Source of the DNA: a virus | IMG/VR virus record: IMGVR_UViG_3300033148_002171 | Coordinates: 1-39,318 of that record | Reading direction: 5' to 3' (one strand) | DNA: 39,318 nt | Shown here: in pieces, positions 1 to 39,318 of the stretch | How the letters are laid out: each line of letters begins with the position of its first letter | Numbering within the stretch: position 1 is the first letter of the stretch | The notes under the pieces: generated by a model | Told to the model about the DNA's origin: nothing | The model's database searches: none | What the model saw: only the letters and a program-made list of their open reading frames with translations | Position numbers and translations under genes: made by a program

Positions 1-114
1 ATAAACCACGAAATATCTTTGATCGATATATACTCGCCATATTCATGCTCGTCCATTTGCGGCTCGACTACTATCGTTAGTTTGTCATATTCTGACACTG
101 AGCTTTTATTGTAA
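1..114. repeat. Terminal direct repeat, left copy
   Basis: These 114 bases are identical to 39205-39318. A leftward ORF reads through the join when the two copies are merged, so the overlap marks a closed circular or terminally redundant map. A perfect repeat of this length at contig ends is typical of assembly of a circularly permuted phage genome. It is not by itself proof of a physical terminal repeat. Confidence 0.95.
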
Positions 115-143
115 ACTTCCGGTTCATATCTCTTTAGCTTCAT
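1..143 (-). CDS. Small hypothetical protein, N-terminal part (continues at 39171-39318)
   Basis: This is the 5' part of a 58-residue leftward gene that crosses the contig junction. The ATG is at 143-141, preceded by GGAG about 9 nt upstream. The protein starts MKLKRYEPEVYNK, has an acidic middle (MDEHEYGEY) and a basic end (GIRAQR). The codons after the window edge are found at 39204 down to the TAA at 39171-39173. No family is recognised. It is the first gene after a leftward intergenic region holding an operator-like motif (283-292), and is followed by other small leftward genes. Confidence 0.7.
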   Translation of the reverse strand, partial: MKLKRYEPEVYNKSSVSEYDKLTIVVEPQMDEHEYGEYISIKDISWF

Positions 144-181
144 CTTATATTCTCCATTATCTTTAGGGTATATTAGTCACT

Positions 182-215
182 TAGAGCCTTTTAGTGATCT
201 AAAGGATAAGCTCTA
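182..215 (+). terminator. Hairpin, possible rightward terminator or leader structure
   Basis: TAGAGC at 182-187 pairs with GCTCTA at 210-215, and inside it CCTTTTAG pairs with CTAAAGG around a TGAT loop with one bulged T. On the plus strand it is followed by the T-rich stretch TATTCTTTTGTT. It could end rightward transcription, or act in the leader of the leftward gene starting at 143, where it lies about 40 nt upstream. Confidence 0.45.
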
Positions 216-282
216 TTCTTTTGTTACTTGACTTAAAGTATTAATTTACTTCAACCGCTAATCTAATCATTCAATATTACAT

Positions 283-292
283 GAACAGTTTA
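283..292 (-). promoter_or_regulatory. Operator-like motif, leftward copy 3
   Basis: The minus strand reads TTTAAACTGTTCAT, matching the TAAACTGTT motif at 3682-3692, 3746-3756 and 38716-38726. Like the others it lies upstream of a leftward gene (start 143). The TAAACT could serve as a -10 box, but no good -35 box is seen 16-18 nt upstream. Confidence 0.4.
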
Positions 293-504
293 AACTCAGA
301 GTTGTCGCTCTGGATCGGCATTTATTCTATTGCCAAGATCACTATAGCCATGTTTGTGCTTAATATCGTGCTGGTTACGACTAAGCGCGTCGACTCAAAC
401 CGCTTGAATAATTACTTTGTTCTGAATACGATTTGCTTTATCTGCTACATGGACAATCAGCCATAGGTACGTTTAGTCTGCACGAACTACTGAAAGAGAT
501 TAAG

Positions 505-588
505 TGGCACCCAAGGCAAGGATCGAACCTGCGCGCTCTGCCTGCTCTATTAAAGTTTGGCTTGCTCTACCGACTGAGCTACTTGGGT
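505..588 (-). tRNA. tRNA-like gene with abnormal anticodon arm
   Basis: Read on the minus strand, the acceptor stem ACCCAAG/CTTGGGT is perfect over 7 bp and is followed by G and an encoded CCA (505-507). The D arm is GCTC-AGTCGGTA-GAGC. The T arm GCAGG-TTCGATC-CTTGC is complete with one G-U pair. Between position 26 and the T stem there are 30 nt (533-562) instead of the usual 22, and no 5-bp stem with a 7-nt loop can be drawn. The only pairings seen are GCC/GGC and CTTT/AGAG. Total length is 84 nt, but the short D loop does not suggest a class II tRNA. It may be degenerate, interrupted or a decoy. The isotype cannot be assigned. Confidence 0.6.
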
Positions 589-666
589 ATTTACTTATAG
601 AGGATAATAAATGTATATTTGACTAACGATAGACTTATCGCTATGATATTCACTTAGTATCTCTCG

Positions 667-714
667 AAGCCCCTTTAGAGATTCATCGCTCTACGATAAG
701 GGGCTTTCTCTTTT
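667..714 (+). terminator. Intrinsic terminator, rightward
   Basis: AAGCCCCTT (667-675) pairs with AAGGGGCTT (698-706). An inner stem TAGAG/CTCTA encloses ATTCATCG. The hairpin is followed by TTCTCTTTT on the plus strand. On the minus strand no T tract follows, so it mainly stops rightward transcription before the leftward XRE gene ends at 728. It is related in sequence to the inverted terminator at 5877-5921. Confidence 0.75.
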
Positions 715-727
715 CTGCGGATTAACT

Positions 728-955
728 TTACTCCTTATGTGCTTTGCAGTCAACGCCAAATAAGATATAATCTGTAGTAACTTCAAATGCCTTTGCCAGA
801 GAAATAAGGTTTGGCGTTGTTACCAGCCTTATTCCATTTTCGATTCTAGATATTGTTGTATGATCTATTCCGGTTACTTCTGTTAAATCCATAAGCGACA
901 ACCCGAGATCAGTGCGCATTGCTGTAATACGATACCCGATTAATTTTTTATCCAT
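728..955 (-). CDS. XRE-family helix-turn-helix regulator
   Basis: A 75-residue protein that is essentially one HTH_3/XRE domain (about residues 6-65). The helices read YRITAMRTDLGLSLMDLTEVTG, with turn and recognition helix IDHTTISRIENGIR and the usual end helix LAKAFEVTTDYILFG. Such proteins bind operator DNA as dimers and commonly act as Cro/CI-type phage regulators. It is the last gene of a leftward chain of overlapping small genes and is closed by the hairpin at 667-714. It is a candidate to bind the TAAACTGTT motifs, but that link is inference. Confidence 0.85.
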   Translation of the reverse strand: MDKKLIGYRITAMRTDLGLSLMDLTEVTGIDHTTISRIENGIRLVTTPNLISLAKAFEVTTDYILFGVDCKAHKE

Positions 956-1001
956 TAGCCCACGCCTTTTTGATTGTTTGTTCTAGTGTTTCAATGCTCA
1001 T
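948..1001 (-). CDS. Possible 17-residue coupling ORF
   Basis: A tiny frame starts at the ATG overlapping the TGA of the gene at 998-1219 (ATGA, 998-1001). It ends with a TAA that overlaps the ATG of the XRE gene (ATGGATAA, 948-955). It encodes MSIETLEQTIKKAWANG. It bridges the only gap in a chain of coupled genes, so it may serve to carry ribosomes to the XRE start rather than to make a useful peptide. Confidence 0.3.
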   Translation of the reverse strand: MSIETLEQTIKKAWANG

Positions 1002-1219
1002 TCCAATTTGCCTCCGCAATTACATTTACCTCTTTTTGAATATACCCATGCTATAATATCTAGCAAATCAATTTGGAAAGTCTCTTGCTCGTAGGCGCTT
1101 ATCCCTACGGTAACAATAACCAAATGACCAGCGCTTTGTATGTCGCAGATATTTCCCTGGTTAACCCAATGCTCGTCGAGCTTTTCAACCAAATAATCCG
1201 CTAATAACTTCTCATTCAC
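998..1219 (-). CDS. Small hypothetical protein with C-terminal Cys pair
   Basis: A 73-residue protein with a GTG start at 1219, whose GTGA overlaps the stop of the upstream ribbon-helix-helix gene. The body looks alpha/beta (HLVIVTVGISAYEQETFQID) and the C-terminus is KRGKCNCGGKLE, where a CNC pair could bind metal or serve as a redox pair. No family is recognised. It lies between two small DNA-binding proteins, so a role in the same regulatory unit is plausible. Confidence 0.65.
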   Translation of the reverse strand: MNEKLLADYLVEKLDEHWVNQGNICDIQSAGHLVIVTVGISAYEQETFQIDLLDIIAWVYSKRGKCNCGGKLE

Positions 1220-1368
1220 TCTTTATCTCCCTCATTCTTAGTTAAATAACTCTCATATAAAATATCGAGCACCCTAGTTACGGGTATATCAAGCTCAATC
1301 GCTAAAAGCTTAATGCTCTTGTATGTTTCATTTTTAATTCTAATTGACTTGTAGTTTTTTGAATTCAT
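1216..1368 (-). CDS. Ribbon-helix-helix-like small protein
   Basis: A 50-residue protein. Its N-terminal strand (KSIRIKNET, residues 7-15) and two helices (YKSIKLLAIEL, then PVTRVLDILYESYL) fit the ribbon-helix-helix fold of Arc/MetJ/CopG-type repressors, which bind DNA as dimers through the strand. The gene starts at ATG 1368, only 16 bp from the divergent tnpB-like ATG at 1385, so the two share a promoter region. Its TGA overlaps the GTG start of the next gene. It could autoregulate or control tnpB; both are inference. Confidence 0.6.
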   Translation of the reverse strand: MNSKNYKSIRIKNETYKSIKLLAIELDIPVTRVLDILYESYLTKNEGDKE

Positions 1369-1384
1369 GTGTAGAATATAATAC

Positions 1385-2482
1385 ATGGAAATCGAGAAGT
1401 CAATAATTAAAGTTCTAAAGGTTAGAGTTAAGGATAAGCATTCTAAGATTCTTAATCGAATGGCATTTGAGTCTAATCAGATATGGAACACTGTTAACTC
1501 AGAGGCTGCTGAGTGGCAATACATACCAGTTCCAGAGGCTGGATATGTGCGCACTAATATATCCGCATACGATCTTCAAAAACAACTTAAGTGGGTGAGA
1601 CCAGAAAGAAGGATGATTATAGGCTCCGATACTGCCAATGAAGTCATTGCTATACACGCAAGATGTAGGAGGCAAGCAAAAAGAACCAAGCTTAAATGGA
1701 GGTCGTCGGGAGGCTCAAGAAAGTCGCTTGGTTGGGTTCCATTTAAAGGCGCTCAAGTTAAATGGCGTAACGGACAAGTAAAATTCGCAGGGCATTATTT
1801 TAGTGTGTGGGATAGCTACGGGCTATCAAAGTATGAATTTAGAGCCGGGTCATTTTCACAAGATGCTAGAGGTAGGTGGTATTTTAATGTTGCGATCAAG
1901 GTTAAACCAGAGCAGTCAAAAGGTGTTAGTCAGATAGGCGTTGATTTAGGATTAAAGACCACTGCAACGTGCTCGAGTGGCGAAACTTTAGAGCGCGGCA
2001 ATTTCTACCGAAGCATGGAAAAGAAGCTAGGAAGCGCTCAGAGAGCCAATAAAAAGCACCTAGTACGGACGATACACGCAAAGATAAAAAATAGAAGATC
2101 GGACACAAATCACAAATTCACCACCAAATTAGTAAAAGAAAATAGCTTAATTGTTGTCGGAAATGTAAGCAGTTCCAAGTTAGCAAAAACTAAGATGGCT
2201 AAGTCCGTTTTAGATGCTGGCTGGTATCAGCTTAAGACTCAACTTGATTATAAATCGAAAGCGATGCAAGTTGTGTTTATAGAAGTCAACGAAAGTTACA
2301 CCACCCAAACCTGCTCGAGTTGTGGCTGCTTGCCCGATTCGAGGCCGAAAGGTATCGCAGGCCTTGGAATAAGAGAATGGACTTGCACCGAGTGTGGTGC
2401 TACGCACGATAGAGATATCAATGCGGCTAAGAACATTCTCGCGCTCGGGCATGAGCGTCTAGCTGTAGGAAATCTGATCTAG
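1385..2482 (+). CDS. tnpB: TnpB-like protein (IS200/IS605 accessory, RuvC and zinc ribbon)
   Basis: A 365-residue protein of the TnpB/OrfB zinc-ribbon family, the RNA-guided nucleases of IS200/IS605 elements and ancestors of Cas12. The RuvC-I motif GVDLGLK gives Asp187. The zinc ribbon has Cys310, Cys313, Cys334 and Cys337. RuvC-III (HDRDINAAKN) gives Asp344. At the RuvC-II position, where the family usually has Glu (IVVEDL type), the protein reads IVVGNV. A Glu303 in VNESYTTQTC might be a relocated catalytic residue. No tnpA is nearby. The gene opposes the leftward genes around it; its 3' end overlaps the gene at 2479-2715 by 4 bp. It is full length for the family. Confidence 0.9.
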   Translation: MEIEKSIIKVLKVRVKDKHSKILNRMAFESNQIWNTVNSEAAEWQYIPVPEAGYVRTNISAYDLQKQLKWVRPERRMIIGSDTANEVIAIHARCRRQAKRTKLKWRSSGGSRKSLGWVPFKGAQVKWRNGQVKFAGHYFSVWDSYGLSKYEFRAGSFSQDARGRWYFNVAIKVKPEQSKGVSQIGVDLGLKTTATCSSGETLERGNFYRSMEKKLGSAQRANKKHLVRTIHAKIKNRRSDTNHKFTTKLVKENSLIVVGNVSSSKLAKTKMAKSVLDAGWYQLKTQLDYKSKAMQVVFIEVNESYTTQTCSSCGCLPDSRPKGIAGLGIREWTCTECGATHDRDINAAKNILALGHERLAVGNLI

Positions 2483-2715
2483 CGATAGATGTCAACATTA
2501 AGTTTATTCTTGCCAGTGAAAAACCATTCTAAGTGGAATTCCTCAATACTCATTTCATACCGGCTATGTACAAATATAGTCGTAGACATTGCTATAAGGT
2601 TAACACCGTCTGTCTGCTTCACAACGGCGACCTCCTCTCTACTCATGTGCGAATATTCATCCCCGCGTTTAACATCGTGGTGAGTATGTGGGTAGTGTTT
2701 GGTTGCTGTGCTCAT
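2479..2715 (-). CDS. Small hypothetical protein
   Basis: A 78-residue protein with a His-rich start (HYPHTHHDVKRGDEYSHMS) and a hydrophobic, aromatic second half (FHLEWFFTGKNKLNVDIYR). It overlaps the upstream gene by ATGA at 2712-2715 and the convergent tnpB end by 4 bp. The region SREEVAVVKQTDGVNLIAMSTT looks like a beta-rich fold. No function is recognised. It was probably the partner of the genes below tnpB in one leftward operon before tnpB arrived. Confidence 0.65.
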   Translation of the reverse strand: MSTATKHYPHTHHDVKRGDEYSHMSREEVAVVKQTDGVNLIAMSTTIFVHSRYEMSIEEFHLEWFFTGKNKLNVDIYR

Positions 2716-2987
2716 AAGTCACCTATCCTATCTATCTCAATACAGCTCTCAATAGTATCAATTTCGGTTGTTGTGCCATGCTCAGAAAGAGGCAGGTCAC
2801 ACACCGGGCAGTCTTCTAAATCCTCAGTATCTTCCACAAAATTATATTTGTATTTATTTTTAGCCTGAGCCCAAAATGATTCACTTAAGTGCTTCGTCAT
2901 GCTTGCTGTTCTGTAGACTAAAAATGCATCGCCATACTCGCGGCCTTTCTTGTCTCTGGGTGTTGCAGTTGTTGTGTAGATAATCAC
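2712..2987 (-). CDS. Small hypothetical protein with CxxC motif
   Basis: A 91-residue protein. The N-terminus (MIIYTTTATPRDKKGREYGDA) is basic. The centre has an acidic stretch leading to CPVCDLPLSEHG (residues about 60-71), a Cys-x-x-Cys with a nearby His that could be half of a zinc site. The C-terminus is acidic. It is coupled to the next gene by ATGA. No family is recognised. Confidence 0.65.
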   Translation of the reverse strand: MIIYTTTATPRDKKGREYGDAFLVYRTASMTKHLSESFWAQAKNKYKYNFVEDTEDLEDCPVCDLPLSEHGTTTEIDTIESCIEIDRIGDL

Positions 2988-2999
2988 TTAATACTCCTT

Positions 3000-3341
3000 T
3001 CACCAAGAAAAGCCAGATTTATAGCCGAGCCCGACTACACCTATTACAAACATCTCAAGACACGCTATAAATATAATTCTTGAAAACTTAATGCGTCCGT
3101 CCTCTACTGCTATAATGAAAAAACAAGAAAGCACTATAAGTGCAATATTGGTAAGAGTGCCGTATACAATTGTGCTAAAAAAACCGAATCCACCCTCACT
3201 AAAACCCGAATAAACAAGGCCGATTCCAGAGAAAATCATAATATTCATTGCCAAATACAGAGTAATCACAGCTGACGGAATAGCTAACAAAATTTGTATC
3301 CAGCCCGGATATTCATCACATTTTTTATTAGCTTCTATCAT
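3000..3341 (-). CDS. Small membrane protein, three predicted transmembrane helices
   Basis: A 113-residue protein with hydrophobic segments at about residues 15-40, 52-77 and 86-106, separated by short loops (a Gly/Phe-rich loop, and VEDGRIKFSR), so it should sit in the inner membrane. Its start overlaps the stop of the upstream gene (ATGA at 3338-3341). Early phage membrane proteins of this size often act in exclusion or host takeover, but nothing in the sequence names a function. Confidence 0.65.
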   Translation of the reverse strand: MIEANKKCDEYPGWIQILLAIPSAVITLYLAMNIMIFSGIGLVYSGFSEGGFGFFSTIVYGTLTNIALIVLSCFFIIAVEDGRIKFSRIIFIACLEMFVIGVVGLGYKSGFSW

Positions 3342-3646
3342 CTTGATGTTTCATCACATATTTTAAAAACACCCTTACTTGACCTACGTATAACGCCACC
3401 CCTGATCATGTAGTCTACTGCGCTTTGAGCTGACGCCCTTGTTAGTATTAAATCATATTTCCTGAACACGCCAATAAGGATTTGGTTAAGTGTTAGCTCT
3501 TCTTTTCCAGATACTTCGTATATTGATCGAATCTTCACTGCCCTTTGATTTGTTATCCCACCTATACCTCTAGCTTCTAGCATATTAAGTTCGAGTTTTA
3601 ATTTTGCTGGTATGCTTTCATCGAATCCTAAGTCTAACTTCTTCAT
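3338..3646 (-). CDS. Winged-helix-like small protein, first gene of the leftward operon
   Basis: A 102-residue, mostly helical protein. The second half (LTLNQILIGVFRKYDLILTRASAQSAV, then a short hairpin GGVIRRSSKGVFKICD) looks like a winged helix, so DNA binding is possible. It starts at ATG 3646 with AGGAGAG just upstream. It is the promoter-proximal gene behind the leftward promoter that carries the TAAACTGTT motif, a position typical of an early regulator. The family is not recognised. Confidence 0.6.
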   Translation of the reverse strand: MKKLDLGFDESIPAKLKLELNMLEARGIGGITNQRAVKIRSIYEVSGKEELTLNQILIGVFRKYDLILTRASAQSAVDYMIRGGVIRRSSKGVFKICDETSR

Positions 3647-3681
3647 ATTTTCTCTCCTGTTTGATTTGCCTCATTAACTAA

Positions 3682-3714
3682 TAAACAGTTTACACCATAT
3701 GCAATAAATATCAA
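3682..3714 (-). promoter_or_regulatory. Leftward early promoter with overlapping operator
   Basis: On the minus strand TTGATA (3714-3709), a 16-nt spacer and TAAACT (3692-3687) form a sigma70-type promoter for the gene starting at 3646. The -10 box lies within TAAACAGTTTA (3682-3692), an odd palindrome with a central A. A repressor bound there would block the promoter. Confidence 0.6.
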
Positions 3715-3737
3715 GTAAAATACAATAATAAATCACA

Positions 3738-3766
3738 TTGACTTATAAACAGTTTTGTAATAGGAT
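3738..3766 (+). promoter_or_regulatory. Rightward early promoter with operator in the spacer
   Basis: TTGACT (3738-3743), a 17-nt spacer and TAGGAT (3761-3766) form a sigma70-type promoter for the rightward early genes. The spacer contains TAAACAGTTTT (3746-3756), the second copy of the motif found in the facing leftward promoter. The arrangement resembles a lambdoid-style divergent control region. Confidence 0.6.
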
Positions 3767-3790
3767 TAGGGTTAATTAATGGAGGTGGTT

Positions 3791-4174
3791 ATGAGAGATA
3801 TTGAGTTTAGAGCGTGGGACGAACCAAATAAGGAATGGCTTGTATATGATGCCTGCTGGTTTTACGAGGAAGATAATGGTTTCCATTGTGGCTACAAGGC
3901 AGGTCACGCCGCACCTAATGCAGGTGACTGGGTTAATTGTCCTATTGTACAATACACTGGCATGAAGGATAAAAACGGCAAGAAGATATTTGAGGGGGAT
4001 ATTTTAGACTTCGATGAAGCTGAATGGGGAGGTAAATTTAACCCGGAAGTCGTCCCTAGTATTAATCACCTTATAGGTGAATTTCCTATGTCTGGATCGC
4101 ATTTAGACGTTTCAGAATGGCGCGCAGTTATTGGAAACATTTACGAAAACCCTGAACTAATTAACAAGGACTAA
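3791..4174 (+). CDS. YopX-family phage protein
   Basis: A 127-residue protein matching the YopX family: IEFRAWD near the N-terminus, then IVQYTGMKDKNGKKIFEGDIL (residues about 54-74), and IGNIYENPEL at the end. YopX proteins are common in phages and their function is unknown. The ATG at 3791 is chosen over the one at 3779 because GGAGG lies 6 nt upstream of it. It is the first gene of the rightward early operon. Confidence 0.85.
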   Translation: MRDIEFRAWDEPNKEWLVYDACWFYEEDNGFHCGYKAGHAAPNAGDWVNCPIVQYTGMKDKNGKKIFEGDILDFDEAEWGGKFNPEVVPSINHLIGEFPMSGSHLDVSEWRAVIGNIYENPELINKD

Positions 4175-4176
4175 CA

Positions 4177-4500
4177 ATGGCTTACAAATATACAAGTTTT
4201 TATGATTATGTGGATAATGATGGGGTTGAGCATGGCGGCCTGTACGCGTTTGATGATAAGGAGGCAGACGAGCTTGCTGATAAGGAGAAACTGAAATACT
4301 GCAAGTTGGTTAAGCGAGAAGTTAAAAGCCCTGCACAGGTGATGAGAGAAGGCAGGGAGAGGAATCGCGCCAAAGGCCTTGTCCCATTCAATGATTGGGT
4401 AGACGAAAGAGACAAGCCAGAAGCTAAGAAGGAATTCGCTAAACTTAAAATCGAATTGGCAGACAAAAGGCTTAATGCTAAGAGGGGGATATTAAAGTGA
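4177..4500 (+). CDS. Hypothetical charged protein
   Basis: A 107-residue protein starting 3 bp after the YopX stop. The N-terminal part ([23 protein letters not shown]) is followed by a strongly charged helical region rich in Lys, Glu and Arg that is likely a coiled coil or long helix. Its TGA overlaps the GTG start of the next gene. No family is recognised. Confidence 0.7.
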
Positions 4501-4682
4501 CAGACGGAACTCATGATGATGAGGCCTCAAATAAAAAGCTATTCCATTGCTCATTTTGCGGAAAACCTGATCGTGATGTGGAGCAAATGATAGCTGGCCC
4601 TGATGTTTTTATATGCAATGTTTGCGTAGAAATATGCAGAGATATTATTGGCGAATCTAGAATGAGAAACAAAAATGACTAA
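4497..4682 (+). CDS. Stand-alone ClpX-type zinc finger protein
   Basis: A 61-residue protein consisting of the N-terminal C4 zinc-binding domain of Clp[21 protein letters not shown] then [14 protein letters not shown]. The four Cys are 18, 21, 40 and 43. In ClpX this domain dimerises and binds adaptors and substrates such as SspB and lambda O. A free copy could alter ClpXP substrate choice, or be the phage's own adaptor; that is inference. The GTG start overlaps the previous stop (GTGA). The AAA+ part is absent and there is no sign that it was ever attached. Confidence 0.85.
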
Positions 4683-4839
4683 AATGAAACTACTAAACGA
4701 CATATGCCGCTGCCACGACAACACCTGTGATAAGCATAAGAAGTGCGAGAGATTCTTACAGAGAGAAACCGCCAAAGGTTCTGCCACAATGAGAACTAAT
4801 GGTGAGTGTGTTTACTTTATTGCGGGGGTTAAGAAATGA
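4675..4839 (+). CDS. Cys-rich microprotein
   Basis: A 54-residue protein with six Cys and several His/Lys: [20 protein letters not shown] in the first half and GECVYFIAG near the end. The spacing suggests a small zinc- or iron-sulfur-binding knot. It overlaps the previous gene by 8 bp and the next by ATGA, so it belongs to the same operon. Confidence 0.65.
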
Positions 4840-5090
4840 GCATAACGGCAGATTTAGCAGAATATCACGATCATTTAGCTATGGGCCAGCAAATACAGGC
4901 GGCGCAATTAGTTTGGAATGCTATCAATGCAATTAAAGACGGGCAAAACGAAAACGAAGTTCTTAGCGACTTATTCAGAAAGCAAGATAAAGCCATGAAG
5001 GAAATATCAGCTAAGAACCTTGAGCTTGCGCTTACTGTTGAGCGGATGGAAAAAGAAGCTGATATTGGTTTTGTAAGTTTCACCGGCTAA
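4836..5090 (+). CDS. Hypothetical helical protein
   Basis: An 84-residue, nearly all-helical protein, with a C-terminal stretch rich in Lys, Glu and Leu (KAMKEISAKNLELALTVERM) that is a likely coiled coil. The ATG overlaps the TGA of the upstream gene. No family is recognised. Confidence 0.65.
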   Translation: MSITADLAEYHDHLAMGQQIQAAQLVWNAINAIKDGQNENEVLSDLFRKQDKAMKEISAKNLELALTVERMEKEADIGFVSFTG

Positions 5091-5109
5091 CCCCTAAGAG
5101 GTAAAGACA

Positions 5110-5292
5110 ATGGACGGACAAGACGTAGTATTAATTGTTTACCGGGGGCTTAATATTGGCTTTTATGTCATGTGCCCAGCAATTGGATTCACGATAGCAG
5201 AGGCACGGTATCATCACAAAAGAGTCAAAACAAAGCGATTAGTTAGAGAGTTACTTGCCGGGTATTATCTAAAAGGAGTAGAGAAGATATGA
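5110..5292 (+). CDS. Small hypothetical protein, possible membrane segment
   Basis: A 60-residue protein. Residues about 5-30 are hydrophobic (VVLIVYRGLNIGFYVMC) and could span or touch the membrane. The C-terminal half is very basic (YHHKRVKTKRLVRE). A RBS-like AAGAGGTAAAG precedes the ATG. Its stop overlaps the ATG of the next gene. Confidence 0.6.
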   Translation: MDGQDVVLIVYRGLNIGFYVMCPAIGFTIAEARYHHKRVKTKRLVRELLAGYYLKGVEKI

Positions 5293-5537
5293 GTGAAAAT
5301 ACATTCAACAAGACCATAAAATCATGCAATAAAGCGGATAAAGATGATCGCCATGTGCCTTGCTGGTCAATTAGGGATTTTGCAGAATTAAAAGACGTTA
5401 AATACGATGCATTAGCAAAGAGAATGAAAAAGTCGAAACTAACCCCTAAGTTTACACAAAAGCGAACAAGATATTATTCTATTCATGATCTTAATGAATG
5501 GTACGAAAGCAAGCTATACGCTATTGACACCCATTAA
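5289..5537 (+). CDS. HTH protein of excisionase or MerR-like type
   Basis: An 82-residue protein. The core CWSIRDFAELKDVKYDALAKRM followed by KRTRYYSIHDLNEWYESKL resembles small winged-helix proteins of the excisionase/MerR type, in which a helix-turn-helix is followed by a Tyr-rich wing and a DLxxW helix. With no integrase in the window a true Xis role is doubtful, and a regulatory role is more likely. It is translationally coupled to the gene before it. Confidence 0.55.
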   Translation: MSENTFNKTIKSCNKADKDDRHVPCWSIRDFAELKDVKYDALAKRMKKSKLTPKFTQKRTRYYSIHDLNEWYESKLYAIDTH

Positions 5538-5558
5538 CCACTATAGAGAGGATAGAGA

Positions 5559-5840
5559 ATGGCGGAAACAATGTTAAAAGATAGCGGGCATTGCTGGGAT
5601 GAAACTGGCGAAAGGTGCTTAAGGTGCGGCGATAAAGATTGGTTTGCAGACGAAATGTGCAGCAAGATAAATAAGCCAGTAAAAGACTATGAGATTTATT
5701 GTCCGATTTGCAGGCATATTATTGAAGCCTCTAATATAAGAGAAGTTGAAGAGGGCGAGCATGATAGCTATATCTTTGTTCATGATGACATGCCGCATGA
5801 TGATAACGATACAGAAGCATTAAGTCATGGAATTAATTGA
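5559..5840 (+). CDS. Zinc-ribbon-like protein
   Basis: A 93-residue protein with two Cys-pair modules: HCWDETGERCLRCGDKDW (residues about 11-28) and YCPICRHIIEASN (about 47-59). A His/Asp-rich tail (HDDMPHDDNDT) follows. This looks like a small metal-binding protein. It is the last gene before a 600-bp noncoding region. The GAGAGG upstream of the ATG serves as RBS. Confidence 0.65.
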   Translation: MAETMLKDSGHCWDETGERCLRCGDKDWFADEMCSKINKPVKDYEIYCPICRHIIEASNIREVEEGEHDSYIFVHDDMPHDDNDTEALSHGIN

Positions 5841-5876
5841 CACCTTATAAGTAATGCGCTAAGTTAAACGCCAGAA

Positions 5877-5921
5877 AGCAAAAACCCCTTAATCGTAGAC
5901 CGGCAAAGTCTATAAGGGGTT
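5877..5921 (-). terminator. Intrinsic terminator, leftward
   Basis: AACCCCTTA (5883-5891) pairs with TAAGGGGTT (5913-5921), with inner stem TAGAC/GTCTA and loop CGGCAAA. On the minus strand TTTTTGCTTT follows, giving the T tract. The minus strand shares TCTACGAT and AAGGGG with the plus-strand terminator at 667-714. Confidence 0.65.
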
Positions 5922-6372
5922 CCGGTACAGCAGATGGAAGAATCATATCTACATCGACATATTATGTCAACCCTCCTGTTGTAACCAATCCAAAACTTGC
6001 AGTCACGCATCACTATAGATACGGGTGCCTTATTTTGTCACCGCAGTGCAGAAAAGCGAAATAGAACGATATTAATCAAGCATTTTGAGCCGATGCCCTG
6101 AATCGATACCAGTTCGACTATCAGGATAAACGTTTTAAATGGTGATCTTGTCAATAGAATAATTGACGATCAGGGACGACATACCCTACATATACCGTGA
6201 AACCTGTTTACGATAAATTGATTAATATGATTAACGGCTAAAGATAATAATACTTTAGAACTAAATACATACTCTGCCTCTAGATCACCTTAAGGCTCAT
6301 TAGACTTCTTATTGCCTGAATATATCTTATCATACAAATAACTAAAATAAATTAACTTATTTACATCGAATA

Positions 6373-6434
6373 GCTTGATTAACTAAAATAGATATACTAT
6401 TATAAGTACATAGACATTAACAAACGCAACGGAG
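6373..6434 (+). repeat. Promoter repeat, copy 1
   Basis: 62 bp repeated at 9301-9362 with about five substitutions. It covers the -35 and -10 boxes and the leader down to CGGAG, the ribosome binding site. The cargo genes behind each copy are unrelated. Confidence 0.9.
6375..6403 (+). promoter_or_regulatory. Rightward sigma70-type promoter, cassette 1
   Basis: TTGATT (6375-6380), a 17-nt spacer and TATTAT (6398-6403). Transcription would start about 40 nt before the gene at 6444. The minus strand also contains TATAAT, so weak leftward activity is possible. Confidence 0.65.
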
Positions 6435-6443
6435 ATCTAGGTA

Positions 6444-6590
6444 ATGACAAACACAAAATTAGTAGCAAGAATCAGAGCAAATGAATTTGAAGCGAAAGAA
6501 GTTAACGGTAAATTTTACGCTTGGGTACCTCGCGCTCATGAATGGCAAAGAGTTGCAAAAACTAAAATATTTAAAGCAGATGTTAAATGA
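6444..6590 (+). CDS. Small hypothetical protein, cassette 1 cargo
   Basis: A 48-residue basic protein (MTNTKLVARIRANEFEAKEV; the second half NGKFYAWVPRAHEWQRVAKT is rich in Trp and Arg). It begins 10 nt after CGGAG behind the cassette promoter. Its TGA overlaps the ATG of the next gene. No family is recognised. Confidence 0.6.
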   Translation: MTNTKLVARIRANEFEAKEVNGKFYAWVPRAHEWQRVAKTKIFKADVK

Positions 6591-6739
6591 AAAAGTATAG
6601 CTGGGGCGTTGACGGTTTAGGCCGGCAACATATTTGTTTAAATAATGACGTCAGAATTTTGTTATGTGTGCTGCCTAATGAATCACTTTGGGTATGTATG
6701 GATTTACTCAGCACATATGGCAATCATATTTTTGAATAA
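6587..6739 (+). CDS. Small hypothetical protein, cassette 1 cargo
   Basis: A 50-residue protein coupled by ATGA to the previous gene. It starts MKKYSWGVDGLGRQHICLNN and has a hydrophobic middle (VRILLCVLPNESLWVCMDLL). Three Cys are present without a clear metal-site spacing. No function is recognised. Its stop is 50 bp before the interrupted tRNA-like gene. Confidence 0.55.
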   Translation: MKKYSWGVDGLGRQHICLNNDVRILLCVLPNESLWVCMDLLSTYGNHIFE

Positions 6740-6789
6740 AATTTAACCGTTGCAAATAATGCAATAGTTGATTAATTATTACATTTTAT

Positions 6790-6910
6790 TTGGTAGTAGC
6801 TAAAAGGTAAGGCAGCAGGGGCTTTGAAAATGAGTCGTAGACATTAGTTATACTGTGAGAGCAATGTAGATAATTGCCGTTTGCTGGTTCGAATCCAGCC
6901 TACCAAACCA
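6790..6910 (+). tRNA. tRNA-like gene interrupted before the anticodon arm
   Basis: The acceptor TTGGTAG (6790-6796) pairs perfectly with CTACCAA (6900-6906), followed by A and an encoded CCA (6908-6910). The D arm GCTAAAAGGTAAGGC keeps A14, G18G19 and A21. The T arm GCTGG-TTCGAAT-CCAGC is perfect. A perfect hairpin GCAAT-GTAGATA-ATTGC (6861-6877) lies exactly 5 nt before the T stem, the right place for an anticodon arm with a normal variable loop. About 46 nt (6815-6860) separate it from position 26. The loop would give anticodon AGA with U33, but T at 37 is unusual. Total length is 121 nt instead of about 76. The isotype is uncertain. Confidence 0.6.
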
Positions 6911-6929
6911 TTAATTAAAGGATTATATA

Positions 6930-7223
6930 ATGAATATTGATGCGGCTGTGAAAAGAGCCTGTAAGGAGGATACGATGCTTGGTGCCTTTGCTTTTATATG
7001 CCTTTGGGAATTCGAAAGAGCGCGAAAAACAGTCAAGCCAAATGAGCCTTATGAGACTTGTTTTAAGCATTGCTTGAAATTAGTAAAAGAGAAATATGAA
7101 GGCTCTTTATATGATTGTGATTATTGCGGTGATACGAGGTTCGACCCAGAAAATTTTACTTCATCAGGTCAATTGCCATGCCCTAGTTGTAAGGATATTA
7201 GCATCGAAAAAAACAGCGAGTAA
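6930..7223 (+). CDS. Hypothetical protein with C-terminal zinc ribbon
   Basis: A 97-residue protein with a helical N-terminal half (VKRACKEDTMLGAFAFICLW) and a C-terminal CDYCGDTRFDPENF...CPSCKD module: two CxxC pairs about 20 residues apart, as in zinc ribbons. It starts 20 bp after the tRNA-like gene with AAAGGA as RBS. It is cargo of cassette 1. Confidence 0.65.
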   Translation: MNIDAAVKRACKEDTMLGAFAFICLWEFERARKTVKPNEPYETCFKHCLKLVKEKYEGSLYDCDYCGDTRFDPENFTSSGQLPCPSCKDISIEKNSE

Positions 7224-7228
7224 ATTGA

Positions 7229-7392
7229 ATGAAACCATCTGAAAAATGCAAACTAGCAGGACTTAAAAGCTTAAAAGAATTATCTGAAATAAGCGGCGAG
7301 TCAGTCCAGACATTAAACAACTGGCACAAGAATAAGCCTATGCTGTTTGAGCTGACTCTAAAGGGCGCAGTAGTTAAGCGCATGGAAAGGAT
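7229..7392 (+). repeat. HTH gene repeat, copy 1
   Basis: About 160 bp matching 10168-10331 with roughly ten substitutions, several silent. Both copies stand about 860 bp downstream of a copy of the promoter repeat. Confidence 0.9.
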
Positions 7393-7411
7393 TAATCATG
7401 GGGACTTTTAA
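7229..7411 (+). CDS. Small phage HTH protein, copy 1
   Basis: A 60-residue protein: residues 5-50 read CKLAGLKSLKELSEISGES then VQTLNNWHKNKPMLFELTL, a helix-turn-helix seen in many small phage proteins (LKSLKELSE / TLNNWxxNKP pattern). It is almost identical in DNA and protein to the gene at 10168-10344. Only the ends differ (RINHGDF here). It closes cassette 1 and overlaps the start of the probable replication gene at 7398. It probably regulates transcription or replication; the target is unknown. Confidence 0.8.
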   Translation: MKPSEKCKLAGLKSLKELSEISGESVQTLNNWHKNKPMLFELTLKGAVVKRMERINHGDF

Positions 7412-7949
7412 CGCAGAAGAAGCCTTTGATTTATTTTGGGATGAGTACGACAAAGCATTAACGGGCGGATTGTCATCAGGTAAAGGCGTTAGAAAGAAAG
7501 CGTTAACATCGTTCAAACGTAAAGTTACATCAGCTAAGAAGGCTGGACTAGTTCTAAGTAAGTTCAGAATGCAGCGTGATGAATGGCTTAGGAATAAGAA
7601 AGGCGATGAATGGCAGGCTAATTTTCCACACGTGTCGACATATCTTAACCAAGAGCGATGGGAAACCGAGGTGGATGCACCGCAAACACAGCAGGCAAGG
7701 CGCTCAGAGCTTCAAGAGTGCAGCGAACCAAATTGCAGGGACAAAGTGGCGGGGCCTGCTTTTGATGAGTGTGAGAGACATTTAAACCGCCCTGCAAGGG
7801 AAAAGGAAAAAGCCGAGCTAATCGACTGGATGAAAGAAAATAAACTGATGAAGCGTAAAAGCGAAACAAACGACCAATGGCGGCAAAGAATGAGAGAAAG
7901 CGCAAGGCAAGGATTCAGGGAAATGCTCAATAAATCCATAGTTAAATAG
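7398..7949 (+). CDS. Probable phage replication accessory protein
   Basis: A 183-residue protein. The N-terminal half fits the pattern common in the C-terminal part of phage replication initiator or helicase-loader proteins: FDLFWDEYDK, then GKGVRKKALTSFKRK, then FPHVSTYLNQERWE. A CxxxxC...CxxH cluster (ECSEPNCRDK, then FDECERHL, residues about 106-128) could bind zinc. The C-terminal third is a charged helix. It would recruit host replication proteins to the phage origin. It is the only replication candidate in the window. GGAAAGGA precedes the ATG. Confidence 0.5.
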   Translation: MGTFNAEEAFDLFWDEYDKALTGGLSSGKGVRKKALTSFKRKVTSAKKAGLVLSKFRMQRDEWLRNKKGDEWQANFPHVSTYLNQERWETEVDAPQTQQARRSELQECSEPNCRDKVAGPAFDECERHLNRPAREKEKAELIDWMKENKLMKRKSETNDQWRQRMRESARQGFREMLNKSIVK

Positions 7950-7991
7950 CGGTCGATTAAAGACATATTAGGATAACCAAGGAGAATAGTA

Positions 7992-8303
7992 ATGACGTTT
8001 TATATAAAAAAACCAGTAAAGATTGAAGCAATGAAATTTGAATATAGCAAACAGGGCATCTCAAGTTTAAAGGAGTTTTGTGGCGAATCATTGGGGCATA
8101 CATCAAAGCAGAGGCATATGGGGAGCAAGGGTGAGGCGGAAATACTAACGCTTGAAGATGGTCATGATAGCAGGGTTAAGCATATCGCCACTGATGGTGA
8201 TTATATTATCAAGGGTGTTAATGGTAAGTTTTACCCATGCAAGCCAGATATTTTCAAAAAGACATATTACACAGAGCTTCAGTACGCAGAAGCCAAAGGC
8301 TAA
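7992..8303 (+). CDS. Conserved phage protein of unknown function
   Basis: A 103-residue protein with the widely seen phage pattern KKPVKIEAMKFEY at the start and GDYIIKGVNGKFYPCKPDIF followed by KKTYY near the end (residues about 69-93). This family occurs in many tailed phages of Gram-negative hosts and has no known function. Its RBS is AAGGAGA, 8 nt from the ATG. Confidence 0.75.
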   Translation: MTFYIKKPVKIEAMKFEYSKQGISSLKEFCGESLGHTSKQRHMGSKGEAEILTLEDGHDSRVKHIATDGDYIIKGVNGKFYPCKPDIFKKTYYTELQYAEAKG

Positions 8304-8318
8304 CCAAAGGGGTAAGAG

Positions 8319-8561
8319 ATGACTACGTGTAAGCAGTGTAAGTTTTTTAAAGATCGAGAAGATGACAGTAAACATGGCAATTGTTTCGCATACCCTCCAG
8401 ATTCAATGGAAGCAAGAAGGTACAAATCATTTTTCACTGAGCAAGTTGACGTTGTGTCTGTTCGCGTGAGTGTTTATTCTACTGATATAGCTTGCACTTC
8501 ATATTCTGACAGGGTTCAGGAAATCACTGTGACTGCTGCTGACTTTAAACCAGAGCGCTAA
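8319..8561 (+). CDS. Small Cys-rich phage protein
   Basis: An 80-residue protein with the pattern CKQCKFFKD...GNCFAYPPDS...DIACTSYSD: four Cys in a CxxC-x(n)-C-x(n)-C arrangement, as in small phage proteins that probably bind a metal or an Fe-S cluster. It sits in the early operon with GGGGTAAGAG upstream. Confidence 0.65.
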   Translation: MTTCKQCKFFKDREDDSKHGNCFAYPPDSMEARRYKSFFTEQVDVVSVRVSVYSTDIACTSYSDRVQEITVTAADFKPER

Positions 8562-8587
8562 CCAATAACACTAGAGGAGAGATAAGG

Positions 8588-8806
8588 ATGAAAAGCCCAG
8601 AACCAACAATAAATCAAATGTTAGTTTATGCTGGGATTAAAACAATATCTGGATTTACTGATAATAGATTCGGCCATAAGTTTAAAGTTTTGGAGCATAA
8701 CGGAATTAGTGTTCTCAGGCCGAGATTAGGATTTTATGATGACGTAAGGGAAGTTTGCAAGGCAGCGTTTGGAGTTGAACTTATAGAGGCAGTTAAGGAG
8801 GATTGA
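8588..8806 (+). CDS. Small hypothetical protein
   Basis: A 72-residue protein (MKSPEPTINQMLVYAGIKTI; then a basic patch, VLRPRLGFYDD, and a helix VREVCKAAFGVELIE). Its end VKED is repeated by the next gene, whose RBS AAGGAGG lies inside this gene's last codons. No family is recognised. Confidence 0.6.
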   Translation: MKSPEPTINQMLVYAGIKTISGFTDNRFGHKFKVLEHNGISVLRPRLGFYDDVREVCKAAFGVELIEAVKED

Positions 8807-8808
8807 TT

Positions 8809-9015
8809 ATGGAGATTGACGGTAGAAGCTCAGACAACATATGTAATTGGGGGAGATCATTTGACGGGCATATTAACATGTCTTGCGCCGATGAATCCAA
8901 ACAGCGAGCCAATGGCAACTTTAAAGGGAAGGAAAATGGCGCTAAATGGGAATTTATATATTGTCCTTATTGTGGTGGATTAATAAATATGCAAGAGCAG
9001 GTTAAGGAGGATTAG
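8809..9015 (+). CDS. Small zinc-ribbon-like protein
   Basis: A 68-residue protein. It ends with FIYCPYCGGLINMQEQ, a CPYCG knuckle, and has earlier Cys in NICNWGRS and NMSCADE that could complete a zinc site. The ATG at 8809 follows AAGGAGG with good spacing and is preferred over a TTG at 8803. It overlaps no neighbour and is followed after 2 bp by the ACP-like gene. Confidence 0.6.
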   Translation: MEIDGRSSDNICNWGRSFDGHINMSCADESKQRANGNFKGKENGAKWEFIYCPYCGGLINMQEQVKED

Positions 9016-9017
9016 CA

Positions 9018-9278
9018 ATGTCAAAACCAATTGACCAAGAAGACGCAATAAAAAAGATAATATCTGACTACACCCACAGAACAGTAATTAGAATGGATCA
9101 CAACCTTAGCAACGATTTGAACCTAAAGCCAAAGCAGGTTATTGATATTCTACTCATAATCGATATTGAGTTTGGCGTAGGTCTTGGTGATGACTTAAAT
9201 ACGCATATAAAAACTGTCCAAGATTTATGCAACGGCGTAAATAAATTAACAAAGTATAAGAATAATACTTTACATTGA
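9018..9278 (+). CDS. Acyl-carrier-protein-like protein without the attachment Ser
   Basis: An 86-residue protein resembling the four-helix acyl carrier protein fold: DLNLKPKQVIDILLIIDIEF (residues 33-52) aligns with the helix II region of ACP, and IKTVQDLCNGV matches the TVxD(L) end motif. In ACP the phosphopantetheine arm is on the Ser of DSL; here Pro38 stands there, so it cannot be charged in the normal way. It may bind ACP partners as a mimic or be an exapted fold. The assignment is by pattern only. Confidence 0.5.
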   Translation: MSKPIDQEDAIKKIISDYTHRTVIRMDHNLSNDLNLKPKQVIDILLIIDIEFGVGLGDDLNTHIKTVQDLCNGVNKLTKYKNNTLH

Positions 9279-9300
9279 ATTCATTTATTTATCCGAAAGT

Positions 9301-9362
9301 GCTTGATTATCTAAAATAGATACACTATTATAAGTACATAGACATTAACAAACACACCGGAG
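9301..9362 (+). repeat. Promoter repeat, copy 2
   Basis: Near-identical to 6373-6434, 2928 bp away. It holds promoter and RBS for the second cassette. Confidence 0.9.
9303..9331 (+). promoter_or_regulatory. Rightward sigma70-type promoter, cassette 2
   Basis: TTGATT (9303-9308), a 17-nt spacer and TATTAT (9326-9331), as in the copy at 6375. It drives the gene at 9372 and those behind it. Confidence 0.65.
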
Positions 9363-9371
9363 AGCAAAACA

Positions 9372-9548
9372 ATGAAATTTTCAAAAGGCCAAAAATTAGT
9401 AATCGGAACTACAGAATACACAGTTGTTGTTGATAGAAAATCTCCAGAGTCATATATCGGCGAGCAAGTAATTTGCACTTTTACCGACAAGCAGGGATGC
9501 GAAGATTATTACACTTTCAACAAGGCTGAGCTAATCGGCCTAATTTAA
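9372..9548 (+). CDS. Small hypothetical protein, cassette 2 cargo
   Basis: A 58-residue protein, probably a small beta barrel: alternating strands KLVIGTTEYTVVVD, QVICTFTDKQG and YYTFNKAEL. It starts 10 nt behind CCGGAG of the cassette promoter, in the place taken by an unrelated gene (6444) in cassette 1. Its TAA overlaps the next ATG (TAATG). Confidence 0.65.
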   Translation: MKFSKGQKLVIGTTEYTVVVDRKSPESYIGEQVICTFTDKQGCEDYYTFNKAELIGLI

Positions 9549-9712
9549 TGATAACGGTTGAATTTACGAGGGACATAACACTCCCTCGCTTTACCATGAA
9601 GAAGGGCGACACATGGAAAAAACGGCCTGAAAATATCACAGACAAAGGCTTTAAGTGTGGATGTGGATTTGTCCATTCTGACCATTACAGGATAGTTAAA
9701 AATGACGAATGA
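9548..9712 (+). CDS. Small hypothetical protein with CGC-H motif
   Basis: A 54-residue protein. MITVEFTRDITLPRF leads to KKGDTWKKRPE and then KCGCGFVHSDHYRIV, a Cys/His cluster that could bind one metal. It is coupled to the gene before it (TAATG) and overlaps the next by 11 bp. Confidence 0.6.
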   Translation: MITVEFTRDITLPRFTMKKGDTWKKRPENITDKGFKCGCGFVHSDHYRIVKNDE

Positions 9713-9944
9713 AATTGATGCGGCAACAATGGATAGGCTTATAGTATGCGCAGAAAACCCAATTGTTGGAGGTGATATTCGGCGCGCTTTAAATTGGATA
9801 GATACGCTAGAGATTCAGGTAGAGTCTATGCGGATTGTGCTGGCATCAGTGGCGGAAAAGGCTGGCTTATCTGACAAGGAAGTGACAGACCTATTGTATG
9901 ATGTTGGAGATAAGGTAATAAAAGCACGAAGGGGGCAGGAATGA
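9702..9944 (+). CDS. Hypothetical helical protein
   Basis: An 80-residue all-helical protein (DAATMDRLIVCAENP; LNWIDTLEIQVESMRIVLAS; LSDKEVTDLLYDVGDKVIKA). It overlaps the next gene by ATGA. No family is recognised. It is cargo of cassette 2. Confidence 0.6.
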   Translation: MTNEIDAATMDRLIVCAENPIVGGDIRRALNWIDTLEIQVESMRIVLASVAEKAGLSDKEVTDLLYDVGDKVIKARRGQE

Positions 9945-10171
9945 GCTCGTTCGATATATGGCTGGACAATTACAAAATAGGATACAACGGCAAGGATTCC
10001 GAGATGAATAAAAAAGGAATGGAAGCCGCCCACCATGCAGGGTTTTCAAAGGCACGAGACCTTCGAGAAAATGCCTTCAATGTATTGATGACTGAGAACA
10101 GAGAGCTCAAAGACACGCTTATAGATGTGCTTGAGTCGGTGAATTCGGTTAGGGCGACAATAGAAAAATGA
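9941..10171 (+). CDS. Hypothetical helical protein
   Basis: A 76-residue protein with an N-terminal FDIWLDNYKIGYNGKD and a long helix from about residue 27 to the end (KARDLRENAFNVLMTENREL and following) that may form a coiled coil. It is coupled by ATGA both to the gene before it and to the HTH copy after it. Confidence 0.6.
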   Translation: MSSFDIWLDNYKIGYNGKDSEMNKKGMEAAHHAGFSKARDLRENAFNVLMTENRELKDTLIDVLESVNSVRATIEK

Positions 10172-10331
10172 AACCAAGTGAAAAATGCAAACTAGCAGGA
10201 CTTAAAAGCTTAAAAGAATTATCTGAGATAAGCGGTGAATCAGTCCAGACATTAAACAACTGGCACAAGAACAAGCCTATGCTGTTTGAGCTGACTTTGA
10301 AGGGCGCAGTAGTTAAGCGTATGGAGAAAAT
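10168..10331 (+). repeat. HTH gene repeat, copy 2
   Basis: Matches 7229-7392. The distance between HTH copies (2939 bp) is almost the same as that between promoter copies (2928 bp). Confidence 0.9.
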
Positions 10332-10344
10332 ACCAAAGGAGTGA
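10168..10344 (+). CDS. Small phage HTH protein, copy 2
   Basis: A 58-residue near-copy of the protein encoded at 7229-7411. The core CKLAGLKSLKELSEISGES and VQTLNNWHKNKP are identical; the C-terminus differs (EKIPKE). Most base changes are silent, which suggests both copies are under selection. It closes cassette 2. As a pair the two could form hetero- or homodimers at the same site. Confidence 0.8.
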   Translation: MKPSEKCKLAGLKSLKELSEISGESVQTLNNWHKNKPMLFELTLKGAVVKRMEKIPKE

Positions 10345-10350
10345 CATATT

Positions 10351-10476
10351 ATGTGCAACGAAGGAATAACAATGCTAGAAGGCTTTGCACTATTTAACAT
10401 AATAGGCGCAATAGTAATTATTTACATGCTAGTAAGATTCGCAAATGGGTTTGTTAGAGGGTATGGCAATGAATAA
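10351..10476 (+). CDS. Single-pass membrane microprotein
   Basis: A 41-residue protein with one transmembrane segment (FALFNIIGAIVIIYMLVRFA, about residues 12-31) flanked by an acidic/Cys N-terminus (MCNEGI) and a basic-to-neutral tail. It starts 6 bp after the HTH stop and overlaps the next gene by 8 bp. It could be an early membrane effector or a holin-like protein; nothing decides this. Confidence 0.55.
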   Translation: MCNEGITMLEGFALFNIIGAIVIIYMLVRFANGFVRGYGNE

Positions 10477-10675
10477 ACCAACATCGAGAGAGTATCTAAT
10501 GGGCGCAGTAGTGATATTCCTTTGTATGCTTGCACTTGGCGTAACATCTAAGAACTCCAGCGAGGAGGTTATACAAGCCGCTATAGTACCTGAGGATTGT
10601 GATTATATCGGGACGCCAGAGGACTTCAAGAATATGGAGCCAGAATGCCGTCTTGAGCTGGCGGAGATAGAATAA
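10469..10675 (+). CDS. Membrane-anchored small protein
   Basis: A 68-residue protein with an N-terminal membrane segment (YLMGAVVIFLCMLALGV, residues about 9-25) and a soluble acidic part holding two Cys (PEDCDYIG, EPECRLEL) that could form a disulfide outside the cytoplasm. The ATG at 10469 is preferred because AGAGGGT lies just upstream; an in-frame ATG at 10445 lies inside the previous gene without RBS. Confidence 0.55.
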   Translation: MNKPTSREYLMGAVVIFLCMLALGVTSKNSSEEVIQAAIVPEDCDYIGTPEDFKNMEPECRLELAEIE

Positions 10676-10956
10676 TGGACGACCTACCCTACAAGATAAT
10701 ATTCAGCCCTAACAAGCCAATATCACCTAACCACGACGGCAAGGAATGGCAAGAATACCGAATATCTGACAAGGAGACCGGCGCAACATCAACACCGATA
10801 ATGCGTGAAGGTACTCAGGACGAAATAATCGCATATATCGAAGAGGTTATGGAGCAGCGTGAGAAGTCAATAACCTGTCACGACCGAAAGAAGTCTAAGG
10901 GCAAGTTTAAGCGAGGCAAGAGCGTTAATTTACTTAATCGGAAAGCTAATGCTTGA
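10675..10956 (+). CDS. Hypothetical basic protein
   Basis: A 93-residue protein. The N-terminal part (YKIIFSPNKPISPNHDGKEW) is followed by an acidic helix (DEIIAYIEEVMEQ) and a very basic tail (CHDRKKSKGKFKRGKS) that may bind nucleic acid. Its start overlaps the previous stop (TAATG) and its end overlaps the next gene by 8 bp. Confidence 0.6.
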   Translation: MDDLPYKIIFSPNKPISPNHDGKEWQEYRISDKETGATSTPIMREGTQDEIIAYIEEVMEQREKSITCHDRKKSKGKFKRGKSVNLLNRKANA

Positions 10957-11458
10957 TACAGAGGTGTTCCAGCTATCGCACCAATCAGCACTAAAAAACT
11001 GTATAACCTCCATTCGTGATAAACCGATCGACGGCACTACAGAGGTCATAGTAAGGCATATTAAGCAGCACAAAACATTAGCTCAATTAGGAGGCTTATT
11101 CGGCGCATGGATTGATTATCTTTCAAATGAAATAGGGGAATCACCTGATTATTTCCACCAAGAATGGAAGCGGGTATTTTTATCGAGAATTTACATTGCT
11201 GATCACGTTGATTCTGAGGCTGCATCATATCCGAATGAGATAGATCAATGGTGCGAGTTACTACTGATTCACCAAGAATCTGGCGACACTGAAAAGCTCG
11301 TTAAACATGGAAAGAGAATATCGTTATCATGGGCAAATTTAAGCCAGACAAAACGATACATGAAAGCCATAGAGTCACATTATCAGGCTAACGGATACCC
11401 GTTGCCAATACTTGATAAATTTCGTAAGTTTTATAAATCAGACCATATTTCTAACTAA
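10949..11458 (+). CDS. NinB/recombination-helper-like protein
   Basis: A 169-residue protein. The layout, a beta strand ending in VIVRHIKQHKTLAQLGGLFG (residues about 33-52), then a GES-x-HQEWKRVFL segment, then a helical end, resembles the NinB/Orf family of lambda, which binds single-stranded DNA and helps recombinases. The gene stands two places before ninG, as in lambda Nin regions. Sequence similarity is weak and the call rests on pattern and context. Confidence 0.4.
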   Translation: MLDTEVFQLSHQSALKNCITSIRDKPIDGTTEVIVRHIKQHKTLAQLGGLFGAWIDYLSNEIGESPDYFHQEWKRVFLSRIYIADHVDSEAASYPNEIDQWCELLLIHQESGDTEKLVKHGKRISLSWANLSQTKRYMKAIESHYQANGYPLPILDKFRKFYKSDHISN

Positions 11459-11471
11459 GGGAGAGTAACGA

Positions 11472-11726
11472 ATGAAGTTTAATAAAATAGAATGGATTAT
11501 GTTTATTGCTGGTACGGTGATATTGATACTTGAGCCTAAAGGTATGGCTGATGCATTTATGACGCCATTTTATACGTATATAATTTGTGGAATTTTATAT
11601 ATGGAGCTTGCTACTGCGGCGCAGCGCAATGAGGCTATTGCTCTGACTGTTAATGAGATTAACTATATTGTTGATAAACTGATCAGGCGTGAGATGGATA
11701 GAAAATTAACGGTGATTGCTCGGTGA
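11472..11726 (+). CDS. Small membrane protein
   Basis: An 84-residue protein with two hydrophobic segments (IMFIAGTVILILEP and YTYIICGILYMELA) and a charged C-terminus (DKLIRREMDRKLTV). It is preceded by a GGGAGAG ribosome binding site. It lies between the NinB-like and NinG genes. Holin-like topology is possible, but the location is early, not late. Confidence 0.55.
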   Translation: MKFNKIEWIMFIAGTVILILEPKGMADAFMTPFYTYIICGILYMELATAAQRNEAIALTVNEINYIVDKLIRREMDRKLTVIAR

Positions 11727-11748
11727 GATTGATGAAGGATTGGCAATA

Positions 11749-12198
11749 GTGCTTATACCAAAGCAGAAATCAAAGAAGAAGAAAAAGAAAGCAAAGTCTA
11801 TCGCTAAGCTCGTAGAGAGTGCGGCCGAACTACTACAATTACTTGTAAGGCTCAAGGCCTGTGACGACAACGGGTATTGCTCATGCGTTACTTGTGGAAA
11901 AACAAGGCACTACAAAGACGGTATGCAGGGCGGCCACTTCATATCAAGAAAATGGCTTGCTACAAAGATAATGGAGGAAAACGTGAACCCTCAATGCTCA
12001 GAGTGTAATGGCCCATTTAAACGAGGCGCACCAATTGAATACACTTTATATATGGAAGATTTTTACGGTAGGGAGTTTGTAGATGAGCTGTTACTCTTGA
12101 AGCATGAATCGAGGAAATATTACAGAGCAGAGGTTGAAGAAATAATCACCGATTTCAAAGATCAGATCAAGAATATTAAGCTTGAAAAAGGTATTTGA
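11749..12198 (+). CDS. ninG: NinG-family recombination protein
   Basis: A 149-residue protein of the lambda NinG (Rap) family, a structure-specific endonuclease that acts on branched recombination intermediates. After a Lys-rich start it shows CSCVTCG (residues 44-50), GGHFISR (61-67), and NVNPQCSECN (78-87), the Cys/His pattern of the family with an HNH-like zinc core. The GTG at 11749 (RBS GAAGGA) is preferred to a TTG at 11716. It would work with the annealing protein and exonuclease of the leftward module. Confidence 0.85.
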   Translation: MLIPKQKSKKKKKKAKSIAKLVESAAELLQLLVRLKACDDNGYCSCVTCGKTRHYKDGMQGGHFISRKWLATKIMEENVNPQCSECNGPFKRGAPIEYTLYMEDFYGREFVDELLLLKHESRKYYRAEVEEIITDFKDQIKNIKLEKGI

Positions 12199-12212
12199 AC
12201 TATACTATAAAG
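12196..12212 (+). promoter_or_regulatory. Possible promoter before the 27-residue ORF
   Basis: TGAACTATACTATAAAG contains TATACT (12201-12206). It resembles the motif TGAnATATACTAAAGT found at 15108 and 32966. The -35 region is weak. Confidence 0.35.
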
Positions 12213-12234
12213 ACAAACTAAAGGAGATAAGATA

Positions 12235-12318
12235 ATGAAGAAAGTTACAGATAACATCGGCGGCGGATCAAGCAATAGCAGCGAAGGATTGGGCGTAATC
12301 ACATCTGAAACACACTAA
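12235..12318 (+). CDS. 27-residue microprotein
   Basis: MKKVTDNIGGG then SSNSSEGLGVITSETH. The ATG has an excellent RBS (AAAGGAGATAAGATA) and a promoter-like sequence about 30 nt upstream, and the ORF ends 70 nt before a strong terminator, so this is a self-contained short transcription unit. The peptide is Gly/Ser/Thr-rich with no hydrophobic helix. Function unknown. It may instead be the coding part of a small regulatory RNA. Confidence 0.5.
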   Translation: MKKVTDNIGGGSSNSSEGLGVITSETH

Positions 12319-12388
12319 CCACGCCTCATACTTGAAAATGAAAAACAAGTAATACCCTCCTAGCTCCCTCTCCCGCTAGGCTTGAATT

Positions 12389-12411
12389 GCCCCTTAATTG
12401 GGGCTTTTCTC
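12389..12411 (+). terminator. Intrinsic terminator at the early/late boundary
   Basis: GCCCC (12389-12393), loop TTAATT, GGGGC (12400-12404), then TTTTCTC. It ends the early rightward operon and the microprotein unit, just before the late promoter. Confidence 0.8.
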
Positions 12412-12435
12412 GTTAATGGCTTTATCCGAGTGTCG

Positions 12436-12444
12436 TGCTATAAT
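12436..12444 (+). promoter_or_regulatory. Extended -10 promoter for the late genes
   Basis: TGCTATAAT is a perfect extended -10 element (TGnTATAAT). It lies about 75 nt upstream of the gene at 12518, directly after the terminator at 12389-12411. No good -35 is seen, which is common for extended -10 promoters or where an activator is needed. Confidence 0.55.
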
Positions 12445-12517
12445 TAAAACGTGCGCGTTGTATGCCTTACGCATTAATAAGAATAATTCAAAAGGGGAGT
12501 AATAATCGAGGTTGATT

Positions 12518-12844
12518 ATGCTTGTCGTAAAGACACTTACAGCGCCAATTATTAAATTGATGTGGGTATTGCCAGAAGGTGCCACATTCAAACAAGACGA
12601 CTATGACGCTACTGTCGTTATTTCTATTGATATATTCAACGGATATATTGAGCTACAAGGATTTTGCGGTTATATGAAAGACGGAATTCCGGCATTTACT
12701 CGCAAACAATATCGTGAAGGCTTGGACTATTTCAGGCGATTAAGTGAAGAATACGGATTGCCAGTTAAGGCTGAAAGATCAGGAAAACATAGATTACCGG
12801 GCTTTAAGTTGATTGATGATTGGTGGGTTTTGGGTGATTTATAA
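12518..12844 (+). CDS. Hypothetical protein at the start of the late operon
   Basis: A 108-residue protein. Beta strands (LVVKTLTAPIIKLMWVLPEG; ATVVISIDIFNGYIELQGFCG) are followed by a helix (REGLDYFRRLSEEYG) and a Trp-rich end (LIDDWWVLGDL). The ATG at 12518 has GAGG upstream and is preferred to the TTG at 12512. No family is recognised. Its position suggests a late regulator or a minor structural protein. Confidence 0.6.
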   Translation: MLVVKTLTAPIIKLMWVLPEGATFKQDDYDATVVISIDIFNGYIELQGFCGYMKDGIPAFTRKQYREGLDYFRRLSEEYGLPVKAERSGKHRLPGFKLIDDWWVLGDL

Positions 12845-12863
12845 TGCAGAGTGAGAGTAAATA

Positions 12864-14486
12864 ATGGCCGTAAGTCCAGGGGAAATCAATACAGATGACA
12901 TTTCTCAGGAAGTGTCTGCTGCTTACATTGCCTACGACAATACCTTCAAGCATGTTCGTCAGTCCTCCGTATCCCGCACAATCGCTATCGAAATAGGTGA
13001 CGCAAAACAGCCATCACTTACCTACCCGCAGTTCAAAACAAAACACTGGGATAACGAATGTAATTTTTCAGTTCGTTTGGTTGATGACGATTATGAAAAT
13101 GCAACAATAAAAACAAACGCCTCAGCCATAGAATGGTCGCGCGCCGGAAGGATCGCACGTTTTTACGATAAGAATACCGGCGATGAAAATGGTGGATTTG
13201 AGTTTGAAGTTGAGTTCGCGTCAAAACCGGCAAGCAATATTGTTGAGTTTACAATACAGACAAAGGGGTTAACATTTACAAAGCAGCCTGACGGCACTAG
13301 TGTGCCCGGTTCTTATGCTGTTTACCATCAAGAAAAAACAGGTAATTTTGTTGGAGGAAAGCACTATCGTACAGGTAAGGCGTTTCATATTTATAAACCT
13401 CATGCTGTGGATTTTGAAGGTGTAGAAGTAGAGTGCGCACTAGATATTAATGTAGTGACGGGGATTCTATCAGTAACAGTTCCACAGAACTTTATTGATG
13501 ATGCGGTCTACCCGATAATTGTTGATCCCACTTTTGGGTATACGAGCATTGGCGCAAGCAACGCAACAGCAGCGGCAGATGCCATAAGTGGTATCGGTGA
13601 TCTTCCTGCTAGTTCTGGCGATGTAGATAGCATTTCATTTTATGCAAGAGCGGCGAGTGGTACTGCCGATATTATAACGGCGCTATACGATTCTGGTGGG
13701 ACAGATAATCCAACAGATTATATTGATGAAACAGCAGAAAAAACAGGCATAACAACAACAGCCGCTTGGCATACTCTGAATTTCTCTACGCCTCCGGCAG
13801 TAGCCGCGTCGACCGAATACTATATATGCTACGCCGAAAATGCTGATATTACTTTTTATTATGATGTAGTGGCATCTTCAGCATTCTTTAAGCTCTCTGC
13901 TATGACGTACCCTACGTGGCCGTCTGAGATAATTGGCGAAACTGGATCAAATGCGAGACGCTCCATATATGCCACATACACAGCAGCAGGCGGAACAACA
14001 GTAAACGCCACAACAGCAGGAATCACTACAGCAACGTTTCAAGCCGGGGTAAATGCTAAGAAGGCTATAACAAGTACAGCGGCGGCGATATCGTCAGCAA
14101 CGTATCAGGCAACAATAACGCAAGGCGCTGATACAGACATAAGCGCTACTACGGCGGCTATCACAACAGCTACATATCAGGCTAGTGTAAACGCTAAGAA
14201 AGCGATAACATCGACAACAGCAGCAATAAGCTCAGCAACGTACCAAGCAACGATTGTCACAGGCTTAAATATAACGGCATTGACTGCTGCAATCACTACG
14301 GCAACCTATGCGGCAACTGTTACAAATGTAATCGATTGGAATATTACAGCAACAACAGCTACTATGTCATTAACACCTTATCAAGCATCAGTCACGGCTG
14401 GAGTAAGCGTTTGGACAGAGCAAACTAAAGACACAACCGGATGGACTGAATTAACAGCAGATACAACAAACTGGACGGAGCAATAA
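12864..14486 (+). CDS. Repeat-bearing structural protein
   Basis: A 540-residue protein. Residues 1-230 look like a beta-rich domain ending in YPIIVDPTFGY, a pattern seen in phage and secreted structural proteins. Residues about 235-370 form another beta domain. Residues about 378-512 hold six repeats of roughly 20 residues (TTAAITTATYQA and AKKAITSTTAAISSATYQAT types), alternating so that a unit of about 40 occurs nearly twice. The C-terminus has three spaced Trp units (VWTEQT, GWTELT, NWTEQ). It is very low in charge and rich in Thr/Ala, as expected for a virion surface protein. Function unknown. Confidence 0.6.
   Translation: MAVSPGEINTDDISQEVSAAYIAYDNTFKHVRQSSVSRTIAIEIGDAKQPSLTYPQFKTKHWDNECNFSVRLVDDDYENATIKTNASAIEWSRAGRIARFYDKNTGDENGGFEFEVEFASKPASNIVEFTIQTKGLTFTKQPDGTSVPGSYAVYHQEKTGNFVGGKHYRTGKAFHIYKPHAVDFEGVEVECALDINVVTGILSVTVPQNFIDDAVYPIIVDPTFGYTSIGASNATAAADAISGIGDLPASSGDVDSISFYARAASGTADIITALYDSGGTDNPTDYIDETAEKTGITTTAAWHTLNFSTPPAVAASTEYYICYAENADITFYYDVVASSAFFKLSAMTYPTWPSEIIGETGSNARRSIYATYTAAGGTTVNATTAGITTATFQAGVNAKKAITSTAAAISSATYQATITQGADTDISATTAAITTATYQASVNAKKAITSTTAAISSATYQATIVTGLNITALTAAITTATYAATVTNVIDWNITATTATMSLTPYQASVTAGVSVWTEQTKDTTGWTELTADTTNWTEQ
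14011..14400 (+). repeat. Internal coding repeats
   Basis: Tandem repeats of about 60-66 bp, organised as a 120-130 bp higher unit, inside the gene at 12864-14486. The copies at about 14011-14130 and 14140-14260 are the most alike. Repeat number could change by slippage or recombination. Confidence 0.7.
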
Positions 14487-14487
14487 A

Positions 14488-14955
14488 ATGGCACAAGGAA
14501 CAATATCACTATTTAATGAATATGCCGAGTCTATCGCAGATGGGCGGATAGATTTAGATACCCATACTTTCAAATTCGCACTCACAAGCACAGTACCAGC
14601 AGATACAGACGCAGTGCCAACATGGGGCGCAGGTGGTACAACAAACGAATCTAGCAATGAGGTAAGCGCAGGCGGCGGGTATACTGCAGGCGGAATATCC
14701 GCGACTTCAGTCACGTGGTCGCAAACATCAGGCGTAGGCACATTTGACGCAGCAAACATAACATGGACAAGTTCAGCCTCCGGTGATCCAACAAACATCA
14801 AGTCGTTAATTATGTACTCAGACACGGCAACCAATAAAGACTGTGTAGGATGGATGGACATGACTGCGGACGGCGGAACAACTGCAATATCATTATTATC
14901 TGGTGACATCACAGTGACGTGGAATGCATCAGGACTATTTACAGTAACAGTATAG
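14488..14955 (+). CDS. Conserved phage structural protein, decoration-like
   Basis: A 155-residue protein with the pattern DLDTHTFKFALTSTVPAD near the start, GGGYTAGGISATSVTW in the middle, and VTWNASGLFTVTV at the end, seen in a family of phage virion-associated proteins. It is beta-rich, with no Cys apart from one. It follows the repeat-bearing protein by 1 bp and the two are probably expressed and assembled together, perhaps as decoration or fibre. No precise role is known. Confidence 0.6.
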   Translation: MAQGTISLFNEYAESIADGRIDLDTHTFKFALTSTVPADTDAVPTWGAGGTTNESSNEVSAGGGYTAGGISATSVTWSQTSGVGTFDAANITWTSSASGDPTNIKSLIMYSDTATNKDCVGWMDMTADGGTTAISLLSGDITVTWNASGLFTVTV

Positions 14956-15176
14956 ATTTTAACCTAATCTACCGAGAGGCGATTAAAAGCTAAAGAAAAT
15001 CCAGCTCCTTACGATAGTAATAGTTCACTATCAAAAAGGGCTGACAATGAATATATATTTTTACGTAATGCGATTAAATCACAAGATGTCAATATTGCGG
15101 AATAGGCTGAGATATACTAAAGTGATAATTGCGTATAAATTTAAATCGAGAAGAACCTCAATAAGGAATCTCAAAG
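14956..15176. other. Intergenic region with hairpin and promoter motif
   Basis: It holds a hairpin GATAGT/ACTATC with loop AATAGTTC (15013-15032) and the motif TGAGATATACTAAAGT (15108-15123). A plus-strand frame starting at 15047 overlaps the better supported gene at 15177 and has a basic, random-looking sequence, so it is not called. Confidence 0.5.
15108..15123 (+). promoter_or_regulatory. Repeated promoter-like motif, copy 1
   Basis: TGAGATATACTAAAGT differs by one base from the motif at 32966-32981. It contains TATACT (15113-15118) as a -10 box, lies 54 bp upstream of the gene at 15177 and could start a transcript for the packaging genes. No -35 consensus is seen. Confidence 0.5.
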
Positions 15177-15365
15177 ATGAATATATTAACAGCAAAAGAC
15201 GGAACAAAGGTTATCGCAGTGCCTCAAGCAGATGGGCGAGATGTTGCTTGTGCAGGGTGCATTTTTGATGACCACCAAAAGTGTGCAGACTTTGCCGGGC
15301 AGGATTTACTAGACGTATGCGTTGAAGAAAGTGTAATTTTTATTGATGCCAGCGAACAACCATAA
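15177..15365 (+). CDS. Small Cys-containing protein
   Basis: A 62-residue protein: MNILTAKDGTKVIAVPQADG then DVACAGCIFDDHQKCADFAG and a final DVCVEESVIF. The CxxC...HxxxC...C spacing suggests a metal site and resembles the small phage proteins with CxxC-FxxxxxxC. AAGGAA precedes the ATG. The same AAGGAATC RBS context precedes the next gene. Confidence 0.6.
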   Translation: MNILTAKDGTKVIAVPQADGRDVACAGCIFDDHQKCADFAGQDLLDVCVEESVIFIDASEQP

Positions 15366-15377
15366 GGAATCGCGAAA

Positions 15378-15695
15378 ATGAAAGATACAACAGCAAAAGA
15401 AATATTGGCAGAGGCAAATGACGGCATTGTCGGAATTAACGAAAAGCTAGAAATACATACAGGGTACGACAACTACATACTAGAAGCATCCAACACACAT
15501 GAAGATCTCGTTTTTTCTGATGCAATAATGACATCGAAAGAAAAAATCCTGTTAGCCGAAACCATGATTAAAAGATGGGAAGAATATAAGGCGGGTGCAT
15601 TGTCGATAACGGTAAGGCTAAAAATTAATCTTGATGATATAAATAGATTATTAGAGCCTAACCCTGTTGGCGGAATAGTTAGGGTAGTAGAGTAA
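15378..15695 (+). CDS. Hypothetical protein upstream of terS
   Basis: A 105-residue, mainly helical, acidic protein (TAKEILAEANDGIVGINEKL; EKILLAETMIKRWEEYKAGA). It ends with an extended RLKINLDDINRLLEPNPVGG. The stop overlaps the terS ATG (TAATG). Its place next to the terminase suggests a packaging or head-related role, but no family is recognised. Confidence 0.6.
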   Translation: MKDTTAKEILAEANDGIVGINEKLEIHTGYDNYILEASNTHEDLVFSDAIMTSKEKILLAETMIKRWEEYKAGALSITVRLKINLDDINRLLEPNPVGGIVRVVE

Positions 15696-16093
15696 TGCCA
15701 GTAGGAAGACCAACATCATGTACACCTGAGGTCATAGAAATAGCTTTAAATTACGTATCTGATGATGAAGATATAAACTATAAAAGCCATGATCACGCGA
15801 TTCCTAGCGTCGTTGGGCTAACTCGCGTATTAAAGGTAGCAAGATCAAGTATTTACAATTGGGCTGATGAAGAAAACAATATATTCTTGGACATATTAGC
15901 AGCGGTTAATGAATACCAAGAGTTTGCAGTGATAAATGGCACGCTTAAAAATGAGATGAACGCCAACATAGGTAAGCTGATTTTAGGTAAGCATGGATAT
16001 CATGAGAAAACAGATCAAACTTTATCTTCTCCGAGTGGCGGCCCAGTAGAAACAGTTATTAACTTTATCCCTGTAAATAATAAAACTAAATGA
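15695..16093 (+). CDS. terS: Terminase small subunit, P22 gp3-like
   Basis: A 132-residue protein with the P22 gp3-type layout: VGRPTSCTPEVIEIALNYV (residues about 2-20), then AIPSVVGLTRVLKVARSSIY with NWADE (a helix-turn-helix that reads the pac site), and a C-terminal INGTLKNEMNANIGKLILGK followed by HGY. TerS forms a ring that selects phage DNA and regulates TerL. The last 4 bp overlap terL. The P22 type fits headful packaging and a circularly permuted genome. Confidence 0.85.
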   Translation: MPVGRPTSCTPEVIEIALNYVSDDEDINYKSHDHAIPSVVGLTRVLKVARSSIYNWADEENNIFLDILAAVNEYQEFAVINGTLKNEMNANIGKLILGKHGYHEKTDQTLSSPSGGPVETVINFIPVNNKTK

Positions 16094-17598
16094 ATGAAGT
16101 CAACATTGAGTACGTTGATAAATTAACACCAATATTCACCAAGCCTAAAAGAATAAAAATAATAGTAGGTGGCCGAGGGTCTACCAAGTCTACAGGCGTT
16201 GCTGATTATGTCGCTGTTGATATGGCAATGGGTAAGTTATGGTGCTGTGCTCGTGAGCATCAGAATTCACTTGAAGAGAGTGTACATAGAACAATACTTG
16301 ATGAAATTGAACGGGTGGGGTTAGCAGGGTTTGATGATACAAAATCAAGCATCACCCATACATCAGGCGGAAGGAATTTCTATAAAGGTTTAGCAAGGAA
16401 TATAACCTCATTAAAAAGTACGTTATCTGGAGTAGACGGCCTTTGGATTGAGGAAGGCGAGGACTTATCAGATAACACGCTTAGAGTTTTAACCGCTTCA
16501 GTCCGGCTTAACGCCACAGATACACAAAGAAAGATGGCAGGCGAAGATGTAAAGATGCCTGAAATCATAATAACAATGAATCGTGGCTCTAAAAGTGGCG
16601 CTGTAGCTAAAAAGTGGTTAGCCAGGGCAGAGAAAGAATTAGAGAGATGCGGTTATTACGAAGATGATCTAGTGATGATCGTTGAAATGAATTATACGGA
16701 TATGCCTGAAGACTGGTTTAAGTTATCAGGTTTGGAAGAAGAGAGACTCGATGATTTAGAGAAGATGCCAACTGCTCAATATGAGCATAAATGGCTAGGT
16801 AAATATTTAGAGACTGTAGACGGCGCTATCATAATGCCTGAATGGTTTGATGCCTGTGTAGATGCCCATAAGTTAGAAAGGTTGGAACGAGTCTTTAAGC
16901 CGCATGGGGCAGTGATAGCGGCACATGACCCATCAGACGAAGGTAATGACGATAAAGGCTACGCAGCAAGGCATGGCTCAATCATTACGACGGTTAAGGC
17001 TAAGTCTACAGGCGAAATAGATGAGGGCTGTGACTGGGCCACAGGTCTTGCGATACAGGATAATGCTGATTGGTTTGTATGGGACGGCGATGGAATGGGC
17101 GCAGGTTTAAAGCGTCAGGTATCAACGGCCTTTGCTGGAACCAATATAAAGTACCATATGTTTAGAGGCTCGTTATCAGGAATAGGGCAAGACAACGCTA
17201 AAGAAATATACATGCCTCAATACGGGGATGATCACACAAAGCCTAAAACGTACGCTGAGACGTTTAAAAACAACAGAGCGCAGTATTACAGCGGATTAGC
17301 TACAAGGTGCTATAATACGTACAGATGCGTTGTAAAGGGTGATTATGTTGATCCTGATGAGATGATTAGTTTTGATTCTGATGGAATAGATAATTTGCCC
17401 GGCCTTAGGTCAGAGATTTGTCGTATCCCAAAAAAGGACAATCCCAACGGATTGATTCAGATTATGAATAAGAAAGACATGAAAGCTTTAGAGATTGACT
17501 CACCGAACAAGGCCGACTCAATCATGATGGTATTATTTACCCCTCCGGTGGAGATTATAATGGCACCTCTTAATTATCAATCTGTGAGTATTGTTTAA
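16090..17598 (+). CDS. terL: Terminase large subunit
   Basis: A 502-residue protein that pumps DNA into the prohead and cuts it. The ATPase domain has Walker A GGRGSTKST (residues 27-35) and Walker B LWIEEGED (118-125). The C-terminal RNase H-like nuclease shows IAAHDPSDEGNDDKG (about 279-293) and FVWDGDGMGAG (about 327-337), with the acidic metal ligands. It overlaps terS by ATGA and the portal gene by TAATG. Length and motifs are those of the P22/Sf6-type large terminase. Confidence 0.92.
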   Translation: MNEVNIEYVDKLTPIFTKPKRIKIIVGGRGSTKSTGVADYVAVDMAMGKLWCCAREHQNSLEESVHRTILDEIERVGLAGFDDTKSSITHTSGGRNFYKGLARNITSLKSTLSGVDGLWIEEGEDLSDNTLRVLTASVRLNATDTQRKMAGEDVKMPEIIITMNRGSKSGAVAKKWLARAEKELERCGYYEDDLVMIVEMNYTDMPEDWFKLSGLEEERLDDLEKMPTAQYEHKWLGKYLETVDGAIIMPEWFDACVDAHKLERLERVFKPHGAVIAAHDPSDEGNDDKGYAARHGSIITTVKAKSTGEIDEGCDWATGLAIQDNADWFVWDGDGMGAGLKRQVSTAFAGTNIKYHMFRGSLSGIGQDNAKEIYMPQYGDDHTKPKTYAETFKNNRAQYYSGLATRCYNTYRCVVKGDYVDPDEMISFDSDGIDNLPGLRSEICRIPKKDNPNGLIQIMNKKDMKALEIDSPNKADSIMMVLFTPPVEIIMAPLNYQSVSIV

Positions 17599-19640
17599 TG
17601 ACTCAAATGAACGAAGCAACGCTAAATAGTGAATTAACCAAGCTTACACATGATGCGACTGGAAATAATTCAACCTTCATAAAAGAAAACGAATATTTAC
17701 AAGATCGATACGAAGGTAATCCATACGGTGATGAGCAACCAGAGCGATCACATGTAATCTCTAATGATGTGATGGATATCGTGGAGGCTGACATGCCATC
17801 ACTTGCCAGGATATTCCTCGGGCCGGGTGAAATCCTAAGATTCAAGCCAAATAAGAAAAGTAACGACGAAGACGCGAAAGAAGCTGACAGTAAAACAAAG
17901 TATGTAAACTGGCAGATTAGAGAGCAGCCATGGTCATTCTCTGTATTACATGGATTTATTAAGAACGCTGAAATACAAAAAACTTCAATAGTTAAATATT
18001 TCATCGAAGAAACTACCGAAGTCGAAGAGCATAAGAAAACCGGCTTAAGCAACGAAGAGTTAGCAGTTTTCCAAGAAAGCTTGGAAGGTGAAGACGTAAA
18101 GAAAGTCGAGGTTGTTCGAGAAGAACAAAACGACACAGAAGAAAACACAGTTGTAGTCAAGGTTGAGCGCACGACTAAGTGCGTGAAGATAGTCGATGTC
18201 CCATTAGAAACCTTCAGAATGACTAAAAATGCGGCAAGTAAAGACGATGCGCCAATGGTTGGTGATGTAACTTTAATGTCTCGCGGTCAATTAGTTTCGA
18301 TGGGCTTTAGTAAATCTTTAGTTTCATCGTTACAATTAGCAGGGAAACAAGCAATAAATGAAAACTCACGATTACCGGATATAAGAAACTCTGACGAAGG
18401 TGGAACCGATAACGATACAGCAATTTCAAGTTGGGCCAGTGAAGAGGTAGAGGTTGAGGATTTATACCCATTAATTGATTATGACGGTGACGGAATAGCC
18501 GAGCGCAGACATATTATGCGATCTGGTGACGTGATCTTGGTTAATGAAGTATTTAATCACGTTCCTTATGCCATTATGAGTTCTATCATGATGCCTCATA
18601 AAGCTATCGGGAAGAGTCGAGCAGAAATTACAGCGCCAACAGCCAGAATCAAAACCGCCATATTGCGCGGCGTTAATGACAATATATACGCTGTTAATAA
18701 TCCACGTATGGGCGCTAATAAAAACGTTAACATGGATGATCTATTAGTTATTCGTCCTAATGGGATTGTAAGGTCAACCAAAGATACGCCTATTGGTAAT
18801 GATTTAATGCCTATCACAATCCCTTATATTGGCGATAAGGCGATGCAGGTCATTCAATACTATGACCAGTCGAGAGCACAGACAACCGGCTCTCTTATGG
18901 CCTCGCAAGGCTTAAATTCTGATGATCTCGGAAAGGAAACAGCAACACGATTTACAGGTATTGAAAACGCCTCAAGCGCTAAGACTGAGCTGGTTGCGAG
19001 GGTTATGGTTGAAACTGGCTTTAGGCAATTATTTGAGGGCGTAGCCTGGCTGGATGCCAATTTTCAAAATTCAGAACTAGAGATTGAAATACTTGGTGAA
19101 GAATTGACCGTTAATCCATCGGATTGGAAATTCAAACACTACGTAGTTAGTAAGGTTGGTTTAGGTGCTGGCGATGATGACAAGGTGCTTCAAACATTAA
19201 CTGCGCTATGGTCATTGCATGCACAACTACAGGCTTCAGGGTCGCCAATGACCGATGAAGTTAAACGATATAACATTCTTAAAAGTATGGTTACTGCTTC
19301 AGGACTGCCAGAAGTTGCGGAATTCTTTAACGATCCAGAGAAGCCAGAAGAATTAACCCTAGCTCAAAACGAAATACTTACCGGCCTAGTTCAGCAATTA
19401 CAAGAGCAGGTTCAGCAGTTACAAAACCCGTTAGCTGAAGCAGAAACGATAAAAGCCGAGGCTACCTTAATCAAAGCTCAAGGCCAGCAGAGTTTAGATG
19501 TTGCTAAATTGGCAGAAGATCAGCGCCAATTCAATATCGAGACAGCGCAGAAGCAAGATCAATTCATGAAAGATTTAGCCGCTCAATTAACTGAAATGCA
19601 ATTGAAGTTCAATACGCCGGTAGAGGGTGCGCAGCAATGA
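17598..19640 (+). CDS. Portal protein, P22 gp1-like
   Basis: A 680-residue protein, the usual size for P22-type portals. The N-terminal part carries the conserved RYEGNPYGDEQPERS and SNDVMDIVEADMPSL region. The middle has YPLIDYDGDGIAERRHIM. The last 80 residues are Gln-rich coiled coil (LVQQLQEQVQQLQNPLAEAE), corresponding to the portal barrel helix. Twelve copies form the ring through which DNA enters and leaves. The start overlaps terL and the end overlaps the next gene by 4 bp. Confidence 0.9.
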   Translation: MTQMNEATLNSELTKLTHDATGNNSTFIKENEYLQDRYEGNPYGDEQPERSHVISNDVMDIVEADMPSLARIFLGPGEILRFKPNKKSNDEDAKEADSKTKYVNWQIREQPWSFSVLHGFIKNAEIQKTSIVKYFIEETTEVEEHKKTGLSNEELAVFQESLEGEDVKKVEVVREEQNDTEENTVVVKVERTTKCVKIVDVPLETFRMTKNAASKDDAPMVGDVTLMSRGQLVSMGFSKSLVSSLQLAGKQAINENSRLPDIRNSDEGGTDNDTAISSWASEEVEVEDLYPLIDYDGDGIAERRHIMRSGDVILVNEVFNHVPYAIMSSIMMPHKAIGKSRAEITAPTARIKTAILRGVNDNIYAVNNPRMGANKNVNMDDLLVIRPNGIVRSTKDTPIGNDLMPITIPYIGDKAMQVIQYYDQSRAQTTGSLMASQGLNSDDLGKETATRFTGIENASSAKTELVARVMVETGFRQLFEGVAWLDANFQNSELEIEILGEELTVNPSDWKFKHYVVSKVGLGAGDDDKVLQTLTALWSLHAQLQASGSPMTDEVKRYNILKSMVTASGLPEVAEFFNDPEKPEELTLAQNEILTGLVQQLQEQVQQLQNPLAEAETIKAEATLIKAQGQQSLDVAKLAEDQRQFNIETAQKQDQFMKDLAAQLTEMQLKFNTPVEGAQQ

Positions 19641-19909
19641 TAGACCAAAAAGAACAATACGAACAAGAAGTAGCCTTTGCTAATATGGGCAAGCAGGTGA
19701 TCAACAATGAAGCCTATAGGCAGGCCATTACTCATAGGAAAGCTCAGATATTTGAAGTGTTTTGCAATACTAATCAAGAGCAATCAGATGTTAGAGAGGA
19801 AGCCTGGCGAACAATGAAGAACATGAATGCCTTAGAGGGGTACTTCAGGATACTTCTTGAGACTGGTAAAATGGCCGAAACTACACTAAAATCAACAGAG
19901 AAGGAATAA
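19637..19909 (+). CDS. Hypothetical head-assembly protein
   Basis: A 90-residue helical protein (FANMGKQVINNEAYRQAITH; EEAWRTMKNMNALEGYFRIL). It lies between portal and scaffold with a 4-bp overlap on the left and 6 bp space on the right, a place where many P22-like and marine podoviruses have a small conserved protein of unknown role. A scaffolding or portal helper is likely. Confidence 0.7.
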   Translation: MIDQKEQYEQEVAFANMGKQVINNEAYRQAITHRKAQIFEVFCNTNQEQSDVREEAWRTMKNMNALEGYFRILLETGKMAETTLKSTEKE

Positions 19910-19915
19910 AACCAC

Positions 19916-20812
19916 ATGTCAGATAATCCAGTTATGGAACCTGCCGATAAGTTTTATGGCAACCAAGCAGAAGCGGAGCCTACAAAGCCAACCGAAGAAG
20001 CTGCCGTTACAAATGAGGAAATTCAGGAACCTCAGCCAGAAACCACTGAAACCCCAGAAGAAGTTAAGGCGGAAGCTGAAACTAAACCTGAAGAGTCAGA
20101 TGAAACTAACGAAGAGAATGTTCAATATCTTGAATTAGATGGCGAAGATGTCAGTCTCGATGATGTTAGAAAGTGGCAAAAAGGCCATTTAATGCAATCT
20201 GATTACACGAAGAAAACCACGACTTTAGCTGATGAGCGTAAAGCCTTTGAAGTAGATCGTGATTCGACTCGTGAAAATCTGACCCAATCACAGACTGAAG
20301 TTTCAGAGATGAAAGACATGTTAACTGTCTTAGTCGCTGAAGATGAGGAAATTAATTGGGCAGAGCTTAAGGACGATGATCCGGATAGGTATATTGAACT
20401 CAAGGAAAAGGCGGATAAACGAAGGGCTGCGCTTGAAAAAGTTAAGTCTGAACGTAATACGCCTGCTGATGATCCAGCGCTAATCGAATCTGAAAGTAGG
20501 AAGCTGTTCGCGGCCAATCCTGACTGGTTAGATGAGAGCGGTAAGGCAACAGAAGCTTGCAAAGAAGATTCTAATCTTATGAGCGAATGGGCTGCTAATG
20601 CCGGGTATACAGACGAAGAGTACAAGAGCTTAAATCGCGCCCATCATCTTACGACTGTTTTGAAGGCCGCTAAATATGATCAGCTTCAAGAGAAAGGACG
20701 TAAGATTAAAGAAACGCGAGAAAAAGTACCTGTGGTCACCAAGCCTAAAGCAACAGTAGTAAAAACTCAGCCTATGTCTAGACATGAAAAATATTATGGC
20801 AAGACGGGTTGA
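19916..20812 (+). CDS. Scaffolding protein
   Basis: A 298-residue, strongly acidic protein. Residues 1-65 are Glu/Pro/Thr-rich and unstructured. A short segment YLELDGEDVSLDDVRKWQKG (about 71-90) is typical of phage scaffold or head-morphogenesis proteins. A helical middle part follows and a basic C-terminus (KVPVVTKPKATVVKTQPMSR) would bind the coat. It lies directly before the capsid gene. No protease motif is seen, so scaffold is presumably expelled whole. Confidence 0.85.
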   Translation: MSDNPVMEPADKFYGNQAEAEPTKPTEEAAVTNEEIQEPQPETTETPEEVKAEAETKPEESDETNEENVQYLELDGEDVSLDDVRKWQKGHLMQSDYTKKTTTLADERKAFEVDRDSTRENLTQSQTEVSEMKDMLTVLVAEDEEINWAELKDDDPDRYIELKEKADKRRAALEKVKSERNTPADDPALIESESRKLFAANPDWLDESGKATEACKEDSNLMSEWAANAGYTDEEYKSLNRAHHLTTVLKAAKYDQLQEKGRKIKETREKVPVVTKPKATVVKTQPMSRHEKYYGKTG

Positions 20813-20841
20813 TAATTTAAATAACGTAACGGAGCTTAAAA

Positions 20842-21861
20842 ATGGCTACTATATCAAGCACAGTGCTAACTATGGCGGATTGGGGGAAAAGTATTGACCC
20901 AGACGGCAAGGTAGCAGACACGGTTGAGCTATTGTCTCAATCAAATCGAATCCTCGATGACATGCTTTTCAAAGAGGGTAATTTACCAACAGGCGAGCAA
21001 ACCACTATTCGTACAGGTTTGCCTACATCGTATTACCGCTTAATCAACCAGGGTACTCCAAACTCTAAGTCTACTAAGGCTCAGGTTACAGAGAACGCCG
21101 CCATCCTTACTGCGCGATCTTCTGTTGATCAGGACGAGGCTGAATTGAACGGCAATGTTGGTGCATATCGTATGAGTGAAGCTGAGGCTTTTGTTGAATC
21201 TATGTCTCAAACACAAGCAGAAACTCTGATTTATGGATCAGCGGCCAATCCTGAAGAGTACGTTGGCTTTGCACCACGCTACAACGATCTGGACGCTGTA
21301 AATGGTCAGAACATTCTAGATGCTGGCGGCGCAAGTACTGACAACACCTCTATCTGGTTGGTTAATTGGGGCGCAAACAAGGTATTTGGTGTATTTCCAA
21401 AAGGTTCAAGTGCTGGATTGTCTCATGAAGATCTTGGTCTTGACGATGAGCTTGATGGGGATGGCAATCCGTATCGTGCTTATAGAGACATCTGGAAGTG
21501 GAAAAATGGTTTAGTTGTAAAAGACTGGCGTGAAGTTGTTCGTATTGCGAACATTGACGTATCTGATTTAGTCGCTAAGGCTACTAGTCAGGCAATTACA
21601 GCGGCTACAGCTATCGACAAGCTAATGGCGCGTTCAATAGACCATTTACCAAATGGCCCAGGTGATAAGGCAGCTTTCTATTGTAATAGGACGGTAGCTT
21701 CCCATTTGCGAATTATGGCGATGGATCGAAGCACAGACGCTGTAACTATTGAAGAAGCAATTAATCAATATGGTAAGACTATTCGGGAAATGCGGTTTCT
21801 CGGGATTCCAGTTCGTCTTGTTGACCGTATTATTAATACTGAAGCCGAAGTGACTACTTAA
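20842..21861 (+). CDS. Major capsid protein, BPP-1-like
   Basis: A 339-residue protein. The conserved pattern is TMADWGKSIDPDGKVADTVE at the start, EGNLPTGEQTTIRTGLPT, AETLIYGSAANPEEYVGFAP, VFGVFPKGSSAGLSHEDLG, and DWREVVRIANIDVSDL. It matches, from memory, the capsid family of Bordetella phage BPP-1 and many podophage-type prophages, an HK97-like fold. It forms the icosahedral shell. RBS AACGGAG precedes the ATG. With cement it is expected to be the most abundant late product. Confidence 0.92.
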   Translation: MATISSTVLTMADWGKSIDPDGKVADTVELLSQSNRILDDMLFKEGNLPTGEQTTIRTGLPTSYYRLINQGTPNSKSTKAQVTENAAILTARSSVDQDEAELNGNVGAYRMSEAEAFVESMSQTQAETLIYGSAANPEEYVGFAPRYNDLDAVNGQNILDAGGASTDNTSIWLVNWGANKVFGVFPKGSSAGLSHEDLGLDDELDGDGNPYRAYRDIWKWKNGLVVKDWREVVRIANIDVSDLVAKATSQAITAATAIDKLMARSIDHLPNGPGDKAAFYCNRTVASHLRIMAMDRSTDAVTIEEAINQYGKTIREMRFLGIPVRLVDRIINTEAEVTT

Positions 21862-21872
21862 GGAGAAATGAC

Positions 21873-22349
21873 ATGTACGTAGATAATGAACTTGTACTGT
21901 CTAGTACGCAAACTCTAACTGTTGGAGCAGCAGTTGGGACAAACGTGATTGATTTGGGCGTTGCTCGGTCAGTTGGTAACGGTGAGCCAATGGCAGTTGT
22001 ATTCGCTATTGAATCGGATGCCGTTCAATCTGGCAGTGATGAAGATTATACTTTTACTGTTGAGTACTCGTCGGTTGCGGCGCAAACCTCTGGATATGTA
22101 ACTATGGGTCAACGTTTATTTGAATCAGGTACGCCGAGCGCGCCTGCTCAGAATGCTGACTTGCTGGTCACTGGTTACCGCTTTGCCATTCCAATCCCCC
22201 CAACGGGAGCTGGTGACGATGAGCAGTATCTTGGTGTTCGTTATACGCTAGTAGGCGCAGCATCAGATGTTGATGTAACTACATATCTGACTCCTATGAG
22301 TATGATTGATGCTACCGTTGATTACGCTGATGGTTTTGCTATCGTTTAA
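21873..22349 (+). CDS. Capsid cement protein
   Basis: A 158-residue, beta-rich protein (TLTVGAAVGTNVIDLGVARS near the start; YTFTVEYSSVAAQTSGYVTM; EQYLGVRYTLVGAASDVDVT). It stands directly behind the capsid gene, where BPP-1 and relatives encode a jelly-roll cementing protein of similar length. It would sit on the outer capsid surface as dimers. The C-terminus ends in DGFAIV, with no tail domain. Assignment is by position, length and pattern. Confidence 0.75.
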   Translation: MYVDNELVLSSTQTLTVGAAVGTNVIDLGVARSVGNGEPMAVVFAIESDAVQSGSDEDYTFTVEYSSVAAQTSGYVTMGQRLFESGTPSAPAQNADLLVTGYRFAIPIPPTGAGDDEQYLGVRYTLVGAASDVDVTTYLTPMSMIDATVDYADGFAIV

Positions 22350-22365
22350 TTTAACCAACCAATAA

Positions 22366-22390
22366 CCTCTCCGGCATGAAGTCGGAGAGG
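22366..22390 (+). other. Perfect hairpin behind the cement gene
   Basis: CCTCTCCG (22366-22373) and CGGAGAGG (22383-22390) form an 8-bp stem with a 9-nt loop and no T tract. It could protect the 3' end of the capsid-cement mRNA or weaken translation of the next gene, whose RBS lies just downstream. Confidence 0.6.
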
Positions 22391-22402
22391 AATGGAGAAT
22401 TT

Positions 22403-22597
22403 ATGAAAGTACGTGTTAAAAAAGGTAAAATTGGTTTTATTTATGACTCCCTGCGAAAAGAGGGTGCTGAGTTTACTCTCAAGACTATTTTTGAAAAAGA
22501 TGGTAAAACTGTAAAGAAAAGTGTTGAAGATCAATTCAGCAAAGTATGGATGGAGTCGCGTGAAAAACCTAAAGCTAAACCCGGGCCTAAGCCTTAA
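22403..22597 (+). CDS. Small basic protein after the capsid genes
   Basis: A 64-residue protein: beta-like MKVRVKKGKIGFIYDSLRKE, then a charged middle and a Pro/Lys tail (REKPKAKPGPKP). The ATG at 22403 follows GGAG; an upstream in-frame ATG at 22376 lies in the hairpin loop and has no RBS. Similar small proteins with a lysine/proline tail occur between capsid and adaptor genes in related phages. No function is known. Confidence 0.65.
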   Translation: MKVRVKKGKIGFIYDSLRKEGAEFTLKTIFEKDGKTVKKSVEDQFSKVWMESREKPKAKPGPKP

Positions 22598-22635
22598 GCG
22601 AAAGAAGATTTAGACTAACTTAAAGCGCAAATAAG

Positions 22636-22659
22636 AGAGGGTGTAAAAACCCTCTTTTT
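22636..22659 (+). terminator. Intrinsic terminator between capsid and tail genes
   Basis: AGAGGG (22636-22641), loop TGTAAAAA, CCCTCT (22650-22655), then TTTT. It lies in the only sizeable gap of the structural operon and should reduce transcription of the tail genes relative to capsid and cement. Confidence 0.8.
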
Positions 22660-22677
22660 CCTAATTAAAGGTGAATC

Positions 22678-23313
22678 ATGAGTTTTACTGATTACGAAGA
22701 GCTGAAAGTCGAGATAGAAGAGTGGTCTCATCGAGATGATTTAGATCTAAAGCTTGATAGTTTTATTGATTTAGCTGAAGCTGAAATGTTCTCAAATCAG
22801 ATTGAACCATTAGAGCTTCGTGATCAAGAAACCCGCGCTACTGCCTCAATGGATAGTGCGACACCTAGCAGATACTTAGCTTTGCCTGATGGATATACAT
22901 CTATGAGAAAGCTTAGAGTTCAAATAACTAATGGCGAATCTATAGAATTGAAATATAGAACACCTGGCCAATTGAATGTATTAAGCGCAGACGGATTGCC
23001 GAGGTTTTATACAGTAACAAATCAGCTTGAATTCGATAGAGAGCCAGATGATGATTACACTGTAGAAATGCAGTATTACAAATTATTTACAGTATTATCG
23101 ACAGCAAATACAACAAATATTGTATTAACGGATAACCCCAATATTTATCTCTTTGGTTCTTTGTGGGCGTTAAAATTATACGTTGATATGCCTCAAGAAG
23201 CGGAGATGTATTATCTAAAATTCATCAACGCAATACGTGGTGCAAATAATAAAGATAAGTTAGGCAGGTATGGGCCAGCACCAGTGATGCGTATTGAAGG
23301 TTCAACACCCTAA
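22678..23313 (+). CDS. Head-tail adaptor protein
   Basis: A 211-residue protein with the pattern of podophage adaptor proteins: TDYEELKVEIEEWSHRDDLD, then FIDLAEAEMFSNQIEPLELR, and later YLALPDGYTSMRKLRVQI. Adaptors bind beneath the portal as a dodecameric ring and connect it to the tail hub. The gene starts after the terminator with AAAGGTG as RBS and overlaps the hub gene by 1 bp (TAATG). Confidence 0.8.
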   Translation: MSFTDYEELKVEIEEWSHRDDLDLKLDSFIDLAEAEMFSNQIEPLELRDQETRATASMDSATPSRYLALPDGYTSMRKLRVQITNGESIELKYRTPGQLNVLSADGLPRFYTVTNQLEFDREPDDDYTVEMQYYKLFTVLSTANTTNIVLTDNPNIYLFGSLWALKLYVDMPQEAEMYYLKFINAIRGANNKDKLGRYGPAPVMRIEGSTP

Positions 23314-24737
23314 TGGCATTTCAGACAATTCCAATTAATATTACCGGCCCCTCATATCAGGATAGATCTAGGCCATTGAGTTCACAGGAAACGCGTAATT
23401 TTTACCATGAATTAGTTGAAGCCGGAAAAGATAAATATGTATTAAAATCATTTCCAGGTCAGGAGTTATTAAATTCTGGCCCAGAAACTGGCCTTGACCG
23501 CGGCATGCATCAAATGAATGAAGTTGCATATAGAGTGATATATCACACTTTATATGAGGTTTCGTCTGACGGAACACATACACATAGAGGTTCTTTGCCT
23601 GGGGGTGAAAGGTGTATTTTTGCTGATGATGGTATAAATATGTTTATTGTTGCTGATAACGTCGTGTATAAATACAATTCATTAACTACAATATTATTAT
23701 TAGTATCTGATATAGATATACAAGGCGCCCAATCTGTCGCTTTTATCAATAATCAATTTGCTTATACATTTCCTACATTAACAGTCTTTAGTGATGTTGG
23801 TGATGGCGCATCGGCTACAAGCCTAAATGCTATCGGTGAAGAAAGTAATCCTGATGAATTAGTAAGAGATTATACTTTTAATCAAGTCTTGTATAGATTT
23901 GGTAAGCGGTCGTGCCCAAACTGGTATAACTCAGGTATAGGAACGCCACCATTCGATAAAATAGAAGGTCAGATTTTCAATATAGGGCTTGGTGCAAAAC
24001 ATTCAGTCTCTAATTCAAGAGATTACATCTATTGGCTTGGATCTGACTCCCAAGTTTATAGAGCTAGAAGTGGGCAAGAAGAAATTATAAGTACTGCGGC
24101 GATATCTGGAGACATTAATACTTATTCTGATATTACAGATGCATATTCTGAAGTATTTACTTTGGATGATAAAACTATTTATGCGCTAACATTCCCTATA
24201 GCAAATAAAACATGGTGTTTAATTGAAGAGTACGGGGTTAATGGATGGTTTGAACTTTCAGAAGGTATTACAAATGGTCAATATAATGCTGGTTCAATAT
24301 TAGAAGTTTATAATAAAATATTAGTTGGTGACAGAGAAAACGGGAAATTATACGAGCTTGATTTTAATACATATAACCAAGCAGGGGAGACATGGCGTAG
24401 ACGCAGAATAATAAGCTCTATAAACGGGGATCTTTTAGGTCAGAAAGGTAAACGCGTCCAGATGAGCCGCTTAGAATTTATCTTAGAAACTGGTACTGGT
24501 TTAATATCTGGCCAGGGCGATGATCCTAAAATAATGATTGAAGCATCATATGATGGCGGTCGATCTTGGTCTACTGGCTCATGGCTTAGAATAGGCAGAC
24601 TTGGACAATTTGATGTCAGGGCAGAATGGTTTGACATGAGCAGTTTTTATGACATGATCATAAGAATCACAACATCTGATCCGGTTGCATTTAATCTCTA
24701 TTCAGGCGCGATTGACTTAAGGCTGGCCGGAAGATGA
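23313..24737 (+). CDS. Tail hub / packaged DNA stabilisation protein, P22 gp10-like
   Basis: A 474-residue protein starting PINITGPSYQDRSRPLSSQE and TRNFYHELVEAGKDKYVLKS with FPGQELL, the hallmark start of the P22 gp10 family. The rest is beta-propeller-like with repeated strands and turns. P22 gp10 closes the portal channel and holds DNA in the head. The ATG overlaps the adaptor stop and the TGA overlaps the next ATG. Confidence 0.88.
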   Translation: MAFQTIPINITGPSYQDRSRPLSSQETRNFYHELVEAGKDKYVLKSFPGQELLNSGPETGLDRGMHQMNEVAYRVIYHTLYEVSSDGTHTHRGSLPGGERCIFADDGINMFIVADNVVYKYNSLTTILLLVSDIDIQGAQSVAFINNQFAYTFPTLTVFSDVGDGASATSLNAIGEESNPDELVRDYTFNQVLYRFGKRSCPNWYNSGIGTPPFDKIEGQIFNIGLGAKHSVSNSRDYIYWLGSDSQVYRARSGQEEIISTAAISGDINTYSDITDAYSEVFTLDDKTIYALTFPIANKTWCLIEEYGVNGWFELSEGITNGQYNAGSILEVYNKILVGDRENGKLYELDFNTYNQAGETWRRRRIISSINGDLLGQKGKRVQMSRLEFILETGTGLISGQGDDPKIMIEASYDGGRSWSTGSWLRIGRLGQFDVRAEWFDMSSFYDMIIRITTSDPVAFNLYSGAIDLRLAGR

Positions 24738-25180
24738 GTCATAAAGTAAACCCGCCACCACAATTAAAAATACCGGGTAAATTTTTAAAAGACCCAAATA
24801 CCCGTTCATTTTTTGAACAACAGCAGAGAATAATATGGCAATTATGGCTGAGAACGGGCGGATCGGTTGATGCTGTGGCAGGTAGGCAGGTTGTTATCAT
24901 TGTTGGAGCGACAACAGAGCTAGATAATACCGCTTATGGCGCGCTTATTGTGGTTGATGCAAATGCAGAGTCAATAGAGATAACATTACCACTTCCTGCA
25001 GATGATAATATTGGCGAGCCGATAGAGATTGTTATCAATGATGCTACATACAGCACAACGATTAAGCCAAAATCTGGAAGTACTATTATTGGGCAGGCAG
25101 ATTTGGCTATGAATAGACAATTTCAATCTTACCCGTTAACCGCTATTTCAGCGACACAATGGGTAATTGCAGGAGATTAA
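24734..25180 (+). CDS. Tail protein with RTGG motif, possible needle or knob
   Basis: A 148-residue protein. The N-terminus (PPPQLKIPGKFLKDPNTRSF; FEQQQRIIWQLWLRTGG) matches a motif found near the start of many podophage tail proteins. The rest is a small beta domain (SIEITLPLPADDNIGEPIEI; TTIKPKSGSTIIG) like trimeric phage tip or knob domains. It is coupled to the gp10-like gene by ATGA. It probably is a tail tip or plug. Confidence 0.65.
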   Translation: MSHKVNPPPQLKIPGKFLKDPNTRSFFEQQQRIIWQLWLRTGGSVDAVAGRQVVIIVGATTELDNTAYGALIVVDANAESIEITLPLPADDNIGEPIEIVINDATYSTTIKPKSGSTIIGQADLAMNRQFQSYPLTAISATQWVIAGD

Positions 25181-25183
25181 TTA

Positions 25184-26206
25184 ATGGCTTTTGACCCCGG
25201 ATTCCCAAACGCAGCAGAAGACGCTCATTTAATCGAGCAGAAGCCCGGTACAAGTTCAACTGTTGATGATGGTGAGTCATCTCTTACGGTTGATACGGAT
25301 GATGGATCGCTTTCAACTTATCATAAGCCAAATTATTCACAATTAAGCACAGAAACAGATCCAGCCCCGATCATTAGTGCGGCCGGTGTTACGCTTGAAT
25401 ATACAGATAATGGCAATAGATACAGATGGACAGGAACACGCTGGCAGCAAACACACCTTAAAGGTGCTGTAAATATACACGATGCTGACGTGCATCATAG
25501 AGCTATTAATGTTTATGTCCATCAACACACTGCTGTAGCAACGACTATTTCTAGTGATACTTCTGTAAGTGATTACCAGGTAAATGTAGCAGACACTACA
25601 GGATTTAATGCGGGAGATACTATAGATATCAACACAAGCACTATAGAGACAACGCATCCTACAATTACAAATATCACTCCCGGAACTCCCGGAGTTTTTG
25701 AATTAGATAGACGGCTAGATGTAGCTCATTTCACAGGCGATGCTGTTACTCAAGCGATTATAAATTTATCATCTCAGATAGGAACATTGGCTGCTCCTCA
25801 GGAATATTTTGCAGGGCCTCCTCCTGGAGAGGTTTGGCATATAATTAATCTTACTCTGGCTATGGGGCATGGTACTGCTGGTGATTTTGGATTATTTGGC
25901 AATGTAGGCGCATTAACTAATGGTGTTGTTATTAGAGTTAGAATAAATGGCAATTATGGAACGCTTACTAATTGGAAGACAAATGGTGAAATCAACGTAG
26001 ATACAGGTGATGTTACTTTTCATGCCAGGTCAGGCGGTGGCGGAACATGGGGTACTGCTTCAAATGGCGCTTTTAAAACAAGAACCGGGGCTATAATGAG
26101 ACTGGACGGTGATACAAATGATCAGTTTGAAGTTTATGTGCAGGATGATCTTACAGGGTTAGTTTTTTGGAATATGAAAATACAAGGGCATCTAGAAGTG
26201 CAGTGA
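25184..26206 (+). CDS. Tail structural protein
   Basis: A 340-residue, beta-rich protein. An extended N-terminus leads to YRWTGTRWQQTHLKGAVNIH (about 85-104), and the C-terminal part (ANGVVIRVRINGNYGTLTNW-like strands, then a Gly-rich turn GGGGTWG) looks like a receptor- or carbohydrate-binding jelly roll. It lies between tip and ejection genes. The final TGA overlaps the GTG start of the acetyltransferase-like gene. Confidence 0.6.
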   Translation: MAFDPGFPNAAEDAHLIEQKPGTSSTVDDGESSLTVDTDDGSLSTYHKPNYSQLSTETDPAPIISAAGVTLEYTDNGNRYRWTGTRWQQTHLKGAVNIHDADVHHRAINVYVHQHTAVATTISSDTSVSDYQVNVADTTGFNAGDTIDINTSTIETTHPTITNITPGTPGVFELDRRLDVAHFTGDAVTQAIINLSSQIGTLAAPQEYFAGPPPGEVWHIINLTLAMGHGTAGDFGLFGNVGALTNGVVIRVRINGNYGTLTNWKTNGEINVDTGDVTFHARSGGGGTWGTASNGAFKTRTGAIMRLDGDTNDQFEVYVQDDLTGLVFWNMKIQGHLEVQ

Positions 26207-26649
26207 TTGCTAGAGAAACGAAAAACATAAAAGAAATAAAAAGTATTCTTTGTCATCCTGAAATATATGAACGTATAAGTGATGATGATTCAATGGCTGC
26301 TGATGAATTTGAACCGCCTTTAGATGTTGAATATATAGCGGGTTATGTGAATAGTGACATAATAGGCATAGCAATCTATAATGATATAAAAGAAGGTGTT
26401 AAGTTTCACTTTCAGGTTTTACCAGAATACAGAGGTAAATACTCAAAAACATTTGCGCGAATGGCTTTAGATGTCGGCAGAGCCAAAAACGCCTCAATTT
26501 ATGCCGAAATACCATCTTGCTATCCTGAAGTCATTAAATTTGCAGAATATTTAAGCTTCAAGATTGTTGGTAATATCGAGAAACACCGTAAGAAATTCGG
26601 TAAATTTCACGATGTAATTATATTGAGGTTAGAAAATGGGATTCGTTAG
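26203..26649 (+). CDS. GNAT-fold acetyltransferase-like protein
   Basis: A 148-residue protein. GVKFHFQVLPEYRGKYSKTF (about residues 66-85) corresponds to the GNAT acetyl-CoA binding strand and loop, with YRGK in place of the Q/RxxGxG/A motif. YAEIPSCYPEVIKFAEYLSF with KIVG matches the N-x-xAxxFaxxxGF end of GNATs. Phage GNATs of this kind often lie in the virion gene block; their substrate is unknown. The GTG at 26203 overlaps the previous stop; a TTG at 26167 is also in frame. Confidence 0.65.
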   Translation: MIARETKNIKEIKSILCHPEIYERISDDDSMAADEFEPPLDVEYIAGYVNSDIIGIAIYNDIKEGVKFHFQVLPEYRGKYSKTFARMALDVGRAKNASIYAEIPSCYPEVIKFAEYLSFKIVGNIEKHRKKFGKFHDVIILRLENGIR

Positions 26650-27448
26650 CGATTTATGGGAAGATGTAACAGGACAAACTGCTGCTGATGCATCTAGAGA
26701 ATCAGCAGGCATTCAAGCTGCTGGCGTAGAACGAGGCATAGAAGAACGCAGACTTTCAGCAGGAAGAGCGCAGGAATTCTTATCCCCGTTTCAGCAATTA
26801 GGTGAGTCAGGAATTGAACAAGCTGGCTTTTTAACTGATCCACAAGCACAATTTGATTTCCTTCAACAAAATCCATTATTCCAACAAGCTTTACAGCAGG
26901 CCCAAACTGGAACGCAGAATATTGCAGCAGCCAGAGGCCGCTTAAGTGCCGGTGACACTCTTCAGCAATTAAGTCAGAATGTATTATTGTCTGCGGCCCC
27001 ATTAATCTCAGAGCAGAAACGCAGTATTTCTGATTTATTAAATATCGGAACTGGCATTGCGGGTGGTCGAGCAAATATTGAAACCGGTGCTGGTGTTGAT
27101 GTTACCGATCTAATCACGTCAGGAGCAGCAACAGAAGCGGCTGGAACAGTAGGGGCAGCCCAAGCAAGAACCCAAGGATCACAAAATCTACTTCAAGCTG
27201 GTTTATTAGCTGGAGCAATAGCATCTGATAAGCGATTAAAGGAAAATATCAAAAAGATTGCATCAGTCAATGGATATAATATCTATTCTTGGGCATGGAA
27301 TGCAATTGCTAAAACGTTTGGATTAACTGGTAATAGTTTTGGCGTAATAGCTCAAGAAGTTATGCAAATAAAACCAGAGGCAGTTGTTTACGAGGATGGC
27401 ATATTAAAAGTCAATTATGAAATGATAGGTGTTCCTCATGGCCGTTAA
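26636..27448 (+). CDS. Ejection-type protein with S74 intramolecular chaperone domain
   Basis: A 270-residue protein. Residues 1-195 are Ala/Gln-rich helices (ERRLSAGRAQEFLSPFQQLG; QQALQQAQTGTQNIAAARGR) as in DNA-ejection proteins. Residues about 196-270 form a Peptidase_S74 domain: SDKRLKENIKKI, GYNIYSWAWN, FGVIAQEV, VNYEMIG. In other proteins this domain trimerises the partner and cuts itself off before the Ser-Asp, here at about residue 197. It overlaps both neighbours by about 11-14 bp. Confidence 0.82.
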   Translation: MGFVSDLWEDVTGQTAADASRESAGIQAAGVERGIEERRLSAGRAQEFLSPFQQLGESGIEQAGFLTDPQAQFDFLQQNPLFQQALQQAQTGTQNIAAARGRLSAGDTLQQLSQNVLLSAAPLISEQKRSISDLLNIGTGIAGGRANIETGAGVDVTDLITSGAATEAAGTVGAAQARTQGSQNLLQAGLLAGAIASDKRLKENIKKIASVNGYNIYSWAWNAIAKTFGLTGNSFGVIAQEVMQIKPEAVVYEDGILKVNYEMIGVPHGR

Positions 27449-28646
27449 TCCATTAATTTCATTACAAGCACAAGCTCCAGATATAGGCCAGACTTTTTCT
27501 AATACGTTGTTGAATCTCGGCCGTATTAGACAGATTCAGCAGGCTAGACAGGAAGCGCCGCAGAGAGCGAGAATATTAGAATCTCAGGCGCAAGCAGCAG
27601 AGGCAGCTGTTCCGACAGCTCAAGCGCAATTTAATGTTGCGCAAAGAAATAGGATTAATTCTGTTGCAGTTGGGGCTAGGGAAATATTACCAGATCTAAA
27701 GGCCGGTAATATTACAAGAGTAATATCGACATTACAAAATAGAGCAAGCTCTTTAGAAAAGGCAGGAATTGATAACTCTGATACATTGGAGGCTATAGAT
27801 TTAGCTACGAATGATCCAAATACATTAATTCAGCAAGCCACCAGCGCCATTGATATGGGGGCAAAACTAGGTGCATTCACACCAAAAGGATCAGCATCAC
27901 CTAAAGCATTTGCACCCATAATCGATCCAAAGACAGGAAAATTAAGTTCTACTGTATTCGATCCGCAAACAAGCACATTTAGACAGGTTGAGGTTCCAGG
28001 TGTAACACAGTTAACGCCAGAGCAAAAAACAGGATTGGAGATAAAAGAGGCAAAGGAAAAATCTGTTATAGAAATATCAGAAGCAGGAGCAAAAGAGCGC
28101 ATCAAGTTAAGAGAAAAGCGATCGTCTGAAATAACAGCGGAGCTATCGGAGAGAAATCGTGGTGCCGCTAGATCAGGAAGAACCTTAAGAAAAGCTTTAA
28201 CGCTTGCTAAAAAATCAAGTCAAGGCCTAAAAGGTGCGGCAACTTTACAGCTAAGTAGACTTATTCCCGGTATTGACGCCTCTGATGAAGGATCTTTAGA
28301 TTCAGCGTTAAAGGAGTTGGCATTAGAGCAGCTTCAGCAGTTCAAAGGCCCGACAACAGATTTTGAATTCGGCGTTACTGAATCAATAGCAGGTTCTTTG
28401 GGTCAATCACAGTCATCAAATATAGCTAGGTTGAAATCACTAGATCGCGCATCTTGGTTTAATCAAAGAGAGTTTGATCAATTTGATAAACATGTTAAGT
28501 CTGGAGGCGATCCAGATACATTTAAATTTAATTTCGGTGAGCCAATTAAAACAAAAAAAGGCGTGTTTACGCTACAAGATATACAAGATACCGCTGTTAA
28601 AAATACGCTAACGATTGAGGAAACCATCAAAAGGTTGAATAAGTAA
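27438..28646 (+). CDS. Probable DNA ejection protein
   Basis: A 402-residue, helix-rich, low-complexity protein. The N-terminal part is full of Ala and Gln (ARQEAPQRARILESQAQAAE) and the middle is a long coiled coil with basic patches (KERIKLREKRSSEITAELSE). Such proteins are packed in the podophage head and extruded to form the DNA channel in the cell envelope. No lytic transglycosylase motif is seen. The ATG at 27438 is preferred to a GTG at 27429. Confidence 0.7.
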   Translation: MAVNPLISLQAQAPDIGQTFSNTLLNLGRIRQIQQARQEAPQRARILESQAQAAEAAVPTAQAQFNVAQRNRINSVAVGAREILPDLKAGNITRVISTLQNRASSLEKAGIDNSDTLEAIDLATNDPNTLIQQATSAIDMGAKLGAFTPKGSASPKAFAPIIDPKTGKLSSTVFDPQTSTFRQVEVPGVTQLTPEQKTGLEIKEAKEKSVIEISEAGAKERIKLREKRSSEITAELSERNRGAARSGRTLRKALTLAKKSSQGLKGAATLQLSRLIPGIDASDEGSLDSALKELALEQLQQFKGPTTDFEFGVTESIAGSLGQSQSSNIARLKSLDRASWFNQREFDQFDKHVKSGGDPDTFKFNFGEPIKTKKGVFTLQDIQDTAVKNTLTIEETIKRLNK

Positions 28647-30661
28647 TGCCCGTTATTGACCTAGACACCGGGAGTTTTTCAGGCGAAGAAGTGGGGACGC
28701 CGCAACCAGAAAGCTTACAACCCGAAACAGTGGAGGCCGGCAGTGGTGGCGTTATTGATTTAGAAACTGGCCAATTTATCGCAGAGCAGCCTACTGTGGT
28801 TCCAGCTATAGCTGGAATTGATGAACAAGCGCAAGCACTAGCGAAGTCTGTTGGGCCATTGGAGGCTCTTGGGATATCTGCTGGACGCGGCATGACGACA
28901 ATCCTCAGAGGCTTGGGTTTTGCGGAGCCTGAAGATCCTGTTGTAACTAGAGCAATAGAAGCGCTAAGGGAGGAGCATCCAATTGCAACGACTGCTGGTG
29001 AAGTGGCTGGTGAAGCCGCTCCATTTTTACTTCCAGGTGGATTGGTAGCAAAGGCGGTTACAATACCGGGTAGGGTTGCAGCATCAACAGCATTAGGCGC
29101 AACGGAAGCAGCGACAATATTAAGAGGAAAAGGAGCGACAGATGAGCAAATCACTGAAGGTGCAGGCTTGGGAGGCGCTATTGCGGGTACTCTCGAATTG
29201 GCTTTGCCTGTCATTGGTCGCATTGGCGGCAAACTTATACGCAAGATAACCGGAAAGACGGCATCTTCCCCTGTATTGGATGCGGCCGGAGATCCATCGC
29301 CTGAATTAGCCAGCGCATTAAAAAAGTCAGGTTTAGAATTAGATGATATTTCCGCCGAAGCGAGACGACAAATAGAAACCGGCGATATTGTAGACGGTGA
29401 ATCATTAGTTAGAAAAGAATTCTTAGAGCGTCAAGGATTAGTTCCAACTAGAGCGCAAGTTACAGGCGGCGCAACTGAGTTTCAAAAACAACAAGAATTA
29501 GCTAAAACTTCAGGTCGGGTTAGACGCGCTTTAGAAACGCAAGAAGAAGTACTAACAGGTAAATTTGAGAATGCGGTAACATTAACCGGAGGTTCTGCAA
29601 ATAGATCAAATAGTACGGTGGTTGATTTTGTTGCTGATAGATCAATTGACCTTGATGCGGCCATAGGTGATGCTTATGAAGCGGCTAAAAATGCTGCGCC
29701 TACTGAAAAGATTGTTAAATTTAATAAGCTCACTGAAGGCATGAAGGAAATAGCTGGCTCTGATAGAGCTACAGGTGGACTGGTAAGCGCAGCACGAGAC
29801 ATATTAAGAACACGCGGCGTATTGCAAAAAGGCGGTTTAAAGCCAACAGGGAAGGTTTCAGCTCAAGTTTCTGAAGAAATAAGACAAGATATGAATGCTT
29901 TATTTAATTCATTAACGCCATTCGGAAGAAAAAAACTAAGTAAATTTAAAGACCTTCTAGATAATGATGTTGCTGACGCTGTTGGTGAAGATATTTTTTC
30001 TACTGCAAGACAAGCAAAAGCTAAATTTGAGAAAGATTTAAGCAGATCAAAGGTTAATAAGTTTGATAATAGAAAGAAAAATCTAGTTAGGGATATACTA
30101 GAAAATAAAGTAAATCCTGATCGCTTCTTGGATGATGCAATATTGAGTAAATCTGTCAGAAGCGCAGATGTTGAGCAATTAAAGCGCTTCATGAATATCG
30201 ATGGTGATGGGCCGGGGCTAGACGCATGGAATGACATTAGAGCAGAAGCAATGCAGCGCATACGAGATACAGCATTTAAAGAAGTTGCTGGTGAGCCTGT
30301 TTTATCAAGAGCTGGTATGGAATCGGCTTTGGGTAGATTTGGTCGTGATAAGCTGAGAGTCATGTTTTCAAAAGAAGAGCGAAATTTTCTAAACGATATG
30401 CTTAAAACCTCGAAATTAAGAGAGCCAGTAAGGGGTACAGCTTTAGGTCGCGGGCCATCAGCTCAGGCTATTGGTAGACTAGAAAACACAATCATAAAAA
30501 ATTCATTACTTGCTGATATATTCAGGGCTATAAAAATAGGGCGTGATGGTAGAATTGCAGTGCAGCAACCTAAAATTTCACCGCTAATGCCATCAAGATT
30601 AACGCAAGCAACCCCAGCACTCATTCCAGCCGTATTAGAAGCTGAAGAAACAGAGGAATAA
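28646..30661 (+). CDS. Large DNA ejection / internal virion protein
   Basis: A 671-residue protein. The N-terminus contains two short related units, IDLDTGSFSGEE and IDLETGQFIAEQ. Residues about 75-200 are hydrophobic, Ala/Gly-rich helices (AGEVAGEAAPFLLPGGLVAK) that could enter the membrane. The rest is charged helical. This fits the largest of the three ejection proteins (P22 gp16/gp20 role). No peptidoglycan hydrolase domain is visible. It overlaps its upstream neighbour by TAATG. Confidence 0.7.
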   Translation: MPVIDLDTGSFSGEEVGTPQPESLQPETVEAGSGGVIDLETGQFIAEQPTVVPAIAGIDEQAQALAKSVGPLEALGISAGRGMTTILRGLGFAEPEDPVVTRAIEALREEHPIATTAGEVAGEAAPFLLPGGLVAKAVTIPGRVAASTALGATEAATILRGKGATDEQITEGAGLGGAIAGTLELALPVIGRIGGKLIRKITGKTASSPVLDAAGDPSPELASALKKSGLELDDISAEARRQIETGDIVDGESLVRKEFLERQGLVPTRAQVTGGATEFQKQQELAKTSGRVRRALETQEEVLTGKFENAVTLTGGSANRSNSTVVDFVADRSIDLDAAIGDAYEAAKNAAPTEKIVKFNKLTEGMKEIAGSDRATGGLVSAARDILRTRGVLQKGGLKPTGKVSAQVSEEIRQDMNALFNSLTPFGRKKLSKFKDLLDNDVADAVGEDIFSTARQAKAKFEKDLSRSKVNKFDNRKKNLVRDILENKVNPDRFLDDAILSKSVRSADVEQLKRFMNIDGDGPGLDAWNDIRAEAMQRIRDTAFKEVAGEPVLSRAGMESALGRFGRDKLRVMFSKEERNFLNDMLKTSKLREPVRGTALGRGPSAQAIGRLENTIIKNSLLADIFRAIKIGRDGRIAVQQPKISPLMPSRLTQATPALIPAVLEAEETEE

Positions 30662-30663
30662 TC

Positions 30664-32922
30664 ATGGCCTACGCACCAATTGCACTAACAATGCCGCAGT
30701 ATGATAGAACCAATCTTAATAATCATTGGTTAAAAGCATATGAACAAGGCACGACAACACCTTTAGCAATGGCTACAGATATTACCGGTGGAACTACGTT
30801 AGCAAAAGCCGAGTTAGATACCCAAGGATTTCCGATAACTTCTGGTGACGCTAGGTTTATACCGTTTATTGATGGTGATTATGATCTATGGTTATTTCCT
30901 ACCGAAGCAGAAGCTGACGCTAACGATACAACTGATGCTATCCAATTAGCAGACAATTTGAATGCTGACCCATTGTCTGATTTAGTTAACACAGAAACAT
31001 CAGAAAGCATTGCTGATTTAAAGCTATTAGAAGGAATGGCAAACCAGAGAATTTTTGTATTAAGTTATTATGAGCCTAATTTCGCGTTAGCAAACCCGTA
31101 TGATGGTGGTGGTGGGCAGTTTGCGTGGGATGCGACATCTACAGAAAGCGATAATGGGGGCACGATAATAAAAGCCACTGCCATTACTGTTGGGAGATGG
31201 ATAAGAGTTCTTGACCAAGTAATTAACGTTAAATGGTTTGGCGCAAAAGGAGATAACGCAACAGACGACTATGCAGCAATTCAGGCATCAAATGATGTAC
31301 TTCCAGCGGCAGGCGGATCGTTATTTTTTCCTGCTGGAACCTATTTAATTAATACAGGCGTAATTATAAGTGATCGCATCAGTGTTTTCGGTGAAGGTGA
31401 TGCTTCGCTGGTGAAAATAAACGCAACCAGCATGATCGGCCTTTCAGTAGGTCGTGGCTGCATTGTTAGGGATTTAGCAATAACTGCCTCCACAAAAGCA
31501 TCAACAATAGGTATAAAGTTAGTTGGTCAAGAAACATTGCTGGAGCATGTTTATGCTCATACATGCGATATAGGAATACAAGTAACCTATTGGTCAAATA
31601 CTCTATTGAACTGTAACGCTATAAGCAACAATACAGGTTTATCGGCATATGCGCCATCTTCTATAACTGAGATAAATGATTTAACCGTGGACGGTGGATA
31701 CTATTGGGGAAACGCTGATTACGCTGTTTATATAGGCGATGAGAGAGAAACTACATCAATATCATCTGCTGAATTTTACGGGTTCACAATTAGAATAAAA
31801 AACATTGATGCAGACCAAGGAAAAATAAAAGTCGTAAGGCTTGGCGCTGTATCAATACAGGGCGTTCATTTAGAGCAAGGCGGAGCGTCAAACGATGCTG
31901 CGATTGAGGTTGGAAACTCTGGAGTTAGCAGTGATTCTATCAGGGCCATATCTATAGAAGATTGTTATATTAAAAATTACCCAATAGCGATTAACATATA
32001 TGGCGATGTTAGAAGCGTAAGGATAAATAACTCTTATATTAGGAGTTGTGACTATTGCGCCATTTATTTACAGAGCGACATAACTGAAATAGATGTCGGC
32101 GATAATTACTACTCATCTATCTCAGGCCCAAATGTGCATACCGGGTACAGGTCCGGGACACAGCCAGCATTCTCTAATTTAACGATATTAGATGATGGTA
32201 TAAAATCAGGTGTACAGACAATTTTAAGCTCCTTGGCTAACCACTATTACCCAGGAGCTATAGGGTTTTCTAATGCGGATAAAGTCACGGCTTCACATAG
32301 CACCAAGAGAAGATACAAGCTTCCAGTAACCAGCATCACTGGAACTGTAGCAGGAAGTGTATTTACATGCGACACTGTTGCCGATGCGCTAAACTTTAAT
32401 GGTGGCGACGAAATAACAATAACCAACAATACAAATGCAAAATACATACAAACTATTGACTATTCTACTGGCGCAATATCTTTTGATTACGGCACTACAG
32501 GTGGCGCGCAAACATTAGGCCAAGTATTAGCCGTAGTGCGTCATGTTGGGTATATTTCTGCGGTTCCAACGACGGGAACGTGGGAGATAGCTGACAGGGT
32601 TTATGATTCAATTCCAGCGCCTGGATCAATTGTTGGATGGATATGTACGACAAGAGGGACATTTTCAGCAGCAACAGATTCGACCGGCGAGACAGATGGG
32701 TCAACAGCTGTGATTACAGGATTAACAGATACCAGTGATTTTAACATATATGAGTATGTAACTGTTTCGCTAGGCATGCCATCTGCTGGCGCTGCATATC
32801 AAATTTTGGGAATAACGGCTTCAACAATAACGCTAGACACGAACAGTACATCCGCCCAAACCGGCGCAGTTGTGGCGACAGTTGATCCGGTATTTAAAAC
32901 ATTCGGAACAATTAGCGTCTAA
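30664..32922 (+). CDS. Tailspike with pectate-lyase-type beta helix
   Basis: A 752-residue protein. Residues 1-115 form a virion-binding domain (DRTNLNNHWLKAYEQGTTTP; PFIDGDYDLWLFPTEAEA). Residues about 185-230 hold VKWFGAKGDNATDDYAAIQA and FPAGTYLI, the start of a Pectate_lyase_3 right-handed beta helix, which runs to about residue 510. The C-terminal 220 residues are beta sandwich. Spikes of this type bind and cleave surface polysaccharide and decide host range. Catalytic residues cannot be named. It should trimerise. Confidence 0.85.
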   Translation: MAYAPIALTMPQYDRTNLNNHWLKAYEQGTTTPLAMATDITGGTTLAKAELDTQGFPITSGDARFIPFIDGDYDLWLFPTEAEADANDTTDAIQLADNLNADPLSDLVNTETSESIADLKLLEGMANQRIFVLSYYEPNFALANPYDGGGGQFAWDATSTESDNGGTIIKATAITVGRWIRVLDQVINVKWFGAKGDNATDDYAAIQASNDVLPAAGGSLFFPAGTYLINTGVIISDRISVFGEGDASLVKINATSMIGLSVGRGCIVRDLAITASTKASTIGIKLVGQETLLEHVYAHTCDIGIQVTYWSNTLLNCNAISNNTGLSAYAPSSITEINDLTVDGGYYWGNADYAVYIGDERETTSISSAEFYGFTIRIKNIDADQGKIKVVRLGAVSIQGVHLEQGGASNDAAIEVGNSGVSSDSIRAISIEDCYIKNYPIAINIYGDVRSVRINNSYIRSCDYCAIYLQSDITEIDVGDNYYSSISGPNVHTGYRSGTQPAFSNLTILDDGIKSGVQTILSSLANHYYPGAIGFSNADKVTASHSTKRRYKLPVTSITGTVAGSVFTCDTVADALNFNGGDEITITNNTNAKYIQTIDYSTGAISFDYGTTGGAQTLGQVLAVVRHVGYISAVPTTGTWEIADRVYDSIPAPGSIVGWICTTRGTFSAATDSTGETDGSTAVITGLTDTSDFNIYEYVTVSLGMPSAGAAYQILGITASTITLDTNSTSAQTGAVVATVDPVFKTFGTISV

Positions 32923-32965
32923 TGGGTGCGTATCTGATTTAAATTTTAACCCAAAACCCAATAAA

Positions 32966-32981
32966 TGACATATACTAAAGT
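32966..32981 (+). promoter_or_regulatory. Repeated promoter-like motif, copy 2
   Basis: TGACATATACTAAAGT, one base different from 15108-15123, lies in the gap between the tailspike gene and the coiled-coil/lipase pair and would give the latter its own transcript. Confidence 0.5.
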
Positions 32982-33036
32982 AGTCTCTTTATTGCGACAA
33001 AATTAACCGTAGGCACAATTAAAGAAAGGGTATTAT

Positions 33037-33555
33037 GTGGCTGGTAAGTATACATCATTGGATGCGTTTATAGCCGGGATAAGCGGAATCGTTATTGCTG
33101 GCCTGGCTGCGTGGGGCTTCATGCGAAAATACATTAAATTTGACGAAACGCTAAAAGAAAGGGATGCTTTAAGAGACAGGGCAAACGCAGACTTTAAAAC
33201 AGAGGTTAAAGCTGATATGAACGCTTATAGCGAGAAGATTGAGCATGTTGAGGCCGAGGTAATCGAGCTAAAAACATCGACGATATTACACATAGATAAT
33301 GGATTCAAAAAGCAAGACAAAAAGAATGAAGAGTTGTTCCCCCCAGCAACGATAGTTTACGCCAAATTAGAAAAATTAGAGTTAGCTAGGGAGTCGATGT
33401 TCAAGGAAGTCAGAACAGAGCAAAGAAACCTATCTGAAAAACAAATTGAAATATCTGATTCAGTTAAAGAAATACTTAAAAAGCTGGACGATAAAGCAGC
33501 TCAAGAAATGCGCGAGTTAAAAGAGGAAAACAAACGGCTGAGGGGTAAGTCATGA
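33037..33555 (+). CDS. Membrane-anchored coiled-coil protein, possible lysis protein
   Basis: A 172-residue protein with one N-terminal transmembrane segment (FIAGISGIVIAGLAAWGFM, residues about 10-28) followed by a highly charged coiled coil to the end. This topology is that of an i-spanin-type or other envelope protein. The GTG start at 33037 has AAAGAAAGGG upstream; an ATG 2 bp earlier is out of frame. It is coupled by ATGA to the lipase gene. Its place at the end of the late operon suggests a lysis role (inference). Confidence 0.6.
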   Translation: MAGKYTSLDAFIAGISGIVIAGLAAWGFMRKYIKFDETLKERDALRDRANADFKTEVKADMNAYSEKIEHVEAEVIELKTSTILHIDNGFKKQDKKNEELFPPATIVYAKLEKLELARESMFKEVRTEQRNLSEKQIEISDSVKEILKKLDDKAAQEMRELKEENKRLRGKS

Positions 33556-34295
33556 GAGCCAAGACATCATTTGATAGGGGTAACGCCAAAGAGCTTGCAG
33601 AACTATCACAACTAGCCTACACGTCACCAATAAACATAACCTCCTTTCTCGACAAGCACGAAGTCCGCAACATTTACGATACTGAAACAGATACCCAATG
33701 CTTCACGGCCTCAAACGATACTGAATTACTGATCGTGTTTCGTGGCACATCTAATTTTAAAGACTGGCTAACTAATCTTAATTTTGATAAAGCACATTTT
33801 AACTTCAATCAGCACGAAGGTTTTTATGAAGCTTATCAATCGGTGCAAGCTGAGATATTCAATGAAGTAACACGGAATAAAGGTAAGAACATTTACATTG
33901 CAGGGCACTCATTAGGCGGCGCACTGGCGACCCTGTGCTCTGTAGACCTGCACTTACTATTGCAATCTCATGTTACAGCCTGCTACACTTTCGGAGCACC
34001 TAGGACGTTTGGTAAAGCCTCAGCTAAGTTTATAGATGGCAAGATGGGTTCTCGTATACATAATGTCGTTAATAATAACGATATAGTTACTCACGTACCG
34101 CCTGAAGCATTAGACTTCTCTCACATTGGCGGTAGGGCTTACTTCGAAGAGAATGGAACTTTGCACGTTAACGAAGTATTTTCTTGGTGGCAAGAGAAAC
34201 GATACGCCTTAGCTGGAAGAATAGATGATTTATTCGAGCTAGGTACTGATGGTTTTAAAGATCACGACATTAACGATTATATCGATTATTTGTAA
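33552..34295 (+). CDS. Class 3 lipase family protein
   Basis: A 247-residue alpha/beta hydrolase of the Lipase_3 family. The nucleophile elbow GHSLGG gives Ser120, NNNDIVTHVPP gives Asp177, and DHDINDY near the end gives His238: a full catalytic triad. LLIVFRGTSNFKDWLTNL is the oxyanion-strand region of the family. No signal peptide is seen, so export would need holes or cell death. It would hydrolyse acyl esters of lipids or phospholipids. It follows the membrane/coiled-coil gene where endolysin is usual. It ends 4 bp from the convergent gene at 34300. Confidence 0.85.
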   Translation: MRAKTSFDRGNAKELAELSQLAYTSPINITSFLDKHEVRNIYDTETDTQCFTASNDTELLIVFRGTSNFKDWLTNLNFDKAHFNFNQHEGFYEAYQSVQAEIFNEVTRNKGKNIYIAGHSLGGALATLCSVDLHLLLQSHVTACYTFGAPRTFGKASAKFIDGKMGSRIHNVVNNNDIVTHVPPEALDFSHIGGRAYFEENGTLHVNEVFSWWQEKRYALAGRIDDLFELGTDGFKDHDINDYIDYL

Positions 34296-34299
34296 CTTA

Positions 34300-34587
34300 T
34301 CACATAACCCTTCCGTTGCTGCTCAAGCCTTGCGGTATTAGCGCCTTCAAAGCCAGGTTAGCTATCTCTGCTGGGTTCAAACGCTTAACCCTTGGCATGG
34401 GTTTATTGCTGATAATATCCTTTGTTACAACTCCATTACTTGCATTAAGTCTGTCAACCATTGTAGACCTACTTACATCGTCTATGGCGCATAATTGTTT
34501 GATTGTTAATTTCTTCCCCTCCCAAATAAACGTTTTGGCTATAATCCCATTGTTACCTGTTTGATTTCTACCTACTCGCTTTGCCAT
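34300..34587 (-). CDS. HTH-like small protein, last gene of the leftward unit
   Basis: A 95-residue basic protein. FIWEGKKLTIKQLCAIDDVS and RSTMVDRLNA form a helix-turn-helix-like segment (residues about 21-49), and the C-terminus holds RVKRLNPAEIANLALKALIP. It may be a DNA-binding regulator. It overlaps the gene before it by 1 bp and converges on the lipase gene with only 4 bp between stops, without an obvious terminator. Confidence 0.6.
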   Translation of the reverse strand: MAKRVGRNQTGNNGIIAKTFIWEGKKLTIKQLCAIDDVSRSTMVDRLNASNGVVTKDIISNKPMPRVKRLNPAEIANLALKALIPQGLSSNGRVM

Positions 34588-34910
34588 TAGAATCTCCCGT
34601 TATGCTTGTGTGTCATTACCCGCAATATACCTACAAGCTTTATTTCAGCGTCCAGATTATCCTGCAATATTTCTTGTCTAGCTATAGCATTGGCAAGTAA
34701 TGAGCTTAACGCCTCGGTGAGCGTAGGAAACCAGTTATACCCACACTCAGCCTTACTTATCCTATCGTAGCGTTTACGGCTCTTAGAATCGGTTTCATAG
34801 CGCCATACCGAGCTAGGCGAATAATCTGATACGAGTATTTTCTCAACATCAAATCCACTCCCATTAGTGCGGTACATTATCTTCTTTTGTGCGTACTTTA
34901 GATTATGCAT
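34587..34910 (-). CDS. Hypothetical protein
   Basis: A 107-residue protein, basic N-terminally (NLKYAQKKIMYRTNGSGFDV), with KSRKRYDRISKAECGYNWFP in the middle and a helix (EALSSLLANAIARQEILQDN). No family is recognised. The GTTATAAC palindrome at 34922-34929 lies 11 bp upstream of its ATG. Confidence 0.55.
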   Translation of the reverse strand: MHNLKYAQKKIMYRTNGSGFDVEKILVSDYSPSSVWRYETDSKSRKRYDRISKAECGYNWFPTLTEALSSLLANAIARQEILQDNLDAEIKLVGILRVMTHKHNGRF

Positions 34911-34921
34911 ATTGATTCCGT

Positions 34922-34929
34922 GTTATAAC
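34922..34929. promoter_or_regulatory. GTTATAAC palindrome, copy 1
   Basis: One of four exact GTTATAAC copies between 34.9 and 36.9 kb. It lies directly upstream of the leftward gene starting at 34910. Confidence 0.4.
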
Positions 34930-34978
34930 GCGTAATTGCTATAAGTGTTTGATTCTATTCAGTGCCGATGCAGATAGA

Positions 34979-35014
34979 CGGAAACAGTCTGTGTTATGAC
35001 GTGAACTGTTTCCG
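34979..35014. promoter_or_regulatory. Perfect inverted repeat with AAACAGT/ACTGTTT arms
   Basis: CGGAAACAGT (34979-34988) and ACTGTTTCCG (35005-35014) are perfect 10-nt arms around 16 nt. The arms contain the AAACAGT core of the promoter operators at 3682, 3746 and 38716. It may be a regulator site or a hairpin terminating the upstream leftward genes, though no T tract follows. Confidence 0.55.
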
Positions 35015-35025
35015 ACTAGCCTTAG

Positions 35026-35295
35026 TTATGTGTAATTGATAAGCTGCTTTAGGAGTCTCTCCATAAGTCCGCCCAACCACATTCCTAATATTCGATACAT
35101 CCAAGCACTCAAGCTAATACCTTTAATTTGTTTTTGATGCATTATTTTGTTGTATTTGTTTCCAATATGAATTTCATCGTAACCATAGTAGCCAGCCCAT
35201 GAAAGCAGCCACATGAAAAGTCGTTTATCACTATTCCAGGGCTCAGGCCAAATCATGACGATTAAATAACAGAAATATCCTAGTATCAATTTCAA
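35026..35295 (-). CDS. Small membrane protein
   Basis: An 89-residue protein with an N-terminal hydrophobic segment (LILGYFCYLIVMIWPEPW) and Trp/Leu-rich stretches (LFMWLLSWAGYYGY; WMYRILGMWLGGLMERL). It probably associates with the inner membrane. It overlaps the upstream gene by ATGA. Function unknown. Confidence 0.55.
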   Translation of the reverse strand: MKLILGYFCYLIVMIWPEPWNSDKRLFMWLLSWAGYYGYDEIHIGNKYNKIMHQKQIKGISLSAWMYRILGMWLGGLMERLLKQLINYT

Positions 35296-35570
35296 AATAT
35301 CCCATCCTCTTTTTCATAGTTCACGTAATCAAGATCAAACTTATAGTCAGCCGGTCTAGGTGCGGCGTATAAATTGTCTGTCTCTCTGAGTAATCTGCCA
35401 CATCTTTTGCACTTTTTCATTGTTATCCATCTTCGATGATAAGCTGGATACCCGTAAGAAATTACTCGATCTTTGTGATGATTATATTTGCATTTCGTGG
35501 CACCGACCCACATAACAAGCAGGTTAAGATTGACGCGGAAAGCTTGGGTTAAACTCTTAATTTTGGTCAT
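35292..35570 (-). CDS. Hypothetical protein with Cys/His cluster
   Basis: A 92-residue protein. CKYNHHKD (about residues 27-34) and MKKCKRCGRLLRETDNLY (about 51-68) supply three Cys and two His that could form a zinc site. The C-terminus is acidic. The GTTATAAC palindrome at 35590-35597 lies 20 bp upstream of the ATG, between this gene and rtcB. Confidence 0.55.
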   Translation of the reverse strand: MTKIKSLTQAFRVNLNLLVMWVGATKCKYNHHKDRVISYGYPAYHRRWITMKKCKRCGRLLRETDNLYAAPRPADYKFDLDYVNYEKEDGIF

Positions 35571-35589
35571 GGCGCAACTTACCTTAATC

Positions 35590-35597
35590 GTTATAAC
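35590..35597. promoter_or_regulatory. GTTATAAC palindrome, copy 2
   Basis: It lies within CGTTATAACG, in the 33-bp gap between the rtcB stop and the gene starting at 35570. Confidence 0.4.
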
Positions 35598-35603
35598 GCA
35601 CGG

Positions 35604-36818
35604 CTAACCCTTGATATTAATCAAAGGCCGTACATGAGCTACAACATCAACTAAATCTTTTTGTAATCGCATTACATCGTGAATGTCTTTGTAAGCTAGT
35701 GGCGATTCATCTAAGGTGCTTTCTTCAACCAAGGCAGTTACATCCTTCATTGTTGTTTTAAAATCATCTAAGTTTAGTTCTCGCATTGCCTGTTTGCGAC
35801 CCATCACACGGCCAGCACCATGCGAACTTGAATAAAGGGATTCTGGGTTTCCCTTTCCGCAAACGATGAATGAACCATCTTTCATGTTTCCAGGTATAAC
35901 GCCCATCATTCCTTTTTCTGCGTGGGTAGCACCTTTGCGGTGAATCCAAGCCCCGTCACGTTCGGTTGCATGATTGTGGTTGCGGTTAATTAGCTCAGAG
36001 AAATCTAGCTCATAACAAGAAATATCAAGAGCCTCAGTAATTGCATTAACTACACGAGCCATCATTTCTTTACGGTTTGCTAAAGCAAAGTCTAAGCACC
36101 AGTTCAAATCCTGAATATAATCTTTGCCTTTTTGAGAACTAACATCAAAACCATAATGCCCTTCTTTTGGTCGCAGCTTACCAACCTTCTTAGCGACATA
36201 TTGCGCTTTCAGTCGGTCGTAGTTATCAGGGTTATGCTTAAGTAATTTTTCGCTCTTAGCATCAAACTCTTCTTCAATCTTTTTCGGGTCACTCGATGCA
36301 ACAGTCATGTAATGTGCAGCAATACCGTGACCAACGCCACGACTACCTGAATGAATCACAACCCAAATATTATCTTCCTCATCATGGCCGACCTCAATAA
36401 AATGATTGCCGCCACCCAAAGACCCTAAAGCTTTACCATACTTTTTGATCTCAGCAATCTCCTTACCTTTGTCTGTTAGACCATCAAGATTGTATTCCAT
36501 GGCTTTTTGGTTAGCGTTAAAACCAACAGGGATATATTTGTAAATTAGGTCAAAAATATCTTTCCGGTTAGCCTCAAGCTCATCACGAGAAATACCATCT
36601 AAGCGCAAGGCACACATCCCGCAACCAATGTCATAACCAACCCACGCAGGTAGTACCACGCCCTTTGTGGCAACAACTGCTCCAATTGGCAATGAATAAC
36701 CAGCGTGCGCATCTGGCATCAAAGCGCCGTAGGTTACAAAAGGCTGCTCCATTGCGCTTTCAAATTGTTCAATTGCTGCATCTTCCAAAACTTCAGCGTA
36801 AATCTTTGTGTTTTTCAT
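35604..36818 (-). CDS. rtcB: RtcB-type RNA ligase
   Basis: A 404-residue, full-length member of the RtcB family (E. coli RtcB is of similar size). RtcB joins RNA ends carrying 2',3'-cyclic or 3'-phosphate to 5'-OH ends, using GTP and Mn2+. Metal and active-site residues are present: DIGCGM (Asp63, Cys66), GGGNHF (Asn138, His139), VIHSGSRG (His156), RNHNHATE (His281/283), and the guanylylated His333 in SSSHGAGR. In a phage it could repair tRNAs cut by host anticodon nucleases or join interrupted tRNAs. No archease gene is nearby. It is preceded by a 72-bp inverted repeat. Confidence 0.93.
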   Translation of the reverse strand: MKNTKIYAEVLEDAAIEQFESAMEQPFVTYGALMPDAHAGYSLPIGAVVATKGVVLPAWVGYDIGCGMCALRLDGISRDELEANRKDIFDLIYKYIPVGFNANQKAMEYNLDGLTDKGKEIAEIKKYGKALGSLGGGNHFIEVGHDEEDNIWVVIHSGSRGVGHGIAAHYMTVASSDPKKIEEEFDAKSEKLLKHNPDNYDRLKAQYVAKKVGKLRPKEGHYGFDVSSQKGKDYIQDLNWCLDFALANRKEMMARVVNAITEALDISCYELDFSELINRNHNHATERDGAWIHRKGATHAEKGMMGVIPGNMKDGSFIVCGKGNPESLYSSSHGAGRVMGRKQAMRELNLDDFKTTMKDVTALVEESTLDESPLAYKDIHDVMRLQKDLVDVVAHVRPLINIKG

Positions 36819-36844
36819 GGTATCGTTACCTTATAAGCAAGTGC

Positions 36845-36916
36845 GTTATAACAAGCACGTAAACAGCGATTGTCTTATGCTGCGCAACGCCAACGCGTTA
36901 CGTTAGACGTTATAAC
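36845..36916. repeat. Imperfect inverted repeat bounded by GTTATAAC (attC-like)
   Basis: GTTATAAC at 36845-36852 and 36909-36916 bound a dyad in which ACGTAA (36857-36862) faces TTACGT (36898-36903), with a one-base length difference between the two arms. Read on the minus strand, GTCTAAC fits the RYYYAAC core of integron attC sites. The structure lies just upstream of rtcB. The outer GTTATAAC does not fully fit GTTRRRY, so a true attC is not claimed. Confidence 0.5.
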
Positions 36917-37074
36917 GACTTATCCTCAGTCTCCAACTTGCTGTCAGAGCTATCTGGTATATTATTACCTTTATCCTCTACTGTCTCATCCTTGCCAAAT
37001 ACAGCATCGAAACCACTTGATGTATTGCCAACTAAGGTGGACATGTCGTGTATTACTTCTTGTAGTTCAGTCAT
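36910..37074 (-). CDS. Small acidic protein coupled to the exonuclease
   Basis: A 54-residue acidic protein (MTELQEVIHDMSTLVGNTSS; the second half is DE-rich, ending SKLETEDKSL). The ATG overlaps the exonuclease TGA (ATGA at 37071-37074). Its stop lies inside a GTTATAAC palindrome. Acidic and Ser-rich, it could be a DNA mimic or an exonuclease partner; neither is shown. Confidence 0.6.
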   Translation of the reverse strand: MTELQEVIHDMSTLVGNTSSGFDAVFGKDETVEDKGNNIPDSSDSKLETEDKSL

Positions 37075-37736
37075 AATACCGCCTTCATACGCTTGTAAAT
37101 CTTACGAACAGTTTCAACGTCGTAATTATTATAATCAACGATTTTGCCATAATTGCCATCAATATAATGCTGGCCGACATTCGCTCCGTTTATGTCGCTA
37201 GGCTTTTGCTCTATACCAAGGATGAAGCACAATTCATCCTGCGAAATACCATGAGGCTTGCCAGAAAACACACCGGTAACATCAAAAACATCACCAGCCC
37301 ATGGTTTAGGGTTTATCGGCATCAGTGGAGGCATACTAACGCCATTAACAATAAAGCGCTTGAACATGAATGGTAAATCAAATTCAGCTACGTTTGATCC
37401 AATCCACTTTGTTACCTTTCTTAGCGACAACTGTTCTGATAGTGTTAATTCAAATTCACTTAATAAGTTTTTTTCACTCATTCCTGACGGCCTAAACACA
37501 TTACTCACATCGGCGTCACCTAAAGCCCATGAAATAGAAATAATTTCACCATGGCTGCCGCTTAGTGAAGTCGCATTAACTTTGTCGATAACGACCTGCT
37601 CTGATTTGTTAGCCCACCAGTTATCTATAGTTTTCTGTACTGACATTGTAGCTGGGTGCTTTAACCGCCCCTTAAAGAATTCTGGCAAGTCTGTGCGTGG
37701 TGATTTGATTGTCTCTATGTCTATAAATAAATCCAT
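37071..37736 (-). CDS. DnaQ/PolB-type 3'-5' exonuclease
   Basis: A 221-residue RNase H-fold exonuclease. Exo I is FIDIETIK (Asp6, Glu8), exo II is GSNVAEFDLPF (Asn115, Asp120), and exo III is YNNYDVET (Tyr202, Asp206). IISISWAL is the usual second strand. It resembles the stand-alone exonuclease related to the proofreading domain of PolB. In this position, beside a Rad52-like annealer, it probably generates single strands for recombination. Both ends overlap neighbours by 1-4 bp. Confidence 0.85.
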   Translation of the reverse strand: MDLFIDIETIKSPRTDLPEFFKGRLKHPATMSVQKTIDNWWANKSEQVVIDKVNATSLSGSHGEIISISWALGDADVSNVFRPSGMSEKNLLSEFELTLSEQLSLRKVTKWIGSNVAEFDLPFMFKRFIVNGVSMPPLMPINPKPWAGDVFDVTGVFSGKPHGISQDELCFILGIEQKPSDINGANVGQHYIDGNYGKIVDYNNYDVETVRKIYKRMKAVL

Positions 37737-37927
37737 TAGTCTCTCTCCGTTCTGTGGTCTGCTCTGGCCTCAATTTCATATCGACGACCTTGAATAGTAT
37801 CTTTAATTTCTGAATGCTTGAAATAAGCTCTACCTAAATTTAAGTTTCTTGCTAAGACTGCCATGCTATACGACCGGCTAAATAAATCTAAATAAAACGA
37901 TCTCATGTGCAAACTATGATTTAACAT
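37736..37927 (-). CDS. Small basic protein
   Basis: A 63-residue, Arg/His-rich protein (HMRSFYLDLFSRSYSMAVLA; RGRRYEIEARADHRTERD-like end). It overlaps the annealing-protein gene by 14 bp and the exonuclease by 1 bp, so it is kept in a tight recombination operon. It might bind DNA or link the two enzymes. No family is recognised. Confidence 0.55.
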   Translation of the reverse strand: MLNHSLHMRSFYLDLFSRSYSMAVLARNLNLGRAYFKHSEIKDTIQGRRYEIEARADHRTERD

Positions 37928-38498
37928 TTAATCTTTCTCCCCATTGGAATCTAACTTTCCCGCTTTGATCTTTAGCGGCTAAGAAGGTTATTTTGTTATC
38001 AGTGAATTCTGAATACCACACCCATTCCTTAAGCTTAAAATCATACCCAGCACTAGGCTTATCGTTTCCCCATTTATCTTTTTTCTTCGGATCAAAAAAC
38101 CACTCAGCGCCATTCGGCTTATCTCCACCGCCTTTCAGTTTCACAGAAATAACCGGATAATCGTATAGCTCAATACCAATGCCAATATTAAAACAAGTGC
38201 GCTTGAATGAATCGCTTGCTAATCCCTTCTCTTTTTCCGTATTAGACTCTGTGCCGGTATCTTCTTTTTCAACCCAATGCTTATTTTCACTATCCCATAA
38301 GCTCACCACGCAATTGCGGTTGTCTCTTGTGTGTCTTCTCTGCCAACCCATAACGCCACAAACAGAGTTCAATCGGTTAATGTCTACCCTTGCCGACTTG
38401 TACGGTAGAATCGTCGCATATCCACCCTTATTAATACTTTGAACCCTGAAATCAATTTCGGAAATTGGAAGAGGCTTTTGTAAATCTTCTATATTCAT
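37914..38498 (-). CDS. Rad52/Sak-like single-strand annealing protein
   Basis: A 194-residue protein of the Rad52/22 (Sak) type: ISEIDFRVQSINKGGYATIL with YKSARVDINRLNSVCGVMGW (residues about 12-52), and EKGLASDSFKRTCFNIGIG (90-108), the family's KGxxSDAFKRAAxxxGIG signature. It anneals complementary single strands as oligomeric rings and, with an exonuclease and NinB/NinG-like proteins, supports recombination and concatemer formation. It is near full length for phage members. Confidence 0.82.
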   Translation of the reverse strand: MNIEDLQKPLPISEIDFRVQSINKGGYATILPYKSARVDINRLNSVCGVMGWQRRHTRDNRNCVVSLWDSENKHWVEKEDTGTESNTEKEKGLASDSFKRTCFNIGIGIELYDYPVISVKLKGGGDKPNGAEWFFDPKKKDKWGNDKPSAGYDFKLKEWVWYSEFTDNKITFLAAKDQSGKVRFQWGERLNVKS

Positions 38499-38507
38499 AA
38501 ATCCCCC

Positions 38508-38690
38508 TTAGAATGGTGTATTTCGTAGTTTTGAGGACACTATATTTTTATATAGCTCATCATCTTGATACTCAAACTTAACGAAAAACTCACCAGCTAT
38601 CATCACTATCTCAACATGATTAGAGCTTATCGTTTCATCTACTGCTGCTGCTGATAGGTCAGCTTGTCTCTTTGCATCTTCGTGATTCAT
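38508..38690 (-). CDS. Small hypothetical protein, first gene of the recombination operon
   Basis: A 60-residue protein (NHEDAKRQADLSAAAVDETI; VEIVMIAGEFFVKFEYQDDE), with a helix then two strands. AGGAGAGAG precedes the ATG, the same leader sequence as at 3646. It is the promoter-proximal gene behind the operator-bearing promoter at 38716-38749. Confidence 0.6.
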   Translation of the reverse strand: MNHEDAKRQADLSAAAVDETISSNHVEIVMIAGEFFVKFEYQDDELYKNIVSSKLRNTPF

Positions 38691-38715
38691 TTTCTCTCTC
38701 CTGCTTAACTACTAC

Positions 38716-38749
38716 GAAACAGTTTATACGATGCTATTGGATTTGTAAA
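38716..38749 (-). promoter_or_regulatory. Leftward promoter with operator, recombination operon
   Basis: On the minus strand TTTACA (38749-38744), a 17-nt spacer and TAAACT (38726-38721). The -10 box is part of TAAACTGTTTC, the motif shared with the promoters at 3.7 kb. The leader and RBS (CAGGAGAG) also match those of the gene at 3646. Confidence 0.6.
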
Positions 38750-38751
38750 GG

Positions 38752-38934
38752 CTAATTCATATCAACAAGTGATGTTAATCTTTCTGCCGCATTTATTTCA
38801 AACTCAGATTTCCCGCAAGCCTTTTCTGATATGCATTTTCCAAGCTCTGATATAGCCTCAACTGGCTGAGCATTCCACCATTCTGGGTCTGGTACTTTTA
38901 ATGCTACGAGCAATGCTTTTAATCTCTTATCCAT
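38752..38934 (-). CDS. Small hypothetical protein
   Basis: A 60-residue helical protein with VPDPEWWNAQPVEAISELGK and two Cys (GKCISEKACGK). It is separated from the promoter at 38749 by only 2 bp. No family is recognised. Confidence 0.55.
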   Translation of the reverse strand: MDKRLKALLVALKVPDPEWWNAQPVEAISELGKCISEKACGKSEFEINAAERLTSLVDMN

Positions 38935-38962
38935 CTTACTTATTCCTTATCTGTTGTTAATA

Positions 38963-39151
38963 TCAACTCTCGTCTATGTATATTTTATCGACCGCCGTTT
39001 CAACATCGATAATATTGCCATTAATCGCCTTAAGCTCTTGAAGCATTGCGAATAATAATAATGATTCGACAGACTGGCTCCCAACACTGTCGCCACCCCT
39101 GAATTTCACTTTAACTCTCGATCCATCCTGCTCTATTGATACTACGCTCAT
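38963..39151 (-). CDS. Small hypothetical protein
   Basis: A 62-residue protein: beta strands VVSIEQDGSRVKVKFRGGDS, then a helix ESLLLFAMLQELKAINGN and an acidic end. The ATG at 39151 is preferred to that at 39157 because AAGGA lies 8-9 nt upstream of it. No family is recognised. Confidence 0.6.
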   Translation of the reverse strand: MSVVSIEQDGSRVKVKFRGGDSVGSQSVESLLLFAMLQELKAINGNIIDVETAVDKIYIDES

Positions 39152-39170
39152 CTTCATATCCTTTTAATAG

Positions 39171-39318
39171 TTACCGTTGCGCTCTAATGCCTAGTAATAT
39201 CCTCATAAACCACGAAATATCTTTGATCGATATATACTCGCCATATTCATGCTCGTCCATTTGCGGCTCGACTACTATCGTTAGTTTGTCATATTCTGAC
39301 ACTGAGCTTTTATTGTAA
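39171..39318 (-). CDS. Small hypothetical protein, C-terminal part (continues from 1-143)
   Basis: This is the 3' end of the 58-residue gene that starts at 143; stop TAA at 39171-39173. Bases 39205-39318 repeat 1-114 and so duplicate codons already listed there. The intact reading frame across the join supports a closed map. Confidence 0.7.
   Translation of the reverse strand, partial: YNKSSVSEYDKLTIVVEPQMDEHEYGEYISIKDISWFMRILLGIRAQR
39205..39318. repeat. Terminal direct repeat, right copy
   Basis: Identical over 114 bases to 1-114. See the left copy. Confidence 0.95.

Follow-up and report, generated by a model that had tools for sequence, protein, structure and literature searches.

As described in two earlier studies (PMC9410906, PMC7648647), acr–aca operons carry an inverted repeat in the core promoter, small variable genes and, in last place, a gene for an HTH protein of ∼60 aa; the position of aca is fixed while the acr genes are shuffled. 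In archaeal viruses, early anti-defence genes vary but can be recognized by a conserved promoter (PMC11065993); that system is archaeal, whereas the cargo described here is bracketed by a promoter and an HTH gene. In the window, the whole 39,318-nucleotide stretch of viral DNA analyzed, we identified two cassettes with the plan of the acr–aca operons, variable small genes followed by a last HTH gene behind a promoter (Table 1). We consider it probable that they are aca-type, self-repressed and exchangeable accessory operons, likely directed against host defence and present twice in this phage. By analogy, they appear close in kind to the published operons, from which they would differ in a regulator family unmatched to a named Aca (NCBIfam), in the presence of two cassettes in one genome, in their occurrence in marine gammaproteobacterial phages, and in a cargo that includes a tRNA-like RNA and matches no known Acr.

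Table 1. Coordinates of the cassette features in the window, in order of position
Feature	Position	Strand	Basis or remark
Promoter block, cassette 1	6350..6435	+	85% identical to 9278-9363 (86 bp)
Predicted core promoter 1	6375..6403	+	-35 TTGATT, -10 TATTAT; conserved in relatives
17-bp spacer of core promoter 1, containing a putative operator	6381-6397	+	
Cassette 1 cargo ORF, 48 aa	6444..6590	+	without Pfam, PHROG, NCBIfam or PADLOC match among those listed
Cassette 1 cargo ORF, 50 aa	6587..6739	+	sub-cut-off NCBIfam match only
Cassette 1 cargo, tRNA-like RNA whose anticodon region is expanded, CCA after it	6790..6907	+	Rfam RF00005
Cassette 1 cargo ORF, 97 aa, CxxC...CxxC zinc-ribbon-like	6930..7223	+	sequence
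HTH protein copy 1, putative autorepressor of 60 aa	7229..7411	+	phrog_409 transcriptional regulator, E = 1.3e-5
Promoter block, cassette 2	9278..9363	+	counterpart of 6350-6435, 85% over 86 bp
Predicted core promoter 2	9303..9331	+	-35 TTGATT, -10 TATTAT; window pattern scan
17-bp spacer of core promoter 2, containing a putative operator	9309-9325	+	
Cassette 2 cargo ORF, 58 aa	9372..9548	+	without family match (Pfam, PHROG, NCBIfam, PADLOC)
Cassette 2 cargo ORF, 54 aa	9548..9712	+	46% relative upstream of L039 HTH gene
Cassette 2 cargo ORF, 80 aa	9702..9944	+	ORF list
Cassette 2 cargo ORF, 76 aa	9941..10171	+	stop overlaps HTH start by 4 nt (ATGA)
HTH protein copy 2, 58 aa	10168..10344	+	53 residues same as copy 1

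The 62-bp promoter repeat reported by the first-pass annotation (6373–6434 and 9301–9362) is a true repeat with four differences, and the duplicated HTH gene (starts at 7229 and 10168) is 94% identical over 159 nt, the match beginning one base before each ATG. The −35/−10 core pattern occurs only twice in the window, once at each cassette, and in none of 100 shuffles. The two HTH copies have eight codon differences and no amino acid change in 53 codons (dS 0.30), which suggests that they are under selection. The promoter-to-HTH spacings of 856 and 867 bp had been given correctly, but the nearly equal cargo length, which we considered as a design feature of the slot, is a coincidence: The promoter-to-HTH distance varies from about 0.2 to 0.87 kb among relatives, and we dropped the idea.

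The cargo genes, which are as first described, fill ∼0.8 kb between promoter block and HTH gene, and this DNA is unrelated in the two cassettes. We found no convincing similarity between the two sets, the best blastn piece being 18 nt (E = 0.02) and the best six-frame blastp pieces 8 to 12 aa (E of at least 0.10). The 97-aa zinc-ribbon-like protein, whose AlphaFold2 model was unusable (pLDDT 44.8), had no phage relative by tblastn; the 54-aa ORF matched nothing among 50,697 phage records, the 80- and 76-aa ORFs had no match in phages, and no known Acr or defence-related family passed for the window cargos in Pfam, PHROG, NCBIfam or PADLOC.

The decisive support for the slot reading came from nine closely related Vibrio phages, where near-identical ends enclose four unrelated cargo alleles. 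Their promoter blocks are 89–100% identical and their HTH genes 91.1–97.8% identical in all 27 between-allele pairs, while identity over the 60 bp that precede the HTH gene is 17–42% between alleles. Homology ends near the cargo start and returns at the HTH start codon, and these phages show the exchange at near-base resolution, from the start codon of the cargo to that of the regulator, with the controls unchanged. Of the original proposal that homologous ends allow cargo exchange, the homologous ends with different cargo are directly observed, and homologous recombination at those ends may well do the swapping.

Searching phage genomes for the promoter/HTH frame, we found it with different cargo in other genomes. 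In 48 of 58 HTH loci, an ORF ended at the HTH start, overlapping it by exactly 4 nt in 26 cases, and blastp clustering placed the 48 cargos in 44 unrelated families, nearly all without known function; the HTH gene thus follows small variable genes as the last gene, as an aca does. Families recognized among 53 cargos scanned with NCBIfam and Pfam included dUTPase, PAPS-reductase/DUF3440, and one known Acr. Vibrio phage 1.085 has tandem cassettes too and, together with the window, indicates that a single genome can hold more than one such slot. A promoter pattern built from five relatives matched exactly those five contigs in IMG/VR, a recovery given by construction, and nothing else. A second pattern matched nine stretches, four of them with the HTH gene within 300 bp downstream, and exposed an HTH relative (L144/L147) absent from the protein-scan lists. 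A 16-mer scan with the promoter leader gave 49 matches, mostly short and to the leader only. The nearest phages by terminase (L111 and L115, 82% identity) were dropped as a comparison for an empty or alternative slot, because blastn gave no similarity to the early region of the window.

In the relatives, a dyad in the −35/−10 spacer covaries with the HTH protein and is perfect in L007 and L006; the dyads of the window itself are imperfect (p = 0.35 and 0.10 in comparison with shuffles). At p < 0.01, the promoter model recognized 8 of 12 held-out loci with an HTH identity of at least 60% and none of the 37 below that. A recognizable site was present in only 22 of 56 loci, including 7 used for training. 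Close HTH proteins may share promoters by descent alone.

The AlphaFold2 model of HTH copy 1 has four helices (pLDDT 94.8), with helices at residues 3–35, and at 58 and 60 aa the two copies resemble the single small HTH protein of about 60–65 aa typical of Aca. The protein had no match in NCBIfam, and a sequence search of the PDB gave no credible relative. By fold, the best Z scores were to ribosomal L20-type chains, and the similarity to Aca10 (7xi5) was weak (Z 4.2, 50 residues, 3.0 Å) and below that to unrelated ribosomal proteins. We compared the protein by description with Aca5 (WP_039494319.1), which is alike in length at 60 aa. The HTH of Aca5 is reported to span residues 3–36, the protein is associated with AcrIF11, and distant homologs are reported in Vibrionales; unlike it, the window HTH query (P0001) had no enterobacterial-phage relative among the matches listed, the one exception being Plesiomonas, recorded for its relative L144. 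Only 4 of 369 gammaproteobacterial genomes had a match to the HTH family, 2 of them genomes of the query loci, so the family looks mainly phage-borne; the hosts of the recorded phages are marine gammaproteobacteria.

A link to anti-CRISPR genes comes from one relative (L014), in which the cargo immediately upstream of the HTH gene is AcrIF11 (NF052490, 130.7 bits against a cut-off of 50) and the promoter has CAAA/TTTG-type repeats. Of the 53 cargos scanned, this is the only one to match a known Acr. In Vibrio phage VaK, similarly, an AcrIF11-like gene overlaps a 65-aa gene by 4 nt and the promoter spacer contains the dyad GTCCC-GATTA-GGGAC, but the partner protein is unrelated to the window HTH family.

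We propose that a strong promoter would drive between one and four small accessory genes with the HTH gene at their end, whose 58- to 60-aa product would be translated along with the cargo, bind the dyad between −35 and −10, and turn the operon off after an early burst. As promoter and HTH gene would work with any cargo, the DNA from the cargo start codon to the HTH start codon would form an exchangeable slot. In the window phage, a single duplication of the frame would have been followed by the replacement of at least one cargo. The cargo genes probably act against host defences, and phages appear to swap such weapons while leaving the controls unchanged. If this is right, the promoter/HTH frame can be used to find anti-defence genes in phages from the sea.

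Small unknown genes fill many phage early regions, and the cassettes are close to replication genes; together with the metabolic cargos (dUTPase and PAPS reductase), this could reflect ordinary early-region mosaicism, in which common regulatory parts accompany random accessory cargos without a special role in exchange or anti-defence. We regard this as unlikely, given that independent groups share the same two swap boundaries, that one HTH family stands against 44 cargo families, and that AcrIF11 was found in the slot. The HTH protein could instead be an activator or a CII- or Cro-like regulator of replication or lysogeny, two copies raising its dosage and the cargo differences being incidental. 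Its match to a phrog_409 “transcriptional regulator” agrees with such a role, as does the ORF at 7398–7949, 3′ of HTH copy 1, which matches replication initiation proteins and overlaps the HTH gene, so that reading may run on past the latter. However, the dyad of the relatives fills the −35/−10 spacer, the position of a repressor, and the window has only the two such promoters, which makes this role very unlikely.

Reverse-order toxin–antitoxin pairs, with a cargo toxin followed by an HTH antitoxin repressing its own promoter, would look much the same, as HigBA-type operons have a similar gene order and coupling and likewise encode a small HTH autorepressor. The same HTH residues nevertheless follow unrelated cargos in the window, and near-identical HTH proteins follow four cargos in the Vibrio phages; the HTH protein cannot therefore be the dedicated partner of one toxin. 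As no toxin family was found at E ≤ 0.001 among the 53 cargos (NCBIfam, Pfam), we rejected this extremely improbable explanation in favor of exchangeable, self-repressed operons.

The tRNA-like gene of cassette 1 (6790–6907) is borne out by Rfam, with 40.3 bits to RF00005 against a cut-off of 29. ARAGORN detects a tRNA there only with introns allowed, and then has to place a 23-nt insert and accept a poor stem; by default it reports none, because the anticodon region is expanded. The gene lacks a canonical anticodon arm. The RNA was no more stably folded than shuffles (z −0.17). Exact-pattern scans gave no relatives of this gene or of a second tRNA-like gene in the window, and an Rfam scan of 13 related loci had no match. 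It is conceivable, though improbable, that the two RNAs are anti-defence decoys, the one in the cassette under aca-type control and possibly acting with the phage’s own RtcB RNA ligase; the swappable slot would then hold RNA besides protein counter-defence. The second gene lies at 508–588, and both have perfect acceptor stems, good D and T arms, and rebuilt anticodon regions.

As the first-pass annotation had it, this phage carries two cassettes whose ends, a promoter and an HTH gene, are conserved while the small genes between them (the cargo) are unrelated, as expected of a slot for cargo exchange. The repeated ends were recovered on comparison of the cassettes, the promoter as an 86-bp block with 85% identity and the HTH gene with 94% identity over 159 nt. 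In both cassettes, the left-end homology stops in the ribosome-binding region, directly 5' of the first cargo gene, and the right-end homology begins at the HTH start codon. The cargo DNA is indeed without convincing similarity, the top piece being 18 nt long (E=0.02) and linking the start of ORF 6930 with the start of ORF 9702. The window, which takes in the entire 39,318-base IMG/VR virus record, encodes terminase, portal and a NinG-like gene as well as a major head protein, the relatives of this last protein including phiV10. A strong hairpin (-16 kcal/mol; 5884-5922) without a T run lies upstream of cassette 1.

The HTH copies differ in 8 of 53 codons with no amino-acid changes (dS ~0.30), and gene conversion between them may account for this likeness. 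Together with promoter blocks that are 0.17 substitutions per site apart, the values are compatible with a single duplication of both ends. Cargos descended from a common source would be expected to retain visible similarity at such divergence, and we therefore infer from these numbers that at least one window cargo was probably replaced after the duplication.

Viral contigs with HTH relatives comprised 13 loci in one search and 44 in another, the sets overlapping, and further relatives were found in 35 phage records (Vibrio, Pseudoalteromonas, Alteromonas, Marinomonas, Oceanospirillum) and five bacterial contigs, of which four come from metagenome assemblies. In L003, L004, L005, L006 and L018, the HTH gene is preceded by the promoter block. 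From all loci gathered by then, 76 HMM matches gave 58 distinct HTH loci, including one (L022_5066) that resembles a terminase small subunit. An ORF that is 30 aa or longer and ends at the HTH start was present in 48 of the 58 and, by that rule, absent from ten; exactly four bases overlap the HTH start in 26 of the 48. These cargo ORFs formed 44 clusters (blastp, E<=1e-3), a count weakened by the shortness of the proteins and possibly missing distant relationships. One locus, L039, has relatives of two window genes, that of 9548-9712 upstream and that of 7992-8303 downstream of its HTH gene.

Alternative cargos were found in nine closely related Nahant phages, drawn from 46 records and picked mainly for differing genome lengths (host V. 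breoganii for eight, "uncharacterized" for one). Their cargo alleles number four: A is shared by four phages and B by three, and C and D occur once each. Their promoter blocks, which contain a terminator-like hairpin, are 89-100% identical across cargo types. In all 27 different-cargo pairs, the HTH genes share 91.1-97.8% identity over 135 nt and the 60 bp immediately upstream 17-42%. Vibrio phage 1.085 (locus 431-2160) has two tandem promoter-cargo-HTH cassettes, so stacked cassettes are not unique to the window; the second, upstream of the main one, combines a 78% promoter block and a 70-aa cargo with a diverged HTH protein having another recognition helix (HMM E=1.1e-12).

Dyads that may serve as operators, located by a promoter scan independent of the promoter pattern, occupy the 17-bp spacer, as do ATACTAAAAATGTTTTAGTAT in L007 and ACTAAAACAGTTTTAGT in L006. 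With seven training sites, 49 held-out loci and 2,798 control windows, the promoter model was recovered at p<0.01 in 8 of the 12 held-out loci whose HTH identity reached 60% or more and in none of the 37 with lower values, identity here being rough, ungapped and wrong for a few N-terminally extended proteins. More distantly related HTHs have different dyads at that position, such as TCAAACAGTTTGA in L029 and, in phage 1.132, TGAAA-CTA-TTTCA. A family-wide core, devised as a pattern after most matches had been seen, occurred in 10 of 56 loci versus 1 of 2,645 controls, and either model gave a recognisable site in 22 of the 56 in all. The window dyad is imperfect and not significant taken alone; of two possible overlapping registers, one (TATCTA-AAA-TAGATA) is perfect in cassette 2 and has one mismatch in cassette 1. 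As a predictive test, the perfect-dyad promoter pattern was scanned across IMG/VR and hit nine stretches. Four had the HTH gene within 300 bp downstream, two being known contigs and two (L144/L147) sharing one sequence absent from the HTH scan listings; the other five had no HTH gene of the window's family. In L143/L145 and L142, the pattern precedes other HTH-like reading frames, outside that family.

AlphaFold2 (26 sequences) gave a confident four-helix model of the HTH protein (pLDDT 94.8). By fold, this model matched unnamed viral proteins, the top one with 50% identity, and its matches in the PDB were all weak. For anti-CRISPR-associated (aca) systems, published work (PMC7648647; PMC9410906) already reports that the aca gene keeps its place as the acr genes are shuffled, and that the core promoter carries inverted repeats. 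No paper listed in our literature searches names the window HTH family, which may nevertheless be among the 36 new Aca families reported by AcaFinder. The cargo of one locus (L014) is AcrIF11 (130.7 bits; cut-off 50), the sole one among 53 cargo proteins scanned; the gene ends four bases 5' of the HTH gene, and the promoter has two CAAA/TTTG-type repeats. Other cargos of the 53 matched the dUTPase and PAPS-reductase/DUF3440 families, and the slot is therefore not reserved for anti-CRISPRs. The AcrIF11 relatives of Vibrio phage VaK and of a Providencia phage precede different small proteins that show no relationship to the window HTH family. The VaK locus (1501-2126), where the AcrIF11-like gene overlaps an unrelated 65-aa gene and the promoter spacer holds a GTCCC/GGGAC dyad, another sequence at the same position, is thus alike in layout but different in parts. 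These partners fit the pairing of the same acr genes with different aca genes described in portions of PMC9410906 and PMC9765179.

Coordinates of window features
Feature	Position	Strand	Evidence
Promoter block, cassette 1	6350-6435		
HTH gene, cassette 1	7229-7411		
Promoter block, cassette 2	9278-9363		
HTH gene, cassette 2	10168-10344		
tRNA-like gene, cassette 1 cargo	6790-6907		7-bp acceptor stem, perfectly paired; D and T arms good
Second tRNA-like gene	508-588	-	40.3 bits in Rfam; perfectly paired acceptor stem and an abnormal anticodon arm
RtcB-type RNA ligase	35604-36818	-	PHROG 1075, E=2e-114
Transposase-family protein	1385-2482	+	PHROG 506
61-aa protein	4497-4682	+	
86-aa protein	9018-9278	+	

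The tRNA-like gene of cassette 1 is followed by CCA and has about 45 additional bases around the anticodon arm. Exact-pattern scans for relatives of both tRNA-like genes found none, and their products could be tRNAs in decay or RNAs that have been modified. Phage tRNAs have been proposed (PMC10264068) to evade anticodon nucleases; that the tRNA-like RNAs act as decoys we keep as a bold reading only. The RtcB gene and two odd tRNA-like genes occur together in one 39-kb phage. Elsewhere in the window, the transposase-family protein has CxxC motifs and a C-terminus that may be TnpB/OrfB-like, the 61-aa protein presumably resembles a stand-alone ClpX zinc-binding domain, and the 86-aa protein looks to us like an acyl carrier protein without the serine motif.

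Follow-up and report, generated by a model that had tools for sequence, protein, structure and literature searches.

What is the tRNA-like gene at positions 6790-6910 of this phage: a tRNA gene interrupted by a small intron, or a tRNA gene that is falling apart? The window, i.e. the whole stretch of DNA that was analysed, is a complete, linear IMG/VR record of 39,318 bp and belongs to a tailed phage with genes for terminase, portal and head-closure proteins and for RtcB. Its genes are of bacterial type, and the relatives of its portal protein sit in gammaproteobacterial assemblies. Rfam finds two tRNAs in it, 6790-6907 on the plus strand and 588-508 on the minus strand, with 40.3 bits each. 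Both are disturbed, and ARAGORN, run on the window, called neither of them nor any other tRNA. We give a probability of about 0.4 to the reading that at 6790-6910 an insert of about 46 nt interrupts the anticodon arm of a phage tRNA between positions 29 and 30 (written 29/30 below) in the manner of an intron and would be spliced out.

An intact tRNA body with an odd centre

The earlier note had described intact arms, an encoded CCA and an in-register hairpin separated by 46 extra nucleotides, and this description is accurate. Rfam RF00005 aligns 6790-6907 as a full-length tRNA (model 1-71, complete). The 5' acceptor strand TTGGTAG (6790-6796; plus strand, as is the whole gene) pairs in seven of seven positions with CTACCAA (6900-6906), which our scanner also found. 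It is followed by U8 and A9 (6797-6798), a D arm GCT...GGC of 3 bp with G18G19 in its loop (6799-6813) and A26 (6814). On the other side come a variable loop CGTTT of 5 nt (6878-6882), a T arm GCTGG-TTCGAAT-CCAGC with five of five pairs (6883-6899), A73 (6907) and the encoded CCA (6908-6910). In its body the gene thus has all that a working tRNA should have, from the fully paired stems of the acceptor, D and T arms to the discriminator and CCA, and the stretch between the D arm and the T stem is about 46 nt too long. The gene folds with ordinary stability (z = -0.17), its cloverleaf lying within 0.3 kcal of the optimum fold.

The long middle contains an anticodon-like hairpin, GCAAT-GTAGATA-ATTGC (6861-6877), with stem strands GCAAT at 6861-6865 and ATTGC at 6873-6877 and a loop GTAGATA at 6866-6872, to be read as G32 U33 A34 G35 A36 U37 A38. 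Its position in register is beyond chance: shuffling the 69-nt middle yields a perfect in-register hairpin with U33 in 0.3% of cases (P = 0.003). GCA occurs at both 6815-6817 and 6861-6863, so the boundaries of the insert can be set at any step between 6815-6860 and 6818-6863. Because of this repeat the break can be placed at 29/30, inside the anticodon stem; the first GCA would then be stem positions 27-29, pairing with TGC at 6875-6877 in a split like that of the small-intron class described below, and the 46-nt insert would be 6818-6863. The perfect split stem with U33 fits this register and, owing to the repeat, is ambiguous with the contiguous ones; shuffled middles fit both the contiguous and the 29/30 registers in only 0.02% of cases (P = 0.0002). 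An interruption just before the anticodon arm had been proposed earlier. A small interruption it is; its site, however, is better read inside the 5' strand of the stem. Two other readings of the gene were rejected: if the hairpin were the variable arm of a class-II tRNA, no anticodon arm with U33 would remain, and for a tmRNA the gene is much too short.

As to the insert itself, a possible closing helix GCTTT/AGAGC of 5 bp is insignificant (P = 0.26) and constitutes no evidence. Group I introns have a conserved catalytic core and are usually longer than 200 nt. With 46 nt the insert is indeed too small to be one of them, as had been pointed out before, and an Rfam search at E <= 3 reported only tRNA and no intron family.

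Removal of the 46 nt leaves 75 nt, CCA counted in, which is a normal length. In the loop that results, G-U-AGA-U-A, three features are odd: G32, the anticodon AGA and U37. In the 53 comparable interrupted tRNAs of other phages position 37 is always A or G (53/53), and neither U37 nor G32 was seen (0/53 each). AGA is a serine anticodon and calls for a class-II tRNA, yet the variable loop of 5 nt is that of a class-I body. Anticodon and body also disagree in identity, since the D arm is of the type GGTAAGGCA, which among phage tRNAs is met most often in tRNA-Gln (11 of the 19 that carry it). In our opinion, the restored tRNA is not convincing.

The best surviving rival is degeneration, named in the earlier note as the sober alternative. 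It holds that the gene is a decaying tRNA, probably of Gln(UUG) origin, whose true loop is the CTTTGAA at 6822-6828 within the insert; an insertion and further changes would have destroyed the anticodon stem, the hairpin would be coincidental and there would be no splicing. We rate this only slightly below a working intron in probability. Besides the D arm, it can call upon the frequency of CTTTGAC and CTTTGAA, which lead among the Gln(UUG) loops of the phages sampled (26/49), and upon the relative G042, where the loop of tRNA-Gln(UUG) is exactly CTTTGAA. However, CTTTGA in itself is weak evidence because 1.9% of shuffled middles contain it, and coincidence would have to account for a hairpin with P = 0.003. 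The CTTTGAA reading also has an improper stem, GCAG/UUGC, in which there are two G too many and one mismatch (G-A). Neither reading of 6790-6910, therefore, gives a normal tRNA, which counts for decay; the interrupted tRNAs of the class called R1 here and those of the contigs G101 and G002 do give one.

The other disturbed gene of the window (505-588, minus strand; Rfam match 588-508), which the earlier note had not listed, also counts for decay. It has a perfect acceptor ACCCAAG/CTTGGGT, a perfect D stem GCTC/GAGC, a perfect T arm and a 3' end GCCA; its middle of 31 nt, which exceeds the normal length by about 8 nt, yields no 5-bp anticodon stem, and this tRNA cannot be restored. Against decay, the damage would be unevenly spread: neither gene has a flaw in its acceptor, D arm, T arm, loops or CCA, and at least 2-3 changes would be needed in each anticodon region, a comparison to be read with the fact that detection favours tRNAs with intact bodies.

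Small inserts in the tRNAs of other phages

A pattern scan of IMG/VR for tRNA halves set 45-75 nt apart, and a scanner that required acceptor, D and T pairing, showed at least 121 distinct interrupted tRNAs, the majority of which have an element in common, R1: an A-rich lead, a hairpin of about 7 bp, 2 nt, ACAGCAA and an A/T-rich tail. R1 inserts are 39-58 nt long, occur in about 100 IMG/VR contigs (L040-L244) in anticodon stems or loops, and leave normal tRNAs when removed; examples are L122 4649-4764, L145 10900-11016 and L156 3235-3348. A perfect split stem at 28/29 or 29/30 is present in 50 of the 121 against 0.4 expected from shuffling, and some of the 121 break at the anticodon loop instead. 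The 53 restored tRNAs have ordinary anticodons (Lys, Asn, Thr, Ile and others). Over 39 R1 sequences all seven pairs of the hairpin covary, with 90.5% paired and a score of 0.986, inflated since the sequences were picked partly by hairpin fit; controls gave 0.30 when shuffled and at most 0.24 when slid. The tRNA-plus-CAGCAA pattern was found in 101 viral contigs as opposed to 1 of 398 Pseudomonadota genomes, and in that one no tRNA surrounds it.

The class extends to isolated jumbo phages. Searched over the whole genomes of CBB (Pectobacterium phage, KU574722), GAP32 (Cronobacter phage, NC_019401) and XbC2 (Xanthomonas phage, OP292654), the R1 model gave five matches, all within tRNA genes of 113-122 nt. 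Interrupted tRNA genes of these phages lie at 295724-295837, 297425-297546 and 302662-302780 in CBB, at about 298388-298500 and 306871-306992 in GAP32 and at about 279180-279297 in XbC2. They are mis-annotated or unannotated: CBB_tRNA10, which restores to Lys(UUU), is annotated as tRNA-Phe(GAA), CBB_tRNA9 is given as 'tRNA-OTHER', and one tRNA-Lys of GAP32 is hidden under the CDS GAP32_431A.

In our opinion, the wider class, whether or not the window gene belongs to it, probably consists of real spliced introns, and the kind of break seen in the window gene, which recurs in many other phages and mostly so that the tRNA can be cleanly restored, looks like an overlooked kind of small tRNA intron. 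Small interruptions of phage tRNAs at this site, which had been called unusual, are real and recurrent, with cleaner cases in G002 and in the RtcB-bearing G101. Such phage tRNA inserts are undescribed in the literature that we searched, from which subscription papers and preprints were mostly absent, so that novelty is unproven; introns go unmentioned in a phage tRNA survey of 2026.

There are further arrangements. A second insert type of 50-85 nt with the core ACUUGYCC...GGRCCGR is found in Lys and Pro tRNAs at sites as in R1 (L429, which is contig G101, 9962-10117 and 10212-10366; L106 10240-10351; L115 3507-3628). A possible further type ends in GUUCCUA (L143 3733-3845 and 8852-8961, L151 4302-4414, L064 2408-2524, L104 7683-7797). 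Three related interrupted tRNAs (L134 2005-2111, L399 1156-1262 and the match to GGTAAGGCA in L424) have a CAUAYAA...UUGUAUG-like closing and a core GAGAGU...CUCG. Finally, we noticed nested genes, in which what looks like a complete tRNA occupies the anticodon loop of a second one with a 7/7 paired acceptor (L056 4972-5120, L110 2123-2269, L068 3871-4021, L102 3273-3423, L042 2870-3004); processing of the inner tRNA would leave outer halves that need joining.

Does the window gene belong to R1? With filters off, the best plus-strand score of the R1 model on 6780-6920 that falls inside the insert is 2.4 bits, which is no match. Neither was a homologue of the locus found: BLAST against phage records gave no match, nor did exact IMG/VR searches with 25 nt of the 3' half or with the 18-nt D arm, and the joined halves match only parts of Asn and Gln tRNAs.

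We collected about 1 Mb of DNA from relatives of the window phage, namely portal relatives and a wider set obtained via portal alignment. In G002, the portal of which is 77% identical to that of the window phage, one tRNA combines flawless acceptor, D and T arms and a CCA with a middle of 108 nt. It reads TTTTT-AT-(about 68 nt)-TAAGT-AAAAA, i.e. Leu(UAA) with a Leu-type D arm, and UAA appears only after about 68 nt are removed; its insert is closed by TCTAGTA/TACTAGA (P = 0.015). Ordinary tRNAs occur in G003 (Pro), G007 (CAT) and G042 (Gln), and several others are disturbed between the D and T stems. In G047 a normal-looking body has a 37-nt variable region and an anticodon stem of 3 bp; in G004 the variable loop is 1 nt; in G049 a 7/7 acceptor encloses a second tRNA-like fold. 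In a relative of the window phage, the locus L364 (9840-9940) has an acceptor ATCGGTA/TACCGAT pairing 7/7 around a smaller, armless tRNA-like fold, ATATGGG/CCCATAT. Remnant-like tRNAs in G006 (acceptor broken) and G080 (acceptor partial) speak for decay. The tRNA gene at 6790-6910 is followed downstream by an ORF of 60 aa (7229-7411), homologues of which lie close to the disturbed tRNAs in G002 and G047.

Perfect bodies with odd centres, as in 6790-6910, 588-508, G047, G004 and G049, might also indicate a tRNA-like RNA without a decoding role: selection would maintain the acceptor/T/D body and CCA, either so that RNase P can process an operon transcript or so that the RNA diverts host factors which bind tRNA, and the anticodon region would be free to vary. 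We regard this as improbable. The same group has the ordinary tRNAs just mentioned, G002 restores to a proper Leu(UAA), and the bodies appear conserved partly because the searches require it.

RtcB and other ligases

The RtcB-type RNA ligase of the window (35604-36818, minus strand, 404 codons) was recognized by PF01139 (307.7 bits), PHROG 1075, its motifs and PDB relatives. It is full-length, with the metal and guanylylation motifs DIGCGM, GGGNHF, HSGSRG, NHNH, HRKGA and SSHGAG at residues 63, 135, 156, 280, 293 and 331. RtcB joins tRNA halves in archaea and animals. The two contigs of IMG/VR with close relatives of this enzyme are G101 (70% identical) and G100. No tRNA was detected in G100. 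All detected tRNAs of G101 are interrupted; they are two in tandem, a Lys(UUU) split at 28/29, GC-(84 nt)-CCA-CTTTTAA-TGGGT, and a Pro(CGG) split at 33/34, AAAGT-GT-(82 nt)-CGGGA-ACTTT.

We considered RtcB as a general marker of interrupted tRNAs and dropped the idea. The R1 model had no match in 13 diverse RtcB phages, and the tRNAs among the matches listed for them are all of ordinary length, 70-92 nt; RtcB alone is consequently not evidence of splicing. The RNA ligase of this genome, which the earlier note had counted in favour of an intron, lends no support on its own, RtcB being found in 649 of 50,697 phage records. No single ligase accounts for the small-intron class, because of 24 phages with small introns only 7 have a T4-type Rnl1, and of 20 only 1 has RtcB, many of them being fragments.

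If the insert is an intron, the transcript of 6790-6910 would fold as a tRNA with the insert bulging from the anticodon stem. Two cuts would release the insert, and the tRNA body would keep the halves in place while they are joined, plausibly by the phage RtcB, 2',3'-cyclic phosphate to 5'-OH. In other phages a T4-type ligase could be the joining enzyme. The conserved R1 element may possibly be self-cleaving.

Weighing the readings against known systems

The intron reading of 6790-6910 is the one we prefer because the body is intact, the hairpin is not expected by chance, site and length match a class of about 100 contigs, the interrupted tRNAs of G002 and G101 can be restored, and the RtcB motifs are present. 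We doubt it because of the odd loop, the missing R1 match, closing helix and homologue, the hints of tRNA-Gln and the second tRNA that defies restoration. This copy departs from the clean cases, and as a mature tRNA it may work poorly or be in decay already. Taken as a whole, the fuller account appears rather unlikely, namely that phages carry undescribed small tRNA introns of 40-85 nt and of several structural types, at 28/29, 29/30 or after U33, which are removed neither as group I introns nor by an archaeal endonuclease, and that the gene at 6790-6910 belongs to them as a divergent member, its halves being joined by the phage RtcB.

Splicing of such small inserts would mean that phages have a route of tRNA splicing unknown in bacteria, and phage RNA ligases would have a concrete substrate. 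Many catalogues of phage tRNAs would be incomplete or wrong, since ARAGORN misses such genes and annotators have labelled them as tRNA-Phe, tRNA-OTHER or coding sequence, or not at all. The conserved element of 40 nt might act as a new ribozyme or as a signal to which a protein binds.

That the insert is a divergent group I or archaeal-type (bulge-helix-bulge) intron is very improbable given its size, the gammaproteobacterial setting and the negative Rfam result, even if group I introns do occur in anticodon loops of bacterial tRNAs and archaeal introns of similar size are joined by RtcB. Bacterial tRNA-Leu(UAA), tRNA-Arg and tRNA-Ile contain group I introns (review PMC3984707), and the window gene resembles these as an anticodon-region interruption of a bacterial or phage tRNA; they differ by their hundreds of nucleotides and conserved core, which the insert lacks. 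Archaeal and eukaryotic tRNA introns, removed by an endonuclease and joined by RtcB or Trl1, share the size range. However, the phage is of bacterial type, and a search of its genome for the tRNA-splicing endonuclease PF01974 gave no match (4 archaeal controls were positive). By eye, the insert junctions have partial UUG/CAA pairing and no clear 3-4-3 motif.

The closer parallels are in phages. G002 shares with the window phage its family, an intact tRNA body and an anticodon-region insert; it differs in a loop break at 33/34, the longer insert, the 7-bp closing helix, an identity that agrees with the anticodon, and a contig without RtcB. G101 is likewise an RtcB phage with intact tRNA bodies interrupted at matching sites, although its inserts of about 82-84 nt have the ACUUGYCC...GGRCCGR core, absent from the window, and its anticodon loops are canonical. 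The window insert is without the 7-bp hairpin and ACAGCAA of R1, and its restored loop is non-canonical, without a purine at 37; nevertheless, with its intact body, its length and its break it resembles the R1 genes of CBB (tRNA9 and tRNA10), GAP32 (tRNA-Lys) and XbC2, in which inserts of 39-58 nt interrupt the anticodon stem at 28/29 or 29/30.
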